From positions 109,829 to 173,828 of the forward strand of contig URFH01000001.1 of NCBI GenBank assembly GCA_900547155.1: a stretch of 64,000 nucleotides of DNA, in the 5' to 3' direction. A program made the translations under genes and the position numbers. Source of the stretch: an uncultured bacterium. Its GTDB lineage: Bacteria; Cyanobacteriota; Vampirovibrionia; Gastranaerophilales; Gastranaerophilaceae. Positions 1 through 64,000 of the stretch are shown one piece after another (the first letter of the stretch is position 1; each line of letters opens with the position of its first letter). The notes beneath the pieces were generated by a model that saw only the letters and a program-made list of their open reading frames with translations, was not told where the DNA came from and did not search any database.

Positions 1-249
1 CGAGCGTTGGGCTGCTTCTTCCCGCGCAGATGTGCGGTATTTAGCCGATTCTTTCCTGAGTTTTTCAATCTCGCGCTTCATCCCTTTGGGAGTAGCCCCC
101 CTCAGCAGCATATCCATCTTTTGTGATGGTGTGAGATTATTTTTTCCGCCTGCGTTCTCAGCATCCGCAGCATTTTCTGCCGTTTTTTCCTCAACAGTAT
201 CAGACTGCTGTAAAATTTCAGCAGAAATTGTGTCCTGTGTACCAGACAT
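1..249 (-). CDS. phage scaffold-like protein, N-terminal part (runs off the window)
   Basis: The reading frame opens at an ATG at 249 and stays open to the window edge, giving 83 codons. A strong ribosome site (AAGGAG) lies six bases upstream. The product is acidic and hydrophilic at first (residues 1-40 rich in E, A and N). It then becomes helical and charged around LRKESAKYRTSAREEAAQR, the composition and wording typical of phage capsid scaffold or DUF4355-like proteins, which assist head assembly and sit just before the major capsid gene. The other phage genes on this strand support a phage origin. The family is inferred from composition and context, not from a catalytic motif. The capsid gene would be expected left of the window. 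Confidence 0.5.
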   Translation of the reverse strand, partial: MSGTQDTISAEILQQSDTVEEKTAENAADAENAGGKNNLTPSQKMDMLLRGATPKGMKREIEKLRKESAKYRTSAREEAAQRS

Positions 250-319
250 AGGAACTCCTTTCTTTTAACTATATGTGATAGGTGGTAGAAGATACTAAAA
301 ATTATGAATAAACGCTCAT

Positions 320-1378
320 CTAAGCACTACGAACCATATATCTGAGCATCCGGTCATTATTTTTTATTCCCTCAAAAGTAATCGCATTTAATAAATTTTT
401 ATTCTCAAGCAAATATTTCTGGACATCTTTTGAATCCCAGGCTTTTACATTGAAATTGTTGAAAACAACAGGAGTTCCGCCGGAATTTCGTTCATATTCA
501 ACATTTTCACCCGGACTGAGCACCCGTTCTCCGCCTTTTAGAATTGCAAGCTGCTCCGAAGTGCCGCCGAGCGAATAACCTGCATTAGGAATCAACCCGC
601 CCGAGTGGTGTTTACTGCCCAAAAAGCTCATAAAGAAACCGGAAAGATTCCAATCAACAAAACCGTTGCCGCCATTATTGCTGTTGCCCATGATTTTCCC
701 GAACCATTCACTTCCGGCAATTTTTTTATTCAAAGCTTCAAAAGCCATATCAGTAAACTGTTGCAGCAAATATTTCATCAATTTGTTCGACATATTTTTC
801 AAACTTTTGTCAAAATCGTCAAAATCCAGAAGAATTTCCTGCAAAGTATCCCCGACAATCTCCTCCATCTCAAGCCCCATTTTAATCAGTTCTTCTTTTT
901 TGTCAGTTTCGATTTTGCTCTGGTAAAGTTCTTCAATGGATTCGATTTTTCCGTATTTTTCGCCGTCAGAAAGCGATTCGTCGTTCTGAACTTTTTGAAT
1001 TTCTTCAATTTTCCACTTCGCACGCCCGAAAATGTTGCCCAAATCACTATAAACATCCGGGTTTGTCTGCGCTTCTGTGCTTTTTTGCTGCTCTTTTTTC
1101 AAAACATCGTTATATACATTGTTTTGCGCTGCTTTTTCCGCGTCAGATTTAAATTGTTCATAATAATCATTGAACGATTCTTGTATCTTTCCGAATACCT
1201 CATTTGTTCCTTCTAGATACTTTTCCATGTCCCAGATACTGCTTTTGTATTCTTCTCCGAATGTTTTTCCTATCTCTGACAGGTCTTGCGTTGTTACGCC
1301 CAGTTCCTTGCTCAGGTCTTCCAGATTTTTTACTAGCTCTAGGTCGGCTATGTTAATTTTAGGCCTATTATAGTCCAT
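320..1378 (-). CDS. phage tail tape-measure-like protein, C-terminal type (352 aa), probably truncated
   Basis: The first half is coiled-coil (for example EEYKSSIWDMEKYLEG). The C-terminal third has the wording typical of tape-measure C-termini: a small Gly/Asn-rich stretch, then HHSGGLIPNAGYS and LAILKGGERVLSPGE. Tape-measure proteins set tail length and normally exceed 600 residues, so this 352-residue frame looks like a C-terminal remnant or a minimised form. The start is set at the ATG at 1378 because the partial copy upstream has its ATG at the same place behind AGGAGGAAAA; here the site reads GGGGGAAAA. An in-frame ATG at 1402 has no ribosome site. The N-terminal 115 codons are nearly identical to the frame at 2402-1983. 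Confidence 0.65.
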   Translation of the reverse strand: MDYNRPKINIADLELVKNLEDLSKELGVTTQDLSEIGKTFGEEYKSSIWDMEKYLEGTNEVFGKIQESFNDYYEQFKSDAEKAAQNNVYNDVLKKEQQKSTEAQTNPDVYSDLGNIFGRAKWKIEEIQKVQNDESLSDGEKYGKIESIEELYQSKIETDKKEELIKMGLEMEEIVGDTLQEILLDFDDFDKSLKNMSNKLMKYLLQQFTDMAFEALNKKIAGSEWFGKIMGNSNNGGNGFVDWNLSGFFMSFLGSKHHSGGLIPNAGYSLGGTSEQLAILKGGERVLSPGENVEYERNSGGTPVVFNNFNVKAWDSKDVQKYLLENKNLLNAITFEGIKNNDRMLRYMVRSA

Positions 1379-1438
1379 TTTTCCCCCATTCCTAAAAACC
1401 ATCTAATTCACGATGGCAACTCCTCAGCTAAAAAATAA

Positions 1439-1960
1439 TTAATAGCTTTCTAAAACTTTTTTACCATTCTCGTCATAACATTGATTACCAATCCAATGAC
1501 CATATAATTCACCATTTATTTCATAAATAAATGACTCATTTTGAGAAACATACAAAATAACACCCTCTAATTTGCCTTTAGCTGAATATTTATAGGATTT
1601 TATTGGATACATCAAACTAAATATCTTAGACAAACTTTGCAAGCTTCCAGATTTATCATAAAAATAACAAACAAGCCTATTGGACTTATAAGTTATCCCA
1701 TAACTACCATCCGAAAACCACTCAATTCTTCTATCAGCCAAATCTACAATTCCATTGGTTCTATAGGACTTATTTTCCTCAAAATTCCTATCCCGCAAAT
1801 GCTCCTTAAACGAAGAAACCGGTATTTTGTACTTTACACCGTCAAAAGCCTCCTTACGCGCACTTTCCACCGTATACACAACACCGCCCTCAAGCGTCAG
1901 GCCATACGCAATCGGCATTTGAAGCAAAATTATTAAGATTATCCAAAATATCCTTTGCAT
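1439..1960 (-). CDS. small secreted protein, cassette copy 1 (173 aa), unknown function
   Basis: A clear signal peptide (residues 1-20, hydrophobic core IFWIILIILLQMPIAYG) is followed by a mature domain rich in Tyr, Gly and Lys. It contains repeated strand-turn units such as YFYDKSGSLQ, YKYSAKGKLEG and YEINGELYGHW, which resemble MORN or YD-like beta-hairpin repeats. The first 60 codons are almost identical to the copy at 2987-2466, whereas the C-terminal 110 residues differ strongly but keep the same pattern. No enzyme motif is visible. Its position between two tape-measure pieces suggests a cargo gene of the phage or of a cassette. A role as toxin, immunity or surface protein is speculation. 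Confidence 0.6.
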   Translation of the reverse strand: MQRIFWIILIILLQMPIAYGLTLEGGVVYTVESARKEAFDGVKYKIPVSSFKEHLRDRNFEENKSYRTNGIVDLADRRIEWFSDGSYGITYKSNRLVCYFYDKSGSLQSLSKIFSLMYPIKSYKYSAKGKLEGVILYVSQNESFIYEINGELYGHWIGNQCYDENGKKVLESY

Positions 1961-1982
1961 TTTCTCAATATATCACAATTCT

Positions 1983-2402
1983 TCAACCCTTTCCATATAC
2001 ATATTTTCCGTTTATTTCGAAAAATCCAAACAAAATTTCAAAAATTCGCCCGAAAATGTTGCCCAAATCACTATAAACATCCGGATTTGTCTGCGGTTCT
2101 GTGCTTTTTTGCTGCTCTTTTTTCAAAACATCGTTATATACATTGTTTTGCGCTGCTTTTTCCGCGTCAGATTTAAATTGTTCATAATAATCATTGAACG
2201 ATTCTTGTATCTTTCCGAATACCTCATTTGTTCCTTCTAGATACTTTTCCATGTCCCAGATACTGCTTTTGTATTCTTCTCCGAATGTTTTTCCTATCTC
2301 TGACAGGTCTTGCGTTGTTACGCCCAGCTCCTGGCTCAGGTCTTCCAGATTTTTTACTAGCTCTAGGTCTGTTACTACATTTTGTGAATATTTTTTACCC
2401 AT
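1983..2402 (-). pseudogene. truncated duplicate of the tape-measure-like gene (139 aa)
   Basis: From codon 12 to about codon 115 this frame matches the N-terminal part of the gene at 1378-320 almost residue for residue (K to Q and A to P changes seen). It then runs into unrelated sequence ending FFEINGKYVYGKG. That tail is the upstream region of the neighbouring secreted-protein gene read as protein, so the duplication junction lies near 2045. A good ribosome site (AGGAGG) precedes the ATG at 2402, so a short coiled-coil protein may still be made. It is called a pseudogene because the whole C-terminal half is missing. Confidence 0.6.
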
Positions 2403-2465
2403 TTTTCCTCCTATTAAAAAGTCACAGTCTTAGACTGTGACTTTTCCTTATTTTTACTAATTTTT

Positions 2466-2987
2466 TTATAAGTGCCTCAAAATAAGTTGACCATTTTCAT
2501 CAAAACAATCATCTCCCACCCAATGAGCTTCTAATTCTCCATTTACTTTATATATATATGCTTCATTACGAGACACAACTAAAGTAACATTAATCAATTT
2601 ACCATTTATATTATATTTATATGCTTTAGTTGGTGAAATTAAACTCGAATACACATCAAATTCCTCCAACTTACCAGATTTATCATAAAAATAAGCAATA
2701 TTTTTATTCTTATTATAAACAATACCATAACTGCCATCCGAAAACCATTCAATCTTCCTATCACCCAAATCCACAACACCACTGGTTTTCGTCTTCTTAT
2801 TTTCCTTAAAATTTCTATCCCGCAAATGCTCCTTAAACGAAGAAACCGGTATTTTGTACTTTACACCGTCAAAAGCCTCCTTACGCGCACTTTCCACCGT
2901 ATACACAACACCGCCCTCAAGCGTCAGGCCATACGCAATCGGCATTTGAAGCAAAATTATTAAGATTATCCAAAATATCCTTTGCAT
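2466..2987 (-). CDS. small secreted protein, cassette copy 2 (173 aa), unknown function
   Basis: The signal peptide and first 60 codons are near-identical to the gene at 1960-1439, including the upstream bases ACAATAT...TATTGAGAAA. The remaining 110 residues are diverged (KTKTSGVVDLGDRKIEWF against SYRTNGIVDLADRRIEWF). They keep the WFSDGSYGI motif and the order of Tyr-rich hairpins, ending HWVGDDCFDENG. This pattern, a fixed export signal with a varying mature half, is what gene conversion or selection for diversity would leave. No function can be assigned. Confidence 0.6.
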   Translation of the reverse strand: MQRIFWIILIILLQMPIAYGLTLEGGVVYTVESARKEAFDGVKYKIPVSSFKEHLRDRNFKENKKTKTSGVVDLGDRKIEWFSDGSYGIVYNKNKNIAYFYDKSGKLEEFDVYSSLISPTKAYKYNINGKLINVTLVVSRNEAYIYKVNGELEAHWVGDDCFDENGQLILRHL

Positions 2988-3047
2988 TTTCTCAATATAT
3001 CACAATTTTTCAGCACTTTCCATATACATATTTTCGTGAAAAAAATT

Positions 3048-3224
3048 GTCATGCTGAACTTGTTTCAAAATCGCAAGATTGAAGCTGATGAGCACCGTTC
3101 TTGCGACCCTGAAACAAGTTCAGGGTGACGAAAATAGGCCGTCATTCCGAACTTGATTCGGAATCGCAAGATTGAAGCCGATGAGCACCGTTCTTGCAAC
3201 CCTGAAACAAGTTCAGGGTGTCAT
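3048..3224. repeat. two tandem dispersed palindromic repeats, CTGAACTTGTTTCA type
   Basis: Two units, 3048-3130 and 3141-3224, each have a left arm CTGAACTTGTTTCA (copy 2: CCGAACTTGATTCGG) and a right arm TGAAACAAGTTCAG around a shared middle that includes GATGAGCACCGTTCTTGC. The same arm sequence recurs at 24591, 41962, 42073 and 48608. The units fill the gap between the chaperone terminator and the secreted-protein cassette. They are non-coding dispersed repeats of unknown role. Confidence 0.75.
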
Positions 3225-3242
3225 TATAAACGTTTCAAAGAA

Positions 3243-3275
3243 AAAGGAGATAAGCCACCAAAAACTTATCTCCTG
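3243..3275 (-). terminator. intrinsic terminator after the terminase-portal-chaperone operon
   Basis: Read on the minus strand, GGAGATAAG and CTTATCTCC form a perfect 9-bp stem with a 10-base loop, followed by TTTTT. It closes the phage operon about 40 bases after the second chaperone frame stops, so the tape-measure pieces further on need their own promoter. Confidence 0.75.
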
Positions 3276-3314
3276 AAAGAAATTGCATAGAAAGAAGTAA
3301 TATATGAAAGATAT

Positions 3315-3551
3315 TTATCTTATGCTGCTTGCAATCCGGCTGAGACTTTTTATTGCCTCAGCCCCCACAAGCGGTTTTTGAGCAGCCGGTGAAGCAGAAT
3401 TGATTTTTGACTGCAAATCAAGATAAGTGTAATACACAGCATAGAGTTTTCTCGGAGTTGCAGCCCAGAATTCCGAATCCGACCATCCGAGAACCTTCCT
3501 CGCAACCGTGTAATCTTCAACCCAGCTAAAAGTTTCCTGCTCTATTTCTCT
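3315..3551 (-). CDS. tail-assembly chaperone, C-terminal half made by -1 frameshift
   Basis: This open frame has 78 residues and no usable start codon (no ATG, and no GTG or TTG near the beginning). It begins exactly on the run of nine A that ends the upstream chaperone gene and lies in its -1 frame. The protein contains the stretch VLGWSDSEFWAATPRKL, which resembles the second tail-assembly chaperone found after gp10 in gene-transfer agents and related siphophages (W...G...FW..TP..L). A ribosome slipping back one base on AAA AAA would make a 199-residue fusion of the two parts, the arrangement known for lambda G/GT. No other way to express this frame is apparent. Confidence 0.65.
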   Translation of the reverse strand, partial: REIEQETFSWVEDYTVARKVLGWSDSEFWAATPRKLYAVYYTYLDLQSKINSASPAAQKPLVGAEAIKSLSRIASSIR

Positions 3552-3913
3552 TTTTTTTTAGAAGTTCCTTTAATTCGTGTTTTTTCAAGAATCTCCGGAG
3601 GCAAAAGAGGCAGCAGGAATGCAGCCACAGCATATTCTTTCATCTTTAGCCACAAACCCGGATATTCTTTGATTTTTGCCAGAACCTCCTGAATTTCTTC
3701 CGCACTGTGATGTTTTAACATCCCGCAGCCAAGAATAGCAAGAGATTTTTTCAAACTAATCCCCTCATTTGACGTCATTCCGGCATAAAGCTGATAAACG
3801 CCGCACCCTGTTTCGTCCTCCAGCTCCGAATACGCATTGAAATCATATTCAAAACAGTATTCCTTGCCCTCCAGCTTAACCTTTTGCACACTATTTTTCA
3901 AATCCGCTTTCAT
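3542..3913 (-). CDS. phage tail-assembly chaperone, gp10-like (123 aa)
   Basis: The product begins MKADLKNSVQKVKLEGKEY and contains NAYSELEDETGCGVYQLY followed by a helical segment, which fits the GTA-gp10/Phage_TAC_11 type of small protein encoded between portal and tail genes. The start at 3913 is preferred over the longer frame from 3991 because AAGGAGAGG lies directly upstream; it overlaps the end of the portal gene by 23 bases. The C-terminus is TSKKKEK, encoded by a run of nine A (3559-3551), three codons before the stop. That run is the likely slip site for the extension at 3551-3315. Such proteins bind the tape measure during tail assembly. Confidence 0.65.
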   Translation of the reverse strand: MKADLKNSVQKVKLEGKEYCFEYDFNAYSELEDETGCGVYQLYAGMTSNEGISLKKSLAILGCGMLKHHSAEEIQEVLAKIKEYPGLWLKMKEYAVAAFLLPLLPPEILEKTRIKGTSKKKEK

Positions 3914-5306
3914 CTTCCTCTCCTTTTTCATTATTTGATGTGTTGACGGGTGAATTTTGCGCTTTTTCGCTTTCAATCCGCGCCAGCTCAATCATTGCGT
4001 CCTCTTTTGATACCTTGTCGAGCGTCATAATCGTAGTCAGCCTGCTCTGCGTGCCGGCAGCAACCCTGCTGTTTTCAACTTCAACCTGCTCGTTGTAATC
4101 CGACGGCAAAGGCTCGCCCCACGCAACCTGAACATTGCTGACAGGCGTAGAATTGAACGCCATAGCGCATTCAACAACCCTCTTAATCGTAGAATTAAAT
4201 GAAACCTGCTTGATATCATCAACTTTTGCAAGCGCAGCAATGAAAATCTTCCTCAAACTTTCGCCTGACATAGTTCCGGAAAGGTCTATTCCATAAGCCT
4301 GCGGAGGAGTTTTCGTTAAAATATAGAAAAACTGCAAAAGCGTGCTTATATGCCTGTCAATAGCATCCGCCTGTAAATTCGCAGTAATATATTCCGGCTT
4401 AACCCCGTCAGAACCGACTTTCAGAAAATCACTGTCAGGAAAACGGCGCTCATTCGTAACCGGATCATGCTCGAGATTCTGCTCGCTTCCCGCAAGTTTC
4501 GGGTTTGCATGCCTGTTAATAATCTTAGAATTCTGGCTTATCGTGAGCATAATTTCTTCAACAATCGATTTGCAGTTCTTGTAATCACTCTGCCCGAAAT
4601 AAACATCGCTCTCCGTAGAATTTTTTGTAGGAAATACAAGAAAATCATCCCAAATTGCAGAAAAATCATCAATTTCATTAATCCCGAGCAGCTCAAGCTC
4701 CGCACTTTCCAGCTTTCTGCCAAAACTTCCCGACTCATAAGACCAGACCTCATTTTCAACAAAGCCGCGGTGATGTTTTTCGACCTTTTTGTACTCAACT
4801 TCCTTGCCGTTTACGTTGAGATAAAGCGGATAAATCAAAATATGCCCCTCAATCTCATTCAAATTTCCGCGGCTAAAAACAGGAATCCAGCAATCAGGAC
4901 AAATAGAAAATATTTTTACCTCATCTTCCAAAAGTCCAACCTTAAAAATTCCGTTCCCGAACCTTGAATTGTCAATGTAAACCTCTTTAATTACAGAAAT
5001 AAAATTGTTTTCGTCCGCAATTTTCTCCCAGATTTCCTGCAATTCCTCGTCAACATTGACATTTATTCCCTGATTTGTAATAAATCCTTTGAAAAAGTCC
5101 GTCAAAGCCCAAAAAAGATTGATATTGATGAGCGACTGCGCAGTAGTATTGTCCAGCGGATAACGACGTCTGATTTTCATGACAGTTGTGCTGAAGGCCT
5201 TGTTAAAATCGCCGTCATAGAGGTTTCTGTAATAAATGTAATCCGAAAATCTCTGAATCGTATCCGAATCTCTGCTAATGTTCTTAATGTCAAAACTTGT
5301 AAACAT
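3891..5306 (-). CDS. phage portal protein (471 aa)
   Basis: The portal forms the dodecameric DNA channel at the head vertex. The length, the N-terminal helical region (RDSDTIQRFSDYIYYRNLYDG), a mid-region mentioning ILTKTPPQAYGIDLSGTMSG, and the acidic low-complexity C-terminus fit portal proteins of SPP1-gp6 or DUF935-like siphophages. The start at 5306 follows AAAGGAGAAC; the longer open frame to 5390 would add an implausible hydrophobic leader with no ribosome site. It lies directly after the large terminase gene and before the tail chaperone, the usual phage order. Confidence 0.7.
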   Translation of the reverse strand: MFTSFDIKNISRDSDTIQRFSDYIYYRNLYDGDFNKAFSTTVMKIRRRYPLDNTTAQSLININLFWALTDFFKGFITNQGINVNVDEELQEIWEKIADENNFISVIKEVYIDNSRFGNGIFKVGLLEDEVKIFSICPDCWIPVFSRGNLNEIEGHILIYPLYLNVNGKEVEYKKVEKHHRGFVENEVWSYESGSFGRKLESAELELLGINEIDDFSAIWDDFLVFPTKNSTESDVYFGQSDYKNCKSIVEEIMLTISQNSKIINRHANPKLAGSEQNLEHDPVTNERRFPDSDFLKVGSDGVKPEYITANLQADAIDRHISTLLQFFYILTKTPPQAYGIDLSGTMSGESLRKIFIAALAKVDDIKQVSFNSTIKRVVECAMAFNSTPVSNVQVAWGEPLPSDYNEQVEVENSRVAAGTQSRLTTIMTLDKVSKEDAMIELARIESEKAQNSPVNTSNNEKGEEDESGFEK

Positions 5307-5372
5307 TCTGTTCTCCTTTTTTTGTATCTGTAATAAAAACTCCGGCAAAAAGCCTAAAAAAACAAAGAAAAA

Positions 5373-5446
5373 GCATATAGCGCAGGTCAAAAGACCAAAA
5401 GAGGCATATGATGAAGTCAGAGAGAGTGAAATTTTACGCTATATGC
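5373..5446. other. possible structured RNA between terminase and portal genes
   Basis: A perfect 10-bp inverted repeat (GCATATAGCG at 5373-5382 and CGCTATATGC at 5437-5446) encloses 54 bases that contain a second small hairpin, GGTC-AAAA-GACC at 5385-5396. The outer ends are 74 bases apart, the length of a tRNA, but no T-loop or anticodon arm fits. It lies in the 190-base gap between terL and the portal gene, where an RNA or DNA structure could matter for expression or packaging. Confidence 0.35.
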
Positions 5447-5496
5447 ATAGATATGGTTAGATTTGAATTTTATTCTTTCCTTTATATTGAATCCCC

Positions 5497-6771
5497 TCAA
5501 AAAAACCGCGTTTCGTAAAAAGTCAACGCATAACGGGTCTCATCCATAGCGTCATCATCGACTTTTAACGGCAAATCAGGGTCATCAGCTCCGGATTCAT
5601 CCTCGGAAGGATAACGGTAAGTCGAAAACTCATTGAGGGTATTTTTGCAGCGCTCCCTGTTTACAATAAGCCTGTCATAATTGATAATTCCCCTCAAAAT
5701 TCCTATACTGTCAACAATTCTCGGCTTAAACTCGTAAACAATCATCCCCCCGAGCTCCTCACGAAGCTTCTGATTCTGCTCCGGACGGGCATTATCTGCA
5801 TTTATAAACCGGAAATAACGCCCGTACTCGGTTTGACGGTCTTTTATCCACCTGATAACATCACGCTCATCAAGTTTTGAGCCGAAAAGCTCATCAATCT
5901 TGTAATAAACCCCGTCACGCGTAATCCCGTAAAGCCCGCAGCACAAAGGATGGTTCCACCCCCAGTCCAGCCCGAGAAAAAACTCCCGAAACTCGCAAGC
6001 AGCGATTTTTTCAAGAATCTGCGAATGCGAACAGGTATGTTTCTTTTCACTGAACGTGTCATAAACAAGCCCCTCGGCAACAACCCACAAACCCTTGATT
6101 TTTCGAGCCTCAAAAGCCCCTGAATAGAGCTTTTTTTGATTTTCAATAAAAGCCTTTGAAAGATTCGCATTGTCCTCCATTGAAAAATGCCAGTAATCAA
6201 AAACGCTCCTTATTTTCGGGTCATTGTCCAAAAACGGCTTGATACGATCCTTGTAAAGCCAGTGATTTGAACTTTCCGGATTGCTGTCCGCAAGAGCCCT
6301 AGCCTGCTCCGGCGTGAGCCGCGAAAGCGCCATATTATAAAAGGCATAATGGTGCTTGGGCAGCTCGTTCGCGTACCAGAAATCCCACGTTCCGCCCTGA
6401 ATCGTCGCATCAGAATCAGATTTTCCGCCGCCAATAACAAGACAATTGTACGTTTTCCCCCACAACCTGATATCCAGCTCCCCGCTGGAAGAATTATACT
6501 TAACATTCGCACCGTGATAATTCTTCAAAAACGGCAAAAGCTCAATCAAAACGTTGTTTCTGACGGTCTGCTTCGTATAACCCGAAAAAACTTTCAAATA
6601 TTCGTTCCCCACAAACTGAAATATCTGCGGAATTTTATAAATAATACTAAGAGTCTTCGCCGAACGAATCGCCCCGTCACAAAGCGTAAAAAACTTCATT
6701 TTTTCGGGCGGCAGACTTAAAAATCGCCTGTGTTTTTTACTATACTTTGATTTTGACCAATCAATCGGCAT
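5497..6771 (-). CDS. terL: phage terminase large subunit (424 aa)
   Basis: This is the DNA-packaging motor. The ATPase half shows a Walker-A-like GAIRSAKT at about residue 33 and a Walker-B-like DFWYANEL at about residue 130. The nuclease half shows LGLDWGWNHP (about 268), NADNARPEQ (about 323) and a late acidic DDDAMDETRY (about 408), matching the RNase-H-fold nuclease of Terminase_6/PBSX-type TerL. The length is normal for the family. It overlaps the end of the preceding small-terminase gene by 11 bases, a typical coupled pair. Confidence 0.85.
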   Translation of the reverse strand: MPIDWSKSKYSKKHRRFLSLPPEKMKFFTLCDGAIRSAKTLSIIYKIPQIFQFVGNEYLKVFSGYTKQTVRNNVLIELLPFLKNYHGANVKYNSSSGELDIRLWGKTYNCLVIGGGKSDSDATIQGGTWDFWYANELPKHHYAFYNMALSRLTPEQARALADSNPESSNHWLYKDRIKPFLDNDPKIRSVFDYWHFSMEDNANLSKAFIENQKKLYSGAFEARKIKGLWVVAEGLVYDTFSEKKHTCSHSQILEKIAACEFREFFLGLDWGWNHPLCCGLYGITRDGVYYKIDELFGSKLDERDVIRWIKDRQTEYGRYFRFINADNARPEQNQKLREELGGMIVYEFKPRIVDSIGILRGIINYDRLIVNRERCKNTLNEFSTYRYPSEDESGADDPDLPLKVDDDAMDETRYALTFYETRFF

Positions 6772-7150
6772 CGTTTTCTTTTCCCATCTCCTCTAAACTC
6801 TTTAAATACGCTTCTTTTGTCGATATTTCTTCTTTGGAAGCATCATCTTTCTTCGCAGAACCCATAACTTTTCGCTCCTCCTCGGACGCAAGCAGCTTAA
6901 ACAAAGCCACCTGACATGTCGGAGAAGCATTAGGCTTGAGCCATTGGAGCATAAGCTGCTGTTTTGCCTGCGCCCTGTTTTCTTCAATTGCTTTTAGTAA
7001 AATTTTTGACTTATCAAGCTTGTATTCAAGAAATTTTTCAAACGAAAACTCCAAAAACGCAGCAATCCCGTTCATAGAAAGCACATTGTTCTCTTTAATC
7101 AATTCAAGACATTGATTCTCCAAAATTTTGTAATCTTTTTTTCTTCTCAT
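6761..7150 (-). CDS. terS: phage terminase small subunit-like protein (129 aa)
   Basis: The product is a basic, helical protein (MRRKKDYKILENQ...) with a helix-turn-helix-like beginning (LSMNGIAAFLEFSFEKFLEY). A middle segment (KPNASPTCQVALFKLLASEEE) is typical of small terminase subunits, which recognise the packaging site. It immediately precedes and overlaps terL. The start at 7150 is chosen because upstream codons to 7297 run through an inverted repeat and promoter-like sequence. The ribosome site there is only GGGG, so the start is uncertain. Confidence 0.6.
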   Translation of the reverse strand: MRRKKDYKILENQCLELIKENNVLSMNGIAAFLEFSFEKFLEYKLDKSKILLKAIEENRAQAKQQLMLQWLKPNASPTCQVALFKLLASEEERKVMGSAKKDDASKEEISTKEAYLKSLEEMGKENDAD

Positions 7151-7179
7151 AAATCCCCGCCGAAATGGTAAAAAACACT

Positions 7180-7262
7180 TTAAATAGACACACCTGTCCC
7201 GTCTAAAATACGAGGTGGGCTTCGCAATCGAGTTGTTCGACCTCTCGTACGGGATTATATTA
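7180..7262 (-). promoter_or_regulatory. promoter-like TATAAT and structured leader of the terminase operon
   Basis: On the minus strand TATAAT (7259-7254) is followed by CCCGTACGAG, an internal loop, then CTCGTA and CGGG, which can pair (TACGAG with CTCGTA, CCCG with CGGG) to form a leader hairpin in front of the small terminase gene. The stretch around the TATAAT also occurs in both arms of the inverted repeat at 53471-53595. No clear -35 box was found. Confidence 0.4.
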
Positions 7263-7263
7263 G

Positions 7264-7290
7264 CACTTTCCGTTGAGCCATGATGGTCAA
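7264..7290. repeat. 27-base direct repeat, left copy (TGAGCCATnnnGGTCAA)
   Basis: Positions 7264-7290 and 7766-7792 are 21/27 identical, sharing CACTTT..TGAGCCAT...GGTCAA, and lie on either side of the 145-residue gene at 7737-7300. The pair frames a 502-base unit and could be an operator pair or a cassette boundary. Confidence 0.45.
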
Positions 7291-7299
7291 AAAGCAAAA

Positions 7300-7737
7300 T
7301 TAGAGCCTGTAAGCTCGCACAGGCAAAAACACCTTTTCTACAGCGGAATCCCCCTCCTCCGTAACATACCGGAATTTCTGGGTATAACTATTTACCGCTT
7401 TTCCGTAAACAAGCGGTATATTTTTTGAATATTTTTGCACAAAAGGATATTTAGGCCTGATTCTATAACGAAAAGCAGCTGTTTGCGCCAAAAATCGCGT
7501 TGCTTTATACCCGTTAAGCTTCTCTACTCCTATCAGAACCCCCTGCCGGTCAAAACGATGAATCTCAATCTTCGCACACCCGTTTTTCTTGCACCGCAAG
7601 GAATAAACAACCTCTTTTTCCACCCTTTTGCCGTCAGCAATCTCTTTACTTACCGGATTAACCCCGTAAATCTCAATACACCAGAAAGTTTCAGGGTCAT
7701 TTGTGCTATAAACAACACCGCAGCATACCATTTTCAT
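7300..7737 (-). CDS. hypothetical phage-associated protein (145 aa)
   Basis: Expression is credible because AAGGAGGAAT lies upstream of an ATG AAA ATG start. The product begins MKMVCCGVVYSTNDPETF and is basic, with four to five cysteines including RCKKNGCAKIEIH, which could form a small metal-binding or Ogr-like C-x-n-C fold. It recalls short zinc-ribbon proteins of prophage ends, but I do not recognise the family. It is the first gene of the phage block on this strand and is flanked by the direct repeat described at 7264 and 7766. Confidence 0.6.
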   Translation of the reverse strand: MKMVCCGVVYSTNDPETFWCIEIYGVNPVSKEIADGKRVEKEVVYSLRCKKNGCAKIEIHRFDRQGVLIGVEKLNGYKATRFLAQTAAFRYRIRPKYPFVQKYSKNIPLVYGKAVNSYTQKFRYVTEEGDSAVEKVFLPVRAYRL

Positions 7738-7765
7738 AAAAATTCCTCCTTTTGGTAAAGAATAC

Positions 7766-7792
7766 CACTTTTCAATGAGCCATTTAGGTCAA
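7766..7792. repeat. 27-base direct repeat, right copy (TGAGCCATnnnGGTCAA)
   Basis: Right-hand partner of 7264-7290. It lies upstream of the 145-residue gene and marks the right edge of the phage block, 140 bases before the ferritin-like gene on the other strand. Confidence 0.45.
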
Positions 7793-7931
7793 TTTTTAAA
7801 CTTTTCCCAAAAATTTGACCTGCCCTTCTTGCTGCCCGAAAGAACAATATAAAAAACGAAAAAATCCATTATCATTAATAAGCTTTGCCCAATCCAAAGC
7901 ATTTTTTGTTATACATATGAAAGGAATTAAA

Positions 7932-9275
7932 ATGAGTTTCAACCCGCTGAAAGAAAAGGGAATCCCCGTTGAAAAACAGCTTAGAAGCTGGCATGATATC
8001 GTAAAAAAACCGTTTAATAAAAATGAAGTAGACTGCTACAGCAGAACACGCCAAATTCTCATGAACGGAATCGAAATAGAAGCCTGGAACTTCAAACATG
8101 CATTTGCACGCATGTGCCCTGACATTGAAGCAGCAAAAAAAATCGCTGAAACCCGCAGAATTGAAGACCAGCACCAGACAACAATAAACTGGCTCGCCCC
8201 CAGCGACCAATCCGTACTGGAAACAACACTCGGCTACGAGCAGGTTGCAGTAGATTTAACAGCATGGCTTGCACAGAATGAACCCGATGACTATGTTAAA
8301 GAAACTTTTAATTTCGGACTTTTAGAGGATTTTGACCACTTATACAGATACAGCCAGTGGTACCACATGATAGAAGGCGCAAACCCCGATGATATTCTTC
8401 AGGCACAAACCGATGTAATCCTCGGCCGCCCGACGCAAAACCACCACAACGACAACAAACTCAGGTTAAGAAAACATATAGATAAAAATACAGCCTCACC
8501 GCAAACAAAAGTCAACATAATGACCCTTGTTTCAGCCGAACAGCAGACCCACAACTACTATGCAGAACACGGATTCTGCTACGGAAACGATACTCTGCGT
8601 ATGACCTACGCAGAAATCAAAGATGTCGAAGAAGAACACGTAACAATGTACGAATCTCTCCTCGATCCGACTGAAAGCTGGTACGAAAAGCTCCTTCTGC
8701 ACGAATTCACAGAGGTTTGCAACTATTACAACTGTATGAAAGACGAAGATGACGACAATCTTAAAGATATCTGGGAAGAATTCATGATGCACGAAATCGA
8801 ACACCTTAAAATCGCAGCAGATCTTTTCAAAAAGTACGAAAAACGCGACCCTGAAGAAGTAATCGGCACAAAAGTCGTGGAACCCTGCCACTTTGAAAGC
8901 CAAAAAGACTACGTAACCGGAATTTTAGAAACCCAAATCGACAGACGTCTTGATACAGAAATGGGCTATACAACAATCGACGAACTGCCCGAAGATTGGC
9001 CGAGCTATGAAATTCAACGCAGAGCAGGCGAAGACGGAGCCCCGACAGAAACCACAATCCGGCTGATAGGCGTATCGGACGGCAGAGATTTGGTTCTGGC
9101 AGATGACGGGCTTAAAAAAGACGAAATTGACCTCTTAACAAGAGGACTTCAGGCAATTGCCCAGGCTCCCAACACCGTCACCCCCGAAGAACTGGAAGAA
9201 ATGATAGAAACTTCGGAAGCAGAAGACAAAAAACCGCTTGAAGACGAAGAGCCAAAACCTAAAAAAAGAAAATAA
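7932..9275 (+). CDS. large ferritin-like domain protein (447 aa), function unknown
   Basis: Helical segments carry the spaced carboxylate and histidine residues of a di-iron four-helix bundle: SAEQQTHNYY, VEEEHVTMYE, LLHEFTEVCNYY and MMHEIEHLKIA (residues about 200-310), giving E, ExxH, E, ExxH. An earlier pair (ETTLGYEQVAVDL and LLEDFDHLYRY, residues about 98-140) may be a second, incomplete bundle. The C-terminus is an acidic, Lys-capped tail. Ferritin-like proteins of this kind store iron or reduce oxygen or peroxide; the specific role is not visible. The start at 7932 has AAGGA upstream; a longer frame from 7815 does not. A strong terminator follows, so the gene is a single unit. Confidence 0.6.
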   Translation: MSFNPLKEKGIPVEKQLRSWHDIVKKPFNKNEVDCYSRTRQILMNGIEIEAWNFKHAFARMCPDIEAAKKIAETRRIEDQHQTTINWLAPSDQSVLETTLGYEQVAVDLTAWLAQNEPDDYVKETFNFGLLEDFDHLYRYSQWYHMIEGANPDDILQAQTDVILGRPTQNHHNDNKLRLRKHIDKNTASPQTKVNIMTLVSAEQQTHNYYAEHGFCYGNDTLRMTYAEIKDVEEEHVTMYESLLDPTESWYEKLLLHEFTEVCNYYNCMKDEDDDNLKDIWEEFMMHEIEHLKIAADLFKKYEKRDPEEVIGTKVVEPCHFESQKDYVTGILETQIDRRLDTEMGYTTIDELPEDWPSYEIQRRAGEDGAPTETTIRLIGVSDGRDLVLADDGLKKDEIDLLTRGLQAIAQAPNTVTPEELEEMIETSEAEDKKPLEDEEPKPKKRK

Positions 9276-9280
9276 CAACA

Positions 9281-9317
9281 CAAAAAGGGATATTCAAACA
9301 GGATATCCCTTTTTAAT
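9281..9317. terminator. bidirectional intrinsic terminator
   Basis: AAAAAGGGATAT and ATATCCCTTTTT pair around a nine-base loop right after the ferritin-like gene, and the next transcript starts at the promoter at 9354. Confidence 0.8.
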
Positions 9318-9353
9318 AACTGTAAATCCAATGTTACAAACCACCAAAAACAC

Positions 9354-9381
9354 TTGCACAGAAATATTTTTGTCCTAAAAT
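9354..9381 (+). promoter_or_regulatory. sigma-70-type promoter of rpmI-rplT
   Basis: TTGCAC (9354-9359) and TAAAAT (9376-9381) are 16 bases apart. The leader of about 70 bases that follows (GGGCAGTCTGTGGACGGCAT...) is where L20 autoregulation is usually exerted in other bacteria, but I cannot show the structure here. Confidence 0.6.
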
Positions 9382-9457
9382 CGTATATACACGGGCAGTC
9401 TGTGGACGGCATGTCATAGCTGCTCAGAATTATTCAAACTAAAAAGGAGAATAAACT

Positions 9458-9667
9458 ATGCCAAAAATGAAAACCCACCGCGCAGCGGCAAAACGCTACA
9501 AAGTCACTGCAAGCGGCAAAATTCTCAGACGTTCGGCAGGTACAAAACACTTGCTTCAACACAAATCCGTCAGCAGAAAAAGAAGATTGTCAGGAATGAC
9601 AGAAGTTTCTGCAACAAATCTGGATTTGATTTCCAAGGAATTACCTTACAAGAAGTATTCAAGATAG
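9458..9667 (+). CDS. rpmI: 50S ribosomal protein L35 (69 aa)
   Basis: The product begins MPKMKTHRAAAKRYKVTASG and contains HLLQHKSVSRKRRL, the signature of L35, a small basic protein of the large subunit. The length is normal. The ribosome site AAAAAGGAG precedes the ATG. It forms the usual pair with rplT 15 bases downstream. infC, often the first gene of this operon, is absent here, since the promoter lies directly upstream. Confidence 0.97.
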   Translation: MPKMKTHRAAAKRYKVTASGKILRRSAGTKHLLQHKSVSRKRRLSGMTEVSATNLDLISKELPYKKYSR

Positions 9668-9682
9668 GAAAGAGGTTGAACA

Positions 9683-10039
9683 ATGAGAGTAAAACGCGGT
9701 AACGTCTTAAGAAAAAGACATAAAAAAATCTTAAAATTAGCTAAAGGCTTCATCGGAGCCAGAAGCAGAATCTTCAAAGTTGCTAACACAGCAGTTATGA
9801 AGAAACTCAAATACCAGTACAGAGACAGACGCAATCTGAAAAGAAATATGCGCCGCCTCTGGATTGTCAGAATCAATGCAGCAGTTAGAGCACACGGCTT
9901 GAGCTATTCAAAATTCATGAACGCATTGAAAAAATCCGAAATCGCAGTGAACAGAAAAATGCTCGCAGAAATGGCCGTAAACGAGCCCGAAGCATTCTCT
10001 GTAATCGTAGAAACAGCAAAATCAAAAGTTTCTGCATAA
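9683..10039 (+). CDS. rplT: 50S ribosomal protein L20 (118 aa)
   Basis: The sequence [20 protein letters not shown] and the later [20 protein letters not shown] are diagnostic for L20, an early-binding 23S rRNA protein that also represses its own operon in many bacteria. The length is standard. GAAAGAGG is the ribosome site. The gene ends at a strong terminator. Confidence 0.97.
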
Positions 10040-10053
10040 TAAATAAAAAACTA

Positions 10054-10085
10054 AAGTCCTCCGCCAAAATCGGAGGGCTTTTTTC
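10054..10085 (+). terminator. terminator of rpmI-rplT
   Basis: CCTCCG and CGGAGG form a 6-bp stem around CCAAAAT, followed by GCTTTTTT. Confidence 0.85.
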
Positions 10086-10096
10086 ATGCAAATCTT

Positions 10097-10140
10097 CCCT
10101 CTCCGATGGGGGAGGGTGAGAGTTATCCCGCAAGGAAAAA
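10097..10140. repeat. dispersed repeat, CCCTCTCC..GGGAGGG type, copy 1
   Basis: CCCTCTCCGATGGGGGAGGG is followed by TGAGAGTTATCCCGCAAGGAAAAA. The same string, with small changes, is at 12081-12132, and relatives are at 44520 and 44587. The G/C-rich start can fold back on itself. The role is unknown. Confidence 0.65.
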
Positions 10141-10171
10141 ACTACCTATTCCCCCGAAAAAACTTTTAAGC

Positions 10172-10186
10172 TATCATTCCAATATG
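10172..10186 (+). promoter_or_regulatory. possible leaderless promoter of birA
   Basis: A -10-like TATCAT (10172-10177) ends exactly six bases before the ATG at 10184, and no ribosome site is present. The same distance is seen before dgt and the histidine kinase gene, so transcription would begin at the A of the start codon. Confidence 0.4.
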
Positions 10187-10900
10187 AAAATCATAAATTT
10201 CAAAACCCTCCCCTCAACAAACAAATGGGCACTTGAGCACATAAACGAACTTGAGGACAAAACAATAATAATCGCCGGTACGCAAACAGCAGGGCACGGC
10301 AGATTCCAACGAATCTGGAATTCCGACAACCCTGAAAACCTGTACCTGACCTTCGTCTTAAAACCCGAAAAAACAGAACATATCTCAAATCTAACCCAAT
10401 ATTTGAGCCTTACGCTCGTAAAAGTTCTAAAAGAAAACTACAAAATCCACGCAAATATTAAATGGCCCAACGACGTACGCGTAAACAAAGCCAAAATCGC
10501 CGGAATCCTCTGTGAATCGGTAATAAAAGGCAAAAATCCAAACCTTGCGCTAGGTATCGGGGTGAATTTGAATATGAACGAAGAAGAACTGGCTCAAATC
10601 CCCCAAAAAGCCGCTTCACTCAACCTTTTAACAGGCAAAAATATCGACAAAAACGAATTTGCAAACCGGCTATGCGAAGAATTCTTCAAAAACTATGAAA
10701 AATTCCTCGAAAAAGGCTTCTCCTCAATAAAAACAGAATATGAACAAAATGCCGAATTCCTCAACAAAAAAATCACAGTCACAACCCCCGCCGAAAAAGC
10801 CGAATACACCGCAATCGCCCTGACCGAAAAGGGTACGCTGATTGTTCAAGCTAAAAACGGCGAAAAAAAAGAATTATTGAGCGGAGATGTGGAATTATGA
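10184..10900 (+). CDS. birA: biotin--[acetyl-CoA-carboxylase] ligase (238 aa)
   Basis: The enzyme activates biotin with ATP and attaches it to the biotin carboxyl carrier protein. The biotinyl-AMP binding motif is seen as GTQTAGHGRFQRIW (about residue 38) and the catalytic-lysine motif as KWPNDVRVNKAKIAGIL (about residue 94). It lacks the N-terminal helix-turn-helix of E. coli BirA, so it is a single-function ligase rather than a repressor. The start at 10184 agrees with family N-termini (S-T-N motif, LPSTNKWA). Its stop overlaps the tadA start as ATGA. Confidence 0.9.
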   Translation: MKIINFKTLPSTNKWALEHINELEDKTIIIAGTQTAGHGRFQRIWNSDNPENLYLTFVLKPEKTEHISNLTQYLSLTLVKVLKENYKIHANIKWPNDVRVNKAKIAGILCESVIKGKNPNLALGIGVNLNMNEEELAQIPQKAASLNLLTGKNIDKNEFANRLCEEFFKNYEKFLEKGFSSIKTEYEQNAEFLNKKITVTTPAEKAEYTAIALTEKGTLIVQAKNGEKKELLSGDVEL

Positions 10901-11325
10901 AAAATTTTATGCAAATCGCCCTTGAAACCGCAAAAAAATCAGGAAAAGACCTACCCGTAGGCGCAATAATCGTAAAAAACAACGAAATAATAGCCTGCGC
11001 CCACAACGAACAGGAAAAAAACAACGACGTCACAGCCCACGCCGAAATCCTCGCAATCCGCGAAGCCGAAAAAAAACTTGGAAACTGGCGCCTGAACGAT
11101 TGCGAAATGTACGTTACGCTTGAACCCTGCCCGATGTGCGCCTGGGCGATTTTGCGCTCAAGAATCAAATCCCTGACTTTTGGCGCCTATGATACGGTCT
11201 ATGGAGCATTTTCGACCCTTCCCCGGCTGCAAGAAATGTCAAACTCGACCCTGAAAGTCAGAGGAGGTATAATGGAATCGGAGTGCAAACAGGTTATTGA
11301 AGAATATTTTAAGGATTTAAGATGA
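10897..11325 (+). CDS. tadA: tRNA-specific adenosine deaminase (142 aa)
   Basis: The zinc deaminase signature is complete: THAE-type HAE (TAHAEILAI, residue about 49) with the catalytic Glu, and PCPMCAW (about residue 78) giving the two zinc cysteines. TadA converts A34 to inosine in tRNA-Arg(ACG). The length is normal, although the C-terminal helix is short. It overlaps both neighbours by four bases (ATGA), showing an operon birA-tadA-TIGR02757. Confidence 0.9.
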   Translation: MKNFMQIALETAKKSGKDLPVGAIIVKNNEIIACAHNEQEKNNDVTAHAEILAIREAEKKLGNWRLNDCEMYVTLEPCPMCAWAILRSRIKSLTFGAYDTVYGAFSTLPRLQEMSNSTLKVRGGIMESECKQVIEEYFKDLR

Positions 11326-12074
11326 ATACAAAATTATACATGGATGAACTGGTCGAAAAGTACGAAACTCCGGATTTTATCCCCGATGACCCGATTCAGT
11401 TCCCGCACAGATTTGAAAAGAAAAATGATATCGAAATTGCCGGCTTTCTGGCGTCAATTTTCGCTTACGGGAAAAGAGAAGTTTTCATAAAAAAACTTAA
11501 TACCCTCTTTGAAAAAATGGAAAACGAACCATATAAGTTCGTAACCGGATTTTCGCCGGAAAACCCGATTTTAAACGACTTTGACTACCGGTTTTCCGTA
11601 GGAATTGACCTTGTCCAAATTATTTTAGCCCTAAAAGAGCTCTACAATTCGGGCGCAACACTGGAAAATGTCTTTGCTCACGGCTACAAAGCAACAGGAA
11701 CAGCAAAAGGCGCCCTGCAATCCGCTGTGGATTATTTCTATTCAAAACAAACTCTGGAAGTGACAAAAGGCTTTTATCACCTCTTGCCCAACCCTGCAAA
11801 AAACAGCGCCTGCAAGCGTTTGAACATGCTTTTGAGATGGTTTGTGAGAGAGGGCTGCGTGGATTTAGGAATCTGGAAATTCATCGACAAATCCGAAATT
11901 CTAATCCCCCTCGATGTCCATGTTGCAAAAGTTTCCAGAAATTTGGGAATTCTCACCAGAAAACAAAACGATTTTAATGCAGTTCTTGAACTTATGGAGT
12001 CATTAAAGCAATTCGACCCCAAAGACCCCGTAAAATATGACTTTGCAATGTTCGGCTACGGCGTAAACAACTAA
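11322..12074 (+). CDS. TIGR02757/DUF2400 family protein (250 aa)
   Basis: The sequence matches the TIGR02757 pattern: an N-terminal LYMDELVEKYETPDFIPDDP, then IAGFLASIFAYGKREVF, and later LLRWFVREGCVDLGIW and LIPLDVHVAKVSRNLG. The family occurs in many anaerobes and has no proven biochemical role; the helix-hairpin-like segment around DVHV recalls DNA glycosylases. It is the last gene of the birA-tadA unit and is followed by a dispersed repeat. I am confident of the family, not of a function. Confidence 0.75.
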   Translation: MNTKLYMDELVEKYETPDFIPDDPIQFPHRFEKKNDIEIAGFLASIFAYGKREVFIKKLNTLFEKMENEPYKFVTGFSPENPILNDFDYRFSVGIDLVQIILALKELYNSGATLENVFAHGYKATGTAKGALQSAVDYFYSKQTLEVTKGFYHLLPNPAKNSACKRLNMLLRWFVREGCVDLGIWKFIDKSEILIPLDVHVAKVSRNLGILTRKQNDFNAVLELMESLKQFDPKDPVKYDFAMFGYGVNN

Positions 12075-12080
12075 ATATTC

Positions 12081-12132
12081 TCCCTCTCCGCCGGGAGGGA
12101 GCCGGGGTGAGAGCCATCCCGCAGAGAAAAAT
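12081..12132. repeat. dispersed repeat, CCCTCTCC..GGGAGGG type, copy 2
   Basis: CCCTCTCCGCCGGGAGGGAG is followed by CCGGGGTGAGAGCCATCCCGCAGAGAAAAA, closely matching 10097-10140. It lies directly after the TIGR02757 gene. The rest of the gap to 12200 shows nothing else. Confidence 0.65.
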
Positions 12133-12202
12133 TAAGAGAAAGCCAAAGTGAGGCCAAACAAACAAAAAACAACAAATTACTACCCAAATAATCTTTTAAT
12201 GC

Positions 12203-12217
12203 TAAAATCAAAATATG
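12203..12217 (+). promoter_or_regulatory. possible leaderless promoter of dgt
   Basis: TAAAAT (12203-12208) ends six bases before the ATG at 12215 and no ribosome site lies between. A clear -35 box is not seen. Confidence 0.4.
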
Positions 12218-13291
12218 ACAAATCCACAAATACCGAACATCAGAGAACAAAGCGAGAAAAGAGAACTTGAACTCCTCAGCCCCTACGCATCAAAAAGCAA
12301 ACTGACAAGAGGCAGAAAAAAAGCCGAAGAACCGTGCCCGATTCGCACGGAATTTCAGCGCGACAAAGACAGAATCATCCACTCAAAAGCTTTTCGCCGC
12401 CTGAAACACAAAACACAGGTCTTTTTCTCCCCCACAAACGACCATTACAGAACCCGAATGACCCATACTCTCGAGGTTTCCCAGATTGCAAGAACCATTG
12501 CCCGCGCTTTGAACCTTAATGAAGACCTGACAGAAGCAATAGCAATGGGTCACGACCTCGGTCATACACCTTTCGGGCACAGCGGGGAAGATGTTCTTAA
12601 CGAAATTATGTTCGGCGGCTTCAGACACGCAGAACACAGCGTCAGAGTTGTAACAATTATCGAAGATTTGAACCTCACGCAAGAAACCATCGACGGAATC
12701 CTGAACCACTCCGGCTCCTTAAAAAAAGAAAGCAAAGCCTACACTCTGGAAGGCAAAATCGTAAAACTTTCAGACAAAATCGCCTACATTAACCACGATA
12801 TTGACGACGCTATGCGCGCAGGAATAATAAAAGAAACAGATTTGCCGCAGGATTGCATAAAATATTTCTCTCTGGACAGAAGCGAACGTATTACAAAAAT
12901 GGTTGTAGATATTGTCCAAAACAGCTGGGGAAAAGACAAAATCACAATGTCCGAAGAAAGCTTTTATCACATAAACAAGCTGAGAACCTGGATGTTCAAA
13001 AATGTTTATACAAATTCTCTCGCAAAAAAAGAAGAATGTAAGGTTAAAGGCATAATCAAAGGGCTTTTTGAACACTACGAAGACCTCTTGAGAAAAACCT
13101 ACCCCAACCAGAACGAAGAAGAAATCCGCCGCACCGTCTGCGACTACATTGCAGGAATGACAGACCGCTACGCAGTCCAAAAATACAAAGAAATCTTCAT
13201 CCCGCAGTCACTTCAGGACGTAAGCAACGACAATTTCCTCTTCACCCTCGCAAAAATCAACAACCTTAGCGTACAATTAAGCGTCCTATAA
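12215..13291 (+). CDS. dgt: deoxyguanosinetriphosphate triphosphohydrolase-like protein (358 aa)
   Basis: This is an HD-domain dNTPase that cleaves dNTPs to nucleoside and triphosphate. The motifs are ordered as in the type-2 Dgt subfamily: SKAFRRLKHKTQVF near residue 60, R-T-H-T-LEVSQIARTIA (H of HD), then AMGHDLGHTPFGHSGE (the HD pair, about residue 110), and a later KLSDKIAYINHDIDDA. The length of about 350 residues fits the subfamily without the long E. coli insert. Upstream TAAAAT sits six bases from the ATG, suggesting a leaderless message. metX follows 18 bases later, probably with its own translation from ACAGGAG. Confidence 0.85.
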   Translation: MTNPQIPNIREQSEKRELELLSPYASKSKLTRGRKKAEEPCPIRTEFQRDKDRIIHSKAFRRLKHKTQVFFSPTNDHYRTRMTHTLEVSQIARTIARALNLNEDLTEAIAMGHDLGHTPFGHSGEDVLNEIMFGGFRHAEHSVRVVTIIEDLNLTQETIDGILNHSGSLKKESKAYTLEGKIVKLSDKIAYINHDIDDAMRAGIIKETDLPQDCIKYFSLDRSERITKMVVDIVQNSWGKDKITMSEESFYHINKLRTWMFKNVYTNSLAKKEECKVKGIIKGLFEHYEDLLRKTYPNQNEEEIRRTVCDYIAGMTDRYAVQKYKEIFIPQSLQDVSNDNFLFTLAKINNLSVQLSVL

Positions 13292-13309
13292 GAATTACAG
13301 GAGTTTTCA

Positions 13310-14431
13310 ATGGGTTCTGTCGGAATAGTTGAAACAAAAAACTTCCATATCGACGAAAAAATACAGCTTGAATCAGGAATTGAATTCGGCCCGATTGATG
13401 TTGCCTTTGAAACTTACGGAGAACTCAACGAAAACAAAGACAACGCAATCCTGCTCCTGCACGCTTTGACCGGCGACGCTCACGCAGCCGGAAAACACTC
13501 CGAAAACGACAAAAAAGTGGGCTGGTGGGACGATATGGTCGGGCCGGACAAGGCTTTTGACACAAATAAATACTTCGTAATCGCCTCAAATATGCTCGGA
13601 GGCTGCTCCGGCACAACAGGCCCATGTTCAATAAATCCGGAAACCCGAGCCCCTTACGGCTTAAACTTCCCTGTTATAACAATCGAAGATACGGTCAAAG
13701 TACAAAGAAAACTGGTAGATTCTTTCGGAATAAAGAAAATAATCGTTGCAGGCGGCTCTATGGGCGGAATGCAAGCCCTTGAATGGTCGGTATCGCAGGC
13801 TGATATCGTGGAATCTACAATAATCATCGCTTCAACAGCCCGACTGACCGCGCAGGGCATTGCTTTTAATGCCGTCGGAAGAAACGCAATCCTCTCCGAC
13901 CCAAATTTCAACAACGGAAACTACTACGGAAAAGAAAAACAACCCGAAAAAGGGCTCTCCATCGCAAGAATGGTCGGACACATCACATATCTGTGCGAAG
14001 AAGCAATGCACAGCAAGTTCGGACGCCGTTTTCAGGACAAAGACACACCGAACTTCGATTTTAACATCGACTTTCAGGTCGAAAGCTACCTTGAACACCA
14101 GGGAAGAACCTTTGTTGACCGCTTTGACGCAAACAGCTACCTTTACATAACAAAAGCCGTTGATTATTTCGACCTTGGCAAAAAACACGGCACACTTGAG
14201 AATGCTTTCAAAAAAACAAATTCAAAATTCCTCGTAATGTCGTTCACATCTGACTGGCTTTTCCCGACCGCCCAGTCAAAAGAAATCGTAAAAGCACTCA
14301 TCAAAGCAGGAAAAGACGTTTCGTTCTGCGAAATCGAATCCCCATGCGGCCACGACGCCTTTTTGCTGGAATTTGAAACCCAGACGAAAATCGTGAAAAG
14401 CTTTCTCTCAAAAGGAGAACAAAATGAATAA
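13310..14431 (+). CDS. metX: homoserine O-acetyltransferase (373 aa)
   Basis: This alpha/beta-hydrolase-fold acyltransferase activates homoserine for methionine synthesis. The nucleophile elbow [12 protein letters not shown] (Ser at about residue 147), the acid in [10 protein letters not shown] (about 308) and the His in GHDAF (about 346) form the catalytic triad, and the N-terminal [13 protein letters not shown] is the oxyanion region. The length is typical. It overlaps metW by eight bases, the conserved metX-metW pair known from proteobacteria and others. Acetyl- and succinyl-transfer enzymes cannot be told apart from sequence alone. Confidence 0.9.
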
Positions 14432-15047
14432 CCATTACGAAAAATCAAAAGGACTTCACCTTAATTACGAAATAATCACAAAATTCATTGAAAACGGCTC
14501 AAAAATCCTTGATTTGGGCTGCGGCGACGGAACCCTTTTAAAAATGCTGATTGAACGCAAAAACTGCACGGGCACAGGCATTGAAATCGACCAGCAAAAT
14601 GCAATACAGGCAATTGAAAAGGGCCTTTCCATCATTCAGGGCGACATCGACGAGGGCTTAAAAGACTTTTCTGACAATGAATACGACTATATAATCCTCA
14701 ACCAGACGCTCCAGTCAACAGAAAAGCCCGATTACGTAATCGAAGAAATGCTCAGAGCGGGCAAAAAAGCCGTGGTGAGCTTTCCGAACTTCGCTTACTG
14801 GAAAGTTCGTTTTTACCTGTTTTTTAACGGAAAAATGCCAAAATCCAACATTCTCCCGTTTGAATGGTACAATACGCCCAACATCCACCTTTTAACAATC
14901 AAAGATTTTTTTGAATTCTGCAAAAAAAGAAATATAAAAATCCTCAAAGAGGTTTACATGAACAAAGCCCGCTTAATCAATAATATCGGCACAAAATGGC
15001 ATAAAAATCTCTTCACGGAAGAAGCAATTTTTGTAATTTCAAAATAA
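14424..15047 (+). CDS. metW: methionine biosynthesis protein MetW (207 aa)
   Basis: A class-I SAM-methyltransferase fold is shown by [15 protein letters not shown] (about residue 28) and a following acidic residue in TGIEIDQQN. The C-terminal [20 protein letters not shown] and [16 protein letters not shown] strings are characteristic of MetW, which pairs with MetX and is needed for its full activity in several bacteria. It is translationally coupled to metX by an eight-base overlap. The methyl acceptor of the family is not known. Confidence 0.9.
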
Positions 15048-15080
15048 ATGTAAACATATACTCAAAATCGTTGATTTTGC

Positions 15081-15110
15081 TTGACAAGACGCTAAAAAAA
15101 ACGATATATT
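15081..15110 (+). promoter_or_regulatory. strong sigma-70-type promoter of the outer-membrane transporter gene
   Basis: A perfect TTGACA (15081-15086) and TATATT (15105-15110) are separated by 18 bases, about 30 bases before the ATG at 15139. Confidence 0.7.
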
Positions 15111-15138
15111 TTATATACAGTAAAGCGGAAATTGTAAT

Positions 15139-17298
15139 ATGAAAAAGATTTGTTTATTAATAACTGCCGCCTTTCTCGGTGCAGGTATAGCCTCGGCGGA
15201 CACTATGGATATAATGACGCCGGCAAGCAGCCCGTTGATGCAGACTATCCAGAACAATACTCTGGACAGAAAACTCCCCGATGAACTCAAAAAACAAAAA
15301 GCAAAAGAAGAAAATCTTGAAAAGCTGAAAAAAGAAACCCTGAAAGAACTCACGGGTGAAAATATTAAAATTGACGAGGAAAAAAAACAAATCCCTGAAA
15401 ATATAAAAACTAAAAAAACCAGAGCAGAAAAACGCGCTGAAAAAAAAGCTGAAAAAGCCAGAATAAAAGCTGAAAAAATCCAGAAAAAAAAAGACCTTAA
15501 ACTGGCAAAAGAACAGCAAAAAGCAGCTGAAAAAGCACTAAAAGAACAAAAAAAGCAGATAAAAAAGCTAAAAAAAACAAATCCCGAACTCGCTGAGAAA
15601 ATGGAGATTGAACTCTCCCACATAAAAGATAAAAAACCGCTTATTCTTGTTAAATATCAGCAAAATGCCGAACAAACAAAAGACGCAAAACTTCTTGACG
15701 AAGAACTTAAAGATGGAAAATTCAATCTAAAAGCAAACAAAGATACAAATACTGACGAAGTTAAAATTTATATTAAAAAAGTTGAATTTTCGCCATCCGA
15801 AATTTTTACTGAAGACGAACTTCAGGAAATGGCAAAACCGCTGATTAACGAAACAGTGACAATGACGGATATAAAAAATCTCGTCGATAAAATCAACCGC
15901 TCCTACATAATCAACGACTACGTAACCTCCCGCGCATACCTGCCGGAACAAAAAATTGAGGACGGAAAGCTTACAATAAACCTTTTTGAGGGCAGAGTGG
16001 GCGAAGTTCTGGTCAAAGGCAACACATGGACAAGAAAATCTTACATAACAAAACGCCTCGGACTTCAGGAAGGCGAGCTTTTCAGGCTTCGCGTGCTGGA
16101 AAACAGCCTGATTAAATTCAATAACGACCATTACAACTATACAAAAAACCCCTTTGCCTTGAAAGCAAGGCTCGCACCCGGAAAAGAACAAGGCACAACC
16201 GATATTCTGGTTGATACAAACGATCCGCTGCCGTTCAGACTAACCGGCGTCTTTGACAACGCAGGCAGAGATACAATCGGCCTTTTAAGAGGCGGTGTAA
16301 TGGCTTCAACCGAAAGTCTTACAGGAAACCGCGACAGATTATCTCTGGGCAGCTATTTTGGGAAAGGCACGCAGATTTATTTCGGAGATTACAACATCCC
16401 GATTAACAAATACGGCACAAGAGCGGGTGTTTCTGTTTCTTACAACCATATTGACGTAATAAAAGGCCCGTACAGAGATTTTGACATCTCGGGCAACGCA
16501 ATGGTCTATACAGCCTACATCTCACACCCGATTATTAACAGACCTGACCTTACTTTCACCTCATATACGGCAGGAAACTTCAAAACAACAAACACTTATT
16601 TTTCAGATGTACCCATCTATCGTTCAAAAACCGCGTCAGGAACCCAGGGTTTCACATTAAGAAAAGATACAAAACGCGGTATCTGGTACACTGGTCACTA
16701 TGCTTCAGTCGGTTATATGGATACAATCCCCGCACACGATATTTTCTGGAAATATAACGGAAATCTGACCAGACTTCATGATTTTGGACATGGTATTATC
16801 GGTCAATTCCGTGCAGCAGTTCAGGTTTCACCAAACAAAGAACTCCCCTGGATTGAACAATTCCAAATCGGCGGTATTTCAAGCGTTAGAGGTTACTCCG
16901 AAGGTCTTTTAATCGGCCGAAGCGGCTATTTTATGAGCGCAGAATTAATTACTCCGATTCCGCTCCTGCCTAAAAAAGTAGGAACAGAAAAACTCGGATT
17001 CATAAATCCGCGCGAAATAATTAAACTTGCTTTATTCTTTGATCAAGGCTGCGTATTCCCGTATAAAGGCGTAGGCGGCGGCCATGGCGACAGCTCGGAT
17101 GTTTTGATGAGCATTGGCCCCGGTTTAAGAATCAGACTCAGCGATTATCTCAATGCGCGCATTTACTGGGGATTCAGCATGATTCAAAACAGATACGAAA
17201 CAAAACAACCCACCGGACGCTTCCATTTTGAGCTTACGTCCTCGCCTGATTTGGATAAACTGCTGAAAGCCAGAAAACCAAAATCTGAAAAACTGTAA
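15139..17298 (+). CDS. ShlB/TpsB-type outer-membrane transporter with long charged N-terminal region (719 aa)
   Basis: A signal peptide (residues 1-20, ending GIASA) is followed by a very lysine- and glutamate-rich coiled-coil segment to about residue 170. Two POTRA-like domains follow (VKIYIKKVEFSPSEIF..., GKLTINLFEGRVGEVLVKGN). From about residue 360 a beta-barrel carries the family motif VRGY in GGISSVRGYSEG (about 580) and ends in a short polar tail. TpsB proteins export large beta-helical adhesins or haemolysins across the outer membrane. No TpsA partner gene lies in this window. The charged insert between signal and POTRA is unusual for the family. Confidence 0.8.
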   Translation: MKKICLLITAAFLGAGIASADTMDIMTPASSPLMQTIQNNTLDRKLPDELKKQKAKEENLEKLKKETLKELTGENIKIDEEKKQIPENIKTKKTRAEKRAEKKAEKARIKAEKIQKKKDLKLAKEQQKAAEKALKEQKKQIKKLKKTNPELAEKMEIELSHIKDKKPLILVKYQQNAEQTKDAKLLDEELKDGKFNLKANKDTNTDEVKIYIKKVEFSPSEIFTEDELQEMAKPLINETVTMTDIKNLVDKINRSYIINDYVTSRAYLPEQKIEDGKLTINLFEGRVGEVLVKGNTWTRKSYITKRLGLQEGELFRLRVLENSLIKFNNDHYNYTKNPFALKARLAPGKEQGTTDILVDTNDPLPFRLTGVFDNAGRDTIGLLRGGVMASTESLTGNRDRLSLGSYFGKGTQIYFGDYNIPINKYGTRAGVSVSYNHIDVIKGPYRDFDISGNAMVYTAYISHPIINRPDLTFTSYTAGNFKTTNTYFSDVPIYRSKTASGTQGFTLRKDTKRGIWYTGHYASVGYMDTIPAHDIFWKYNGNLTRLHDFGHGIIGQFRAAVQVSPNKELPWIEQFQIGGISSVRGYSEGLLIGRSGYFMSAELITPIPLLPKKVGTEKLGFINPREIIKLALFFDQGCVFPYKGVGGGHGDSSDVLMSIGPGLRIRLSDYLNARIYWGFSMIQNRYETKQPTGRFHFELTSSPDLDKLLKARKPKSEKL

Positions 17299-17303
17299 AA
17301 TAA

Positions 17304-17618
17304 TTATTTAAAAACAGAATAATAGGCTTTCAGCAAAAGGATGCCTAAAAAACTACCAATAGTTCCAGCTATTAACCAATGATGATTACTGTGATTTTGT
17401 ATAGCTCTTTTAGCTTTCATCTTAATATTTCCTGAACGCAAAATGGTGTCAGTAGCATTTGCATTGCTTTTATTTATTGAAAAATGAGCAGTTAATATAC
17501 CACAACCTGCACCAGCCAAGCCGGCAACAGAGTAATTTGCAATTTGCGTTGATAAATTACTTTTTTTGCTTTGTTTATAACTAGTCTGCGAAAAATTTAA
17601 ATATTGTATTTTTGTCAT
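17304..17618 (-). CDS. small membrane protein (104 aa), unknown
   Basis: Two hydrophobic segments (about residues 29-47, SVAGLAGAGCGILTAHF, and 81-100, LIAGTIGSFLGILLLKAYY) flank a basic loop. The N-terminus carries LNFSQTSYKQ, a short motif like that of other unknown proteins in this window. It starts eight bases after the AAA+ gene stop, with CAGGAA upstream, so the two genes are almost certainly co-transcribed and it may anchor or regulate the ATPase. No family was recognised. Confidence 0.55.
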   Translation of the reverse strand: MTKIQYLNFSQTSYKQSKKSNLSTQIANYSVAGLAGAGCGILTAHFSINKSNANATDTILRSGNIKMKAKRAIQNHSNHHWLIAGTIGSFLGILLLKAYYSVFK

Positions 17619-17626
17619 TATTTTTA

Positions 17627-19768
17627 TTATTCCTGTATCTTATTTTTATAACATTCAATCTCAGATTCACTCAAAGATGGTTTTATTGCGCTTATAGCCC
17701 TCATAAAATGTTCAGTGGATATAGGACGCCTATCCCTTAGAGCGTATTTAGCTGCTTGATCAATAATTACTTTCAAATCCGAAGCTAGATAATTTTGCGT
17801 ATTTTTACCAATCAGGTCTAAATCAACATTCTTATCATAAAAACGGTCTTTAATTTGCATTTTTATCATCTCTTGCCTGGATATTTTATCAGGTGGACCT
17901 ACATATATTTTTTTATCCATTCTTCCAGTTCTTTTAATAGCTTTATCAATTTTCTGAGGCTCATTTGATGCACAAATTACAAATATATTATTCTCTGCAC
18001 AATTATTCAACTGGGTCAGAAGCTCAGTAACTCTTTCTGTAACTTCATTTGATGAATTAGCCAATGTTGCTCTATCTGGAGCTAATGCTTCCACTTCATC
18101 AAGAAAAACAATCGAAGGTGCATTTGCTTTAGCAAGTTCAAATTTTTCTTTTAAATTCTGAACAGTTAAATTTTGATACTCGCTTCCAATATCACTCATT
18201 TTAATATTTACAAAATATCGTCCACTTTCTTCTGCGAGAGAATTCGCAATAAAAGTTTTACCACAACCTGGCGGACCATATAAGAGAATACCATTTATTG
18301 GTTTTAAACCATATTTTTTATACAACTCGGGGTATCTTAATGGCTCAATAACATCCTCCTTTAGTGTCTTAATAAGTTCGTGCATACCAGCAACCTTATC
18401 AAATCCTGTTTTTACTCCGAGTTTGTCAATTTCCCCATTAATTATTTGTGATTCATTTATATATGGAAACAAACGATCTTCTCCACGTTTTAACAATACA
18501 GAACCGTGTGAATTCAAGAATTTTATAGTACCGTGTATTTTAGCATTTTCCTCTATTATAACTTTAGGCTGTTCTACGCCTGTAACAATAATATTGCCAA
18601 CTTCAGCAGAATCTTTAATAGTTATACAATCTTCTACAACAATATTATCCACCTTTGCTCTATCATTTAGTGATATTTTTTTTGATTTTAACTCCCCGAC
18701 AGAAGCATCGTCATAAAGCGCAATCTCTCCTGCAGAAACAATTTTTGAGGCTGAACTTTTATTTTTTAATATAGCATTATTTTTAACATCAATATTTTCA
18801 CATTTTGAATCATTTTCCATTACAAGAAAATTAGTAGTCATATTATTTATAACTGCCCCATAATTCATTGTTATTTTATCAGATTTTGCTTTTTCTATTT
18901 GGGCAGCACCGCTGATTTTGATATTATTAGAATTCAACACATTCTCAATTTTTGCATTTTCTCCAATTTCTATAATGTTACCATCAATCAATCCAACATG
19001 GGTATTATCAGAAGCATGAAAAAGTCCTTTTGATTTTACCGTTTTGATATTTACATTGCCATATATTCCAAACTCCTTACCAACATTAGCCCTATCAATT
19101 TTACAATTATCTTGAGCAAATCCTTCCCCTGCCAGATTAAGCTCATTTACAATAGCTGAATCTTTAATTTCTACTTGTCTATATGCATAAGCCTTGTCAA
19201 TATGACAATTATCGTTCAAATACATCCATTCTCCAGTAATAATATGGGCACAAGCACTATCACTAGAAATTATAGAAGAACCTTTTATTGGTTCTGATAT
19301 ATTAAAGTTCCCCTTTAGCCAATATTTAACAAGTTTCTTGTTCATATATTTTTCATCAAAACTAGGTATGGCTTTTTCACAAATAAATAAAATACTGCCT
19401 TTATCATCTAAATAGTTATTAACAGTTGCATTATCAACTAAAACTATATCGGGTTGGCAGATGCAATTAGGAACATGCGGACAATTAGGAGTATAATAAG
19501 TACAAAAGGTATTTCTAATTTTGAGATTATTTATTGTTGCACCATCTTTTAAATACACCCGCGTAGTATTTACAGATTTAGCATAAGAATCTTTCTCTCC
19601 AGTATAAGTTTTTGATATAATCGGATCAAACTCTATTTCACCTTGGCCAAGCGAATAATGAGTTGATTTGAATGATATATTGTTGTTTAAATTGTTAGAT
19701 ATAGTCTTCGTTTTGCCAACTATCCTATTTTCACAAAAATAGGATGAAGCTATGGAGGTAATTTTCAT
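17627..19768 (-). CDS. beta-helix/AAA+ ATPase fusion protein (713 aa)
   Basis: Residues about 40-440 consist of irregular repeats of 15-20 residues with alternating D/N-A-x-V/I and hydrophobic strands (SAIVNELNLAGEGF, NAKIENVLNSNNIKI, RAKVDNIVVEDCITI). This is the pattern of a right-handed beta-helix, similar to bactofilins. A cysteine-rich insert (FCTYYTPNCPHVPNCICQ) sits near residue 70. Residues about 460-700 are an AAA+ module of the Cdc48/FtsH class: Walker A YGPPGCGKT (about 498), Walker B IVFLDEVEA, sensor ASNEP, arginine finger RTGRMDK, and a C-terminal helical lid. No protease domain is present. The ATG at 19768 is preferred over an in-frame TTG at 19810. The N-terminus has NISFKSTHY. 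Confidence 0.7.
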   Translation of the reverse strand: MKITSIASSYFCENRIVGKTKTISNNLNNNISFKSTHYSLGQGEIEFDPIISKTYTGEKDSYAKSVNTTRVYLKDGATINNLKIRNTFCTYYTPNCPHVPNCICQPDIVLVDNATVNNYLDDKGSILFICEKAIPSFDEKYMNKKLVKYWLKGNFNISEPIKGSSIISSDSACAHIITGEWMYLNDNCHIDKAYAYRQVEIKDSAIVNELNLAGEGFAQDNCKIDRANVGKEFGIYGNVNIKTVKSKGLFHASDNTHVGLIDGNIIEIGENAKIENVLNSNNIKISGAAQIEKAKSDKITMNYGAVINNMTTNFLVMENDSKCENIDVKNNAILKNKSSASKIVSAGEIALYDDASVGELKSKKISLNDRAKVDNIVVEDCITIKDSAEVGNIIVTGVEQPKVIIEENAKIHGTIKFLNSHGSVLLKRGEDRLFPYINESQIINGEIDKLGVKTGFDKVAGMHELIKTLKEDVIEPLRYPELYKKYGLKPINGILLYGPPGCGKTFIANSLAEESGRYFVNIKMSDIGSEYQNLTVQNLKEKFELAKANAPSIVFLDEVEALAPDRATLANSSNEVTERVTELLTQLNNCAENNIFVICASNEPQKIDKAIKRTGRMDKKIYVGPPDKISRQEMIKMQIKDRFYDKNVDLDLIGKNTQNYLASDLKVIIDQAAKYALRDRRPISTEHFMRAISAIKPSLSESEIECYKNKIQE

Positions 19769-19797
19769 AAATATTAGAACCCAATTGTAACCAAATG

Positions 19798-19834
19798 TAT
19801 TAAATAGCAAAAAAAGTTTTTTTACTATTTAATA
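19798..19834. terminator. near-perfect A/T-rich palindrome between hydrogenase operon and AAA+ gene
   Basis: Two 18-base arms with one mismatch (TATTAAATAG-C/T-AAAAAAA against its complement) are joined by a single base. It could end the hydrogenase transcript coming from the right, or act as an operator for the AAA+ gene. The stem is A/T-only, so its strength as a terminator is doubtful. Confidence 0.45.
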
Positions 19835-19868
19835 CATAATATCTCAACAAATTGTTACAATGAATTAA

Positions 19869-21341
19869 CTATTTTTTGGATGTTTCTTTTTCCAAATCAT
19901 TTATATTTTCACTTGAATCAGCATATTCTTTAACCTTTTTGGTCGTGATTTTTTTGCTGTTCAAACAAGCCGCTCCGCCAACGCAGCCGCCCGGGCAAGC
20001 CATAACTTCAACAAGATTTCCCAACGGGCAAGCACCTTTCTTTGCCCACTGTTTCATCTCGCGAACCGACTTGGGATTTAAACCGTCAACGCATGTCGGG
20101 AAGATTTCAGTGAAATCTTTGCTTGCAACCTTAACAGATTCAGCAACACCGCCTGTAATAGCGAAGTTTCTGCCCTCTTTTGAAGCTTTAGCCTCAAACA
20201 CGTAATCCTCAAGCTCAGCAAGCTCAATACCGAATGCAACAAACAGCGCGCCCATTTCTTCAAAGTTGATTACGTAATCTGTATATTCATCTTTCTGTGC
20301 TTCTTTTCTTTTTGCAACGCAAGGGCCGACAAAAACGGTTATGCAGTCAGGATTTTGCTCTTTGGCAAGCTTCGCCGTGTAATGCATAGGTGTTCTTGTT
20401 TCGGAACGGAACGGTTTTAGCTCGGGAATATGCTTGTCAACAAGCTCATTGTAAGCAGCGCAGCAAGATGTGGTCATAAATTCATCTCCGCGCTCCATTC
20501 TTTCTTTAAAATCTTCAGCTTCGGTTCTTGCCGTGATATCAGCCCCTTCAGCAACCTCTAAAACCTTGCTGAACCCGACTTTAATCAACCCTTGCGCAAT
20601 TTTGTTAATCGAAACGGGCAGCTGACCCACAACAGCAGGCGCAACCATCGCTACGACCTTTTTATTAGAGCGCATTACCTTGAGGATGTCAAAAACCTGG
20701 CTCTTTTCCTGAACAGCAGCAAACGGGCACGCAGCTTCACAAGCTCCGCAGCTAATACATTTGTCAAAATCAATTTCTGCATGACCGGCCTCATTTTTGG
20801 TGATTGCGCCGACAGGGCAGGCGTCTTCGCAGGGGACTTTGAGTTTTACAATTGCGCTGTAAGGGCAAACCTGCATACACATTCCGCAGTTTTTGCATTT
20901 TTCGCCGTCAATAACGGATTTTCCGTTCTTAACAGAAATAGCACCGAACTTACAAACCTGAGTACAGGGTCTTGCAACGCAGCCCTGACACAAATCAGTA
21001 ACATAAACGCGGCTGGGAACGCAGCCCTTGCAGGCAGTTTCAACAACCGTCAAAATATCTTCATCCGGTTTCTGTCTTTCAGCAGCTTTTTGCGCATATT
21101 CAGATAGCATAGTGATTTCGTCGTCATTTTCGACGCTGTGACCGAGTCCGGCAATTGCTCTTTGGCGCAAAATTGCTCTTTCCTTGTGAATACAGCATCT
21201 GAAAGGCACATCAGCGTTTTTCGGACGCATTTCAAAAGGAATTTTGTCTACTGCTTTGTCTAAATCATTTTTAAGGTAGGCTTTTATTAACCTGACCAAT
21301 ACTTCTCTTTTAAGGTGTGTTGTATTGCTTTGGTTATCCAT
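19869..21341 (-). CDS. [FeFe] hydrogenase, group-B1-like catalytic subunit (490 aa)
   Basis: The enzyme catalyses H2 evolution or uptake on the H-cluster. The N-terminal half holds many cysteines (CCIHKERAILRQRAI, CKGC, CQGCVARPC) and two ferredoxin motifs (CKNCGMCMQVCPYSAI, CISCGACEAACPFAAV). The catalytic half shows the three H-cluster signatures in variant form: TTSCCAAYNE, GPCVAKRKEAQ and MACPGGCVGGAACL. The N-terminal wording and arrangement fit the group B1 hydrogenases (TIGR04105) of anaerobic fermenters. It overlaps the upstream ferredoxin-like gene by eight bases and ends the operon. Maturation genes hydEFG are not in the window. Confidence 0.85.
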   Translation of the reverse strand: MDNQSNTTHLKREVLVRLIKAYLKNDLDKAVDKIPFEMRPKNADVPFRCCIHKERAILRQRAIAGLGHSVENDDEITMLSEYAQKAAERQKPDEDILTVVETACKGCVPSRVYVTDLCQGCVARPCTQVCKFGAISVKNGKSVIDGEKCKNCGMCMQVCPYSAIVKLKVPCEDACPVGAITKNEAGHAEIDFDKCISCGACEAACPFAAVQEKSQVFDILKVMRSNKKVVAMVAPAVVGQLPVSINKIAQGLIKVGFSKVLEVAEGADITARTEAEDFKERMERGDEFMTTSCCAAYNELVDKHIPELKPFRSETRTPMHYTAKLAKEQNPDCITVFVGPCVAKRKEAQKDEYTDYVINFEEMGALFVAFGIELAELEDYVFEAKASKEGRNFAITGGVAESVKVASKDFTEIFPTCVDGLNPKSVREMKQWAKKGACPLGNLVEVMACPGGCVGGAACLNSKKITTKKVKEYADSSENINDLEKETSKK

Positions 21342-21588
21342 TTATCTTACTTTCTATTGCTTTCAATACTTTCTCAACTGTGGCTTCGGGGATTACCTCG
21401 CCGTCAATTCTTACAAACGGAGCTTTCATGTAAGTTTGATCATTGCATAAATCAAGGCAGGTAGCAGCCTTTACATCAACCTTGCTCTTAAACTGGGGCG
21501 GCAAAGAAGATTCCAAATCCTGCAATTTTGAAGCACCCATTACAAAACAGGTGGTACCCAGACATATTTCTACGCAAATTTTTTCCAT
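21334..21588 (-). CDS. thioredoxin-like [2Fe-2S] protein of the hydrogenase operon (84 aa)
   Basis: The cysteine pattern CLGTTCFV and CLDLC (residues 9-14 and 45-49) matches thioredoxin-fold [2Fe-2S] proteins such as NuoE/HoxE C-domains. These pass electrons to or from hydrogenases and NAD(P)-linked partners. Its stop overlaps the catalytic hydrogenase start by eight bases, so they are translated together. A second protein of the same type is at 25040-24783. Confidence 0.8.
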   Translation of the reverse strand: MEKICVEICLGTTCFVMGASKLQDLESSLPPQFKSKVDVKAATCLDLCNDQTYMKAPFVRIDGEVIPEATVEKVLKAIESKING

Positions 21589-21670
21589 TAATCCTCCATT
21601 CGGGTTTTTTGCTGTTTTCGCCCGAAAGTATTGTTTTATCTATACATTCCGGCAGGTAATCGCACGCAAA

Positions 21671-22846
21671 TCAAATATATTGTACGTGCACCTTTTTAAT
21701 ATAACGCTCTGAAAGAATTTTTTCCAGTTGTTTTACAACATTTTTACGAATCGCAAGCTCAACCGGCAAATCAGGGTCATAATGCGCCTGATTCAGCTTT
21801 GTTCCGACCATAAAATCAATACAATCCGAGTCCAAAAACATATTCACAAGCTTTCCTGCCGCATCATCCGGCATATTCTTGCAATCATCGTTCAAATATT
21901 CAACAGCTTTGGTCAAGGTCAAAATTCCCTCGGTAACAAGGTCAACTCCCTCCATTTTAGAGCACGCAGGAAGACTTCCCCCCGAAAAACGCTCGGTAAC
22001 AACGGTTCTTCCGAGCTCTCTGGCTAGAAGATTCGCCGTGGTTCCGCCGGAAATCGCTTTTTTCCCGTCAAAATCATCAAAAATCTTTGCATACTCGGCA
22101 TCTCGCTCCGAATAATACGGCGGGCCGGTGAAAAGCAGCATTTTTCTGGGCTTTCTGAAGTACAAAACCGAACAGGAGATATCATCTTTTGCCTTGTGAC
22201 CGGGTTCTTTCATCTCTGCAGCCCGCACAACATTATGGGCAAGATGGGTGCTGGAAACCGTCTTATCCCGCTCAATTTCGTGCAAAACGAACTCAATCAG
22301 CCCCTCTCTGCGCCATCCGAGCTTATATTCAGGCGACCCCATGCCCGCCTGCGTCACTCCGTCCGAACAAAATAGCAGCCTGTCCTCCGGCTCGAGCTTT
22401 ATTTTGTACAAATGCATGTGACGGTTCGTGAATTTCTTTGAAGTGATGATTTTTGCCTCATTTTCAACGATTTTTCCATTTCTAATGTGCAGAAAATCAG
22501 GATTCCCCTCTTCAACAATCTTCACTTCGCCATTATCGTTGCAATCCACAACCGAAAACGTCGCATAACTGATTTTTCTGACCTGACAAACCGGCAAAGT
22601 GTTCATAATCACCTCGGTCGCTTTCATAATATCACGCCCCTCGGCAATAAATTTTGTAATCATTGTCGCTGTCATATTGGCAAGGATATTCGCCTTTATC
22701 CCGCTGCCCAGCCCGTCCGAAAGCACAGCAATAACACGCCCTTCTGCAGGATAGCGTTTCGACATAAAACAGTCGCCGAAAGTATTTTGACCGTTCTTTT
22801 TCTCCTGAACGCAGTCAATATCTATAAAAAACTGCCCTTCCGTCAA
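21671..22846 (-). CDS. SpoIIE-family serine phosphatase of the hydrogenase locus (391 aa)
   Basis: The PP2C-like SpoIIE fold is visible from residue 30: AVLSDGLGSGIKANILA (metal-binding Asp), CSDGVTQAG (about 155) and KDDISCSVLYF (about 220). A C-terminal part of about 150 residues (FTGPPYYSERDAEYAKIF...) is characteristic of the phosphatase found beside sensory [FeFe] hydrogenases. Its start overlaps the stop of the sensory hydrogenase gene (ATGA), so they are coupled. It presumably turns an H2 or redox signal into dephosphorylation of an unknown target protein. Confidence 0.8.
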   Translation of the reverse strand: MTEGQFFIDIDCVQEKKNGQNTFGDCFMSKRYPAEGRVIAVLSDGLGSGIKANILANMTATMITKFIAEGRDIMKATEVIMNTLPVCQVRKISYATFSVVDCNDNGEVKIVEEGNPDFLHIRNGKIVENEAKIITSKKFTNRHMHLYKIKLEPEDRLLFCSDGVTQAGMGSPEYKLGWRREGLIEFVLHEIERDKTVSSTHLAHNVVRAAEMKEPGHKAKDDISCSVLYFRKPRKMLLFTGPPYYSERDAEYAKIFDDFDGKKAISGGTTANLLARELGRTVVTERFSGGSLPACSKMEGVDLVTEGILTLTKAVEYLNDDCKNMPDDAAGKLVNMFLDSDCIDFMVGTKLNQAHYDPDLPVELAIRKNVVKQLEKILSERYIKKVHVQYI

Positions 22847-24561
22847 TCTTTACCCTCCGGCTTTTCCTCATAACCCTCTGCAATCTGGCTCAAAAGCAAT
22901 TCCGTATCAACCATATGCTCCCCGAGCAAACACGCAATGTTCTGAACGGTTGCAATGTTTTTTTCAATAACTTCATGAGCCTTTTTCGCAATCTGGTCAC
23001 GTTTCATCTCGGATTTTGTAACATCAGTTATTACAGCACCGACAATTTTATTGCGTTCAATCTCAAAGACGGTAATATCATAAAGGTTGTTCCCGACCGA
23101 ATAACGCTCCTTGTGAATATCCTGACCGGAAGAAAGCGTCCGCCTGAAAAAGTCGCCAAACGGAATAATCCGCTCAAGCGCCCCGCCTGCAAGCCCCTCG
23201 GGACGGCTGTTGAAAATTTCAACAAGCTCCGGCGCAAACATTTTCACAAAAGCCTCATTCGCCTCAATAATATTCAAGTTTGCGTCAGCCATAACAATTG
23301 CCGACGGCATACAGCGCAGCATTGCGCTGGCTTTTCGGATTGCGAGCTTTCTCATATAAGAAGTACACATCGACGGCTCAGCATCGCCGTCCAAAAGTGC
23401 TTCCGCAAGCTGACGGCAGGTATCATAACCGCAGCCGCCACAATTCAGCTCATCTTCGGGCGTATGTTTTCCGATAGAAGCCATTGCCTCGAAAATTTCC
23501 TCCGCTGTATGTGCTTTTTTCTCTACGGGATTTTTCGGATAGTCTTTTTCCACAACAACAGCAGGTTCAGACGGAATTTGAGGACGGAATTTTATATTTC
23601 TCATAATATCCGACATTGTAAGCACACCGGGCTTTTCAAGAACCTTGCAGGGCCCGTTTGCACAACCCCCGTCACAGGCAAGTGCCTCAATAAATATTGT
23701 CCTGTCAACCTTTTCTGTATCAAGATTTTGAAGCGACTCCCTAAAAGCCGCAATTCCGCTCACGCTGACCAGCTGAATGTCTTTTGCCGTGCCGGAAAGG
23801 CGAAGCGTCTTGTTCATTCCGCCCTCAATCGGGTAATAAGCGCCCTCGTATGCGTCATAAGGCACGAATCTCGGCTTTTTCTCGGGTTCAACCTCATCAG
23901 GATTTATCCCCTCAGCCTCAAACCACTGCATAAGCTCAATAAACGTCAAAGAAACATCAATAAGCTCGGGATTGTGGTCAGATTCGTTCTTTTTCGCAAT
24001 ACATGGCCCTATAAAAATCACCCCGATATTTTCCCCGAACTCTTTTTTCAAAAGTTTTGCATGCGTCAGAGCAGGAGAAGCAATCGGTGTGATATATTTT
24101 GCAAATTTCGGCATATGAATACGCACAAAATCAACAACCGCAGGACATGCGCTGGAAATATGGATTTGTTTTTCACGCTTTGAAAGAATCTTGGTTACTT
24201 CAATCGAAACTTCCTGCGCGCCCAGAGCTGTTTCCGAAACTCCGACAAATCCGAGTTTTTTCAACGCGGTTATGAACTTTTCCTCCGGAATATCAAAAAA
24301 ACCGGCCCAGCTCGGAGCAATTGAAACATAGACCTCTTTTTTTGCCGTCAAAACGGCCCTTGCCCTGTTCAAATCTTCCCTCACGCGCTTTGCATGCGAA
24401 GGACAAATAGTAACGCAATGCCCGCACGCAACGCATTTTTCCGGAATAACCGAAGCATGCCCGTTTTCAATCCGAATAGCCTTAACCGAACATTGCCTTA
24501 CACATTTATAACAATCCACACACTCATTTTTGAGCGTGTAAATCGGATACAGATTATTCAT
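22843..24561 (-). CDS. sensory-type [FeFe] hydrogenase with PAS domain (572 aa)
   Basis: The domains run in order: two [4Fe-4S] motifs (CVDCYKCVRQCSVKAI, CVACGHCVTICPSHA; residues 16-60), an H-cluster domain with reduced signatures (ISSACPAVVDF, GPCIAKKNESD, LACDGGCANGPC; residues 60-310), a further Fe-S motif NCGGCGYDTC (about 375), and a PAS domain (MPSAIVMADANLNIIEANEAF onward, 415-520). The changed active-site cysteines and the PAS domain fit the group C (HydS) sensor type, which is thought to report H2 rather than make it. A membrane anchor is absent. It heads the coupled SpoIIE gene. Confidence 0.8.
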   Translation of the reverse strand: MNNLYPIYTLKNECVDCYKCVRQCSVKAIRIENGHASVIPEKCVACGHCVTICPSHAKRVREDLNRARAVLTAKKEVYVSIAPSWAGFFDIPEEKFITALKKLGFVGVSETALGAQEVSIEVTKILSKREKQIHISSACPAVVDFVRIHMPKFAKYITPIASPALTHAKLLKKEFGENIGVIFIGPCIAKKNESDHNPELIDVSLTFIELMQWFEAEGINPDEVEPEKKPRFVPYDAYEGAYYPIEGGMNKTLRLSGTAKDIQLVSVSGIAAFRESLQNLDTEKVDRTIFIEALACDGGCANGPCKVLEKPGVLTMSDIMRNIKFRPQIPSEPAVVVEKDYPKNPVEKKAHTAEEIFEAMASIGKHTPEDELNCGGCGYDTCRQLAEALLDGDAEPSMCTSYMRKLAIRKASAMLRCMPSAIVMADANLNIIEANEAFVKMFAPELVEIFNSRPEGLAGGALERIIPFGDFFRRTLSSGQDIHKERYSVGNNLYDITVFEIERNKIVGAVITDVTKSEMKRDQIAKKAHEVIEKNIATVQNIACLLGEHMVDTELLLSQIAEGYEEKPEGKD

Positions 24562-24590
24562 AATTTACCTTTTGCTTTTTATATCCTGCT

Positions 24591-24735
24591 GTCATCCTGA
24601 ACTTGATTCAGAATCTAATCTAGTGTCGCCTTAGTCGATTCGCCTACGCGAACCGCCCAAGGCTCACCTTTTCAAGGTGTCACTCAAAAAGTTCGTTCAC
24701 GTCACTTCGTTCCTTAGCACGAACTTTTCTCGGAC
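24591..24735. repeat. dispersed repeat block inside the hydrogenase locus
   Basis: A short CTGAACTTGATTCAG palindrome (24591-24616) is joined to a repeat of about 120 bases (24617-24735). That repeat recurs at 27779-27908 and contains GATTCGCC..GCGAACCGCC and a pair AAAAGTTCGT / ACGAACTTTT that can fold. It separates the sensory hydrogenase gene from the upstream ferredoxin-like gene. The 220-base gap holds nothing else. Confidence 0.7.
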
Positions 24736-24782
24736 GATCTCCGGCAAAGCCGGCCGCAATCTACTTTTTAACTTAATAATTA

Positions 24783-25040
24783 TTATTTGCTTACAAGAAG
24801 AAGCTTTTTGAGCGCATTTTCAAGGTTAATATGGCTTGCGCTGGAAATACATTCACCATTTATGATTACATTAGGCCCTGAGGCGCATTTATTTTCGCAG
24901 CGGCTGCCGATTACCTCAACTTTTGCATCAAGGTTGTGCTCTTTGATAAAATTTTCAATAAAGTCGAGATTCGACGCATTTCCCCGGGCAAAACAGGAGC
25001 TGCCCATACAAACTTTAATGGTAATTTGTTCTTCAGACAT
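24783..25040 (-). CDS. second thioredoxin-like [2Fe-2S] protein (85 aa)
   Basis: The motif VCMGSSCFARGN and, 35 residues later, GSRCENKCASGP give the four cysteines of a thioredoxin-fold [2Fe-2S] site. The ATG at 25040 is chosen because AAAGGG lies upstream; the longer frame to 25073 has no such site. It is the first gene of the hydrogenase locus on this strand. Together with the similar protein at 21588 it could carry electrons between the hydrogenases and a partner encoded elsewhere. Confidence 0.8.
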   Translation of the reverse strand: MSEEQITIKVCMGSSCFARGNASNLDFIENFIKEHNLDAKVEVIGSRCENKCASGPNVIINGECISSASHINLENALKKLLLVSK

Positions 25041-25284
25041 TTTGTACCCTTTCATACATATATTAGAAAACACTATGATTATACCATTTAATAGTAATTG
25101 TTGTCATTATTTTTATCAGAGATTTTAAATTGACAGTTTTGTTTACAATTTGTTACACATCGATTTTTAAATATATATTATATATTTAGTATATACCTAA
25201 TATATAAACATTGTATAAAAATAGGCAAAATATTAATTTTCTTTAAATCCGCAAAAAATGAGCAGAGCAATTATCTAACTTTGA

Positions 25285-25416
25285 TATACTTTATATAAAC
25301 ATAAGAGATAACAAAAAACAAGGCAAAACAAACAGACTAATAGTTAATAATCTTAAAGATTAATATAAATGGAACGGGAAAAAGGTATTTTGAGGCTGAT
25401 AAAGCCTCTTTTTTTT
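25285..25416 (+). ncRNA. candidate small RNA ending at a strong terminator
   Basis: The 386-base gap between 25074 and 25459 has no gene. It holds a -10-like TATACT (25285-25290) and, 100 bases on, a textbook terminator (GAGGC-TGATAAA-GCCTC then eight T, 25392-25416) on the plus strand, where no upstream gene would use it. A 17-codon frame starting ATGGAACGGG overlaps the terminator and has no ribosome site. A -35 box is not evident. Confidence 0.35.
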
Positions 25417-25420
25417 GCAT

Positions 25421-25453
25421 AAAAAAATCCGATGATTGCTCACCGGATTTTTT
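25421..25453. terminator. bidirectional terminator after the 242-residue membrane protein gene
   Basis: AAAAAAATCCG and CGGATTTTTTA pair around ATGATTGCTCAC. On the minus strand it ends the transcript of the two unknown genes at 27639-25460. Confidence 0.75.
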
Positions 25454-25459
25454 ATTTTA

Positions 25460-26188
25460 TTATGCTCTGAATTTTACTTCTTTTGATACAAGGTTTTTAA
25501 AAGGGTCATTTTCCGGCTGCGGAGCTTCGGTTTTTACCGGTTCTAGAGCCGAAGTAGCCTTTGCTTCTTGCTTTTTGTCCTCTTTTTCTGCTTTAGGCGG
25601 CTGTTCTTGTCCGAGCTTCTTTGCTGCTTGTTTTTTTTCGCGTTTTTCAAGCTGCTCTTTGAACACTCCGGCCATAGGAGTAGAGAGGAACGGAACAATA
25701 ACACGTTTTGCAAGCACCTGCGTAACAAGCAATACGGCCATAACTTTGAAACCGGCTTTTGCCCATTTTTTGTTGGCTTCCATACCTTTGATAACCTGGT
25801 CTTCCTGATAGTTGCAGCCGGCAGCCTTCATGCGCTGGTGGAGGTTTTTAGCAGCATCTTCTGTGAAGAGCTTTTTGCCAAACCAGTTATCAAAAAGCTT
25901 GGATGAGTAGTTGTTAATCAAAGAACCGAGAGCAAACTGAACAACAACGTTCAAAATACCGTTTGAAAGGTCAATACCTGCAACGAATTTTCTTTTTTCT
26001 TCCGGAATCTTCTTGTTATTCAAACTCTGTGTAACATAATAGTAGCAGTTAACAGCGTCCTTTGTTGTTGTAGAAATAAGAGCGAGTTTTGCCGCAATAT
26101 CAGTCGGATTGTCCGGAATGAATTTTCTCATTGCGTTAGAATTGAGAACATTGTTATAAAAATTTCTCATATTTATTACAGGAGCCAT
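25460..26188 (-). CDS. unknown membrane protein with charged C-terminal tail (242 aa)
   Basis: The N-terminal half contains helical, moderately hydrophobic stretches (SNGILNVVVQFALGSLI, about residue 75) and one clear membrane segment (FKVMAVLLVTQVLAKRVIVPF, about 148). It is followed by a lysine/glutamate/proline-rich tail of 70 residues. The order of elements around residues 30-90 resembles residues 55-120 of the protein encoded just upstream, so the two may share an ancestor. The genes overlap by one base (TAATG) and form one unit, divergent from ftsZ. No known family was recognised. Confidence 0.55.
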   Translation of the reverse strand: MAPVINMRNFYNNVLNSNAMRKFIPDNPTDIAAKLALISTTTKDAVNCYYYVTQSLNNKKIPEEKRKFVAGIDLSNGILNVVVQFALGSLINNYSSKLFDNWFGKKLFTEDAAKNLHQRMKAAGCNYQEDQVIKGMEANKKWAKAGFKVMAVLLVTQVLAKRVIVPFLSTPMAGVFKEQLEKREKKQAAKKLGQEQPPKAEKEDKKQEAKATSALEPVKTEAPQPENDPFKNLVSKEVKFRA

Positions 26189-27639
26189 TATTTAGCCTCC
26201 TTTCCGGTTAATTCGACCGAATCAGTGCTTTCGGCCTCTGCTTTCTTCTGTGCACTGGCTTTTTTAGCCTCTGTCAGTTCAGGGAAGAATCTTTCCATAA
26301 TTCGAGGATAAGACCAGTTCAAAATACCGCAGGTTATAGGAAGAATCATAAGACCTACGACAATACCCGATTTTTTCTTGTAATCGGAAAGAATCTGTTC
26401 TGCACGGTTAATTCTTACTTTGAGCCATTTCTTAATTCTGACGCTTTGAAGAACTTCTTTTTTATTAGAGCCGTGTCTTCTAACCCGTTCAATGCTTCCG
26501 GCTCTTTCCATTTTTTCAACCGCAGAAGTCAAGACTTCGGCTCTTGCGCGTTTTTCAGCCATTTGAGCAGCTTTTTCCGCTTCGTCAATTCCCTCTGTTT
26601 TCGCAAGGGCTTCTACTTCCTTCTCAATATCAGAAATTTCTTTTTTCATTGTATTGATGGTGTCAGTAAAAATTTTCTTCTTAGTTTTTAAGATTTCGCC
26701 GGATTTATCTTTGACTTTGGGATTGTCATAAATTTCTTTGCTTTTTTCTTCTGCCTGGGTAAGCATTTTATCCAGTCTTGCAGAAGTTTCTACTTTGATA
26801 TTGGCTTCGCGTTCAAGCTCTTTTAAGACCTTTTCGGAAGCAATTTCTTCAGCACGGCGTTCAATATCTTCAGTTAATTTTTTAGTGTCAATTCGTTTCG
26901 ACTTAATTATACTTTTGCCTTTTTTCTTAAATGCATCGAGGTCTTTCATCTCGCCTAATTCGGAATCAGTAACCCCGTAATCTTTCTTGATGAGTTCTTT
27001 GAAAGCTGCCTCTCTGGCATCTTGGAATTCTTTAGGCTTAATCAAATCAGCAACAGGAATATCTGTGTTTGCCATTTCTTTTCTGTATCGGTTCAATTCA
27101 GAATAGAAAGCTTCATCCTGATAATGTTGAAGCCTTTGCTTGGTGAATTCTTTTTTAGTCAAGAATTTCTCGCCTTTTAATGCGGCTTGAGCTTTTTCAT
27201 GTTTGTATTCAGCATTGATAAGCTTTCTCAAAGCAGCTTCTTTGGGCTTAGCTCTCAAATCCATACGATCAGTAGCGAGATAAGTAGCATGCCTGTCGAG
27301 CATATCGTTATATTTGCTCATAACAAGGAGCTGAACAGCAAGGTTTATAACCGCCGAAATAGGCTGACGCCATGCTGTATAAGCTTTTGTTTTGCTGTCT
27401 TCGTGCGAAAGAGGGTTGTACCTTATAAAAATCGGAGCAACAGCAGAAGTACCAACCGCAGTAACAATGTTGTTCAGGTTTTCACCGTTATTGGTACCGA
27501 GATATTGCAGACCTTTCTGCACGCCTTTACTGTGTTCATACATGTCCTGACCGAGTTTTCTTAAAGCAACCCAGTTACCGAACTTCGGACGCACTGTCCT
27601 TCTTAAACTCGCACTATTGAAATCATTACGAACTTCCAT
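26188..27639 (-). CDS. unknown membrane/coiled-coil protein (483 aa)
   Basis: An N-terminal segment with PKFGNW is followed by two hydrophobic helices (AVGTSAVAPIFIRYNPLS and ISAVINLAVQLLVMSKY, residues 60-115), a long charged coiled-coil (about 130-400, with runs such as EKEVEALAKTEGIDEAEK), a further membrane segment (IVVGLMILPITCGILNW, about 430) and a charged end. The layout suggests a protein anchored at both ends of a long helical rod. It faces ftsZ across a 464-base gap, so a link with the envelope or cell division is possible but unproven. Confidence 0.55.
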   Translation of the reverse strand: MEVRNDFNSASLRRTVRPKFGNWVALRKLGQDMYEHSKGVQKGLQYLGTNNGENLNNIVTAVGTSAVAPIFIRYNPLSHEDSKTKAYTAWRQPISAVINLAVQLLVMSKYNDMLDRHATYLATDRMDLRAKPKEAALRKLINAEYKHEKAQAALKGEKFLTKKEFTKQRLQHYQDEAFYSELNRYRKEMANTDIPVADLIKPKEFQDAREAAFKELIKKDYGVTDSELGEMKDLDAFKKKGKSIIKSKRIDTKKLTEDIERRAEEIASEKVLKELEREANIKVETSARLDKMLTQAEEKSKEIYDNPKVKDKSGEILKTKKKIFTDTINTMKKEISDIEKEVEALAKTEGIDEAEKAAQMAEKRARAEVLTSAVEKMERAGSIERVRRHGSNKKEVLQSVRIKKWLKVRINRAEQILSDYKKKSGIVVGLMILPITCGILNWSYPRIMERFFPELTEAKKASAQKKAEAESTDSVELTGKEAK

Positions 27640-27778
27640 GATTTTGCCTTCTTAGACCTACATATTAATCAACAACCGGGCAAAATAAAAATTGCGCCTT
27701 TTTCTCAGTTAAGTTAACAAATGTTAACAAATCCCATTAGATTGCAATTAATAATTATGTCATCCCTAAAATTTAACT

Positions 27779-27908
27779 AATCTAGTGTCGCCTTAGCCGA
27801 TTCGCCGGCGCGAACCGCCCAAGGCTCACCTTTTCAAGGAACCACTCAAAAAGTTCGTTCACATCTTTTGTTCTGCAAAGTGTTGTTTACACGAACTTTT
27901 CTCGGGCA
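27779..27908. repeat. dispersed repeat of about 120 bases, second copy
   Basis: It matches 24617-24735 from TCTAGTGTCGCCTTAG through AAAAGTTCGTTCAC, then diverges inside the loop and resumes at ACGAACTTTTCTCGG. The loop of the AAAAGTTCGT / ACGAACTTTT hairpin thus varies while the arms are kept. It lies in the gap between the coiled-coil gene and ftsZ. Confidence 0.7.
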
Positions 27909-28103
27909 ACTTCAGATTACATGCCGCATGTTATTACAAATAAAAATAAATGACAAAAACTTGAAGCCGAAATATTAAAATAAATAAACATTTGCTCAAA
28001 ATTTCTTTACTACTGGATTTGTTTTCAATAGTATTGTAAAGTAGATTGTATAGTATAACTATATTTAAATAACACAACAGTAATAGATAAAAGAGGTTCT
28101 AAC

Positions 28104-29291
28104 GTGGACAATATCGGACCAGATATCTTCGGACGAAGAGAAGAAAAAAAAGAAGAATTTGAAATTCCTGCAATGTCTAATGCAGCTGATATAAAAGTTA
28201 TCGGTGTAGGCGGCGGCGGCGGAAACGCTGTAAACAGAATGATTAAAGCCGGACTCGGCGGCGTAAATTTCTGGGCAATGAATACTGATAATCAGGTTCT
28301 TGAAATGTCAGCAGCCGATAACAAAATCAGACTCGGCGGAAAATTAACAAACGGCCTCGGCGCAGGCGGAGACCCCTCCGTTGGCGAAAAAGCAGCTGAA
28401 GAAACACGCGACCAGATTGTACAAGCCCTCGACGGCGCCGATATGGTGTTCGTAACAGCCGGAATGGGTGGAGGAACAGGCACAGGGGCAGCTCCTGTCG
28501 TAGCTAAAATAGCAAAAGAACTCGGCGCATTGACTATCGGCGTAGTTACCAAACCTTTCAGCTTTGAAGGCAAAAGAAGAATGAATCAGGCAATGCAGGG
28601 ACTTGAAAAATTAAAAGAAACTGTTGACGCACTGATTGTAATCCCGAACGATAAACTTCTTGAGGTTGTTGAAAGAAGAACAACTATGAAAGAAGCTTTC
28701 CAGGTTGTTGATGAAGTCCTCTTGAGAGGTGTTCAGGGCATTTCCGACATCATCACGGTTCCGGGGCTTATTAACGTTGATTTTGCTGACGTAAAAGCAG
28801 TAATGCAGTCCAGCGGCTCCGCATTAATGGGTATCGGACGCGGAACAGGCGAAGGAAGAGCAATGGAAGCTGCTAAATTAGCAATCAATTCACCTCTTCT
28901 TGAAACCTCAATCAACGGCGCTTCCGGCATCATCATGAACGTAACCGGCGGCTCGGATATGACACTCCACGAAGTAACAGAAGCAGCTCAGGTTATTCAC
29001 GATGCAGTTGCTGAAGACGCAATTGTTACTTTCGGCTCTGTAATTGACGACAGAATTCAGGGAGAAATCCAGATTACCGTTATTGCTACAGGCTTTGAAA
29101 TGAAAAACACAGACGCATTCGGCGTAAAAGACCAGCCCAAAGCGCTCAGCGCAGCTGACTTTTTCTCCGGTTCATTTAATGCAGCTCAACCGCAGGCAGC
29201 ACAGCCGAAACCGGCAATTGCACCTGCACAAAAAGCTCCTGCACAGGACTTGATGAGCATAATCGACATCCCTCCGTTCCTCCAAAAATAA
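28104..29291 (+). CDS. ftsZ: cell division protein FtsZ (395 aa)
   Basis: This tubulin-like GTPase forms the division ring. The first glycine loop [13 protein letters not shown] (about residue 34), the tubulin signature [14 protein letters not shown] (about 125), and the C-terminal peptide [14 protein letters not shown] (which binds FtsA/ZipA/SepF-like partners) are all present. The start codon is GTG at 28104 behind AAGAGG. It is a single-gene unit, without ftsA or ftsQ beside it, and ends at a strong terminator. The upstream A/T-rich region has TATAAC (28054-28059), a plausible -10 box. Confidence 0.97.
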
Positions 29292-29311
29292 CGGAAGCAA
29301 ATAAAATAAAT

Positions 29312-29344
29312 AAAAAAGAGCCTGAAAAACCGGGCTCTTTTTTT
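29312..29344 (+). terminator. terminator of ftsZ
   Basis: AAAAAAGAGCC and GGGCTCTTTTTTT pair around TGAAAAACC. Confidence 0.85.
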
Positions 29345-29424
29345 AATTCGATTTTCAGCTTATTGTGAAATTTGTTAAGCGCCCGCCCCGAATCCGTTGA
29401 CAACGCTCTATGCTTGTAGTTTGA

Positions 29425-29430
29425 TATAAT
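29425..29430 (+). promoter_or_regulatory. -10 box of rpsL-rpsG
   Basis: A perfect TATAAT lies 121 bases before rpsL. A TTGACA is present at 29397-29402, but the 22-base gap is too long for a normal promoter, so only the -10 is claimed. The leader to 29551 may carry an autoregulatory structure. Confidence 0.45.
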
Positions 29431-29551
29431 TGTATCTTTGCGCAGATTAAGGGTTTGTGCTGAATACCTGATATGTGGAAGATATGGCGATAGAGCGCCG
29501 TTGCAAACTCTATAAAAGATTAAGAATAAAAAATTTACATAAGGAGAATCT

Positions 29552-29929
29552 ATGCCAACAATTGCACAATTGGTTAGAAAAGAACGTAAAAAACTTGAAG
29601 ATAAAACAAAATCACCTGCTCTTACAAACTGCCCTCAAAGACGTGGCGTTTGCACAAGAGTTTATACAACTACACCGAAAAAACCTAACTCTGCATTGAG
29701 AAAGGTTGCCCGTGTAAGACTTACCAACGGATTTGAAGTTACTTCATACATCCCCGGTATCGGCCACAACCTTCAGGAACACAGCGTTGTTCTTATCAGA
29801 GGCGGCAGGGTAAAAGACCTTCCCGGTGTTAGATATCACATCATCAGAGGCACCCTCGATACAGCAGGCGTTGCAAACAGAGAACAGTCCCGTTCTAAAT
29901 ACGGCGCTAAAAAAGCTAAAAAGAAATAA
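29552..29929 (+). CDS. rpsL: 30S ribosomal protein S12 (125 aa)
   Basis: The sequence [20 protein letters not shown], the [12 protein letters not shown] loop at residues 40-51 and [13 protein letters not shown] are diagnostic for S12, the decoding-centre protein. The lysines at the two classic streptomycin-resistance sites (in PKKPNS and RVKDLPG) are wild-type. A ribosome site (AAGGAG) precedes the ATG. It is paired with rpsG as usual. Confidence 0.97.
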
Positions 29930-29986
29930 CACCCTCCGCACGACCGGAAAAACAGTTAAAGTAGTATAATCAAAAGGAAAATAACA

Positions 29987-30457
29987 ATGTCAAGAAGAAA
30001 TAAACCGCCGAAAAGAGTACCGGCACCCGACGCAGTGTATAACAGCGTTGATATTGCTAAATTTATTAACAGATTGATGAGACGCGGTAAAAAATCTATC
30101 GCAGAAAAGATTTTCTATTCAACAATGGAAAATATTAAAGAAAAAACAAAAGAAGAACCGACAGAAGTATTCAAAAAAGCATTAACAAACGTAACTCCGT
30201 TGCTCGAAGTTAAAGCAAGAAGAATCGGCGGTTCGACTTATCAGGTACCTGTTGAAGTAAAACCCGACAGAGGAATGGGACTTGGCTCAATCTGGATGAT
30301 TGAATCCGCAAAGAAAAGACACGGAAAATCAATGATTGACAAACTTACAGCAGAAATCCTCGATGCAGCAAACGGCAACGGAGCAGCTTGCAAAAAACGT
30401 GAAGATACCCACAAAATGGCGGAAGCTAACAAAGCTTTTGCTCACTACAGATACTAA
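29987..30457 (+). CDS. rpsG: 30S ribosomal protein S7 (156 aa)
   Basis: MSRRNKPPKRVPAPD and the central VKARRIGGSTYQVPVEV are hallmarks of S7, which nucleates the head of the small subunit. Length and order (rpsL-rpsG) are standard. fusA and tuf, which usually follow in the str operon, are missing: a terminator comes 20 bases after the stop, so the operon is split in this genome. Confidence 0.97.
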   Translation: MSRRNKPPKRVPAPDAVYNSVDIAKFINRLMRRGKKSIAEKIFYSTMENIKEKTKEEPTEVFKKALTNVTPLLEVKARRIGGSTYQVPVEVKPDRGMGLGSIWMIESAKKRHGKSMIDKLTAEILDAANGNGAACKKREDTHKMAEANKAFAHYRY

Positions 30458-30476
30458 TCTTATTAATAACAAACAT

Positions 30477-30509
30477 AAAAAAGAGGAACCGGACGGCTCC
30501 TCTTTTTTT
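30477..30509. terminator. terminator of rpsL-rpsG
   Basis: AAAAAAGAGGA and TCCTCTTTTTTT pair around ACCGGACGGC; it can also act on the small gene read from the other strand. Confidence 0.8.
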
Positions 30510-30524
30510 GATGAAAAATTTTGA

Positions 30525-30719
30525 TTATTTAAACATTTTAACGGCAGAATTCATTACATTTTTGAAAAACTTAACGGATTTGTTCACTCCCAGCGTGAGC
30601 TTAGAAACAGAAGTGTCCTCCATTGGTTTCAATCCGTATAAAACTTTGACAGGTCTATTGGTTTTTCTGTGAACAGGCAATATATTGCGGACCGCAAATG
30701 ATACTTTTGATGTTTGCAT
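30525..30719 (-). CDS. small basic protein (64 aa), unknown
   Basis: A good ribosome site (AAAGGAAG) precedes the ATG, and the frame fills the gap between two transcription units. The protein is lysine-rich with KFFKNVMNSAVKMFK at the end, possibly an amphipathic helix. It begins MQTSKVSFAVRN, showing the short V-S-F-A motif also seen near the start of other unknown proteins here. No family was recognised. Confidence 0.5.
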   Translation of the reverse strand: MQTSKVSFAVRNILPVHRKTNRPVKVLYGLKPMEDTSVSKLTLGVNKSVKFFKNVMNSAVKMFK

Positions 30720-30863
30720 AAAATTGTCTTCCTTTTTTTAATTCGCAGTTTTATTAAAACACATAAAAATAAAAATTGCCCGATATGTGACAATTTTTAC
30801 AAAAATTAGCAAATATACATGCTAAACTACATTAAGAGCTCAGGAAATCGCAGGATTTTAAAT

Positions 30864-33746
30864 ATGACGGAGAAAAAAACATTAGTACTCATAGACGGAC
30901 ATGCACTCGCATTCAGAAGCTACTTTGCGCTTGAGAGAACAGGGATGAAAACCTCGGATAAACAACCGACCTGGGCAGTGTTTGGCTTTTTTAAAGCGAT
31001 ATTCGACCTTTTGAAAAATAAAAACCTGAAACTCGACGCAATCGGCGTTGCTTTTGACGTAAGCCATCAGACTTTTCGAGTAAAAGAATACGCAGAGTAC
31101 AAAGCAAACCGCGCAGCCATGCCCGACACCCTCCGCAGCCAAATGCAGCTGATTTTTGAAGGCCTGCGCGCTTTCAATATCCCGATTTACACAAAAGAAG
31201 GGTTTGAAGCAGACGACGTTATCGGCACAATCGCGACAAAAGCCTGCGAACTCGGACACAACACAACAATTCTGACCGGTGATCAGGACGCTTTTCAGCT
31301 AATTCAAAAAAGCGGCTGCATAACCGTCTTAATCCCCTCAAAAGGTGAGCTCGTCTGCTACGACTGGGAAAGAGTTCACGACAAACTCGGCGTTTATCCG
31401 AACCAGATTATAGACTACAAAGCACTTCGCGGCGACACATCGGACAATATTCCCGGAATCAGGGGAATCGGCGAAAAAACAGCCGCAAAACTGCTCACAG
31501 ATTGGGGAACTCTCGAAAATATCTACGCAAATATAGACAAAATCGACGGAAAATCGCTCAAAACAAAACTCGTCGAGGGCGAAGAAACCGCAAAACTCAG
31601 CCAGTTTCTTGCAACAATAAAACTCGATGTTGACGTGGATTTTGACTTTGAAAAAACAAATCTGGAAATGCCCGACGTCGAAAAAGTTGCAGAATTTTTC
31701 AAAGAGCTGCAATTATATAGCTTTTTGAAAAATATCGGGGAAGTTTTAAGACCTTTCGCAAAAAATGGCGCAGAAATTCCCAAAATTGAAGCAGCTGCCG
31801 CACCAACCCGCATGGATACAGAAGAACCCGCCCAAAAACAGCTGGGTTTCTCTTTCCTCATGCCGCAGCAGGAATCAGAGAAAAAAACGACCATTTCTAA
31901 CAACAGAAAAGTAGTAAAATCGCTCGAAGAGCTCAAAGTTCTTGTAAAATCGCTCAACAGCAAATCACTCCTTTCAATTGAAGCAGAACCGACCTCCCAG
32001 GAGGATTTTGACGCAACGCTGACAGGAATTGCCATAGCTTACAACGAAAATATCAATGCTGATAACAAAAAAATCATCGCAGCAGGCGAAATAAAAGAAA
32101 CACAAAGCTTTTATATTCCTCTCGACCATGACGGAAATACACTTGAAACAAAAGCCGTGCTGGAGCTGTTAAAACCGGTCTTTGAAAATGAAAATATTAC
32201 AAAAACAATCTTTGATATAAAAAACGAAATAAATCTTTTGAAAAAATATGACATAACGATAAAAGGGCCCATTTTCGACACAATGCTTGCAAGTTATGTT
32301 GATGACCCGTCAAGAAAACATGACCTTAAAGCCCAGTCTTTACAACATCTTGAAATTGTTATAAAAGAATGGATTGATGTCGTGGGAAAAGCCAAATCAA
32401 AGGTTCTTTTTAACACAATAACGACCGATACAGCGGCAAAATACGCCTGCAACAATGTTTTTGCAAATCTTGAACTTACAAAATTCTGGGCACAAAAGCT
32501 AAAAGCAGAAGATTTAAAACTTCTTGAAGATATTGAAATTCCGACCGCAGTTGTCCTTGCGGACATGGAATTTAACGGCGTTTCGCTGGATATTCAGTAT
32601 CTTGAAGACCTTTCCGATGAACTTAACGGAAAACTTGAAAAAATTGAAGAAAGAATCTACACAATCGCAGGCGAAACGTTCAACGTCAATTCACCAAGGC
32701 AGGTCGGACAAATTTTATTCGAAAAACTCGGGATAAAACCCCGCGGCAAAAAAAGAGGAGCGCAAAACTACTCAACCGACGCAAAAGTATTGAGCGAACT
32801 GGCTCAGGACTACAGCATTGCAGAATATTTGCTTGAACAGCGCCAGTGCTCAAAACTAAAAACAACTTATGTGGACGCACTTCCGTTCATGGTCGCAAAA
32901 TCCGACGGAAAAATCCACACTCATTACAACCAGACAACAACAGTCACCGGCCGCCTCTCTTCATCAAATCCGAATCTGCAAAATATCCCGATAAAAACAG
33001 AACTCGGCAACAGAATAAGAAAAGCTTTTATCCCGACGGACAGTGAAAACCAGCTTCTTTTGTCAGCTGATTATTCTCAGATAGAATTGAGGCTTCTTGC
33101 GCATGTTTCAGGCGACAAAACCCTTGTTGAAGCGTTTAATAATAACATTGATGTCCACGCACAAACCGCATCAAAGATTTTTGACGTTCCTGTGGAAAAA
33201 GTTACAAAATCAATGAGGAGCAAGGCAAAAGCGGTTAATTTCGGCATTGTTTACGGCCAAACCCGCTACGGACTTGCCTCAGCAATTGACATTACCCCGC
33301 AGGAAGCACAGGTTTTCATCGACAAATACTTTGCTCACTACCCCGGAGTGCAAAAATACATGGAAAAAGCCATTGCCGACGCATATCAGAACGGCTACGC
33401 ACAAACCATGTACGGCAGAAAACGCTATTTGCTTGACGAATTGATGAGCTCAAACCACCAGATAAAAGAATTTGCCCAGAGAGCCGCAATTAACAGCCCG
33501 CTGCAAGGAGCAGCCGCAGATATTATAAAAATGGCGATGATTGAACTGTACAAAAAGCTGCAAAACGGCAATTACCGCTCAAAAATGATAATGCAGGTTC
33601 ATGATGAGCTCATTCTTGAAGTTTACAAAGATGAACTTGATGATATCAAAAAGCTTGTCGTCGAAGCAATGGAGCTGGGGCAGCCGTTTAAGGTTCCGCT
33701 GCTCGTTGACGTTGAAATCGGAAAAAACTGGATGGACGGAGAATAA
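30864..33746 (+). CDS. polA: DNA polymerase I (960 aa)
   Basis: Residues 1-290 are the 5'-nuclease domain (DGHALAFRSYFAL, GFEADDVIGTIA, LTGDQDAFQL). Residues about 360-560 are a 3'-5' exonuclease fold in which the catalytic acids look changed (SIEAE in place of the D-x-E motif, IKNEINLL for the second Asp, YACNN for Y-x3-D). Residues about 600-960 are the polymerase, with DYSQIELRLLAH, KAVNFGIVYGQ and VHDELILEV. It fills gaps and removes primers; proofreading is probably lost. The ATG at 30864 is preferred: it has CAGGA upstream, while the ATG at 30819 sits inside A/T-rich promoter-like sequence. Confidence 0.95.
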   Translation: MTEKKTLVLIDGHALAFRSYFALERTGMKTSDKQPTWAVFGFFKAIFDLLKNKNLKLDAIGVAFDVSHQTFRVKEYAEYKANRAAMPDTLRSQMQLIFEGLRAFNIPIYTKEGFEADDVIGTIATKACELGHNTTILTGDQDAFQLIQKSGCITVLIPSKGELVCYDWERVHDKLGVYPNQIIDYKALRGDTSDNIPGIRGIGEKTAAKLLTDWGTLENIYANIDKIDGKSLKTKLVEGEETAKLSQFLATIKLDVDVDFDFEKTNLEMPDVEKVAEFFKELQLYSFLKNIGEVLRPFAKNGAEIPKIEAAAAPTRMDTEEPAQKQLGFSFLMPQQESEKKTTISNNRKVVKSLEELKVLVKSLNSKSLLSIEAEPTSQEDFDATLTGIAIAYNENINADNKKIIAAGEIKETQSFYIPLDHDGNTLETKAVLELLKPVFENENITKTIFDIKNEINLLKKYDITIKGPIFDTMLASYVDDPSRKHDLKAQSLQHLEIVIKEWIDVVGKAKSKVLFNTITTDTAAKYACNNVFANLELTKFWAQKLKAEDLKLLEDIEIPTAVVLADMEFNGVSLDIQYLEDLSDELNGKLEKIEERIYTIAGETFNVNSPRQVGQILFEKLGIKPRGKKRGAQNYSTDAKVLSELAQDYSIAEYLLEQRQCSKLKTTYVDALPFMVAKSDGKIHTHYNQTTTVTGRLSSSNPNLQNIPIKTELGNRIRKAFIPTDSENQLLLSADYSQIELRLLAHVSGDKTLVEAFNNNIDVHAQTASKIFDVPVEKVTKSMRSKAKAVNFGIVYGQTRYGLASAIDITPQEAQVFIDKYFAHYPGVQKYMEKAIADAYQNGYAQTMYGRKRYLLDELMSSNHQIKEFAQRAAINSPLQGAAADIIKMAMIELYKKLQNGNYRSKMIMQVHDELILEVYKDELDDIKKLVVEAMELGQPFKVPLLVDVEIGKNWMDGE

Positions 33747-33748
33747 AA

Positions 33749-34153
33749 ATGAAAAAAAATCTCTTATTTTTCTCAATTTTAATCACATCACTAATCAGCT
33801 GCCTGCCAGCCGCCTGCGCGCAAACAAACCCCGCCCAGACACAGGCTTATGCTTCATACCAGAGCTGCGTAAGACAATACCAGCTGCCTTTTGAAAAACT
33901 TTTTTACCTCGCGCTTTCCGCAGTAAATTCAAACAAATTTGAAATCCTTGAAATGCAGTCCAGAAACGGCTACATACTTTTTGAAAGCAATAATAAAGAA
34001 TTTTTGCTCAGCATAATGAAAAAAGACAACAAAACCTCATTTATAAAGCTCACTCCGGCGGACAATGATTACTATTTTTCCTCCTCAATACCCCAGCGAA
34101 TTTTTTCAACCATTGACCTGACCCTGAACAACCCTGTTCAGGAGATAAAATAA
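33749..34153 (+). CDS. small secreted protein (134 aa), unknown
   Basis: A signal peptide (hydrophobic core LLFFSILITSLISCLPA, cleaved near CAQ) precedes a mature domain of about 110 residues with alternating strands (NKFEILEMQSRNGYILFES). The cysteine context LISC is possible but weak for a lipoprotein. It starts three bases after polA, with GGAG in the polA end, so it is co-transcribed. No family was recognised. Confidence 0.6.
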   Translation: MKKNLLFFSILITSLISCLPAACAQTNPAQTQAYASYQSCVRQYQLPFEKLFYLALSAVNSNKFEILEMQSRNGYILFESNNKEFLLSIMKKDNKTSFIKLTPADNDYYFSSSIPQRIFSTIDLTLNNPVQEIK

Positions 34154-34179
34154 ACCGTTTACACTGCAAAATTCGCAAA

Positions 34180-34965
34180 TTATGAGCTTTTCAAAATCAC
34201 ACGCAAATTCTCCACCAGAGAATCCAAAATTCCTAAAATTTCATCATGCCTGCACTCAAAAAGCCTTGAAAAATCCTCCTCAAACCTTTCGGGCAGCTTG
34301 CTGCATAATTTCTTTGCATAAGCCATAAGCCGCTTTTCGCCGGGATGATAAACCCTGTTCAGTGCAAAAAGCACATCAAAATAACTCGCCAAAAACGCCG
34401 TCAGCCGGTGATTTACACTGATAAAATCGCGCCGTTTCAGTGCATTTTTTATCTGTTCATAAAAAGAAGCATATTTTTTATCTTTTAAAAGGATAAAATT
34501 CTTGTTAATAATCGCCTGCGCAAGCTCTTGCGGATATTCGGCAGAAATTTTCTTTTTTAAATCCCCGAACCATCCGTCACGGTCATAAAGCACCTCAGAT
34601 GAGGCAATATTGTGCAAAAAAGCCGTGGTATAGCCCAGCCACGCGGTTTTCTCGTCATAAACGCTCTTTATAACCCCCTCAATCCATTCAGGATTGCGAT
34701 ACATGATATCCAGCCCCTTATTTGAATCCGCAATAATCATCTCATCACCGGTTTCCCAGTACCTGTTGTCCAAAGAGGGCGATTTTGCGTACTTTTCAGC
34801 GATACATTGCCTTATTTTTAGAGGAATTTCCTCCTCCGTGTAAATGTAAACATCAAAATCCGAATCCTCATCGGCAGTGCCCGACGTAACCGAACCTGCG
34901 AGCGCAATCGCCTTAACAGACGGAATTTTAGAAAATTCGTAAATAATCTTTTCAAAATCTGACAT
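34180..34965 (-). CDS. nucleotidyltransferase, DUF4037-like (261 aa)
   Basis: The motif ALAGSVTSGTADEDSDFDV (residues 21-39) is the G-S-x9-D-x-D signature of the Pol-beta-type nucleotidyltransferase fold, and a third acidic residue appears in KGLDIMYR (about 83). The helical C-terminal half with YASFYEQIKNALKRRD and NHRLTAFLASYFDVLFA fits DUF4037. Such enzymes often add a nucleotide to small molecules, for example aminoglycosides; the substrate here is unknown. The ribosome site is AAGGGTG. The gene stands alone. Confidence 0.7.
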   Translation of the reverse strand: MSDFEKIIYEFSKIPSVKAIALAGSVTSGTADEDSDFDVYIYTEEEIPLKIRQCIAEKYAKSPSLDNRYWETGDEMIIADSNKGLDIMYRNPEWIEGVIKSVYDEKTAWLGYTTAFLHNIASSEVLYDRDGWFGDLKKKISAEYPQELAQAIINKNFILLKDKKYASFYEQIKNALKRRDFISVNHRLTAFLASYFDVLFALNRVYHPGEKRLMAYAKKLCSKLPERFEEDFSRLFECRHDEILGILDSLVENLRVILKSS

Positions 34966-35027
34966 TTTTCACCCTTTAATTACAAGAAAATCTTTTTGTA
35001 TGCTATAAGTTTATTATAGGATATTTT

Positions 35028-35873
35028 ATGAAAAAGTTTATCGTCTTAATATTTATAATTATACTGGCAAATTCCGTAACAGCCGCAGAGATCGGGCTTG
35101 ACGGGGTAGAAAAAAACAAAATTAAAATGACCCCCAAAGTCACCCATGACGAAAAAAACCTGCTTATGGACAAAGATAAGGCAATGAAAGAACTCCTTGC
35201 CCAGCAGCAGAAAAAAGACCTTGAAGATATTGAAAACCTCTGGCAATCAACTGTCGAAAACAACAATATTATCAAATTCGCCATGCGCAAACTCTCCGCA
35301 CCGCCCGAACAGCAGAGATTTCATTCATCATTGATGGCAAAATCCGTTTCAGCCTTGATAAGCGGTGCATCCTTTGTTCCATCGCTTTTCGGCTCAAACT
35401 ACATGGTACAATCCGCCTCATACGCAACAGGGCGCCTCGCAAACAGCTATCTAAACAACAAAAACAACCCGCAGGAAACCCCGATGACGGACACAGAGCT
35501 GATTGAGCTCGCCGGAATGATTGAATCCCTGCAAGATACGATTATAAACTCCTATTACAACTATAAAGCGGTTCTTGTCCAGATAAAAGAAACCCGCCAG
35601 CAGCTTGTTTTGTACAACAAAAACTACTCGGAAGCCCTGAAAAATAACGACGAGATGGAAATAGTTGTTTCCTCGTCAATGTATGATGACCTGCTTTACG
35701 AAGAATACCGCCTTATGCAGCAGGCGAAAAAATATCAGATGGATTTGCAAAGACTTGCGGGCAAAAAAACGGTTGAAAACCTGAATCTCTATCAATACGT
35801 CTTCAAAGACGAACTTTTCAACCCGAATGAGCCTAAAAACCAGCCTAAAACAGCAGATGGAGGCAAAAAATGA
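35028..35873 (+). CDS. exported alpha-helical protein, copy 1 of a pair (281 aa)
   Basis: A signal peptide (FIVLIFIIILANSVTAA) leads into a helical protein. The central segment ALISGASFVPSLFGSN is hydrophobic and glycine-rich, and the second half (MIESLQDTIINSYYNYKAVLVQIKETRQQL, DDLLYEEYRLMQQAKKYQMDLQRLAG) resembles the long helical hairpin of TolC-type proteins. It overlaps the next gene by four bases (ATGA), and the two products are similar in layout, so they likely arose by duplication and act together in the envelope. The exact family is uncertain. Confidence 0.55.
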   Translation: MKKFIVLIFIIILANSVTAAEIGLDGVEKNKIKMTPKVTHDEKNLLMDKDKAMKELLAQQQKKDLEDIENLWQSTVENNNIIKFAMRKLSAPPEQQRFHSSLMAKSVSALISGASFVPSLFGSNYMVQSASYATGRLANSYLNNKNNPQETPMTDTELIELAGMIESLQDTIINSYYNYKAVLVQIKETRQQLVLYNKNYSEALKNNDEMEIVVSSSMYDDLLYEEYRLMQQAKKYQMDLQRLAGKKTVENLNLYQYVFKDELFNPNEPKNQPKTADGGKK

Positions 35874-36757
35874 TAAAAAAACTGTTTTCACTCCTCATTT
35901 TGCTGGGCTGCTTTGCACAAACAGCTTTTTCAATAACAATCGACGAAATGACAACCCCCAAACCGCCGGCAGAACGCCTCGGAACCGGTCACACGCCCGA
36001 AAAAGCATACAAAGTTGTTGAAAGCAGCAAAAAAGAAATAAAAACAAAAGACGCAGCCTATAAAGAAAACACAGGCGCAAAAGATTTAACTTATGCGGAT
36101 TTAAGCCTGAAAAAAATCGCAAAAGAAGTTGCCGATGACGCAGAATTTGATTCAGGAAACACCGTCAACGACATAAAACTACTCTGGGTCGGCGCAGCGC
36201 AGCACAGCGAAACTGTAAAATTCATTATTTATAAACTTTCCAACCCCGACGAAGATAAACCCGACAAAAACATAGTAAAAAAAATAATTAAACCGATTGC
36301 AACCGCAGGAAGCCTCGCCGGAATAGGCGTCGGCAATCCTGTTGCCGCAATCGGCGCTTTAATGGGCAGCTCGGTGCTCGGAAATTTTGCTACAAGCGAA
36401 AAAGAATTAAATTACCGGTTCACAAAAGTAAATGACGCAGACATGGTTGTTTTGATACGAAAAATCGAAGAACTACAAAGAAAAATCTGCAATTACTATT
36501 TTGACTACATGTCCGCGCGCGGCGCGCTTATGAAAACAGACGAAATCGTGCTAAAACGCCAAAAACAATTCAACACAATCTCCGAAACCGGCTCGCGTGA
36601 ACAAATTCTCCTTGCTGACGCATATTACAGAGCTGCTTTGCAAAAACAAAACACAGCAAAATCCGATTTTCTCTCAAAACGCGCAGCACTTGAACAAACA
36701 GTCGGAATGGAAACAATGGCGGAGTTTGAAGACCTCCTCAGCCACCGCGGTGAATAA
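35870..36757 (+). CDS. exported alpha-helical protein, copy 2 of a pair (295 aa)
   Basis: A signal peptide (LFSLLILLGCFAQTAFS) is followed by a charged segment, a glycine-rich hydrophobic middle (TAGSLAGIGVGNPVAAIGAL) and a long helical hairpin (IEELQRKICNYYFDYMSARG..., LLADAYYRAALQKQNTAKSD) like one repeat of an outer-membrane efflux protein. No beta-barrel strands are visible, so it cannot be a complete TolC. It is translationally coupled to the paralogue upstream and converges on trkH with only eight bases between. Confidence 0.55.
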   Translation: MIKKLFSLLILLGCFAQTAFSITIDEMTTPKPPAERLGTGHTPEKAYKVVESSKKEIKTKDAAYKENTGAKDLTYADLSLKKIAKEVADDAEFDSGNTVNDIKLLWVGAAQHSETVKFIIYKLSNPDEDKPDKNIVKKIIKPIATAGSLAGIGVGNPVAAIGALMGSSVLGNFATSEKELNYRFTKVNDADMVVLIRKIEELQRKICNYYFDYMSARGALMKTDEIVLKRQKQFNTISETGSREQILLADAYYRAALQKQNTAKSDFLSKRAALEQTVGMETMAEFEDLLSHRGE

Positions 36758-36764
36758 ATCAGCT

Positions 36765-38216
36765 TTATCTAATCTTCCAAAAATCAGGATGGAGCATTGC
36801 CAAAAACGGAATTAATTCCAGCCTGCCGACAATCATATTTGAAATACAAATTACCTTGGAAAGCGGGTGCAAAACATCAAAATTCCCCATAGGCCCGATT
36901 ACACCGAATCCGGGGCCGATATTTCCCAGCGTTGCAATGCTTCCGGTTACGCCAATAAGCGTGTTTTTTTCAATCAATGAAATCAAAAATGCAGAAACTG
37001 CGAAAATTACATAATAAAAAACAATAAAAGCCATCATCTGCGCACCAACATCGGGCGCAACTATTGTTTTGTTGAGTTTTATAGGAAAAACCCCCGACGG
37101 ATGAAGAATTCTGGCGATTTCACGCCGCAAATACTTAAACATAAACGCAACCCTTACAACCTTCAAACCGCCTGCCGCAGAACCCGCACAGCCGCCCACA
37201 AACATCAAAACAAACAACAGCAATTTTGCGTCCAGCGTCCATTTCGCATAATCCACAGACCCGAAACCTGCCGTAATTATGACGCTCACAACCTGAAAAA
37301 ATGCGTCCGTTACTGCTTTAAACGGCGGATATGAATTATGAGCATACAAAACAAATGCAATAAGCGCGCTAAAAGTAAAAATTATTGCAAAATAAAGCTT
37401 GAATTCATCATTTTTCCAGAAAAGTAAAAGATTTTTCTGGGTAAAAGCGCTGTACATCAAAGAAAAGTTCGTACCTGCAAAAAACATGAAAATCGCAACA
37501 ATCCAGACAACCGCAGTTGAGTGATAACCCATAATACTTGCCGCATTAGGCGAAAAACCTCCGCCTGCAATTGAAGAAAACGAATTGCAAAAAGCGTCAA
37601 ACAAGGGCATTCCCGCTAATTTCAAAAATATTATCTCAAGAATCGTCAAAACAACATACAATCCCCACAATGCAGTCGCTGTATGACGGATTCTGGGAGT
37701 AATTTTGTCCTCGGTAGGGCCCGGAGCCTCCGCAAAAAACATCTGCCGCCCCGCAACCGCAAACTGGGGCAATACAGCAATAAACAGCACGATAATCCCC
37801 ATACCGCCCATCCACTGGCTCATTGAACGCCAGAAAAACAACGCATGCGGATAATCATAACTCGTTAAAATAGTCGCACCCGTCGTTGTAATCCCGGAAA
37901 CCGCCTCAAACAACCCGTTAAGAACCGAAAATCCGTAAAAATAATACGGAATTGCCGCAATAACCGCAAACATGCACCACGCAGCCGCAACAATAAAAAG
38001 CGCTTCCGATTTTTTGATGTCATTCAGGCTCTCAAAAGTCGAGGATTTTTTTCTGAAAAACAAACTTAAAACAATTGAAACAAAAGAAGCCGTAACAAAC
38101 GGCACAATTGAAGAATAATCGTTATAATAAATTGCAACAGCCGCAGGCGCCAGTATTACCAGCCCAATGCAGCGTAAAATCAAACCTAAAGCTATAAAAA
38201 CATAAGTTAATCTCAT
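36765..38216 (-). CDS. trkH: Trk potassium uptake protein TrkH (483 aa)
   Basis: An integral membrane protein with about ten hydrophobic segments and the repeated M-P-M pore loops of the Trk/Ktr family. Selectivity-filter regions are seen as SGITTTGATIL (about 106), SSIAGGGFSPN (about 217), ITAGFGSVDY (about 316) and ATLGNIGPGFG (about 431). It imports K+ together with the TrkA regulator encoded just upstream; stop and start share one base. The length is normal. Confidence 0.9.
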   Translation of the reverse strand: MRLTYVFIALGLILRCIGLVILAPAAVAIYYNDYSSIVPFVTASFVSIVLSLFFRKKSSTFESLNDIKKSEALFIVAAAWCMFAVIAAIPYYFYGFSVLNGLFEAVSGITTTGATILTSYDYPHALFFWRSMSQWMGGMGIIVLFIAVLPQFAVAGRQMFFAEAPGPTEDKITPRIRHTATALWGLYVVLTILEIIFLKLAGMPLFDAFCNSFSSIAGGGFSPNAASIMGYHSTAVVWIVAIFMFFAGTNFSLMYSAFTQKNLLLFWKNDEFKLYFAIIFTFSALIAFVLYAHNSYPPFKAVTDAFFQVVSVIITAGFGSVDYAKWTLDAKLLLFVLMFVGGCAGSAAGGLKVVRVAFMFKYLRREIARILHPSGVFPIKLNKTIVAPDVGAQMMAFIVFYYVIFAVSAFLISLIEKNTLIGVTGSIATLGNIGPGFGVIGPMGNFDVLHPLSKVICISNMIVGRLELIPFLAMLHPDFWKIR

Positions 38217-39544
38217 TATTTCCTAAAAAATTCCTTAACTCTCGCGCAGTTTTCTTCGTTTGTAAACACCATCAGCTGGTCACAGGGCTTAACAACGGTC
38301 GTGCCTTTCGGAATAATAACCTGCATACCCCGCTGAATGATTGCAATAATCGCTTTTGCCGGAAGATTCAAATCCATAATCCGGCGCTCCTGAAATTCGG
38401 GAGAAATATTTGTTTCGATGATTCTGCCCTGCCCCTGTTCAACAGTAGCAAGGATTTCCACATCTGTTTCAATCAAATCATTTTTAATCTCATTTATTGA
38501 AGCCTCTTTTGGCGAAAGCGCAACATCAATGCCGACTTTTTCAAAAAGCGCAATATTTGCCGACTTAGAAACCCTTGTAATAACGCGTTTTGCCCCGAGC
38601 TGCTTAACAAGAAGCGAACAGAGCAGGTTTTTTTCATCATTGTTCGTAACGCTGATAACAACATCAGAAAGCGCAATATCCTCTGACTCCAAAAGCTCAA
38701 GATTCGTGCCGTCACCGTATAAAACGAGCGTGGATTTTAACTCCTCCGTTAAATCTTCGCAGCGTTTGTAATCACGTTCAATGATTTTTGTCCGGATTCC
38801 GACTTTTTCAAGATTCTGCGCCAGCATAAGCCCGACACTTCCGCCGCCGATGATGGATGCGGTTTTGACTTTTGAAGTATTTTCAAAAATCATATTCGCA
38901 AGAATATCCAGCGAGGTTGATGAGCCCATAAAAATGACTTTGTCGTTCAGCTCAAACGCAGTTTCGCCGTCCGGAATAAAAAGTTTGCAATCCCGCGTAA
39001 TCCCCACGACAAGAGTATCTTCAGGAAATCTGCAATCCTTGAGTTTTTTGCCTAAAAGCTCCGAATTTTCTTTAATTCTGTATTCCAGCAGCCTTGCTTT
39101 GCCCTGTGCAAAATTTTCAACATCAACAGCCTCGGGAACAGTAATAATTCTAAAAATTTCCTGCGTCAAAAGCTCTTCCGGCCAGATAATAAAGTCAATC
39201 ATTTCATATTTTGTGTTTTTCAAAAGCTTCATTGACTCAATATATTCCGGCGTGCTCACAAAACAAACCGTTTTTGCGCAGCTGAGCCTGCTTACGGTAA
39301 GGCAGGCAACAATATTTGCCTCATCAAACTGCGTACAGGCAATAAAAATGTCAGCATCTTCAATATTTGCCGATTTTAGCGTGTTAATATTAGAACCGTT
39401 GCCTTCAATATAGCTTATATCGAGCTTGCCGAGCGCAGCTGTCTTATTTTCTTCCTTGTCGATTATGGTAATGTCATGGTCTTCAAAGAATTCCGTTGCA
39501 ATAAGATAGCCTATCTCACTGGCACCAAAAACAACAATTTTCAT
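38216..39544 (-). CDS. trkA: Trk potassium transporter regulatory subunit TrkA (442 aa)
   Basis: Two RCK/TrkA-N units are present, each with a Rossmann motif (VVFGASEIGYLIATEF at residue 3, ASIIGGGSVGLMLAQNL at about 225) and a TrkA-C domain (EYRIKENSELLGKKLKD; DLNLPAKAIIAIIQRG). Binding of NAD(H) or ATP gates the TrkH channel from the cytoplasmic side. The trkA-trkH order with a one-base overlap shows a coupled operon. The ribosome site is weak (GGAATG). Confidence 0.92.
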   Translation of the reverse strand: MKIVVFGASEIGYLIATEFFEDHDITIIDKEENKTAALGKLDISYIEGNGSNINTLKSANIEDADIFIACTQFDEANIVACLTVSRLSCAKTVCFVSTPEYIESMKLLKNTKYEMIDFIIWPEELLTQEIFRIITVPEAVDVENFAQGKARLLEYRIKENSELLGKKLKDCRFPEDTLVVGITRDCKLFIPDGETAFELNDKVIFMGSSTSLDILANMIFENTSKVKTASIIGGGSVGLMLAQNLEKVGIRTKIIERDYKRCEDLTEELKSTLVLYGDGTNLELLESEDIALSDVVISVTNNDEKNLLCSLLVKQLGAKRVITRVSKSANIALFEKVGIDVALSPKEASINEIKNDLIETDVEILATVEQGQGRIIETNISPEFQERRIMDLNLPAKAIIAIIQRGMQVIIPKGTTVVKPCDQLMVFTNEENCARVKEFFRK

Positions 39545-39774
39545 ATAACTACATTCCTTAATTTAGCGTTTAGAATTATGTAGATATTAAGCCAAATACA
39601 GATTATTTACAATACATTACCCCGCATAAATTCTCCACAGCAAAAAGAATATTATAAACTTTTTACGCAAAATTTGATAATTCCCTAAAAAACAAAAGAA
39701 ATTACAACACATTTGCCCATGTTTGTTTTACAATATTGCATTATAAAGAAATAAATTAACTTGAGGAGAATAAG

Positions 39775-40899
39775 GTGGATTTAACAGTACTAACAATAGA
39801 CTTTTTGAAAGTTTTAAGCAATATATTCGGAAGCTACGGGATGGGAATCATCGCCCTGACCGTGATAATAAGACTTGCCCTCTGGCCGACAAGCGTTTCA
39901 CAGCAGCGTTCAATGAAAACAATGCAGCTTCTCCAGCCAAAAATGAAAGCTATCCAGGACAGGTACAAAAACGACCCGCAAACTGCGCAGCGAAAAATGA
40001 TGGAGTTCTACAAAGAACATAATTTCAACCCCATGGCCGGCTGCCTGCCTATGCTTATCCAGCTTCCTATTTTTATCCTTTTATATTCGTCTTTGATGAG
40101 CCCGCAGTTCATTTCAATGGCAGGCCAATCGAATTTTCTGTTCATAAATCGTCTTGACGCAACCTTGAAAGGCAATGCAGGCGTTTCTAACGACGGAAAA
40201 TTCTCCGTTTCGCCCAACGACAAATTTACAGTCGGCAAAAAAATAAAATTCTACGCAGGAAACGAAGAACTCGGCGAAATAAAACTTAAAAAGAACAATG
40301 TGGACGTTCTCGGAAAAATCACCCCCGGCGAACCGATTGATATGAAAATCAGCCGCGACAACCTTAACGGTGATTACTCACAATTGAAAAAAATCACCGA
40401 AGTAAAAGCAATTGTAACCGATAACAGCACAAGAGAAGTCGAAGATGTCACATTTAAATCCGATGGCGACCTGCTTATTGCCCATGTTCCGACAATTGCA
40501 GCAAAAACCGCTTTCCACTATGACGTATTTATTCTTATCGTGATATTCGGTATTACAATGTTCCTGTCGCAAAAAATAATGACACAGGTGAACAAAACAG
40601 CCCAGATGGATCCCCAGCAGGAAGCAATGCAAAAAACAATGGGAACAATGATGCCTGTAATGCTTACGGCAACTTTCCTTTTCTTCCCGATTCCGGCTGG
40701 TGTTTTGCTCTATCTTATTGCCAGCAACATCGTAATGGTCGCTCAAACCATTATAATCAATAAACAGCTCGAAAAAGAACAGGGCATCAAAAAAGCCGCA
40801 AAATCCATGCCCGTTGACAATACAGAAATAGCAAATTCCAAACCGGTAAAAGCAAAAGAAGTCAAAAATATAGAAAAAGAAGAAAAACCGGCAGAATAA
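39775..40899 (+). CDS. yidC: membrane protein insertase YidC, cyanobacterial layout (374 aa)
   Basis: The start is GTG at 39775 behind GAGGAGAATAAG. The core has the first helix pair (FGSYGMGIIALTVIIRLALW), the cytoplasmic hairpin (QRSMKTMQLLQPKMKAIQDRY) and NPMAGCLPMLIQLPIFILLYSSL. An insertion of about 120 residues (115-240, strand-rich, FTVGKKIKFYAGNEELGEIKL) precedes the last three helices (DVFILIVIFGITMFLSQ; PVMLTATFLFFPIPAGVLLY). The large N-terminal periplasmic domain of E. coli YidC is absent. The inserted domain in this place is known from cyanobacterial and chloroplast-related YidC, which supports the proposed lineage. rnpA and rpmH are not adjacent. Confidence 0.9.
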   Translation: MDLTVLTIDFLKVLSNIFGSYGMGIIALTVIIRLALWPTSVSQQRSMKTMQLLQPKMKAIQDRYKNDPQTAQRKMMEFYKEHNFNPMAGCLPMLIQLPIFILLYSSLMSPQFISMAGQSNFLFINRLDATLKGNAGVSNDGKFSVSPNDKFTVGKKIKFYAGNEELGEIKLKKNNVDVLGKITPGEPIDMKISRDNLNGDYSQLKKITEVKAIVTDNSTREVEDVTFKSDGDLLIAHVPTIAAKTAFHYDVFILIVIFGITMFLSQKIMTQVNKTAQMDPQQEAMQKTMGTMMPVMLTATFLFFPIPAGVLLYLIASNIVMVAQTIIINKQLEKEQGIKKAAKSMPVDNTEIANSKPVKAKEVKNIEKEEKPAE

Positions 40900-40929
40900 T
40901 CGCTTAACATAAAACAGAGGACTAAAGAA

Positions 40930-41502
40930 ATGAACGAAAAAGCTAAAAAAGCACTGGATTCGCTCATAGAAGGCAACAAAAACTTTGTAAACGGAATTTC
41001 AACAGCAAAAAACAGAACCGTTGAAACCTTAAAAGCCCTCCAAAACGGCCAATCGCCAATTGCGTGTGTTTTGACATGCTCCGATTCAAGGGTTGTTCCG
41101 GAATTAATATTTGACAAAGGGCTGGGTGATCTTTTTGTTGTCCGCGGAGCCGGCGCGGTTATCGGGCCCAATATTTTAGAATCAGTTGAATATGCTGTTG
41201 CAAAATTAAAAGTACCGCTCGTAATAGTAATGAGCCATGACGATTGCGGGGTAATGAAAGCAGCAAAAAGCACCTATCCGGCAGAACCGGAAAAATTCGG
41301 CCTGCTGATAAAATCAGTATACGAAATTATCGACCACGAAACCGAATGCTACAACGAACTCGCACTCGATTACACGCTCGTAAAAAAAAGAAAGCTCCTA
41401 AAACGCTCCGAACTCCTGCGAAAAGCCTACGCAGCAGGCGAACTCGATATTGTCAGAGCTTATTTTAAATTTGATATGGGCGAAGTAAAAATATTGGATT
41501 AA
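40930..41502 (+). CDS. beta-class carbonic anhydrase (190 aa)
   Basis: The zinc ligands are seen in CSDSRVVPE (Cys at about 46, with the Asp-Arg dyad) and SHDDCGVMKAA (His and Cys, about 103-107), the diagnostic pattern of beta carbonic anhydrases, which interconvert CO2 and bicarbonate. The length is typical of the short bacterial type. A ribosome site (AGAGGA) precedes the ATG. It follows yidC by 30 bases and may share its transcript; a terminator comes right after the stop. Confidence 0.9.
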   Translation: MNEKAKKALDSLIEGNKNFVNGISTAKNRTVETLKALQNGQSPIACVLTCSDSRVVPELIFDKGLGDLFVVRGAGAVIGPNILESVEYAVAKLKVPLVIVMSHDDCGVMKAAKSTYPAEPEKFGLLIKSVYEIIDHETECYNELALDYTLVKKRKLLKRSELLRKAYAAGELDIVRAYFKFDMGEVKILD

Positions 41503-41507
41503 AAATT

Positions 41508-41538
41508 AAAAGGTTCTGTAAAAATCAGAACCTTTTTT
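41508..41538 (+). terminator. terminator after the carbonic anhydrase gene
   Basis: AAAAGGTTCTG and CAGAACCTTTTTT-type arms pair around TAAAAAT. The remaining gap from 41539 to about 41950 is A/T-rich and shows no credible gene. Confidence 0.8.
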
Positions 41539-41950
41539 AATTAAAATTTAACAAATCTATAAACCCTATCTCCTCAAGGCACGCAGCCTCCCAAAAATTT
41601 TTTTGCTTTTTTAAGCTTTTAATGTTTTTTGCTGAAATCTCTCAGCTTTTACAGAAAATTCTGTTAAAAAAAATCCAATTCCTAATCTTTTTCTTTTTTC
41701 CAAATCCTTTGGTTCAACTCCTTCAGACATTTTTTTGAATTATCCCCAATTCTTTTGCCCGACATCAAACCTTGTGCCATCACTCCTTTCGTTGGTTCGT
41801 TTTAATTATCATAACTTCGTAAAAATTTCACTACAAGAAATTGTTTGTAAAATTAGTTTTACAATTGACCATGCCCGTTCTCTTAGAATAATTGCAAGAG
41901 AATTTACATTCTTAATTAAGTTATATTAATATCAATTCCAAACAAAATTT

Positions 41951-42170
41951 CATTACTGTTTGTCATTCTGAACTTGTTTCAGAATCTCCGGCGAAGCCGG
42001 TCATAATCAAAGTTTCGGACTTGATTTTTCATCCAGCGCGCTGATAATTTCAAACAAAATTTCACATTGTTTGTCATTCTGAACTTGTTTCAGAATCTCC
42101 GGCGAAGCCGGTCAAAATCAAAGTTTCAAACTTGATTTTTCATCCAGCGCGCTGATAATTTCAAACGCAA
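41951..42170. repeat. 111-base tandem duplication covering a gene end and a dispersed repeat
   Basis: The unit occurs twice with a 111-base offset (for example TTGATTTTTCATCCAGCGCG at 42021 and 42132). Each unit holds the dispersed palindrome GTCATTCTGAACTTGTTTCA (41962 and 42073), with CCGGCGAAGCCGG, and the last 17 codons of the reductase gene, so a non-functional copy of the gene's 3' end lies beyond the real stop. Confidence 0.8.
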
Positions 42171-43041
42171 TTTTATTATAAGGCGTTGGAATATTAAATT
42201 TTTCCCCCATTTCAACAACTTTCCCGGCAAAAATCTCAACCTCTGTTTTGCGCGCCGCTTCTACATCCTGAAGCATTGATGATTTTGTTTCGGGCAGCAT
42301 TGAATTTATAATTTCCAAAGCTTCATCGAGCATTTTTTCCGTATTTTTTACACCGGAAACTTCTGCAATTTTTTGCGCTTCTTTCATGAAATTTTTCGCA
42401 AGATTCATGGCTTTTTCTGAATTTTGAAAGAGTTTGTAAGCCCCGCCAAGTATCGCCGAGGCTTGATTTGTGCCGACATTAACAAGAAATTTTTTCCACA
42501 TTGAATATTCCATATCTTCCGGAATCGAATAATCAATTTTTGTTTCATCAAAAAGATTTTTTACTGCTAAAACTTTTTGAGAAAATTCAGAATTTTCTTT
42601 TTCTCCAAACACAATCTCACCCACCCCGTCAAAGGTAATTTCAGAGCCTTTGCGGGTGCTTGTGTGGCCGACAAAATACGAAAATAAAAGTTTTTCCCAA
42701 CCATAAAATGAAGCCAAATATTCCTCGCTCGAAATTCCGTTCAACAAAGAAAGAATTATCGTATTTTCATCAACAAAATTTTTAATCGAAGCCGCAGCGT
42801 CAACCAGTCCGCTATTTTTCACGGAAATTATAATCAAATCAGCCTTAAAATTTTTCTCATCCGGCAAAATAAAATCAAAATCGCATTTTTTCCCGTTAAA
42901 AATTACCGGATTTTTTTTGTAACGCTCAATTCTTTTTTCGTCGGCAAGAATTTTAAGATTTGTACAGCCTTTTAATTTTTCCGCATAAATCGTTCCAATT
43001 GCGCCCAGACCGCAGATTATGACGTTATTAATTTTGTTCAT
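42118..43041 (-). CDS. 2-dehydropantoate 2-reductase family protein (307 aa)
   Basis: The NADP-binding motif ICGLGAIGTIYAEKL (residues 9-23), LIIISVKNSGLVDAA (about 70) and the conserved lysine region MWKKFLVNVGTNQASA (about 185) place it in the ApbA/PanE family. It reduces ketopantoate to pantoate in coenzyme A synthesis, or a related 2-keto acid. The C-terminal helical domain is complete. AAGGGGAG precedes the ATG. Because other family members act on different substrates, panE is likely but not certain. The gene end is duplicated downstream. Confidence 0.75.
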   Translation of the reverse strand: MNKINNVIICGLGAIGTIYAEKLKGCTNLKILADEKRIERYKKNPVIFNGKKCDFDFILPDEKNFKADLIIISVKNSGLVDAAASIKNFVDENTIILSLLNGISSEEYLASFYGWEKLLFSYFVGHTSTRKGSEITFDGVGEIVFGEKENSEFSQKVLAVKNLFDETKIDYSIPEDMEYSMWKKFLVNVGTNQASAILGGAYKLFQNSEKAMNLAKNFMKEAQKIAEVSGVKNTEKMLDEALEIINSMLPETKSSMLQDVEAARKTEVEIFAGKVVEMGEKFNIPTPYNKIAFEIISALDEKSSLKL

Positions 43042-43110
43042 TTTTCTCCCCTTTTGTAAAATTATACATCATACAGCTCAATTCATGGTTTTTTTGAAAA
43101 AATTTTAGAA

Positions 43111-43150
43111 TATAATCATGTTAAACAGCTCAAGGAAGGTTAAAAAGTTG
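43111..43150 (+). promoter_or_regulatory. dnaB: promoter and start region of dnaB
   Basis: TATAAT (43111-43116) lies one base before an in-frame ATG at 43118, so that ATG cannot be in the mRNA if this box is used. AAGGAAGG (43132-43139) sits correctly before a TTG at 43148, which is the better start. Confidence 0.55.
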
Positions 43151-44512
43151 GCAAACAGTTTGGTAAAAAGTTCGGAAGGAAAGCTTCAAAAACTCCCGCC
43201 GCAAAATCTTGACGCAGAAGAGGCAATTCTCGGCGCAATTTTAACAAATCCGGTCTGCCTGAACAAAGTCGTTGACCTGATTAAGCCGGAAAGTTTTTAC
43301 AAACCCGCAAACAAATTTATATTTGATTCTATTCTCTATCTTTTTTCAAAAAACCAGGCAATCGACATCGTAACCGTATCCGAACGCTTGAGCGAAACCG
43401 ACAAACTCGAAAAAGTCGGCGGACGTGCATATATTAACGACCTTGCACTGAACGTAATCACAACCGCAAACGTTGAATATTACGCAAAAATCGTGCAGGA
43501 AAAAGCAATAAAAAGAGAACTCATAAACGCCGGTTCCGAAATCGTTGAAATGGCCTATGACAACAATTCAACAGAAAAAACGCTCGATACCGCAGAAAAG
43601 CTGATTTTTAACATTTCCCAGCAAAAAACGACCACGGATATGGTTGCCGTTAAAGATTTGGTCTTAACAAGCTACGAGCAAATTGAATACCGCTACAATC
43701 ACCGCGATGAGCTTATCGGCGTGCCTACAGATTTTTATGATTTGGACATGATGACCTCCGGGCTTCAAAAATCCGACCTCATAATCCTTGCAGCCCGCCC
43801 GTCAATGGGGAAAACGGCATTTGCGTTGAATATTGCGCAAAACGTTGCAATTAAAGCAAAAAAAGCCGTTGCAATCTTCTCGCTTGAAATGCCCAAAGAA
43901 CAGCTCGTTACCCGTATGCTCTGCTCGGTTGCCGAAGTCGATACACAGCGCCTTAAAACGGGCATGATGCAGGCAAAAGACTGGGAAAAGCTCACCACAA
44001 CAATGAATATTTTCGCGGACGCACCGATTTACATCGACGATAACGCAGGCGCAACCGTTATGGACATCCGAGCAAAATGCCGCCGCCTCGCAATGGAAGA
44101 AAAAGAAATCGGGCTCGTCGTAATCGATTATTTGCAGCTTATGGAGGGTTCCGGCAGCTCTGACGACCGAAACCAGCAGGTTTCCGCGATTTCAAGAGGT
44201 CTGAAAGCACTCGCAAGAGAACTCGGAGTGCCCGTAATCGCGCTTTCGCAGCTTTCACGTGCTGTTGAATCAAGGCAGGACAAAAAACCGATGCTCTCCG
44301 ACCTGCGTGAGTCAGGCGCAATCGAGCAGGACGCTGATATCGTAATGTTCATCTACCGTGACGAATATTACAACAAAGAAGATTCAGAAAACAAAGGCAA
44401 AGCCGAACTCATAATCGCAAAACACAGAAACGGCCCCGTCGGCACCGTAGAACTTCTTTTCCAGGCAAATATTACAAAATTCAAAAACATAACAAAAACC
44501 AACGTATTCTAA
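43148..44512 (+). CDS. dnaB: replicative DNA helicase (454 aa)
   Basis: This hexameric helicase opens the replication fork. The N-terminal domain begins PPQNLDAEEAILGAIL. The RecA-like motor has Walker A AARPSMGKTAFALNIA (about 215), Walker B LVVIDYLQLM (about 320), and DnaB motifs SLEMPKEQLVTRML and DLRESGAIEQDADIV (arginine finger region). The length is normal and no intein is present. The TTG start at 43148 is argued in the promoter entry. Downstream lie two dispersed repeats rather than another gene. Confidence 0.95.
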   Translation: MANSLVKSSEGKLQKLPPQNLDAEEAILGAILTNPVCLNKVVDLIKPESFYKPANKFIFDSILYLFSKNQAIDIVTVSERLSETDKLEKVGGRAYINDLALNVITTANVEYYAKIVQEKAIKRELINAGSEIVEMAYDNNSTEKTLDTAEKLIFNISQQKTTTDMVAVKDLVLTSYEQIEYRYNHRDELIGVPTDFYDLDMMTSGLQKSDLIILAARPSMGKTAFALNIAQNVAIKAKKAVAIFSLEMPKEQLVTRMLCSVAEVDTQRLKTGMMQAKDWEKLTTTMNIFADAPIYIDDNAGATVMDIRAKCRRLAMEEKEIGLVVIDYLQLMEGSGSSDDRNQQVSAISRGLKALARELGVPVIALSQLSRAVESRQDKKPMLSDLRESGAIEQDADIVMFIYRDEYYNKEDSENKGKAELIIAKHRNGPVGTVELLFQANITKFKNITKTNVF

Positions 44513-44519
44513 CAAAAAT

Positions 44520-44650
44520 CCCCCTCTCCGACGGGAGATGGTACCCGAAGTACGGGTGGGGGCTGACTTTTTTAAACATCCTAACCAAAATCACCCCTCT
44601 CAGATGGGAGAGGGTGCCCGGAGGGCGGGTGAGGGCTGACTTTTTTAAAA
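44520..44650. repeat. two dispersed repeats, CCCTCTCC..GGGTGGGGGCTGAC type
   Basis: 44520-44574 and 44587-44650 each show CCCTCTCnGAyGGGAGAnGG, then CCCG..CGGGTG-GGGCTGACTTTTTTAAA. They are related to the units at 10097 and 12081 and can fold into two stems. They fill the gap between dnaB and hom. Confidence 0.7.
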
Positions 44651-44734
44651 TTTCCAGGCATTTCCCTGCATGCGAATCTTCCAACCCTCTTATTTTTATG
44701 CTTTAATAAACTAATAAAAACAAATGAGGATAAA

Positions 44735-46006
44735 ATGAGCAAAATTAATGTTGGTTTAATCGGTCTTGGAACCGTTGGCGGCGGGGTTTTAAAGGTTTTG
44801 AAAGACAACCCCGACATATGTATTAAAAAAATCGCAGTCCGTGATATTAACAAAAAAAGAAATATCGAGGGACTTGACACTTCCATACTCACAAACGATC
44901 CGTTTAGCATTGTACAAGACAGTGATATAGATGTGGTTGTAGAAGTAATGGGAGGAGTAACCCCGGCTCTGGATTTGCTTGAGTCAGCAGTCAGAAACGG
45001 AAAACACGTCGTAACTGCAAATAAAGAACTCCTTGCAAAACACGGCGAAGAGCTTTTTAAACTTGCCAACGAAAAAAATGTTGTAATCCTTTACGAAGCC
45101 GCAATCGCAGGCGGAATCCCGATTATTATGCCGATAAAAACAACCCTTGCCGGCAACAAAATCCAAAAAATCGCTGCAATCTTAAACGGCACAACAAACT
45201 ATATCCTCACAAAAATGGAAGAATCAGATGTTTCTTACGAAGAAGTCCTAAAAGAAGCCCAAAAACTCGGCTACGCAGAAGCTGACCCCACAGGCGATGT
45301 TGAGGGATTCGATTCTGCATACAAAATAACAACTTTAGCCACAATCGCCCTTAACCAGCGCACCTTCATAAACAAAGTCTACCGCGAAGGAATCACAAAA
45401 ATCAGCGCAGACGATATGAAATTTGCAAAAGAGCTCGGCTACAAAATCAAACTCATCGCGCTCGCAGAATTGAATGACAAAAACGAAACTGACGTGCGCG
45501 TTCATCCCATGCTCGTTCCTGAAACAAATATCCTTTCCACAATAAACGGCGTAACAAACGCGGTGCTTGTTGAGGGATTTCCCGTTGGAAAAGTTGTATT
45601 TGCCGGCCCGGGTGCGGGCGAAATGCCCACAGCAAGCTCGGTTGTAGGCGATATTCTTGCGATTCAAAGAAGTATTGACGCAGCAGAACCGCTGCCAATG
45701 ATGCGCTGCACCCACAAAGTCAACGCAAACCAGCTCAACATTGCCGACACCGTCAACAAATACTATATTTCCCTGACAGCCGTAAACAGCCCCGGCGTAA
45801 TCGGCACAATCGGCGAGATTTGCGGAAAACACAAAATTAATCTGTCCAGCGTGCTGCAAAAAGGCGCAAACAACAAAGAAAATACCGCACAAATCGTTGT
45901 TATCACAGAATCCAGCAAAGAATCGAACATCCAGGACGCAATCTTTGAGCTGAATAGCAGCGATTCAATCGTCAAAGTAAATAATTTAATAAGAGTAATG
46001 GAATAG
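44735..46006 (+). CDS. hom: homoserine dehydrogenase (423 aa)
   Basis: It reduces aspartate semialdehyde to homoserine, the branch point to threonine and methionine. The NAD(P) motif [16 protein letters not shown], the catalytic region [15 protein letters not shown] with [12 protein letters not shown] (about 150) and the lysine-containing [18 protein letters not shown] are typical. A C-terminal ACT domain ([17 protein letters not shown] onward, 350-423) would bind threonine for feedback control. The ribosome site is GAGGATAAA. thrC follows after 10 bases, so the two form one unit. Confidence 0.95.
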
Positions 46007-46016
46007 GATCTTAAAA

Positions 46017-47084
46017 ATGGAAAAAAATCACTATCAAGGCTTAATTAACAAATACAGACAGTATCTTCCGGTTTCTGATACAACAGAAATCGTCACGCTT
46101 AACGAGGGAAACACCCCTTTGATTAAAGCTGACAATCTGGCGAAAAAAATCGGCATTGACGGTGAACTTTACATAAAATTTGAGGGCGCAAACCCGACAG
46201 GCAGCTTCAAAGACCGCGGAATGACAATGGCTGTAACAAAAGCCAAAGAATCCGGATCAAAAGCCATCATCTGCGCGTCAACAGGCAACACAAGCGCAGC
46301 AGCAGCAGCCTACGGCGCAAAAGCAGGGCTAAAAACCTACGTTTTAATCCCTGACGGCTACATTGCCCTTGGAAAACTCTCACAGGCAATGATGTACGGC
46401 GCACAAATCATCGCAATCAAAGGAAACTTCGATGAAGCGCTCGAACGCGTAATCGAAATTTCCGAAAAATACCCCATTACCCTTGTAAATTCAGTAAATC
46501 CGTACAGAATCGAGGGTCAAAAAACGGGTGCATTTGAAATTTGTGAAGCACTCGGTGACGCGCCGGATTATCATTTCATCCCCGTGGGCAACGCAGGCAA
46601 TATTACAGCTTATTTCAAGGGCTATGAAGAATTTTTAGCACTCGGAAAAACCACGCACCTGCCTAAAATGATGGGATTTGAAGCAGAGGGCGCAGCAGCA
46701 ATCGTCAAAGGCGAAAGAATCATGAAACCCGAAACCATCGCCACAGCAATCAGAATAGGCAACCCCGCAAGCTGGAAACAGGCAGAAAACGCCCGTGATA
46801 AATCAGGCGGAATAATAAATTTCGTATCTGACCCCGAAATCATTGAAGCCTACAAAATGCTCGCTTCCTGCGAGGGAATCCTTGCAGAACCCGCAAGCGC
46901 AGCTTCAGTTGCCGGCGTAATCAAAGCTAAAAAACTCGGGCTGGTCGAAAACGGCAAAAAAATCGTATGTATTTTGACCGGAAACGGCCTCAAAGACCCG
47001 GATTCCGCAATAAAATACTCCGGCTGCGAAGTCAAAAAGACTTCATCAGAGCTGGATGATATTTTAAAAGTAATGGAATTTTAA
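46017..47084 (+). CDS. thrC: threonine synthase (355 aa)
   Basis: A PLP enzyme that converts phosphohomoserine to threonine. The cofactor lysine is in [13 protein letters not shown] (about residue 60), the phosphate-binding loop is VGNAGNIT, and [16 protein letters not shown] binds the substrate. The short length without the N-terminal extension is that of the class-II bacterial/cyanobacterial form. It is co-transcribed with hom and ends at a terminator. A thrB kinase gene is not in the window. Confidence 0.93.
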
Positions 47085-47090
47085 TAAACC

Positions 47091-47129
47091 AAAAATCCCT
47101 CGACTAAAGCACTGACGGGGGATTTTTTA
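47091..47129 (+). terminator. terminator of hom-thrC
   Basis: AAAAATCCC(T) and GGGGGATTTTTTA pair around CGACTAAAGCACTGAC. Confidence 0.75.
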
Positions 47130-47140
47130 TACTTATAAAG

Positions 47141-47386
47141 CTAAATATGAAAGTTATCCGGCAAATCAACAAATCGACTCAAGCATTTTTTGATTTCATT
47201 ATCAATTTCAATTTTTCTGTTTTTCTCGAACGTATCACCCAAAAATTCATTTAAATTAACATCCGGAAACTTTGGCTCGATATGCTTTTTTTCAGATGAA
47301 TGCAACGCCATATTTAGCACTCTTTTCATATTATTTCTTGTGGGTTCAAAAATTTGCCTGCCATAACTCAATTTGGTTAAATTCAT
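47141..47386 (-). CDS. small hypothetical protein (81 aa)
   Basis: AAAGGAATAAAGG lies upstream of the ATG and the frame fits exactly between a terminator and the next gene. The protein is hydrophilic and charged (KKHIEPKFPDVNLNEFLGD), without a signal or membrane segment. It begins MNLTKLSYGRQIF, resembling the short N-terminal motif of other unknown proteins here. Function unknown. Confidence 0.5.
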   Translation of the reverse strand: MNLTKLSYGRQIFEPTRNNMKRVLNMALHSSEKKHIEPKFPDVNLNEFLGDTFEKNRKIEIDNEIKKCLSRFVDLPDNFHI

Positions 47387-47449
47387 CCTTTATTCCTTTC
47401 AGCGTTCAAGACCAACATTAAGAAAAAAACACCAGAACAATATTTTTTG

Positions 47450-48106
47450 CTATTTTTTTATCAAATCCTTATAATTTTCCTTAGCATAAGCATAAAGGTC
47501 ATTAAGCGCTGTTTCCACGCGTTTTCTATAGACCTCGGTTTCTTCTTTTGACAAATCATTGGGCACATAAATCGGCTCACCGTAAACAGCAATGATTTTC
47601 GGCCCTAAAAACGGGAAATTGAACTCATCCCACGTGTTGAATTTTAACAAAAACGGCGACGGAGAATACCATGTCATCGGAATAATCGGCACCTGTGAAA
47701 TTTTCGCAATATTAATAACACCGTCTTTCACAACGCCCTTAGGCCCTCTCGGCCCGTCAATCGTAATCGCTGCGCTTTCACCCTGCTCCAATTTTTCGAG
47801 TAATTCAAGCGTAGCACCGGTTCCGCCCCTGTGAGTAGAGCCTCTGACCGTCTTTATTCCCATATATTCAGTCGCGGCAGCAATAATATCGCCGTCATTT
47901 GAACGGCTAATCATAACATTGAGATTGCCCCTGTCCTCGTTTGCATAAAGCATGCACTGATGAGCGTGCCAGAGCGCAAAAATTGCCGGTTTTTCTTTAG
48001 GGTAGTTTATGTTTTTGACGTTGTAAAAATAGCTCTCAAACTTGTAGAAATGCTTAATCAAAAACGATAAAACCGCTACATAGTGTCTTTTATCCATTTT
48101 AAACAT
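47450..48106 (-). CDS. lysophospholipid acyltransferase family protein, DUF374 (218 aa)
   Basis: The sequence shows PAIFALWHAHQCMLYA (the altered H-x-x-x-x-D/H motif of DUF374), ISRSNDGDIIAAATEYMGI, VRGSTHRGGTGATLELL, and TIDGPRGPKGVVKDGVI, all diagnostic of DUF374, a relative of the LpxL/PlsC acyltransferases. Members are proposed to transfer an acyl chain to a lipid, often in lipid-A-like or lipid modification. A hydrophobic N-terminal segment could bind the membrane. It is a single gene. Confidence 0.8.
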   Translation of the reverse strand: MFKMDKRHYVAVLSFLIKHFYKFESYFYNVKNINYPKEKPAIFALWHAHQCMLYANEDRGNLNVMISRSNDGDIIAAATEYMGIKTVRGSTHRGGTGATLELLEKLEQGESAAITIDGPRGPKGVVKDGVINIAKISQVPIIPMTWYSPSPFLLKFNTWDEFNFPFLGPKIIAVYGEPIYVPNDLSKEETEVYRKRVETALNDLYAYAKENYKDLIKK

Positions 48107-48243
48107 ACCTGTATCTTATCATAAACTGATTTTTCTTCAAAATTTAATATATGTTTATAAAAACGCTCGAAAAACTTGATAATAAAATATGTTTCAAATA
48201 AAATCAAAACATATCGACTAAAATATGTAAAGGAACAAGAAAA

Positions 48244-48597
48244 ATGAACCCGATAGTAAAAGATTTGGAAAAACAATATCTTGATAAAGAACTTCCTGAG
48301 CTCAACCCCGGCGATACTGTAAAAGTTTTCGTAAGAATCGTCGAAGGCAACAAAGAAAGAACTCAGGCTTTTGAAGGTATTATCATCAAAAAACGCGGAA
48401 GCGGCGTTGGCAAAACAATTACAGTAAGAAAAACTTTCCAGGGCGTAGGCGTAGAAAGAGTTTTCCCTGTTTACTCACCCCGTATCGAAAAAATCAGCGT
48501 TTTAAGACGCGGTGACGTAAGAAGAGCTAAACTCTACTACCTCAGAGAACTCTCCGGCAAAGCTACACGTATTAAAGAAAAAATCGAAAAAAGATAA
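48244..48597 (+). CDS. rplS: 50S ribosomal protein L19 (117 aa)
   Basis: The strings [23 protein letters not shown] and [17 protein letters not shown] are typical of L19, a protein at the subunit interface. The length is standard. AAAGGAAC is the ribosome site and TAAAAT upstream is a likely -10 box. trmD and rimM, often before it, are not here; rbgA and rnhB follow after a terminator. Confidence 0.97.
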
Positions 48598-48607
48598 AAA
48601 ATCTTGT

Positions 48608-48650
48608 GTCATTCTGAACTTGTTTCAGAATCTCCGATGAAAATCGGTCA
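48608..48650. repeat. dispersed palindrome GTCATTCTGAACTTGTTTCA, single copy
   Basis: Same unit as at 41962 and 42073, here with CCGATGAAAATCGG instead of CCGGCGAAGCCGG: the second stem is kept while its sequence changes. It lies between rplS and its terminator. Confidence 0.7.
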
Positions 48651-48672
48651 AGATATTAAAATTTATAAACAA

Positions 48673-48697
48673 GAAGCGGCGTAATAGCCGCTTTTTT
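48673..48697 (+). terminator. terminator of rplS
   Basis: AAGCGGC and GCCGCTT pair around GTAATA, followed by TTTT. Confidence 0.8.
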
Positions 48698-48729
48698 GTT
48701 AAGATGGAATAAAAAACAGGAGCCCCCAC

Positions 48730-49575
48730 ATGTCGCACATCCACTGGTACCCCGGACACATCGCAAAAGCGGAAAAACAACTCAAAGAACTGATAAACCT
48801 CGTTGACGTAGTCATCGAAGTCCTTGACGCAAGAATTCCGCAAAGCTCCTGCTACCCGAATATCGAAAAACTGCTCGGTCAAAAGCCAAGGCTAATAGTC
48901 CTGAACAAATCCGACCTCGCGGACGAAAACAAGCTCAAATACTGGAAAAAAGAACTCGAAAAAAAATGCGGATACCCCGTAATCTCCACCTGTGCCGCAA
49001 AAAGCAACGACCTTGCGCCGATTGTGAACAAAGTCATCGAATTGAGCAAACCCAGAATCGACAAACTCGTAGAAAAAGGTCTTTTGCCGCGCCCTGCGCG
49101 CGTTGTGGTCGTTGGAATGCCAAATGTCGGAAAATCCAGCATAATAAATAAATTAATCAAAAAATCAAAAACAAAAACCGGCGCAAAAGCAGGCGTCACA
49201 AGGCAGCAGCAATGGGTCAGAGTAAATCCGAAAATAGATTTGCTCGACACGCCGGGAATTATCCCGCTGAAACAGGAAGACCAAAAAAAAGCGCAAAAAC
49301 TCGCAATGGTCAATTCCGTAAGCGAAAACGCCTACGAAAACGAAGCAGTTGCAACGGCGCTTCTTGAACTTTTGAACGAAAAATACACTCAAAACGCCAG
49401 AAATTACTACAATCTCGACGAAACCGACGAAATCACCCTTGAAAACATCGCTCAAAAAAGAAACTGGCTCACCTCGGGCGCAAAACCGGACATAACAAGG
49501 TGCGCAGTGATGGTTCTCACTGATTTTCGCGACGGCAGAATCGGAAAATTTACACTGGACGACGAAAATGATTGA
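48730..49575 (+). CDS. rbgA: ribosome biogenesis GTPase RbgA/YlqF (281 aa)
   Basis: This is a circularly permuted GTPase that helps late assembly of the 50S subunit. The motif order shows the permutation: G4 VLNKSDL (about residue 57) comes before G1 GMPNVGKSS (about 132) and G3 DTPGI (about 176). The N-terminal MSHIHWYPGHIAKAEKQL is the family signature. The ribosome site is AGGAG. It overlaps rnhB by eight bases, the conserved pair. Confidence 0.93.
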   Translation: MSHIHWYPGHIAKAEKQLKELINLVDVVIEVLDARIPQSSCYPNIEKLLGQKPRLIVLNKSDLADENKLKYWKKELEKKCGYPVISTCAAKSNDLAPIVNKVIELSKPRIDKLVEKGLLPRPARVVVVGMPNVGKSSIINKLIKKSKTKTGAKAGVTRQQQWVRVNPKIDLLDTPGIIPLKQEDQKKAQKLAMVNSVSENAYENEAVATALLELLNEKYTQNARNYYNLDETDEITLENIAQKRNWLTSGAKPDITRCAVMVLTDFRDGRIGKFTLDDEND

Positions 49576-50221
49576 AGAATTAATAAATTTCGATAAAGAG
49601 CACAAAACCGGTTTTGATTTTGTAATCGGCACGGATGAAGCCGGCAGAGGCCCGGGCGCAGGCCCTGTTTTTGCCGCAGCAGCCGCTTTTCTGGATTACA
49701 ATGAAGAACTGGTGAAAGACCTTGAAGAATTAAACGATTCAAAAAAACTCACAGAAAAAAAACGCGAATTTCTATACGAAAAAATCCAAAAACACGCAGT
49801 TTATTCAATAAAGCAGGCAAGCGTTGAAGAAATCGAGAAAAAAAACATCCTGAACGCCTCCCTCGACACAATGAAATCAGCAGTTTGCGACGTAATCCAA
49901 CAACTCAAAACACAGAAAGCAAAAATCCTGATTGACGGCAACAAAAAAATCAAAAACTTCGACGCCCCGATGGAAACAGTAATAAAAGGCGACTCAAAAT
50001 CCGCCTCAATCGCCGCAGCAAGCATTTTAGCCAAAGTTTCAAGGGACAGATTCATGCTTGAGCTGGATAAAAAATTCCCGCAGTACCACTGGGCAAAAAA
50101 CAAAGGATATCTAAGCGCAGAGCACATCACAGCCATAAAATCCCACGGCGCAACCGTCTGGCACCGAAAAAAATTCCTGCGCAACATTTTAGAAGAAGAA
50201 AAACAGCTCAGTTTGCTATAA
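49568..50221 (+). CDS. rnhB: ribonuclease HII (217 aa)
   Basis: It removes ribonucleotides and RNA primers from DNA. The catalytic acids appear in GTDEAGRGPGAGPV (Asp, Glu; about residue 19), ILIDGNKKI (about 120) and the conserved SIAAASILAKVSRDRF region (about 140). The length is typical. Translation is coupled to rbgA. No terminator was seen right after it; the 105-base gap to the next gene is A/T-rich. Confidence 0.93.
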   Translation: MIEELINFDKEHKTGFDFVIGTDEAGRGPGAGPVFAAAAAFLDYNEELVKDLEELNDSKKLTEKKREFLYEKIQKHAVYSIKQASVEEIEKKNILNASLDTMKSAVCDVIQQLKTQKAKILIDGNKKIKNFDAPMETVIKGDSKSASIAAASILAKVSRDRFMLELDKKFPQYHWAKNKGYLSAEHITAIKSHGATVWHRKKFLRNILEEEKQLSLL

Positions 50222-50326
50222 AATAAAACCTGTAATTCCTTAAGATTTGTAACAAAAAAAAAACAATTGTCAATTTTTTTTATCAGCTGTTTTTAAATTT
50301 ACGAAATCAGTTAAAAAGGAGAAAAT

Positions 50327-50641
50327 ATGAACGCAGTAAACATCAATAATTTACCTATCAAAACAGTTGATATTATACCAGCAAGAAGAAAAGAGGCTTT
50401 TGAAAATGCAATTCCTTATCTTGAACCCGGAGATATATTTACTCTGAATAATTCATCACATATGAGCAGCATAAATGACGGTCTATATATTGTCAGAGAA
50501 AAAGACAAAGCCAATGATGGGGTATTGCTCTCTGAAATAAGCCCTGAAACCGAAAAAACAAGAAATATTAACAGATTAGCAACACAAGATTCTGTTGACG
50601 GAAATGCCACTGTTATAGGACATTTGGATATAAAAGCATAA
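50327..50641 (+). CDS. small hypothetical protein (104 aa)
   Basis: AAAAAGGAGAAAAT precedes the ATG, so expression is likely. The protein is hydrophilic, with an N-terminal MNAVNINNLPIKTVD and a middle PYLEPGDIFTLNNSSHM, and has no signal or membrane segment. The segment PGDIFTL is reminiscent of small beta-sheet proteins, but no family was recognised. Function unknown. Confidence 0.6.
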   Translation: MNAVNINNLPIKTVDIIPARRKEAFENAIPYLEPGDIFTLNNSSHMSSINDGLYIVREKDKANDGVLLSEISPETEKTRNINRLATQDSVDGNATVIGHLDIKA

Positions 50642-50706
50642 GCACAAAAATTTTAACATTCCTCCATTGCGACGAAGCCGCGCTTATGCAGCAATCCATT
50701 GCAAAA

Positions 50707-51813
50707 TTACACAAGCGTATATTTTCCGCCGTTTGTCTGCTTGATTTTGTTCTCAAGCTCAAGCGTCGTCAAAATCACCATCAAATCCGCCATCTCAATC
50801 CCGAGCGCAGCCTCCAGAGCGTCAGCCGAGCAATCCTCAATAGCAATCTGCCCGAAAACAGCCGCCTCATTCTCGCTCATGCCGGCAATTTCAGCATTTT
50901 TCTCCTCTTCCGGCTTTAATATCTCAACTTTCCACCCGAGAGTGTCCAAAATATCTTTACCCTCGGTAACAAGTGCCGCACCGTTTTTCAAAAGCTTGTA
51001 AACGCCCTCTGTATTGGGATTTGACACCAAACCGGGCAGACACATAAGCTCCCTGTTCTGCTCAAGGCATAAATTCGCCGTAATTAGCGCCCCGCTTTTC
51101 AAAGCAGCCTCTGCAACGAGCGTTCCTTTGCACAAACCGCTGACAATTCTGTTTCTTAGCGGAAAACGCCATGGCAAAGGCTCTTCGGTTGGCCAGTATT
51201 CGCTGATAATTACGCCCGCTTTTTCCTCAATTTCCTTAAAAAGCTCCTTATTTGCTTTCGGATAGACAAAATCGAACCCGCTTCCGATAACCGCAATCGT
51301 CGAAAGCCCGAATTCAATTGCACTTTTGTGCGCGCAGGTGTCGATTCCCGCAGCGAGCCCCGAAACAATGCAAATATCCGTACCGGCGAATTCGCCGAGT
51401 ATTCTGGACAAAGTATTTTTTGCCCCCTCACTTGCACGCCTCGAGCCCACAACAGCAAGCGTTTTGTCGAGGTTGCAACGCGAAAAATCGCCCTTGTAAA
51501 AAAGCGTCATCGGCGGATTGTGGATTTCTTTTAATAATTTCGGGTAATTTTCGTCCTCAAAATTTATAAATTTAATTCCGCGCTTTTGAATGAACTCAAG
51601 GCACTTTTCCGGTTCAACACCGGCACGTTTTCGCAAAAAAACATCCATCTGTTTTTTCGTTATATCCTCAATCCTGTACAAATTGTCAGGCCCCGCGCAC
51701 CATGCGGATTTTATTGAGCCAAAATGTTCATAAACCTTTCTTATAAAAGCTGCGCCGACTTCTTCTATCGAGGCAAAAGCCAGCCAGTATGCGCTGTTGT
51801 CAGTTTTTTCCAT
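50707..51813 (-). CDS. dprA: DNA processing protein DprA (368 aa)
   Basis: The Rossmann-like core that loads RecA on incoming single-stranded DNA is seen as VVGSRRASEGAKNTL (about 110), IVSGLAAGIDTCAHKSAI (about 140), IAVIGSGFDFVYPKAN (about 165) and FPLRNRIVSGLCKGTLVAEA (about 205). The N-terminal helical part and a C-terminal winged-helix-like domain (ENEAAVFGQIAIEDCSADALE) are present. It suggests that the organism can take up DNA by transformation. The start overlaps the glycosyltransferase stop by three bases. Confidence 0.92.
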   Translation of the reverse strand: MEKTDNSAYWLAFASIEEVGAAFIRKVYEHFGSIKSAWCAGPDNLYRIEDITKKQMDVFLRKRAGVEPEKCLEFIQKRGIKFINFEDENYPKLLKEIHNPPMTLFYKGDFSRCNLDKTLAVVGSRRASEGAKNTLSRILGEFAGTDICIVSGLAAGIDTCAHKSAIEFGLSTIAVIGSGFDFVYPKANKELFKEIEEKAGVIISEYWPTEEPLPWRFPLRNRIVSGLCKGTLVAEAALKSGALITANLCLEQNRELMCLPGLVSNPNTEGVYKLLKNGAALVTEGKDILDTLGWKVEILKPEEEKNAEIAGMSENEAAVFGQIAIEDCSADALEAALGIEMADLMVILTTLELENKIKQTNGGKYTLV

Positions 51814-53378
51814 TAAATATCCCTGAATGTGTTGATATCAATAACTTTATTGACTTCCTGAGGCAGATAATATTCACAGCTGTTCCACAGAACGGTTTCC
51901 AGGGGAACATCGGACAAATTTTGCACAAGAAGCCTGTTGCAGTAGCCTTTGACCATATTTGTCGAGCCGTCAAGCTTCAAATTAAAATAACCGCAGGATT
52001 GGCAGATTTTTATCCTGAAACCGTGCTCGTTGAGCTTGTCCGAAATATCCTTGATTGCGTCCACCATCCTTATGTGCGAATCAGATGAATATTTCTTCTT
52101 TTTGAAGCGGAAAACAGCCTTTACAAGCCCGCTTTCAGATATCAAATCCAGCTTGCAGGGCAAATCGTTCTGCCCGTCAGTCACAGCAATATCCACCGTG
52201 GTCATTTCGTAAGATTCATCGCTCGCAGGCTTTTTAGAAAACATATTTATTACAGCTCCGATGAGCGGAATATGCGCAAAAATCTTTATCAGCGACACAA
52301 ACGGATACATCAAAAGATAAGGCAGCTGCGCTTTTTTGATATGGCCGGTAAACAGCGAAGCAACAAACGAAGCGGCAAGCAAAACGCCAAACGCAAACAC
52401 AACGCTGTAATCAAAGAAGAAATAATAATTATAAGTAAATATCAAAATGCTCACATAAATCAAAAGCAGCATCCAGAAGTTCGGAGCAAGAATATTCAAA
52501 ATAAATTCAGCGAATTTCCAGTTAGATTTGTACAAAAGCCCCAAACAGTGCCAGCACATGCTCAATTTAAAGGAAACAGAGGGTTTTCTGCTCTTGTAGT
52601 TGTCAATATTGGTAAAAGTTCTGACCGTGGGCATGTATTTCGGGATAAAATTGTTCCTGACAAGCAAAGTTGTGTATTTCAGTTCGCTGTTAAGGTCTTT
52701 AAAATCCACACATTTGATTTTTTCCAGCACTTCCTGTTTTATGATGAAACAATCCGAATCCACAATCGTCGCCAGCCCCATAAGCGTGCGTCCGAGATGA
52801 AAAACTCTGTTCATATACTCGTTATAAACAGCCTTTATGCAGTTGTAGGGGTTTTTCGTCTTCATTATATAGTCAGTTGAACCGACAATAATTTGCTCGG
52901 TCTGGAGCCCTGCATTTATGTTCGACAAGAAATTTTCGTCAACATATCTATCCGCATTTAAAAACGCAAACGCATGAACATTCTGAAAAGATAAAAGCCT
53001 TTCCAAAAGCCACGAAACCGCCTCATCTTTTCCAACCGGCGCAGCGTCCCCTACGCGCCAAATCTTCGCACCGCCCACAAATTCCAGAATATTAGAGGAA
53101 TTATCCGTACAGTTATCAAGAATAATGTGCGTCTGGTAATTTTCCCTCGGGTAGTTTTGTTTATTCAAGGATTCCAGAAGCGGAACAATTGTAGATTCAT
53201 TATTTCTTGCATAAATAATCAGTACAATATTATGCAATTTTGAATTCTGACGGTATTTTTGCGCGGTCAGGAACTTTCTGAGTCTCGTTCCGGCAAAAAC
53301 ACATGCAGCATAATACAGAATAAAGGCTGCAACATATATAAAAAGCAAAATCAGTGTATTGATTAATAAGTCAACCAT
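51813..53378 (-). CDS. membrane glycosyltransferase family 2 protein with Cys-containing C-terminal domain (521 aa)
   Basis: An N-terminal membrane helix (INTLILLFIYVAAFILYYAA) is followed by a GT-A domain: VLIIYARNNESTIVPLLESL, HIILDNCTDNSSN, and the D-x-D-like FLNADRYVDENFL (about 145). Two to four membrane segments follow (NILAPNFWMLLLIYVSILIF; FFFDYSVVFAFGVLLAASFV). The last 130 residues form a soluble domain with CQSCGYFNLKLDG and GYCN, a possible metal site not usual for this family. It probably makes or extends an envelope polysaccharide. The ribosome site is GAGGTGAG. Confidence 0.75.
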   Translation of the reverse strand: MVDLLINTLILLFIYVAAFILYYAACVFAGTRLRKFLTAQKYRQNSKLHNIVLIIYARNNESTIVPLLESLNKQNYPRENYQTHIILDNCTDNSSNILEFVGGAKIWRVGDAAPVGKDEAVSWLLERLLSFQNVHAFAFLNADRYVDENFLSNINAGLQTEQIIVGSTDYIMKTKNPYNCIKAVYNEYMNRVFHLGRTLMGLATIVDSDCFIIKQEVLEKIKCVDFKDLNSELKYTTLLVRNNFIPKYMPTVRTFTNIDNYKSRKPSVSFKLSMCWHCLGLLYKSNWKFAEFILNILAPNFWMLLLIYVSILIFTYNYYFFFDYSVVFAFGVLLAASFVASLFTGHIKKAQLPYLLMYPFVSLIKIFAHIPLIGAVINMFSKKPASDESYEMTTVDIAVTDGQNDLPCKLDLISESGLVKAVFRFKKKKYSSDSHIRMVDAIKDISDKLNEHGFRIKICQSCGYFNLKLDGSTNMVKGYCNRLLVQNLSDVPLETVLWNSCEYYLPQEVNKVIDINTFRDI

Positions 53379-53470
53379 TTCTCACCTCTCATCTTCCATA
53401 TTTTAAAAAAAACATAAAAAAAAAGCCATACCCGCCGCACCTTATCAATCAAATAGCGGAGGGTAGAGGC

Positions 53471-53595
53471 GGAGTACGGGATTATATTGCCTTTTCCGTT
53501 CCGATTCCTCCGGCATTCAACAATTAATTCAAAATTTGCAGGTTTTATGACGCCTCCCCCATAGTCACTCCAAAGGCAATATAATCCCGTACTCC
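53471..53595. repeat. 24-base perfect inverted repeat carrying TATAAT in each arm
   Basis: Arms 53471-53494 and 53572-53595 are exact complements around 77 bases. Read outward, each arm contains AAAGGCAATATAATCCCGTA, so they could be two divergent promoter cores, one toward the glycosyltransferase gene. The same TATAATCCCGTAC string, with GGAAA before it, precedes the terminase genes (7262-7246). GCATTCA in the loop also pairs with TGAATGC right of the second arm. Confidence 0.6.
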
Positions 53596-53650
53596 TTTGC
53601 GTGCTGAATGCTTGATTTTTTTTAACAAAATTCAACCAGAACTACCAAAG

Positions 53651-53733
53651 TTTAGCCGGTTGGCATTTGATTTTTCGCAGCCTATGAGCCCCCGGCGAAT
53701 CGAGCAAGAAAAATTAAATGCCAACCGGCTAAA
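53651..53733. repeat. variable-arm hairpin element 1
   Basis: Left arm 53651-53676 and right arm 53708-53733 are complementary at 25 of 26 positions, the exception being a G-T pair. The core 53677-53707 reads GCAGCCTATGAGCC....GGCGAATCGAGCAA. Left edge CTACCAAAG, right edge CGCC. Confidence 0.8.
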
Positions 53734-53749
53734 CGCCTCAACATCCAAA

Positions 53750-53833
53750 GTTCAAATGATTAAATTTCAATTTTTCTAGCTCGATTCGCTGGCGCTCATA
53801 GGCGTCGAAAAATTGAAATTTAATCATTTGAAC
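53750..53833. repeat. variable-arm hairpin element 2, core inverted
   Basis: Arms 53750-53776 and 53807-53833 are perfect complements over 27 bases, with a sequence unlike element 1. The core 53777-53806 is the reverse complement of the core of the other elements (TAGCTCGATTCGCT....GGCGTC). The edges (ATCCAAAG on the left, CGC on the right) keep the usual orientation. Confidence 0.85.
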
Positions 53834-53933
53834 GCGCAAAAACTTAACATTTTTAACAAAAAATCGATTTTATGGCAACTTTCCGTTCCCCATTGTTTTA
53901 AAATAAAAAAGTGAAGCATACGGAAGCAGAAAA

Positions 53934-54953
53934 TTGATTTCTCTACAAGTCAATCCATATAAAAGCAAAATAGCTTTTGCCCAGAGCCCCCCGCCCCAGA
54001 AACCAATCGCGGCAAACTCTGTTTCAAAAGACGAAAATCTCCGGATTCAGGCTGATGAAGCAATGAAATCAGGGTATTTTGACCGTGCAATAAATTTGTA
54101 CAAACAAGCCCTTGAACTCAACCCTGAAAATCCGGACGCAAACCTGAATTTAGCCAAAACCTACAAATTAAATTCCGACTTTAAAAACGCAATCCCCTAT
54201 TTTGAAAAAGCATGCGCGCAAACGCCCGACGACCTTGAACTTATGACCCTGCTCGGTGAATGTTACAAACAAAACGGGGATTATACAAAAGCAGAAACAC
54301 AGTTCAAGCGCGTTTTAAACAAAGAACCCGCTTACGATTACGCAAAAAGAAACCTCCTCGACACTCAAAACCTGCGTCTGGCGTGCTTTGACCCGATAAA
54401 AGCCTACAACGAACGCCAGAAAACAGCAAACGAAAACCTGCGTACAGCAATTTCACTGGCATCAGGATTTTTGCCCAAGGATATAGTCAAAAAAGTTCAA
54501 GATGTTACCGTAACCTTTGATAAAACCGCACAAATGGGCGGGCGTTCCAACATTGCCCAATACGAACACGCAAAACGTAAAATTTCCATTCAGGATGAAT
54601 ATACTTACGCAAGCCCCGTTCTTACAGCGAGCTACACAGTACATGAATTCATTCACGCAGCGGACAATGACCCCTATACATCGGTAAGAGAAGAACAAGA
54701 CGCCTACCGCCAGCAGGCGAGATTCTGGGAAAAGAATGCAAAAAATGTAAAAGACCCTGAAATGGACTACGTTGTGGATTTGTACAAACAGTCCGCCGAA
54801 ACCCTTGATAAAAGGGTCGCTGAAATCTATCTCCTGCGCGATCCGGGAATCCCCGAAACCTCATACAATCATCCTCCGGGAACAAAAAAAGCTGCAGCAT
54901 CGGGCTTGAATTCTTCGGCGTCCACACTGAAAGCCTATGACATTATTGTCTAA
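53934..54953 (+). CDS. TPR protein with HExxH putative metallopeptidase domain (339 aa)
   Basis: Residues 35-150 hold three to four tetratricopeptide repeats (MKSGYFDRAINLYKQALEL, DANLNLAKTYKLNSDFKNA, GDYTKAETQFKRVL). From residue 160 a new domain contains TVHEFIHAADND (about 236), a zinc-peptidase HExxH motif, followed by helices with Glu residues (REEQDAYRQQARFWE) that may give the third ligand. No signal peptide is seen; the N-terminus has SKIAFAQ, the short motif of other unknown proteins here. The start is a TTG behind ACGGAAG. I do not recognise this TPR-peptidase combination as a named family. Confidence 0.6.
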   Translation: MISLQVNPYKSKIAFAQSPPPQKPIAANSVSKDENLRIQADEAMKSGYFDRAINLYKQALELNPENPDANLNLAKTYKLNSDFKNAIPYFEKACAQTPDDLELMTLLGECYKQNGDYTKAETQFKRVLNKEPAYDYAKRNLLDTQNLRLACFDPIKAYNERQKTANENLRTAISLASGFLPKDIVKKVQDVTVTFDKTAQMGGRSNIAQYEHAKRKISIQDEYTYASPVLTASYTVHEFIHAADNDPYTSVREEQDAYRQQARFWEKNAKNVKDPEMDYVVDLYKQSAETLDKRVAEIYLLRDPGIPETSYNHPPGTKKAAASGLNSSASTLKAYDIIV

Positions 54954-56074
54954 ATAAGCCCTTTTTTGCTCTTCTTTTTCTTTTTTTTATCGTCCAAATC
55001 CCGTTTTGCATTGTCAACGGACAATTTTGCCAGCGGAAGCCCCTTTGAACGGTCATAGAAAACAAGCCAGTGCTTTCTTTTCACATTGTCAACAGCAAAT
55101 GATATTTTTCCGCTAACCCTGTCACCCGGCTTAATTTTGGAGAACATTAACGTCGTATCACCAAAAACTGACGGATAATAAGAAGCGTTCATGTCATTCA
55201 TCAGCGCAATATCAAATCCTGTAAAATATTTCTCCGTCAAATTTGTTATCACAAGCGAAATTGTAATAGTATTAAGCTCGCCAAAAGGATCCTTTTCATA
55301 ACCTACATTAGTAATTTTTACATTCAATCCGTCATATATGATTTCTTCCTGCTTCAAAGCCTCCTTTGAAAATACAGGCAGCGCAATTGAACTGGTAATT
55401 TTCACCCTGATTTCATCTCCAGGAGAAATCAAAACATCCTTACCTTTTCTGTACAAAGCCATCCCGAGCCCTACAGCACCGCCCAGAGCAGCACCGCCGG
55501 CGACTGTATAGCCCTGACTTGCGATGGCAGCAGGCAATCCGAACATATTTAAAGCCAGAAGCCCTCCAACAAGCCCGCCTGCCGCAGTATATCCGGTGCT
55601 TACCGCAACATTTCGCGCCGTAGCTGTAACGGGATTCATTTTTGTGCTCATTTCCCCTTTTATGGGTATTTCCCGCCCATCCGGCGTAATCAAATAGTCA
55701 AAACTTACCTCAATCCATCCGTCACGCCCTAGCCTTTTGCTGTCGCTTATTTCTCTGACACAACCGTGCGCAATTGTTCCGGTAGGGAGGATTACCCCCT
55801 TATCGCCCTCAACTTCGGAGGAAATTTCCGCAAAAAACTCATCCCCTTCTTCGGTAAAACCGGAGCTCAAAACCTGAGAAACGGTCATTTTTATAACATC
55901 ACGGCTTTTCAACTCATCAATCTCGCCCGTGAACATTTTTTCGTCTTTCAGCTTCTTAGAGTCCGTAACTTCTGCATGCCCGTGCAGCGGCTCCTCCGAA
56001 AACGCAGGCAAACCCGCACATAAATGCGTAAAAACAAACGCTGCAAGTATAAAAGATGAAAACAACTTCTTCAT
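54950..56074 (-). CDS. secreted protein with VirB10-like and DUF4352-like parts (374 aa)
   Basis: A signal peptide (SSFILAAFVFTHLCAGLPAFS) is followed by VILPTGTIAHGCVREISDS and DYLITPDGREIPIKGE, wording similar to the periplasmic beta-domain of TrbI/VirB10-like proteins. A glycine/alanine-rich hydrophobic hairpin follows (TAAGGLVGGLLALNMFG; AAIASQGYTVAGGAALGGAVG). The C-terminal 110 residues (LNVKITNVGYEKDPFGELNT, ISLVITNLTEKYF) resemble DUF4352-type immunoglobulin-like domains. The end is a run of lysines. It is probably an envelope protein. It converges with the TPR-HExxH gene, sharing four bases at the ends. Confidence 0.55.
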   Translation of the reverse strand: MKKLFSSFILAAFVFTHLCAGLPAFSEEPLHGHAEVTDSKKLKDEKMFTGEIDELKSRDVIKMTVSQVLSSGFTEEGDEFFAEISSEVEGDKGVILPTGTIAHGCVREISDSKRLGRDGWIEVSFDYLITPDGREIPIKGEMSTKMNPVTATARNVAVSTGYTAAGGLVGGLLALNMFGLPAAIASQGYTVAGGAALGGAVGLGMALYRKGKDVLISPGDEIRVKITSSIALPVFSKEALKQEEIIYDGLNVKITNVGYEKDPFGELNTITISLVITNLTEKYFTGFDIALMNDMNASYYPSVFGDTTLMFSKIKPGDRVSGKISFAVDNVKRKHWLVFYDRSKGLPLAKLSVDNAKRDLDDKKKKKKSKKGLI

Positions 56075-56161
56075 ATCAAAATTTTACCTCATAAAGTTTC
56101 AAAAATCATATTTGTAACAAAAAAAGACGCACTCCTACCTAAATAAATGAATCTCGCAACA

Positions 56162-56243
56162 GTCCAAACTGCGTATATTAATTTTTCGACGCCTAAGAGC
56201 GCCAGCGAATCGAGCTAGAAAAATTAATATACGCAGTTTGGAC
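56162..56243. repeat. variable-arm hairpin element 3
   Basis: Arms 56162-56187 and 56218-56243 are perfect complements over 26 bases (outer part GTCCAAACTGCGTATATT, again unlike the other elements) around the core 56188-56217, GACGCCTAAGAGCG.... Right edge GCC. It lies between the divergent secreted-protein and kinase genes. Confidence 0.85.
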
Positions 56244-56287
56244 GCCCATGTTTCCCCAACGAAAAATATAAAAAAAAGCTTAATTTT

Positions 56288-56326
56288 TTGTGAAATTACA
56301 AATCAAATTGCTATAATAAGTCTATG
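56288..56326 (+). promoter_or_regulatory. leaderless-type promoter of the histidine kinase gene
   Basis: TTGTGA (56288-56293), 18 bases, then a perfect TATAAT (56312-56317), then six bases to the ATG at 56324. No ribosome site exists between, so translation would begin at the 5' end of the mRNA. Confidence 0.6.
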
Positions 56327-57283
56327 GAAATCAATTTTGAAAAAATCCTGAATACATTGGAGCTTCCAATCGCAATTTTCGACGAAAATGACCGCATAAT
56401 ATATTCAAATGCGCAGTTCCAAAAGGTTTTCGCCCAAATGGAGCAAAATCTCACCCTTGAAGAACTCAAAAACCATTTTCCGCAATATACTTTCGGCTTA
56501 AAACAGTCCAAAAACCTGAAAATCCTTACAATAAAAGAAAATCAGGGCAGCCTTGATGAAGCTTATTCAGAATTCGTTTCCACAGTGAGCCACGAGCTGA
56601 GAACCCCACTCACCAGTATCAGAGGCTTTGCAGACACAATGCAAAACTCATACGACAGGCTCGAAAAAGCTCAAATTGTAAAATTTCTCGGGATAATAAA
56701 AGACCAGTCAAACAGGCTCATAAAACTTGTGGAAAATCTGCTTTCCATATCGAAAATGCAGGCGCAAAAGGAAAATTTTATCTACAAATCCATTCAAATA
56801 AAAGACCAAATTGCGCAAATTCTGCCAATCCTGCAAAAACAATACCCCTCACACAAATTTTTACTGAAAACTTCCGGATTCATCCCCCCGATACTTGCCG
56901 ATGAAAACAAATTTCAACAAATTTTAATAAACCTGCTCGATAATGCCGCAAAATATTCCCCCCCGTGCTCAAACGTAAAAATCCAAATCACAGACTGCGA
57001 CAATATGGTAAGCATAAAGATAAAAGACGAGGGTTCGGGCATTGCAGAAAAGGATTTCGACAAAATTTTTGAAAAATTTGTAAGAATAGAAAACCATCTG
57101 ACCCAAAAAGCCGAAGGCAGCGGGCTCGGGCTTTATATTGTTAAAAATCTCATTGAAAAAATGGGCGGAAAAATCTCCTTAATCAGCTCCCAAACACCCC
57201 CGACCGGCACCGAATTCACAATAACCCTGCCTGTAGCAAATTACACCGCGCAAAGCGGTAAAAAATTAAAGGAGAACCGCTAA
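56324..57283 (+). CDS. soluble PAS histidine kinase (319 aa)
   Basis: A short PAS domain (LPIAIFDENDRIIYSNAQF, residues 14-75) is followed by a HisKA segment with the phosphoacceptor VSHELRTPLTSIRGFADT (about residue 90). A HATPase domain follows with N-box NLLDNAAKYSPP, G1 DEGSGIAEKDF and G2 GSGLGLYIVKNL. No membrane segment is present, so it senses something in the cytoplasm. It shares the last base with the start of the next gene, which encodes the likely phosphate-acceptor partner. Confidence 0.88.
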   Translation: MEINFEKILNTLELPIAIFDENDRIIYSNAQFQKVFAQMEQNLTLEELKNHFPQYTFGLKQSKNLKILTIKENQGSLDEAYSEFVSTVSHELRTPLTSIRGFADTMQNSYDRLEKAQIVKFLGIIKDQSNRLIKLVENLLSISKMQAQKENFIYKSIQIKDQIAQILPILQKQYPSHKFLLKTSGFIPPILADENKFQQILINLLDNAAKYSPPCSNVKIQITDCDNMVSIKIKDEGSGIAEKDFDKIFEKFVRIENHLTQKAEGSGLGLYIVKNLIEKMGGKISLISSQTPPTGTEFTITLPVANYTAQSGKKLKENR

Positions 57284-58593
57284 TGCTCTCAAAAGTCGTA
57301 CTTCTCCTCGACAAAAGACGGGAACTTTCAACAAAATACAAAAAACTCCTTGAACAAAACAGCACAAAAGTCTTTGTTTCTGATACGGCAGAGCGTGCGT
57401 TTGAGCTTTTGTGCGAATATGAACCGGATTTGGTGCTAATCTCTGACAGCCTCGAGGCAACGCTTTCAGAAACCTGCAAAAAATTAAGAATGCTGGGCTA
57501 TTCCTCAAGACCGGTAATCGTTGCGCTCTCAAAATCCGAAGATATAAACGACAAACTTTCGGCGCTGGACGCAGGAGCTGATGACTTTTTGAGCGAGCCA
57601 ATCGATCCGGAAGAATTCAAAGCCAGAATAAACGCCCATTTAAGACGGCATATTGAAAACTCGCTGGATGAAATCACAAACCTGCCCGATTCAAAAATTT
57701 CCTTCCGGGTTTTAAAAAGAACTATAGTCGAAAACCGGAACTGGGCGGCAATGCTCATAAAAATAAACAATTTTGAGCAATATTTGGAGATTTACGGCGA
57801 ACTGGCAGCAGATAAAATGCGCCAGACTTTTAGCGCGATTGTAGCGTCAACATTAGATGAAAATGACTTCATCGGTGAGCTTGTTGACGGTGAATTTCTC
57901 GTTATTACGAACTATTTGAAAGCAGAACATATTGCGAATTTCGTAATCTACGCGTTCAATACAATTGTTGAAAAATTTTACACAGAAAATGACGTAAAAC
58001 AGGGTTATATAATACTCAAAGGCGATGAAAACGAAGGGAAAAGAGTAGAATTGGCGTCCACCGGCATAGGTATAATTTCTAACGAGCTAAAAACATACAA
58101 CAGCCTGAAAAATGCCCTAAATTCACTGATTGCCGCGAACAAACTGGCAAAACTCAAGCCCGGTTCCGCTTATATAATCGACCATCCTGAAATCAGTGCA
58201 GCCGATTCGGTAGAAAAACGCGAATATAACAACAGACTTATGATTATTGAACGCGATGACGCGCTGAACCTGCTTTTGCAGACCACAGCGCAAATGCAGG
58301 GCTATGACGCGGCTATCGGCATTAAACCAACGATTGAAAGCGTTCTGAAATTCCGCCCCGCAGTGCTGATTCTTGACGCAGGCGACACAAAAAAACTCGA
58401 CGGAATAGAATTTTGCAAAAAACTACGCACTATTGACGAACTAAAAGATATGAAAATAATTTTGTCAACAATCGTCCATGACAAAAAGCTGATTCTTGAC
58501 GCAGGCGCAGACCTGTATTTGCCAAAACCTTACGAATTGGTTAATATTTTCAGCTGGGTAGAGCGCTTAATCTCTGAATACAACGAATCGTAA
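57283..58593 (+). CDS. REC-degenerate GGDEF-REC response regulator (436 aa)
   Basis: Residues 1-120 form a receiver domain (LVLISDSLE, but SEPID where the conserved Lys-Pro is expected, so it may not switch normally). Residues 130-300 resemble a GGDEF cyclase domain in which the signature is changed to LVDGEFLVI, so cyclic-di-GMP synthesis is unlikely. Residues 312-436 are a second receiver with an intact VLILDAGD (Asp about 368) and LPKPYEL (Lys). The kinase encoded just upstream is the natural partner. The arrangement recalls PleD-like proteins, but with the domain order changed. Confidence 0.75.
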   Translation: MLSKVVLLLDKRRELSTKYKKLLEQNSTKVFVSDTAERAFELLCEYEPDLVLISDSLEATLSETCKKLRMLGYSSRPVIVALSKSEDINDKLSALDAGADDFLSEPIDPEEFKARINAHLRRHIENSLDEITNLPDSKISFRVLKRTIVENRNWAAMLIKINNFEQYLEIYGELAADKMRQTFSAIVASTLDENDFIGELVDGEFLVITNYLKAEHIANFVIYAFNTIVEKFYTENDVKQGYIILKGDENEGKRVELASTGIGIISNELKTYNSLKNALNSLIAANKLAKLKPGSAYIIDHPEISAADSVEKREYNNRLMIIERDDALNLLLQTTAQMQGYDAAIGIKPTIESVLKFRPAVLILDAGDTKKLDGIEFCKKLRTIDELKDMKIILSTIVHDKKLILDAGADLYLPKPYELVNIFSWVERLISEYNES

Positions 58594-58598
58594 GAAAA

Positions 58599-59519
58599 TT
58601 AATCATTTTCAATAATTTTTATTGTGCACGGCGGATAATCAGCCGCGGTGTCGTATCCAGCATTTGCACAATTCGCATCCAGGTTATAAGAAATAGGGAA
58701 CCCTAACCCGGAAGCAGCGCTAAGTTGCAGCTGACGCAGCGAAGTCAAAGCAGCATTTGCTCCTGTTGCATTTGGCACATTGGAAAAACTCATTGCATCT
58801 TTTGCCCAGTTCACACCATTGCCAAAAGCCCCGTTAGTAGCAGATTTCAAATTCATAGGAGAAGATTGCCCATTTTCCAGATTTGGCGTTGCATAAACAA
58901 TCCTTGCCATGAGGTAACTTCCATCATACTGTGCAACCCCATCCGGAAGAAGCGTACCGTCCGTCATACTTATAAAAAACGGCACAAGGTCAGTTTTTTT
59001 ATTTTCCCCCAGAGTAACATTGTTAGGCCATTTTGAACCATTTATATCTACGTAAATATAATAAACACCCAACGGCCAATTTTTCTCAAAAAGATAAAAT
59101 CTCATGCCGTTACTTGCCACAAAAGTAGGATTGGCAGTAACCTTTCCGTCGCCATCAACAAAATTTCCAGTACCCGAAAGAATATTTCCACAGTTCGTAT
59201 AGGTTGTGTTAATATAGCCCTCATCTCTTGACGCAAGCTTGTTACATAAGTCAGTTACATTTTGCGGAAATTTCTTTATATCATCTTCGTCAACAGTAGT
59301 TCCGTTTGCGTTTGCTTCATTATAAAGATTTTCGTTATACTCATAAACATCGGCATTTATGTTATAAAGCGCTGTATTCAAAATGTTATATGCCTTATAA
59401 GCAAGCTTGCCGTACATTTTATCACTCGGTCGAATCATCGTAATCATCGCAACGGCAATAACACCGACAATTACCAGTACAATAAGAATTTCAGCAGTAG
59501 AAAAACCTTTTTTAAACAT
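58599..59519 (-). CDS. type IV pilin-like/pseudopilin protein (306 aa)
   Basis: The N-terminus KKGFSTAEILIVLVIVGVIA is a class-III prepilin signal: cleavage after the Gly, a Phe at +1 and the Glu at +5, followed by the hydrophobic helix. The globular part is long and rich in Asn, Gly and Tyr, and it ends with two cysteines near CANAGYDTAADYPPC that may form a disulphide loop. It could be a pilin, competence pseudopilin or minor pilin; with dprA nearby, DNA uptake is one possibility. The ribosome site GGAGAAG lies inside the end of the DUF3326 gene, which overlaps by eight bases. Confidence 0.75.
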   Translation of the reverse strand: MFKKGFSTAEILIVLVIVGVIAVAMITMIRPSDKMYGKLAYKAYNILNTALYNINADVYEYNENLYNEANANGTTVDEDDIKKFPQNVTDLCNKLASRDEGYINTTYTNCGNILSGTGNFVDGDGKVTANPTFVASNGMRFYLFEKNWPLGVYYIYVDINGSKWPNNVTLGENKKTDLVPFFISMTDGTLLPDGVAQYDGSYLMARIVYATPNLENGQSSPMNLKSATNGAFGNGVNWAKDAMSFSNVPNATGANAALTSLRQLQLSAASGLGFPISYNLDANCANAGYDTAADYPPCTIKIIEND

Positions 59520-60495
59520 ATTCTTCTCCGGATTGCAATATTTTTATATATTCATCATAAGTATCTATTTCTATTATATCATTTTGCAAATTTATTGCAC
59601 CCCTTGTAATTTCCAGCACTGTTTTGTTCTCTCTGACAGCATAAACAGGAATTCCGTTCTTAACAGCGTCAAAAACCACAGCAGAGCCCAGAGAATCACA
59701 GGGCATAACAATAGAATGCAAATTTTTGTAAGTCAAACAGCCCTCCTGCACGCCTTTCCTGATTAAAGGCGCATTTTGCAGCCCCAGAAGGATACAGGGC
59801 AAAAATGTGGGCGTAATATACTCCGCGCTGACCTTAGGGCTGACAATATCTCCTTTTATTTCAACATCCGCAAAAGCAGGCGCATGAGCGCACGGGCACA
59901 TGAGATTTTTTGAAAGATAATGAGAGATTACCCCCTCTATCCCGCCGACAATATCCACGCCAGCACCGTTTTCATAATCATCTTCGCCCGGTTCCTCAAA
60001 AAATGCGACAACCGCAAGAGCGTCAGCCCCTTTTTCGAGTAATTTTTTCCCTGCTTTCAGCAATGTTTCGGGATTTTTGACCGTACCGGTGGAAATTCCG
60101 GATCCCGAGGTAAAAAATTCAACCCCCGCGCACTCCTGCGTGATTTCATACCCGATAATATCAACATCATAAACAGTTTTAACCGCATTCATAGTATTTA
60201 TGTGGATATTCAGCACGTTTTCAGGAATTGCCCTGTCAAAAATTATACCGATTTTGTTATTTTTATGAGGCAAAAGGGAAATCCCGCCACGCACAAAACC
60301 GGACATGCTCCAACCCTCAACATAAAGCATATTTTCATTAATTCCCGAAAAAACCGCAGCATTAACGACATTCGGATTAACAATCAAAGGCGCAGCTTTT
60401 GACAATTTTCTTGCAATAGGGTTTGCATCCCCCGCATAACCGCCATGTTCAGCCCCCACACCGGTAGGAACAATCATCATTGCATACTTTTTCAT
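59512..60495 (-). CDS. DUF3326 family protein (327 aa)
   Basis: The sequence MMIVPTGVGAEHGGYAGDANP, NPNVVNAAVFSGINENMLYVEG and CPCAHAPAFADVEI matches DUF3326, a family well represented in cyanobacteria and plants with no proven function. The start at 60495 overlaps the metallo-hydrolase stop as ATGA; the longer frame to 60531 would read through the neighbouring gene. No signal or membrane segment is present. It is the middle gene of a three-gene unit. Confidence 0.75.
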   Translation of the reverse strand: MKKYAMMIVPTGVGAEHGGYAGDANPIARKLSKAAPLIVNPNVVNAAVFSGINENMLYVEGWSMSGFVRGGISLLPHKNNKIGIIFDRAIPENVLNIHINTMNAVKTVYDVDIIGYEITQECAGVEFFTSGSGISTGTVKNPETLLKAGKKLLEKGADALAVVAFFEEPGEDDYENGAGVDIVGGIEGVISHYLSKNLMCPCAHAPAFADVEIKGDIVSPKVSAEYITPTFLPCILLGLQNAPLIRKGVQEGCLTYKNLHSIVMPCDSLGSAVVFDAVKNGIPVYAVRENKTVLEITRGAINLQNDIIEIDTYDEYIKILQSGEEYV

Positions 60496-61172
60496 AACTC
60501 GATAGAATCTCCGGGCGTGAGAATAACACATTTTAGACCGGCAGCCTCAGCTTTACGCTTAAATTCCTCTTCATCGGCAACAATTGTCGGGAAAGTATTG
60601 TAGTGCATAGGAATAACGGTCTTCGCACCGAGCCATTTTGCCGCAACAACCGCGTCATCAATGCCCATTGTATAAGTTCCGCCTATCGGCAAAAGCGCAA
60701 TATCAGGAGGCATTGTTTCACCGATAACTTTCATCTCCATATTCAAGCAATTATCGCCTGCATGATAAACCCTGACACCATCAAGCTCAAGCATTACAGA
60801 AGCGGGCATTCCCGCGTAACCGCCGTCAGGAGTGGAGCTGCTGTGAAAAGCAGGGCAAAATTTTGCATATCCACCGTTAATTGCTATACGGGCGCCTATT
60901 CCCACACCAGAAGCATTTGCCCCGTTGTCAGAACAGTATCTTGCGAGCTCAAAAATTGTAGTCAACGGCACCCCGTAATCGCGCGAAATCTGTATTGAAT
61001 CCCCCAGATGATCCATATGTCCGTGCGTAACAAGGATATCCTTGATATTTTCATACTTTATAAGGCAAACTGCCGACGGATTGTGCGTGATAAAAGGATC
61101 AATTAAAACACCGGCTTCTCCCGCCGCAATAAAAAACCCGCTATGACCAATATAATTAATAAATACAGACAT
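60492..61172 (-). CDS. UPF0173 metal-dependent hydrolase, MBL fold (226 aa)
   Basis: The metallo-beta-lactamase motif THGHMDHLGD (about residue 50), further zinc ligands in AFHSS (about 108) and HAGDNC (about 138), and PMHYNTFPTI (about 190) define the UPF0173 family. The substrate is unknown. The ATG at 61172 follows AGAGGT; the frame to 61193 would add seven residues without a ribosome site. It is coupled to the DUF3326 gene by an ATGA overlap. Confidence 0.85.
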   Translation of the reverse strand: MSVFINYIGHSGFFIAAGEAGVLIDPFITHNPSAVCLIKYENIKDILVTHGHMDHLGDSIQISRDYGVPLTTIFELARYCSDNGANASGVGIGARIAINGGYAKFCPAFHSSSTPDGGYAGMPASVMLELDGVRVYHAGDNCLNMEMKVIGETMPPDIALLPIGGTYTMGIDDAVVAAKWLGAKTVIPMHYNTFPTIVADEEEFKRKAEAAGLKCVILTPGDSIEL

Positions 61173-61306
61173 GAAGACCTCTTTTTTGTTCAATTATAGC
61201 AAATTCCCCAAAAAATTTCAGAATATTTCTTGAAAATCATCTAAATACACTGTTTTAAAAATGCAAACATGGTTTATAATATGTGAATAAATAAAGTGGG
61301 ATAATT

Positions 61307-62386
61307 ATGGAACGAATACTTGTTGAAGATTTAATCCAATACAAAATGATACCATTCGACCTCTATAACGATAGAGGCATAAAACTTATGAGCGCGGGCG
61401 AAATCCTGACATCCGGAAAACTCCTGCGGGTCAGCCAGTATGACATTCTTTATAAAGAAATCCCGCCAAAACCCAAACAACATCCAAAACCGCAGCCTCA
61501 GCCCGAAAAAGCACCAGAACAAAAAACAGAAGAAAAGAAAAAAACACCCCCTCAGGAAGAACAGGCTGAAAAAGCCCAAAAAACTAAAGAACAAGAAAAA
61601 GAGCCGGAAGAAAACGAACACGATATAATCGACGAAACCGCCTCGGACATCGTTGTGAATTCAACAGCAAAAATTAAACCGGATTTTCAAATAAAAATGA
61701 AAACGAACTACGCAAATTCCATATCATCGCTGAAAATCCACGAAAGTAAAGAAGCTGTAAAACAAATCAACGAGATGAAGTCAAAAATTCTCTCCGAAAT
61801 AGGCACAATAATTGATGACGTAAAATTCTGCTCGCAATTGAAGCTTCTGGGCGATTATTACAACACGCACTCGCTGAACACATCAATACTTGCGACCGCA
61901 CTGGGCTACAAACTGGAATTTGACTCTGAAAAAATCGAAAACCTCACCCAGAGCGCGCTTTTACACGACATCGGAATGACAAAATTCCCTCCTGAGCTTC
62001 TGAACAAAACAAAACGCTCAAATAAAGACGAAAAACTGCTTGAAAAACATACACTCATCGGCTATAAAATTTTAAAAGATGAAATGAAAATGCCCGAGGA
62101 AATTTGCCGTGTAGCGCTTGAACATCATGAAAACCATGACGGTTCGGGTTATCCTTACGGGCTTTCCGGCGACCAAATCGGCGAATTAAGCAGAATCGTC
62201 GGACTTTGCAGCCTTTTTGACGACCTTACATCAGGCAGAACAAAACATAAAGTAAAAAACACAAAAGACGCCCTGCGTATCATGCTGGAATTCGGCTCAC
62301 ACCGCTTTCCTCCGGAGCTTTTGTACAAATTCGTGAACATGTTCCGCTACAATGATTTGAACACATTTGATGAAATGGTGCAATAA
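61307..62386 (+). CDS. HD-GYP domain protein with Pro/Glu/Lys-rich linker (359 aa)
   Basis: Residues 1-48 form a small unknown domain (DLYNDRGIKLMSAGEIL). Residues about 50-105 are a low-complexity linker of K, P, E and Q. The catalytic domain shows ALLHDIGMTKFPPEL (HD, about 223) and EHHENHDGSGYPYGLSG (GYP motif, about 278), as in cyclic-di-GMP phosphodiesterases. It may lower the second messenger. The -10-like TATAAT lies at 61275-61280 and the ribosome site is GTGGGA. The stop shares one base with the trmFO start. Confidence 0.82.
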   Translation: MERILVEDLIQYKMIPFDLYNDRGIKLMSAGEILTSGKLLRVSQYDILYKEIPPKPKQHPKPQPQPEKAPEQKTEEKKKTPPQEEQAEKAQKTKEQEKEPEENEHDIIDETASDIVVNSTAKIKPDFQIKMKTNYANSISSLKIHESKEAVKQINEMKSKILSEIGTIIDDVKFCSQLKLLGDYYNTHSLNTSILATALGYKLEFDSEKIENLTQSALLHDIGMTKFPPELLNKTKRSNKDEKLLEKHTLIGYKILKDEMKMPEEICRVALEHHENHDGSGYPYGLSGDQIGELSRIVGLCSLFDDLTSGRTKHKVKNTKDALRIMLEFGSHRFPPELLYKFVNMFRYNDLNTFDEMVQ

Positions 62387-63693
62387 TGAAAGCAGTAGTA
62401 ATCGGAGGCGGATTGGCAGGCTCTGAAGCCGCATTGCAACTGGCAAAAAGAGGGATTGAAGTCGATTTATACGAAATGCGCCCGAAAAAGACCACAGGTG
62501 CGCACAAAACCGAAAATCTTGCGGAATTTGTCTGCTCAAACAGCCTCGGCTCTTTTGACGTAACAAATGCAAGCGGGCTTTTGAAAAAAGAAATGTCAAT
62601 TCTGGGTTCTTTTTTGATAAAAGCAGCTTTTGATTCGGCGGTTCCGGCGGGCGCGGCTCTGGCGATTGACAGGGAGCTTTTTTCTTCAAAAGTCACAAAA
62701 ATGATTGAAGAAAACCCGAAAATTAACCTGATTAGAGAAGAAATAACAGAAATTCCCGACGCACCGGCGATTATCGCCTCCGGCCCCCTAACTTCGGAGG
62801 TTTTTGCCGAAAAAATCAAAGATTTTTGCTCGCAGGAACATCTTCACTTTTTTGACGCAATCGCACCGATTGTGGAAAAAGATTCAATAAATTTTGACAT
62901 AGCTTTTTACGCAAGCCGCTACGACAAAGGCGAAGCCTCTTACATAAACTGCCCGATGAATAAAGAACAGTATGAAAATTTCTACAGAATTCTCACCACG
63001 GCTGAAAAAATCGAGCTGAAAGATTTTGAAAAAGACGCAAAATTCTTTGAATCCTGCCTTCCTGTCGAGGTTTTGGCTTCCAGAGGCGAGGATACGCTCC
63101 GTTTTGGCCCGATGAAACCGGTTGGATTGGTTGACAAACGCACAGGTGAGCAAAATTACGCGGTTGTTCAGCTCCGTCAGGACAATTTATCCGCTTCAAT
63201 GTACAATCTGGTTGGTTTTCAGACAAATTTAAAATGGGGCGCGCAAAAAGAGCTTGTTCATTCAATCCCGGGGCTTGAAAACGCAAATATTCTAAGATAC
63301 GGCGTAATGCACAGAAATACGTTCATAAACAGCCCCAAAATCCTGAACAAATTCTTGCAGTGCAAAAAACGCGAAAATCTTTTCTTTGCCGGACAAATCA
63401 CAGGCACCGAGGGCTATACAGAATCTATTGCAACCGGAATGTACGCAGGAATAAACCTTGCGCGGCTCCTGAACGGCGAAAAATTCCTTGAATTACCCGA
63501 CATAACAATGCTCGGTGCATTAACAACCTATATTTCCTTTGAAGAGCACAAGCATTTTCAGCCTGTAAACTCAAACTGGGGCATTGTAAAGACGCTTGAT
63601 GCGGACAAAAAGACGAGAAAAAACAAAAAGCTCAAAAACGAACTTCTTGCAAAACGCTCGATTGATTATTTGGAAACGCTTGAATTAATTTAG
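62386..63693 (+). CDS. trmFO: methylenetetrahydrofolate-tRNA-(uracil-5-)-methyltransferase TrmFO (435 aa)
   Basis: The FAD motif VVIGGGLAGSEAALQLAKRG at the N-terminus, MRPKKTTGAHKTENLAEFVCSNS (with the conserved Cys), FDAIAPIVEKDSI, INCPMNKEQYENFY and AGQITGTEGYTESIATG are the TrmFO signatures. It makes ribothymidine at position 54 of tRNA using folate instead of SAM. The length is normal. Translation is coupled to the HD-GYP gene. The region after it holds only hairpin repeats. Confidence 0.95.
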   Translation: MKAVVIGGGLAGSEAALQLAKRGIEVDLYEMRPKKTTGAHKTENLAEFVCSNSLGSFDVTNASGLLKKEMSILGSFLIKAAFDSAVPAGAALAIDRELFSSKVTKMIEENPKINLIREEITEIPDAPAIIASGPLTSEVFAEKIKDFCSQEHLHFFDAIAPIVEKDSINFDIAFYASRYDKGEASYINCPMNKEQYENFYRILTTAEKIELKDFEKDAKFFESCLPVEVLASRGEDTLRFGPMKPVGLVDKRTGEQNYAVVQLRQDNLSASMYNLVGFQTNLKWGAQKELVHSIPGLENANILRYGVMHRNTFINSPKILNKFLQCKKRENLFFAGQITGTEGYTESIATGMYAGINLARLLNGEKFLELPDITMLGALTTYISFEEHKHFQPVNSNWGIVKTLDADKKTRKNKKLKNELLAKRSIDYLETLELI

Positions 63694-63758
63694 GCTATTT
63701 TAACCCCTGACGCAAAAATTTAACAAAAATTCACCCCACCCCCAACCAACTCCCAAAA

Positions 63759-63841
63759 GTTCAAAGATAATTGAATGAATTTTTCGACGCCTATGAGCGA
63801 AGCGAATCGAGCTAGAAAAATTTATTCAATTTTCTTTGAAC
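63759..63841. repeat. variable-arm hairpin element 4
   Basis: Arms 63759-63785 and 63815-63841 match at 25 of 27 positions (one of the two exceptions is a G-T pair) around the core 63786-63814, GACGCCTATGAGCGAAGCGA.... Left edge CCCAAAA, right edge GCAACAGC. Confidence 0.85.
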
Positions 63842-63900
63842 GCAACAGCAAAAATCGCGAAAATCTCACAAAAATTCACCGCCCCCAACCAACTTCCAAA

Positions 63901-63983
63901 GTTCAAAGATGATTGAATGAATTTTTCGACGCCTATGAGCGAAGCGAATCGAGCTAGAAAAATTTATTCAATTTTCTTTGAAC
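63901..63983. repeat. variable-arm hairpin element 5
   Basis: Arms 63901-63927 and 63957-63983 match at 24 of 27 positions, two of the three exceptions being G-T pairs. The core 63928-63956 is identical to that of element 4. The two elements and their flanks repeat with a 142-base period, and the sequence to the window edge (GCAACAGCAAAAATCGC) begins a further period. Confidence 0.85.
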
Positions 63984-64000
63984 GCAACAGCAAAAATCGC

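Follow-up and report, generated by a model that had tools for sequence, protein, structure and literature searches.

Dispersed hairpin elements with conserved heads and sequence-free, pairing arms in Gastranaerophilales bacteria

Introduction

Sequence is the usual basis on which bacterial repeats are detected and classified, and a survey of bacterial stem-loop families clusters its families by sequence similarity (PMC2267715). REPINs are dispersed intergenic hairpins that conserve their outer ends (inverted REPs) around a middle that is free in sequence but still pairs; compensatory changes are reported to be common and copies form tandem clusters (PMC3116915). REP sequences carry the tag GT(A/G)G (PMC2817692). 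Many of the GTAG-15 dimers of Anabaena variabilis are enclosed in palindromes whose 27-nt arms follow one consensus with some free positions (PMC3733652). Integron attC sites are imperfect palindromes of very limited sequence conservation that are recombined as one folded single strand (PMC8946536). The hairpins of sponge mitochondria are dispersed and mobile-looking, some of them in tandem, with conserved stems and variable loops, and two types are told apart by a handful of complementary substitutions (PMC2800124). Finally, TIGR-Tas arrays set variable, consistently palindromic stems beside fixed motifs; they have two spacers of 8-12 nt and a protein with a Nop domain (PMC12045711).

Here we describe families of hairpins that resemble each of these systems in part. 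Like REPINs they are dispersed intergenic hairpins with compensatory changes and tandem clusters, but it is the head and sometimes a short foot that are conserved and the outer stem that is free. As in A. variabilis a compact core sits in a palindrome with arms of about 27 nt; the arms here, however, are unrelated between many loci and the heads lack GTAG. By eye no GTAG tag stands at the foot of any of 58 copies, the feet being of CAAA/GC type or degenerate. An attC-like site had been suggested for this locus, and the single-strand logic of that suggestion holds by proxy, through an excess of G-T over A-C mismatches on the head strand, but no integron gene array was seen and the foot reads CAAA/G...C/GC. 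The sponge hairpins show the opposite pattern of conservation. In contrast to the TIGR-Tas arrays, the elements here are mostly dispersed and their free part, about 18-30 nt long, is the paired stem itself. Terminal inverted repeats conserved between copies, as in classical MITEs, were not found, the arms differing between loci. On this comparison with known kinds we file them under dispersed hairpin elements and not as members of a named family.

Results

Five long hairpins in the window

The window, a stretch of 64,000 nucleotides from a Gastranaerophilales bacterium, holds five hairpins of one kind, which we call family A (E1 to E5, Table 1). The original prediction had placed five elements here, each with a fixed core of 29-31 bases between self-complementary arms, and direct reading of the sequence bears this out: from 24 of 27 to 27 of 27 arm positions pair and the head is 29-31 nt long in all five. 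The positions first given stand overall, except that E1 extends one base further at each end; the inner arm ends are also generally as described, except that AATTTTTC reads GATTTTTC in E1. On the + strand the expected left edge, CCAAA(A)/G, is present in four of the five elements (not E3) and the right edge, C/GC, in every one. Five locus-specific arms had been proposed. The arms do differ, but E4 and E5, 142 bp apart, are a tandem duplicate, so the window holds four independent arm sequences and not five. A single base distinguishes the arms of E5 from those of E4, and it turns a Watson-Crick A-T pair into a G-T wobble.

Table 1. Hairpins of families A and B in the window, with arm positions and pairing as read directly from the sequence
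Feature	Positions	Strand	Arms	Paired	Description
Family B hairpin	53471-53595	-			24-bp perfect arms; 77-nt head GGAGTGACTATGGGGGA...GGAGGAATCGGAACGGA; edges GCAAA and GCC on the - strand
E1, family A hairpin	53650-53734	+	53650-53676/53708-53734	26/27 Watson-Crick, one G-T	27-bp arms; 31-nt head; edges CCAAA and GCC
E2, family A hairpin	53750-53833	head on -	53750-53776/53807-53833	27/27	27-bp perfect arms; edges CCAAA and GC on the + strand (head flipped)
E3, family A hairpin	56162-56243	+	56162-56187/56218-56243	26/26	26-bp perfect arms; GC edge right, no CAAA left
E4, family A hairpin	63759-63841	+	63759-63785/63815-63841	25/27	27-bp arms; unit 1 of 142-bp tandem duplication
E5, family A hairpin	63901-63983	+	63901-63927/63957-63983	24/27	Unit 2 of 142-bp tandem duplication

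Ungapped hairpins scoring at least 18 were absent from 20 first-order Markov simulations of the window (highest score 16.5); the real window gives nine such matches, including E1 to E5 and one overlap of E4 with E5. A covariance model of family A, made from eight copies that include the window's five, scores these five at 89-99 bits. Two small hairpins that can be folded within the A head were rejected as they lacked covariation support. Four observations go beyond the original prediction: the head of E2 is flipped, a hairpin of a second family, B, adjoins E1 and E2, sister families exist, and one strand is favoured.

The arms keep their pairing while their sequence varies

The window's TrmFO shares 91% identity with its counterpart in Gastranaerophilales MAG E02__bin260 (hereafter G001) and 80-81% with those of the next four genomes, and on this basis we treat G001 as probably congeneric with the window's source. 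It is the sole such genome found; it is fragmented, and 917 kb of it were read. Three further intact copies of the family A head are present in G001.

Across the eight copies of family A, 98.5% of arm cells are paired and 17 of the 27 arm pairs have changed on both sides. These amount to 48 double-change cells; shuffling gives 12.8 (sd 2.8) and reached 48 in none of 500 rounds, and slid controls give no more than 11. Family B behaves in the same way: in 19 copies whose outer arms are at most 70% identical, 96.2% of cells are paired and 102 are double changes, against 28.6 after shuffling (maximum 44). The proposal that pairing is kept while sequence is free is thus upheld by covariation in both families, and neither of the two outcomes named beforehand as telling against it, the same arms elsewhere or no excess of compensatory changes, was found in A or B.

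Despite their freedom, the arms of the three G001 copies of family A are related to one another and differ mostly by compensated changes, and B copies on separate contigs also carry related arms. Such relatedness argues that arms were not captured at random. As a control, we searched the 917 kb of G001 for short GTAG hairpins with the arm sequence left free, and 18 of the 20 found share one arm; ordinary palindromic repeats in this genome therefore keep their arms. Stems that change freely yet stay paired under a constant head suggest conservation of the folded single strand itself.

Sister families share a head module and a foot

The sister families A2, B, C and E of G001 have other heads, equally free arms and often the same foot as family A. 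The A2 head is ACCTATTCCAGCG...GCGAATCGAGG, the B head GGAGTGACTATGGRGGA...GGRGGAATCGGAACGGA (about 77 nt), the C head CATGGRGGAGG...GGRGGAATC (about 62 nt) and the E head ACGTAAAAGCGGCTTTAGCCCGTTCCGG. Aligned by hand and not by a tool, the heads of A, B and C fit one module, YATG-purines-A opposite purines-AATC. Family B is the largest, with about 46 pattern matches in G001 versus 5 for the reversed pattern, and 36 distinct copies, the window's included, were examined. In 19 copies, 30 of the 34 positions of the B head module are conserved at 0.95 or above and four are lower (0.53, 0.58, 0.58 and 0.89). The head is closed by a second free stem, in which pairs 2-4 swap G-C and C-G.

Because heads were sought with few mismatches allowed, their measured conservation is partly by construction in the sets based on head patterns. 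That the same heads recur was shown independently by hairpin scans blind to sequence, which gave 33 hairpins in 712 kb of G001 (ungapped, score at least 17), 26 of them reaching a score of at least 18 with a loop of up to 130. Family D, three terminator-like hairpins, was left out of every count. Both sides of the foot, CAAA near its left end and CGC or CGG near its right, are present in 13 of the 22 copies that belong to A, A2, A3, C and E, and for B the figure is 9 of 36; the background for each motif alone is 0.085 for CAAA and 0.183 for CGC/CGG.

Mismatches and head purines favour one strand

Cruciform DNA, or any process blind to strand, predicts as many G-T as A-C mismatches. Read on the head strand with scoring neutral between the two, the 1404 arm pairs of 58 copies contain 81 G-T, 10 A-C and 32 other mismatches (E5, less than 45 nt or so from the end of the window, was left out, and a single C arm extended past its foot accounts for three of the ten A-C). 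The 18-bp arms of 19 independent B copies give 17 G-T, 3 A-C and 10 others. Among 14 pairs of neighbouring tandem copies, 304 pair sites show 21 changes between Watson-Crick and wobble, one change involving A-C, 12 changes with other mismatches and one double change. Neither the mismatch nor the tandem-copy counts are of independent events; the tandem-copy changes probably arose after duplication, and copies within an array may exchange sequence.

The heads of B and C point the same way. In them a purine of the left side is coupled to one of the right: of 41 copies, arrays and one C copy outside the 58 (L164) included, 20 have A/G, 21 have G/A and none has A/A or G/G; both forms are found in B (19 and 18) and in C (1 and 3). 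The excess of G-T and the coupling of purines mean that the constraint acts on one folded strand, either RNA or single-stranded DNA, and we judge these two about equally probable. The bias within tandem arrays could reflect either constraint in place, as for a transcribed RNA, or exchange with active copies.

These data also bear on explanations in which the fold has no function. Hairpin-templated DNA repair or template switching, by copying one arm onto the other, would yield double arm changes without selection, and several arms are indeed perfect. The original prediction had offered a mobile core that copies its flank in this way, an idea we now disfavour as the main cause because some dispersed copies have arms related by descent and the leftover mismatches are strand-biased. 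Nor does the process predict G-T over A-C on one strand, coupled head purines, several conserved heads or a common foot, and the GTAG repeats of the same genome keep their arms; we consider it improbable. A strand-specific mutation process, for instance deamination of the head strand while single-stranded, could generate the G-T excess, since either change, C to T or A to G, yields G-T when confined to one strand, and the rest would then be ordinary repeat spread. It leaves both the double changes and the purine coupling unexplained, however, and we give it very little credence.

Genomic context and turnover

Family B lies in no fixed orientation to its neighbouring genes. Of the 36 copies, 10 are arranged <E>, 10 <E<, 9 >E< and 3 >E>, with one side unknown for 4, and we rejected a riboswitch or UTR element because no orientation rule holds in B. 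Divergent genes flank 9 of the 14 copies of A, A2 and A3, perhaps because such gaps are larger; those of E lie between convergent genes in three of four, the fourth having one side unknown. We saw no preference for a replication strand, GC skew being positive on the head strand at 17 of 40 array-collapsed loci (contig skews are weak).

Long intergenic stems, together with the position of the E copies between convergent genes, might be taken for cruciform sites or ordinary transcription terminators. Yet a cruciform uses both strands alike and should show G-T equal to A-C, and the right flanks of family A have no T-run directly 3' of the stem, as an intrinsic terminator would, while A, A2 and A3 mostly occupy divergent gaps. 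We regard this explanation as scarcely probable.

A stronger case can be made for a multicopy structured RNA that functions at its own locus, one that is transcribed and folded, whose head binds a protein or ligand, whose pairing is under selection and whose spread is secondary. Tolerance of G-U but not of A-C is what such an RNA would show, as are the same bias between tandem neighbours (21 changes versus one involving A-C) and a conserved, internal-loop-like head with a coupled purine pair between two free helices. On the other hand, B follows no orientation rule, and its copies whose two neighbours point the opposite way pair equally well. Rfam has no match at gathering score in the window, and at E of 1 or below gives only weak matches of miRNA-precursor type and one sRNA model. 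The positions of the elements also differ between the window and G001. We see the RNA reading as a serious possibility but a doubtful one.

This difference in position is apparent at three places, the G001 counterparts of the E1/E2, E3 and E4/E5 gaps, none of which contains a family A hairpin. Two caveats apply: the G001 locus stops close to the distal side of the E3 gap, and the window does not reach the gene that follows E4/E5. In the G001 gap matching E1/E2 there are two B copies, oriented the other way from the window's B copy. The matching gaps are too diverged to show a clean empty site, and none was seen. Tandem arrays are common, with a spacing of about 160-310 bp. No copy with an internal gene was found in the 917 kb of G001 or in the window. 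Family B comprises 36 paired copies with one left-only and one right-only, family A seven paired copies with one of each, the single halves being diverged or deleted copies.

Distribution and candidate mobilising enzymes

In the collections searched the elements are restricted to this genus. The exact A core occurs in three stretches in a collection of 84,980 species, two of them in contigs of G001 and one, by eye without arms, in a Micrarchaeota record; among 99 relatives it was found in one. A model, R1, matches two of 146 genomes under strict filters with at most 31 candidates scored per genome, and one of the two is a weak, different hairpin. With at most one mismatch allowed, the B pattern has 38 matches in G001 and one each in four others of 194 genomes, these four by eye without a hairpin. 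Hairpins scoring at least 18 in the sequence-blind scan number 6 in 380 kb of seven other genomes and 7 in 338 kb of four, none with these heads as judged by eye. The A core is absent from the viral contigs searched, where four records share one stretch matching a B sub-pattern, again with no hairpin by eye. Our literature searches found no paper on these elements.

The only match to the Y1 transposase profile (PF01797) in G001, at C80:4987-5322, adjoins a GTAG hairpin of its own (L070:4741-4833), 154 bp apart, and no copy of A, A2, B, C or E was found on the contig that carries it (L070). With no GTAG tag on the elements and the sole Y1 gene beside its own GTAG repeat, we rejected membership among RAYT-associated REPs. 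A reverse-transcribed element was likewise rejected, as the reverse transcriptase profile (PF00078) has no match in G001, although in a genome so fragmented this absence carries little weight. PF00589 genes number two in G001, a count below which none of the seven other genomes falls. Integron attC sites go with an integron integrase and have the R box pair RYYYAAC/GTTRRRY; by eye no R boxes were seen at the feet. The PF01797, PF00078 and PF00589 profiles yielded no mobilising enzyme in G001 for these hairpins.

Discussion

The reading we prefer, with middling confidence, is that these are REPIN-like dispersed hairpins of a new build in one Gastranaerophilales genus, whose working form is a folded single strand with the head in sense. 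In this model that strand would fold to form a long stem. Sequence would be kept in the head and, in many copies, in the foot as well, most likely because a protein reads them on the folded strand. The stem between them would need only to pair, G-T included, and could then drift by compensatory and wobble changes. Copies would spread into intergenic gaps, perhaps by enzyme-driven mobility of the REPIN kind, and some would then be multiplied by tandem duplication. Arms that vary freely while they pair, tolerance of wobble on one strand, conserved heads and dispersed copies at differing positions in two genomes are what the data themselves show. Some observations speak against a mobile hairpin. 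The wobble bias between tandem neighbours is better explained by constraint in place than by selection exerted only at transposition, G001 yielded neither a mobilising enzyme nor a gene-containing copy, no clean empty site was seen, and many B copies lack the foot.

More tentatively, the families might represent a new class of mobile element that is defined by its single-strand fold. The head families would share an internal-loop module with non-Watson-Crick purine pairs, drifting stems and a common foot, and would be read as folded RNA or single-stranded DNA by a protein of this lineage. Were this so, what is inherited would be a shape carried through changing sequence.

Since the longest part of each element has no fixed sequence and what persists is limited to head, foot and fold, searches for repeats will in part overlook elements of this kind. 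With so many copies they offer a natural data set for direct measurement of strand-specific structural constraint, by comparing wobble with A-C mismatches. They also pose the question of which protein reads the head, and whether it does so on RNA or on single-stranded DNA. If the elements are mobile, the REPIN idea would no longer be confined to RAYT transposases and GTAG tags.

Variant and damaged copies

Among the dispersed hairpins, in which a fixed head is borne on sequence-free paired arms, E2 of family A (window 53750–53833) was the sole case seen with its head in inverse orientation to the edges, as if the loop between its two perfect arms had been flipped. Three family A2 copies on contig C1 of G001, a genome treated as congeneric with the window, have a head with approximately 70 additional bases that contain further GC-rich inverted repeats (stretch L051), and at least two of the three lie in tandem. 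On contig C31 of the same genome, the middle copy in an array of three family B copies (L105, ~2847–3370) is missing its left head half, apparently lost through deletion between T-runs.

Other hairpins and repeats

The arms of the terminator-like type D hairpins are imperfect and 33–42 nt long. The window contains a pair of neighbouring hairpins made of a TGTCATGCTGAACTTG-type repeat.

Locations of hairpins of other types
Hairpin	Location	Core
Type D	L057:12838-12934	terminator-like, TTAAAACCCTACCCG..AAGGGC
Type D	L060:1690-1786	terminator-like, TTAAAACCCTACCCG..AAGGGC
Type D	L103:2913-3007	terminator-like, TTAAAACCCTACCCG..AAGGGC
Neighbouring pair	window 3046-3223	
Long hairpin, G112	L088:334-420	

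One long hairpin (arms of 30 nt, head of 27 nt) was found in G112, a genome of another genus; its stem is preceded by TCAAA and followed by AGCC, and no second copy of its head was found in the G112 stretches examined.

The only Y1-transposase gene of G001 (C80:4987–5322) is adjoined by a GTAG-tagged repeat doublet (L070:4741–4833), whose short repeat, GTAGGTCAGGC..GCCTGAC, is recurrent in this genome and is present also in between family B copies.
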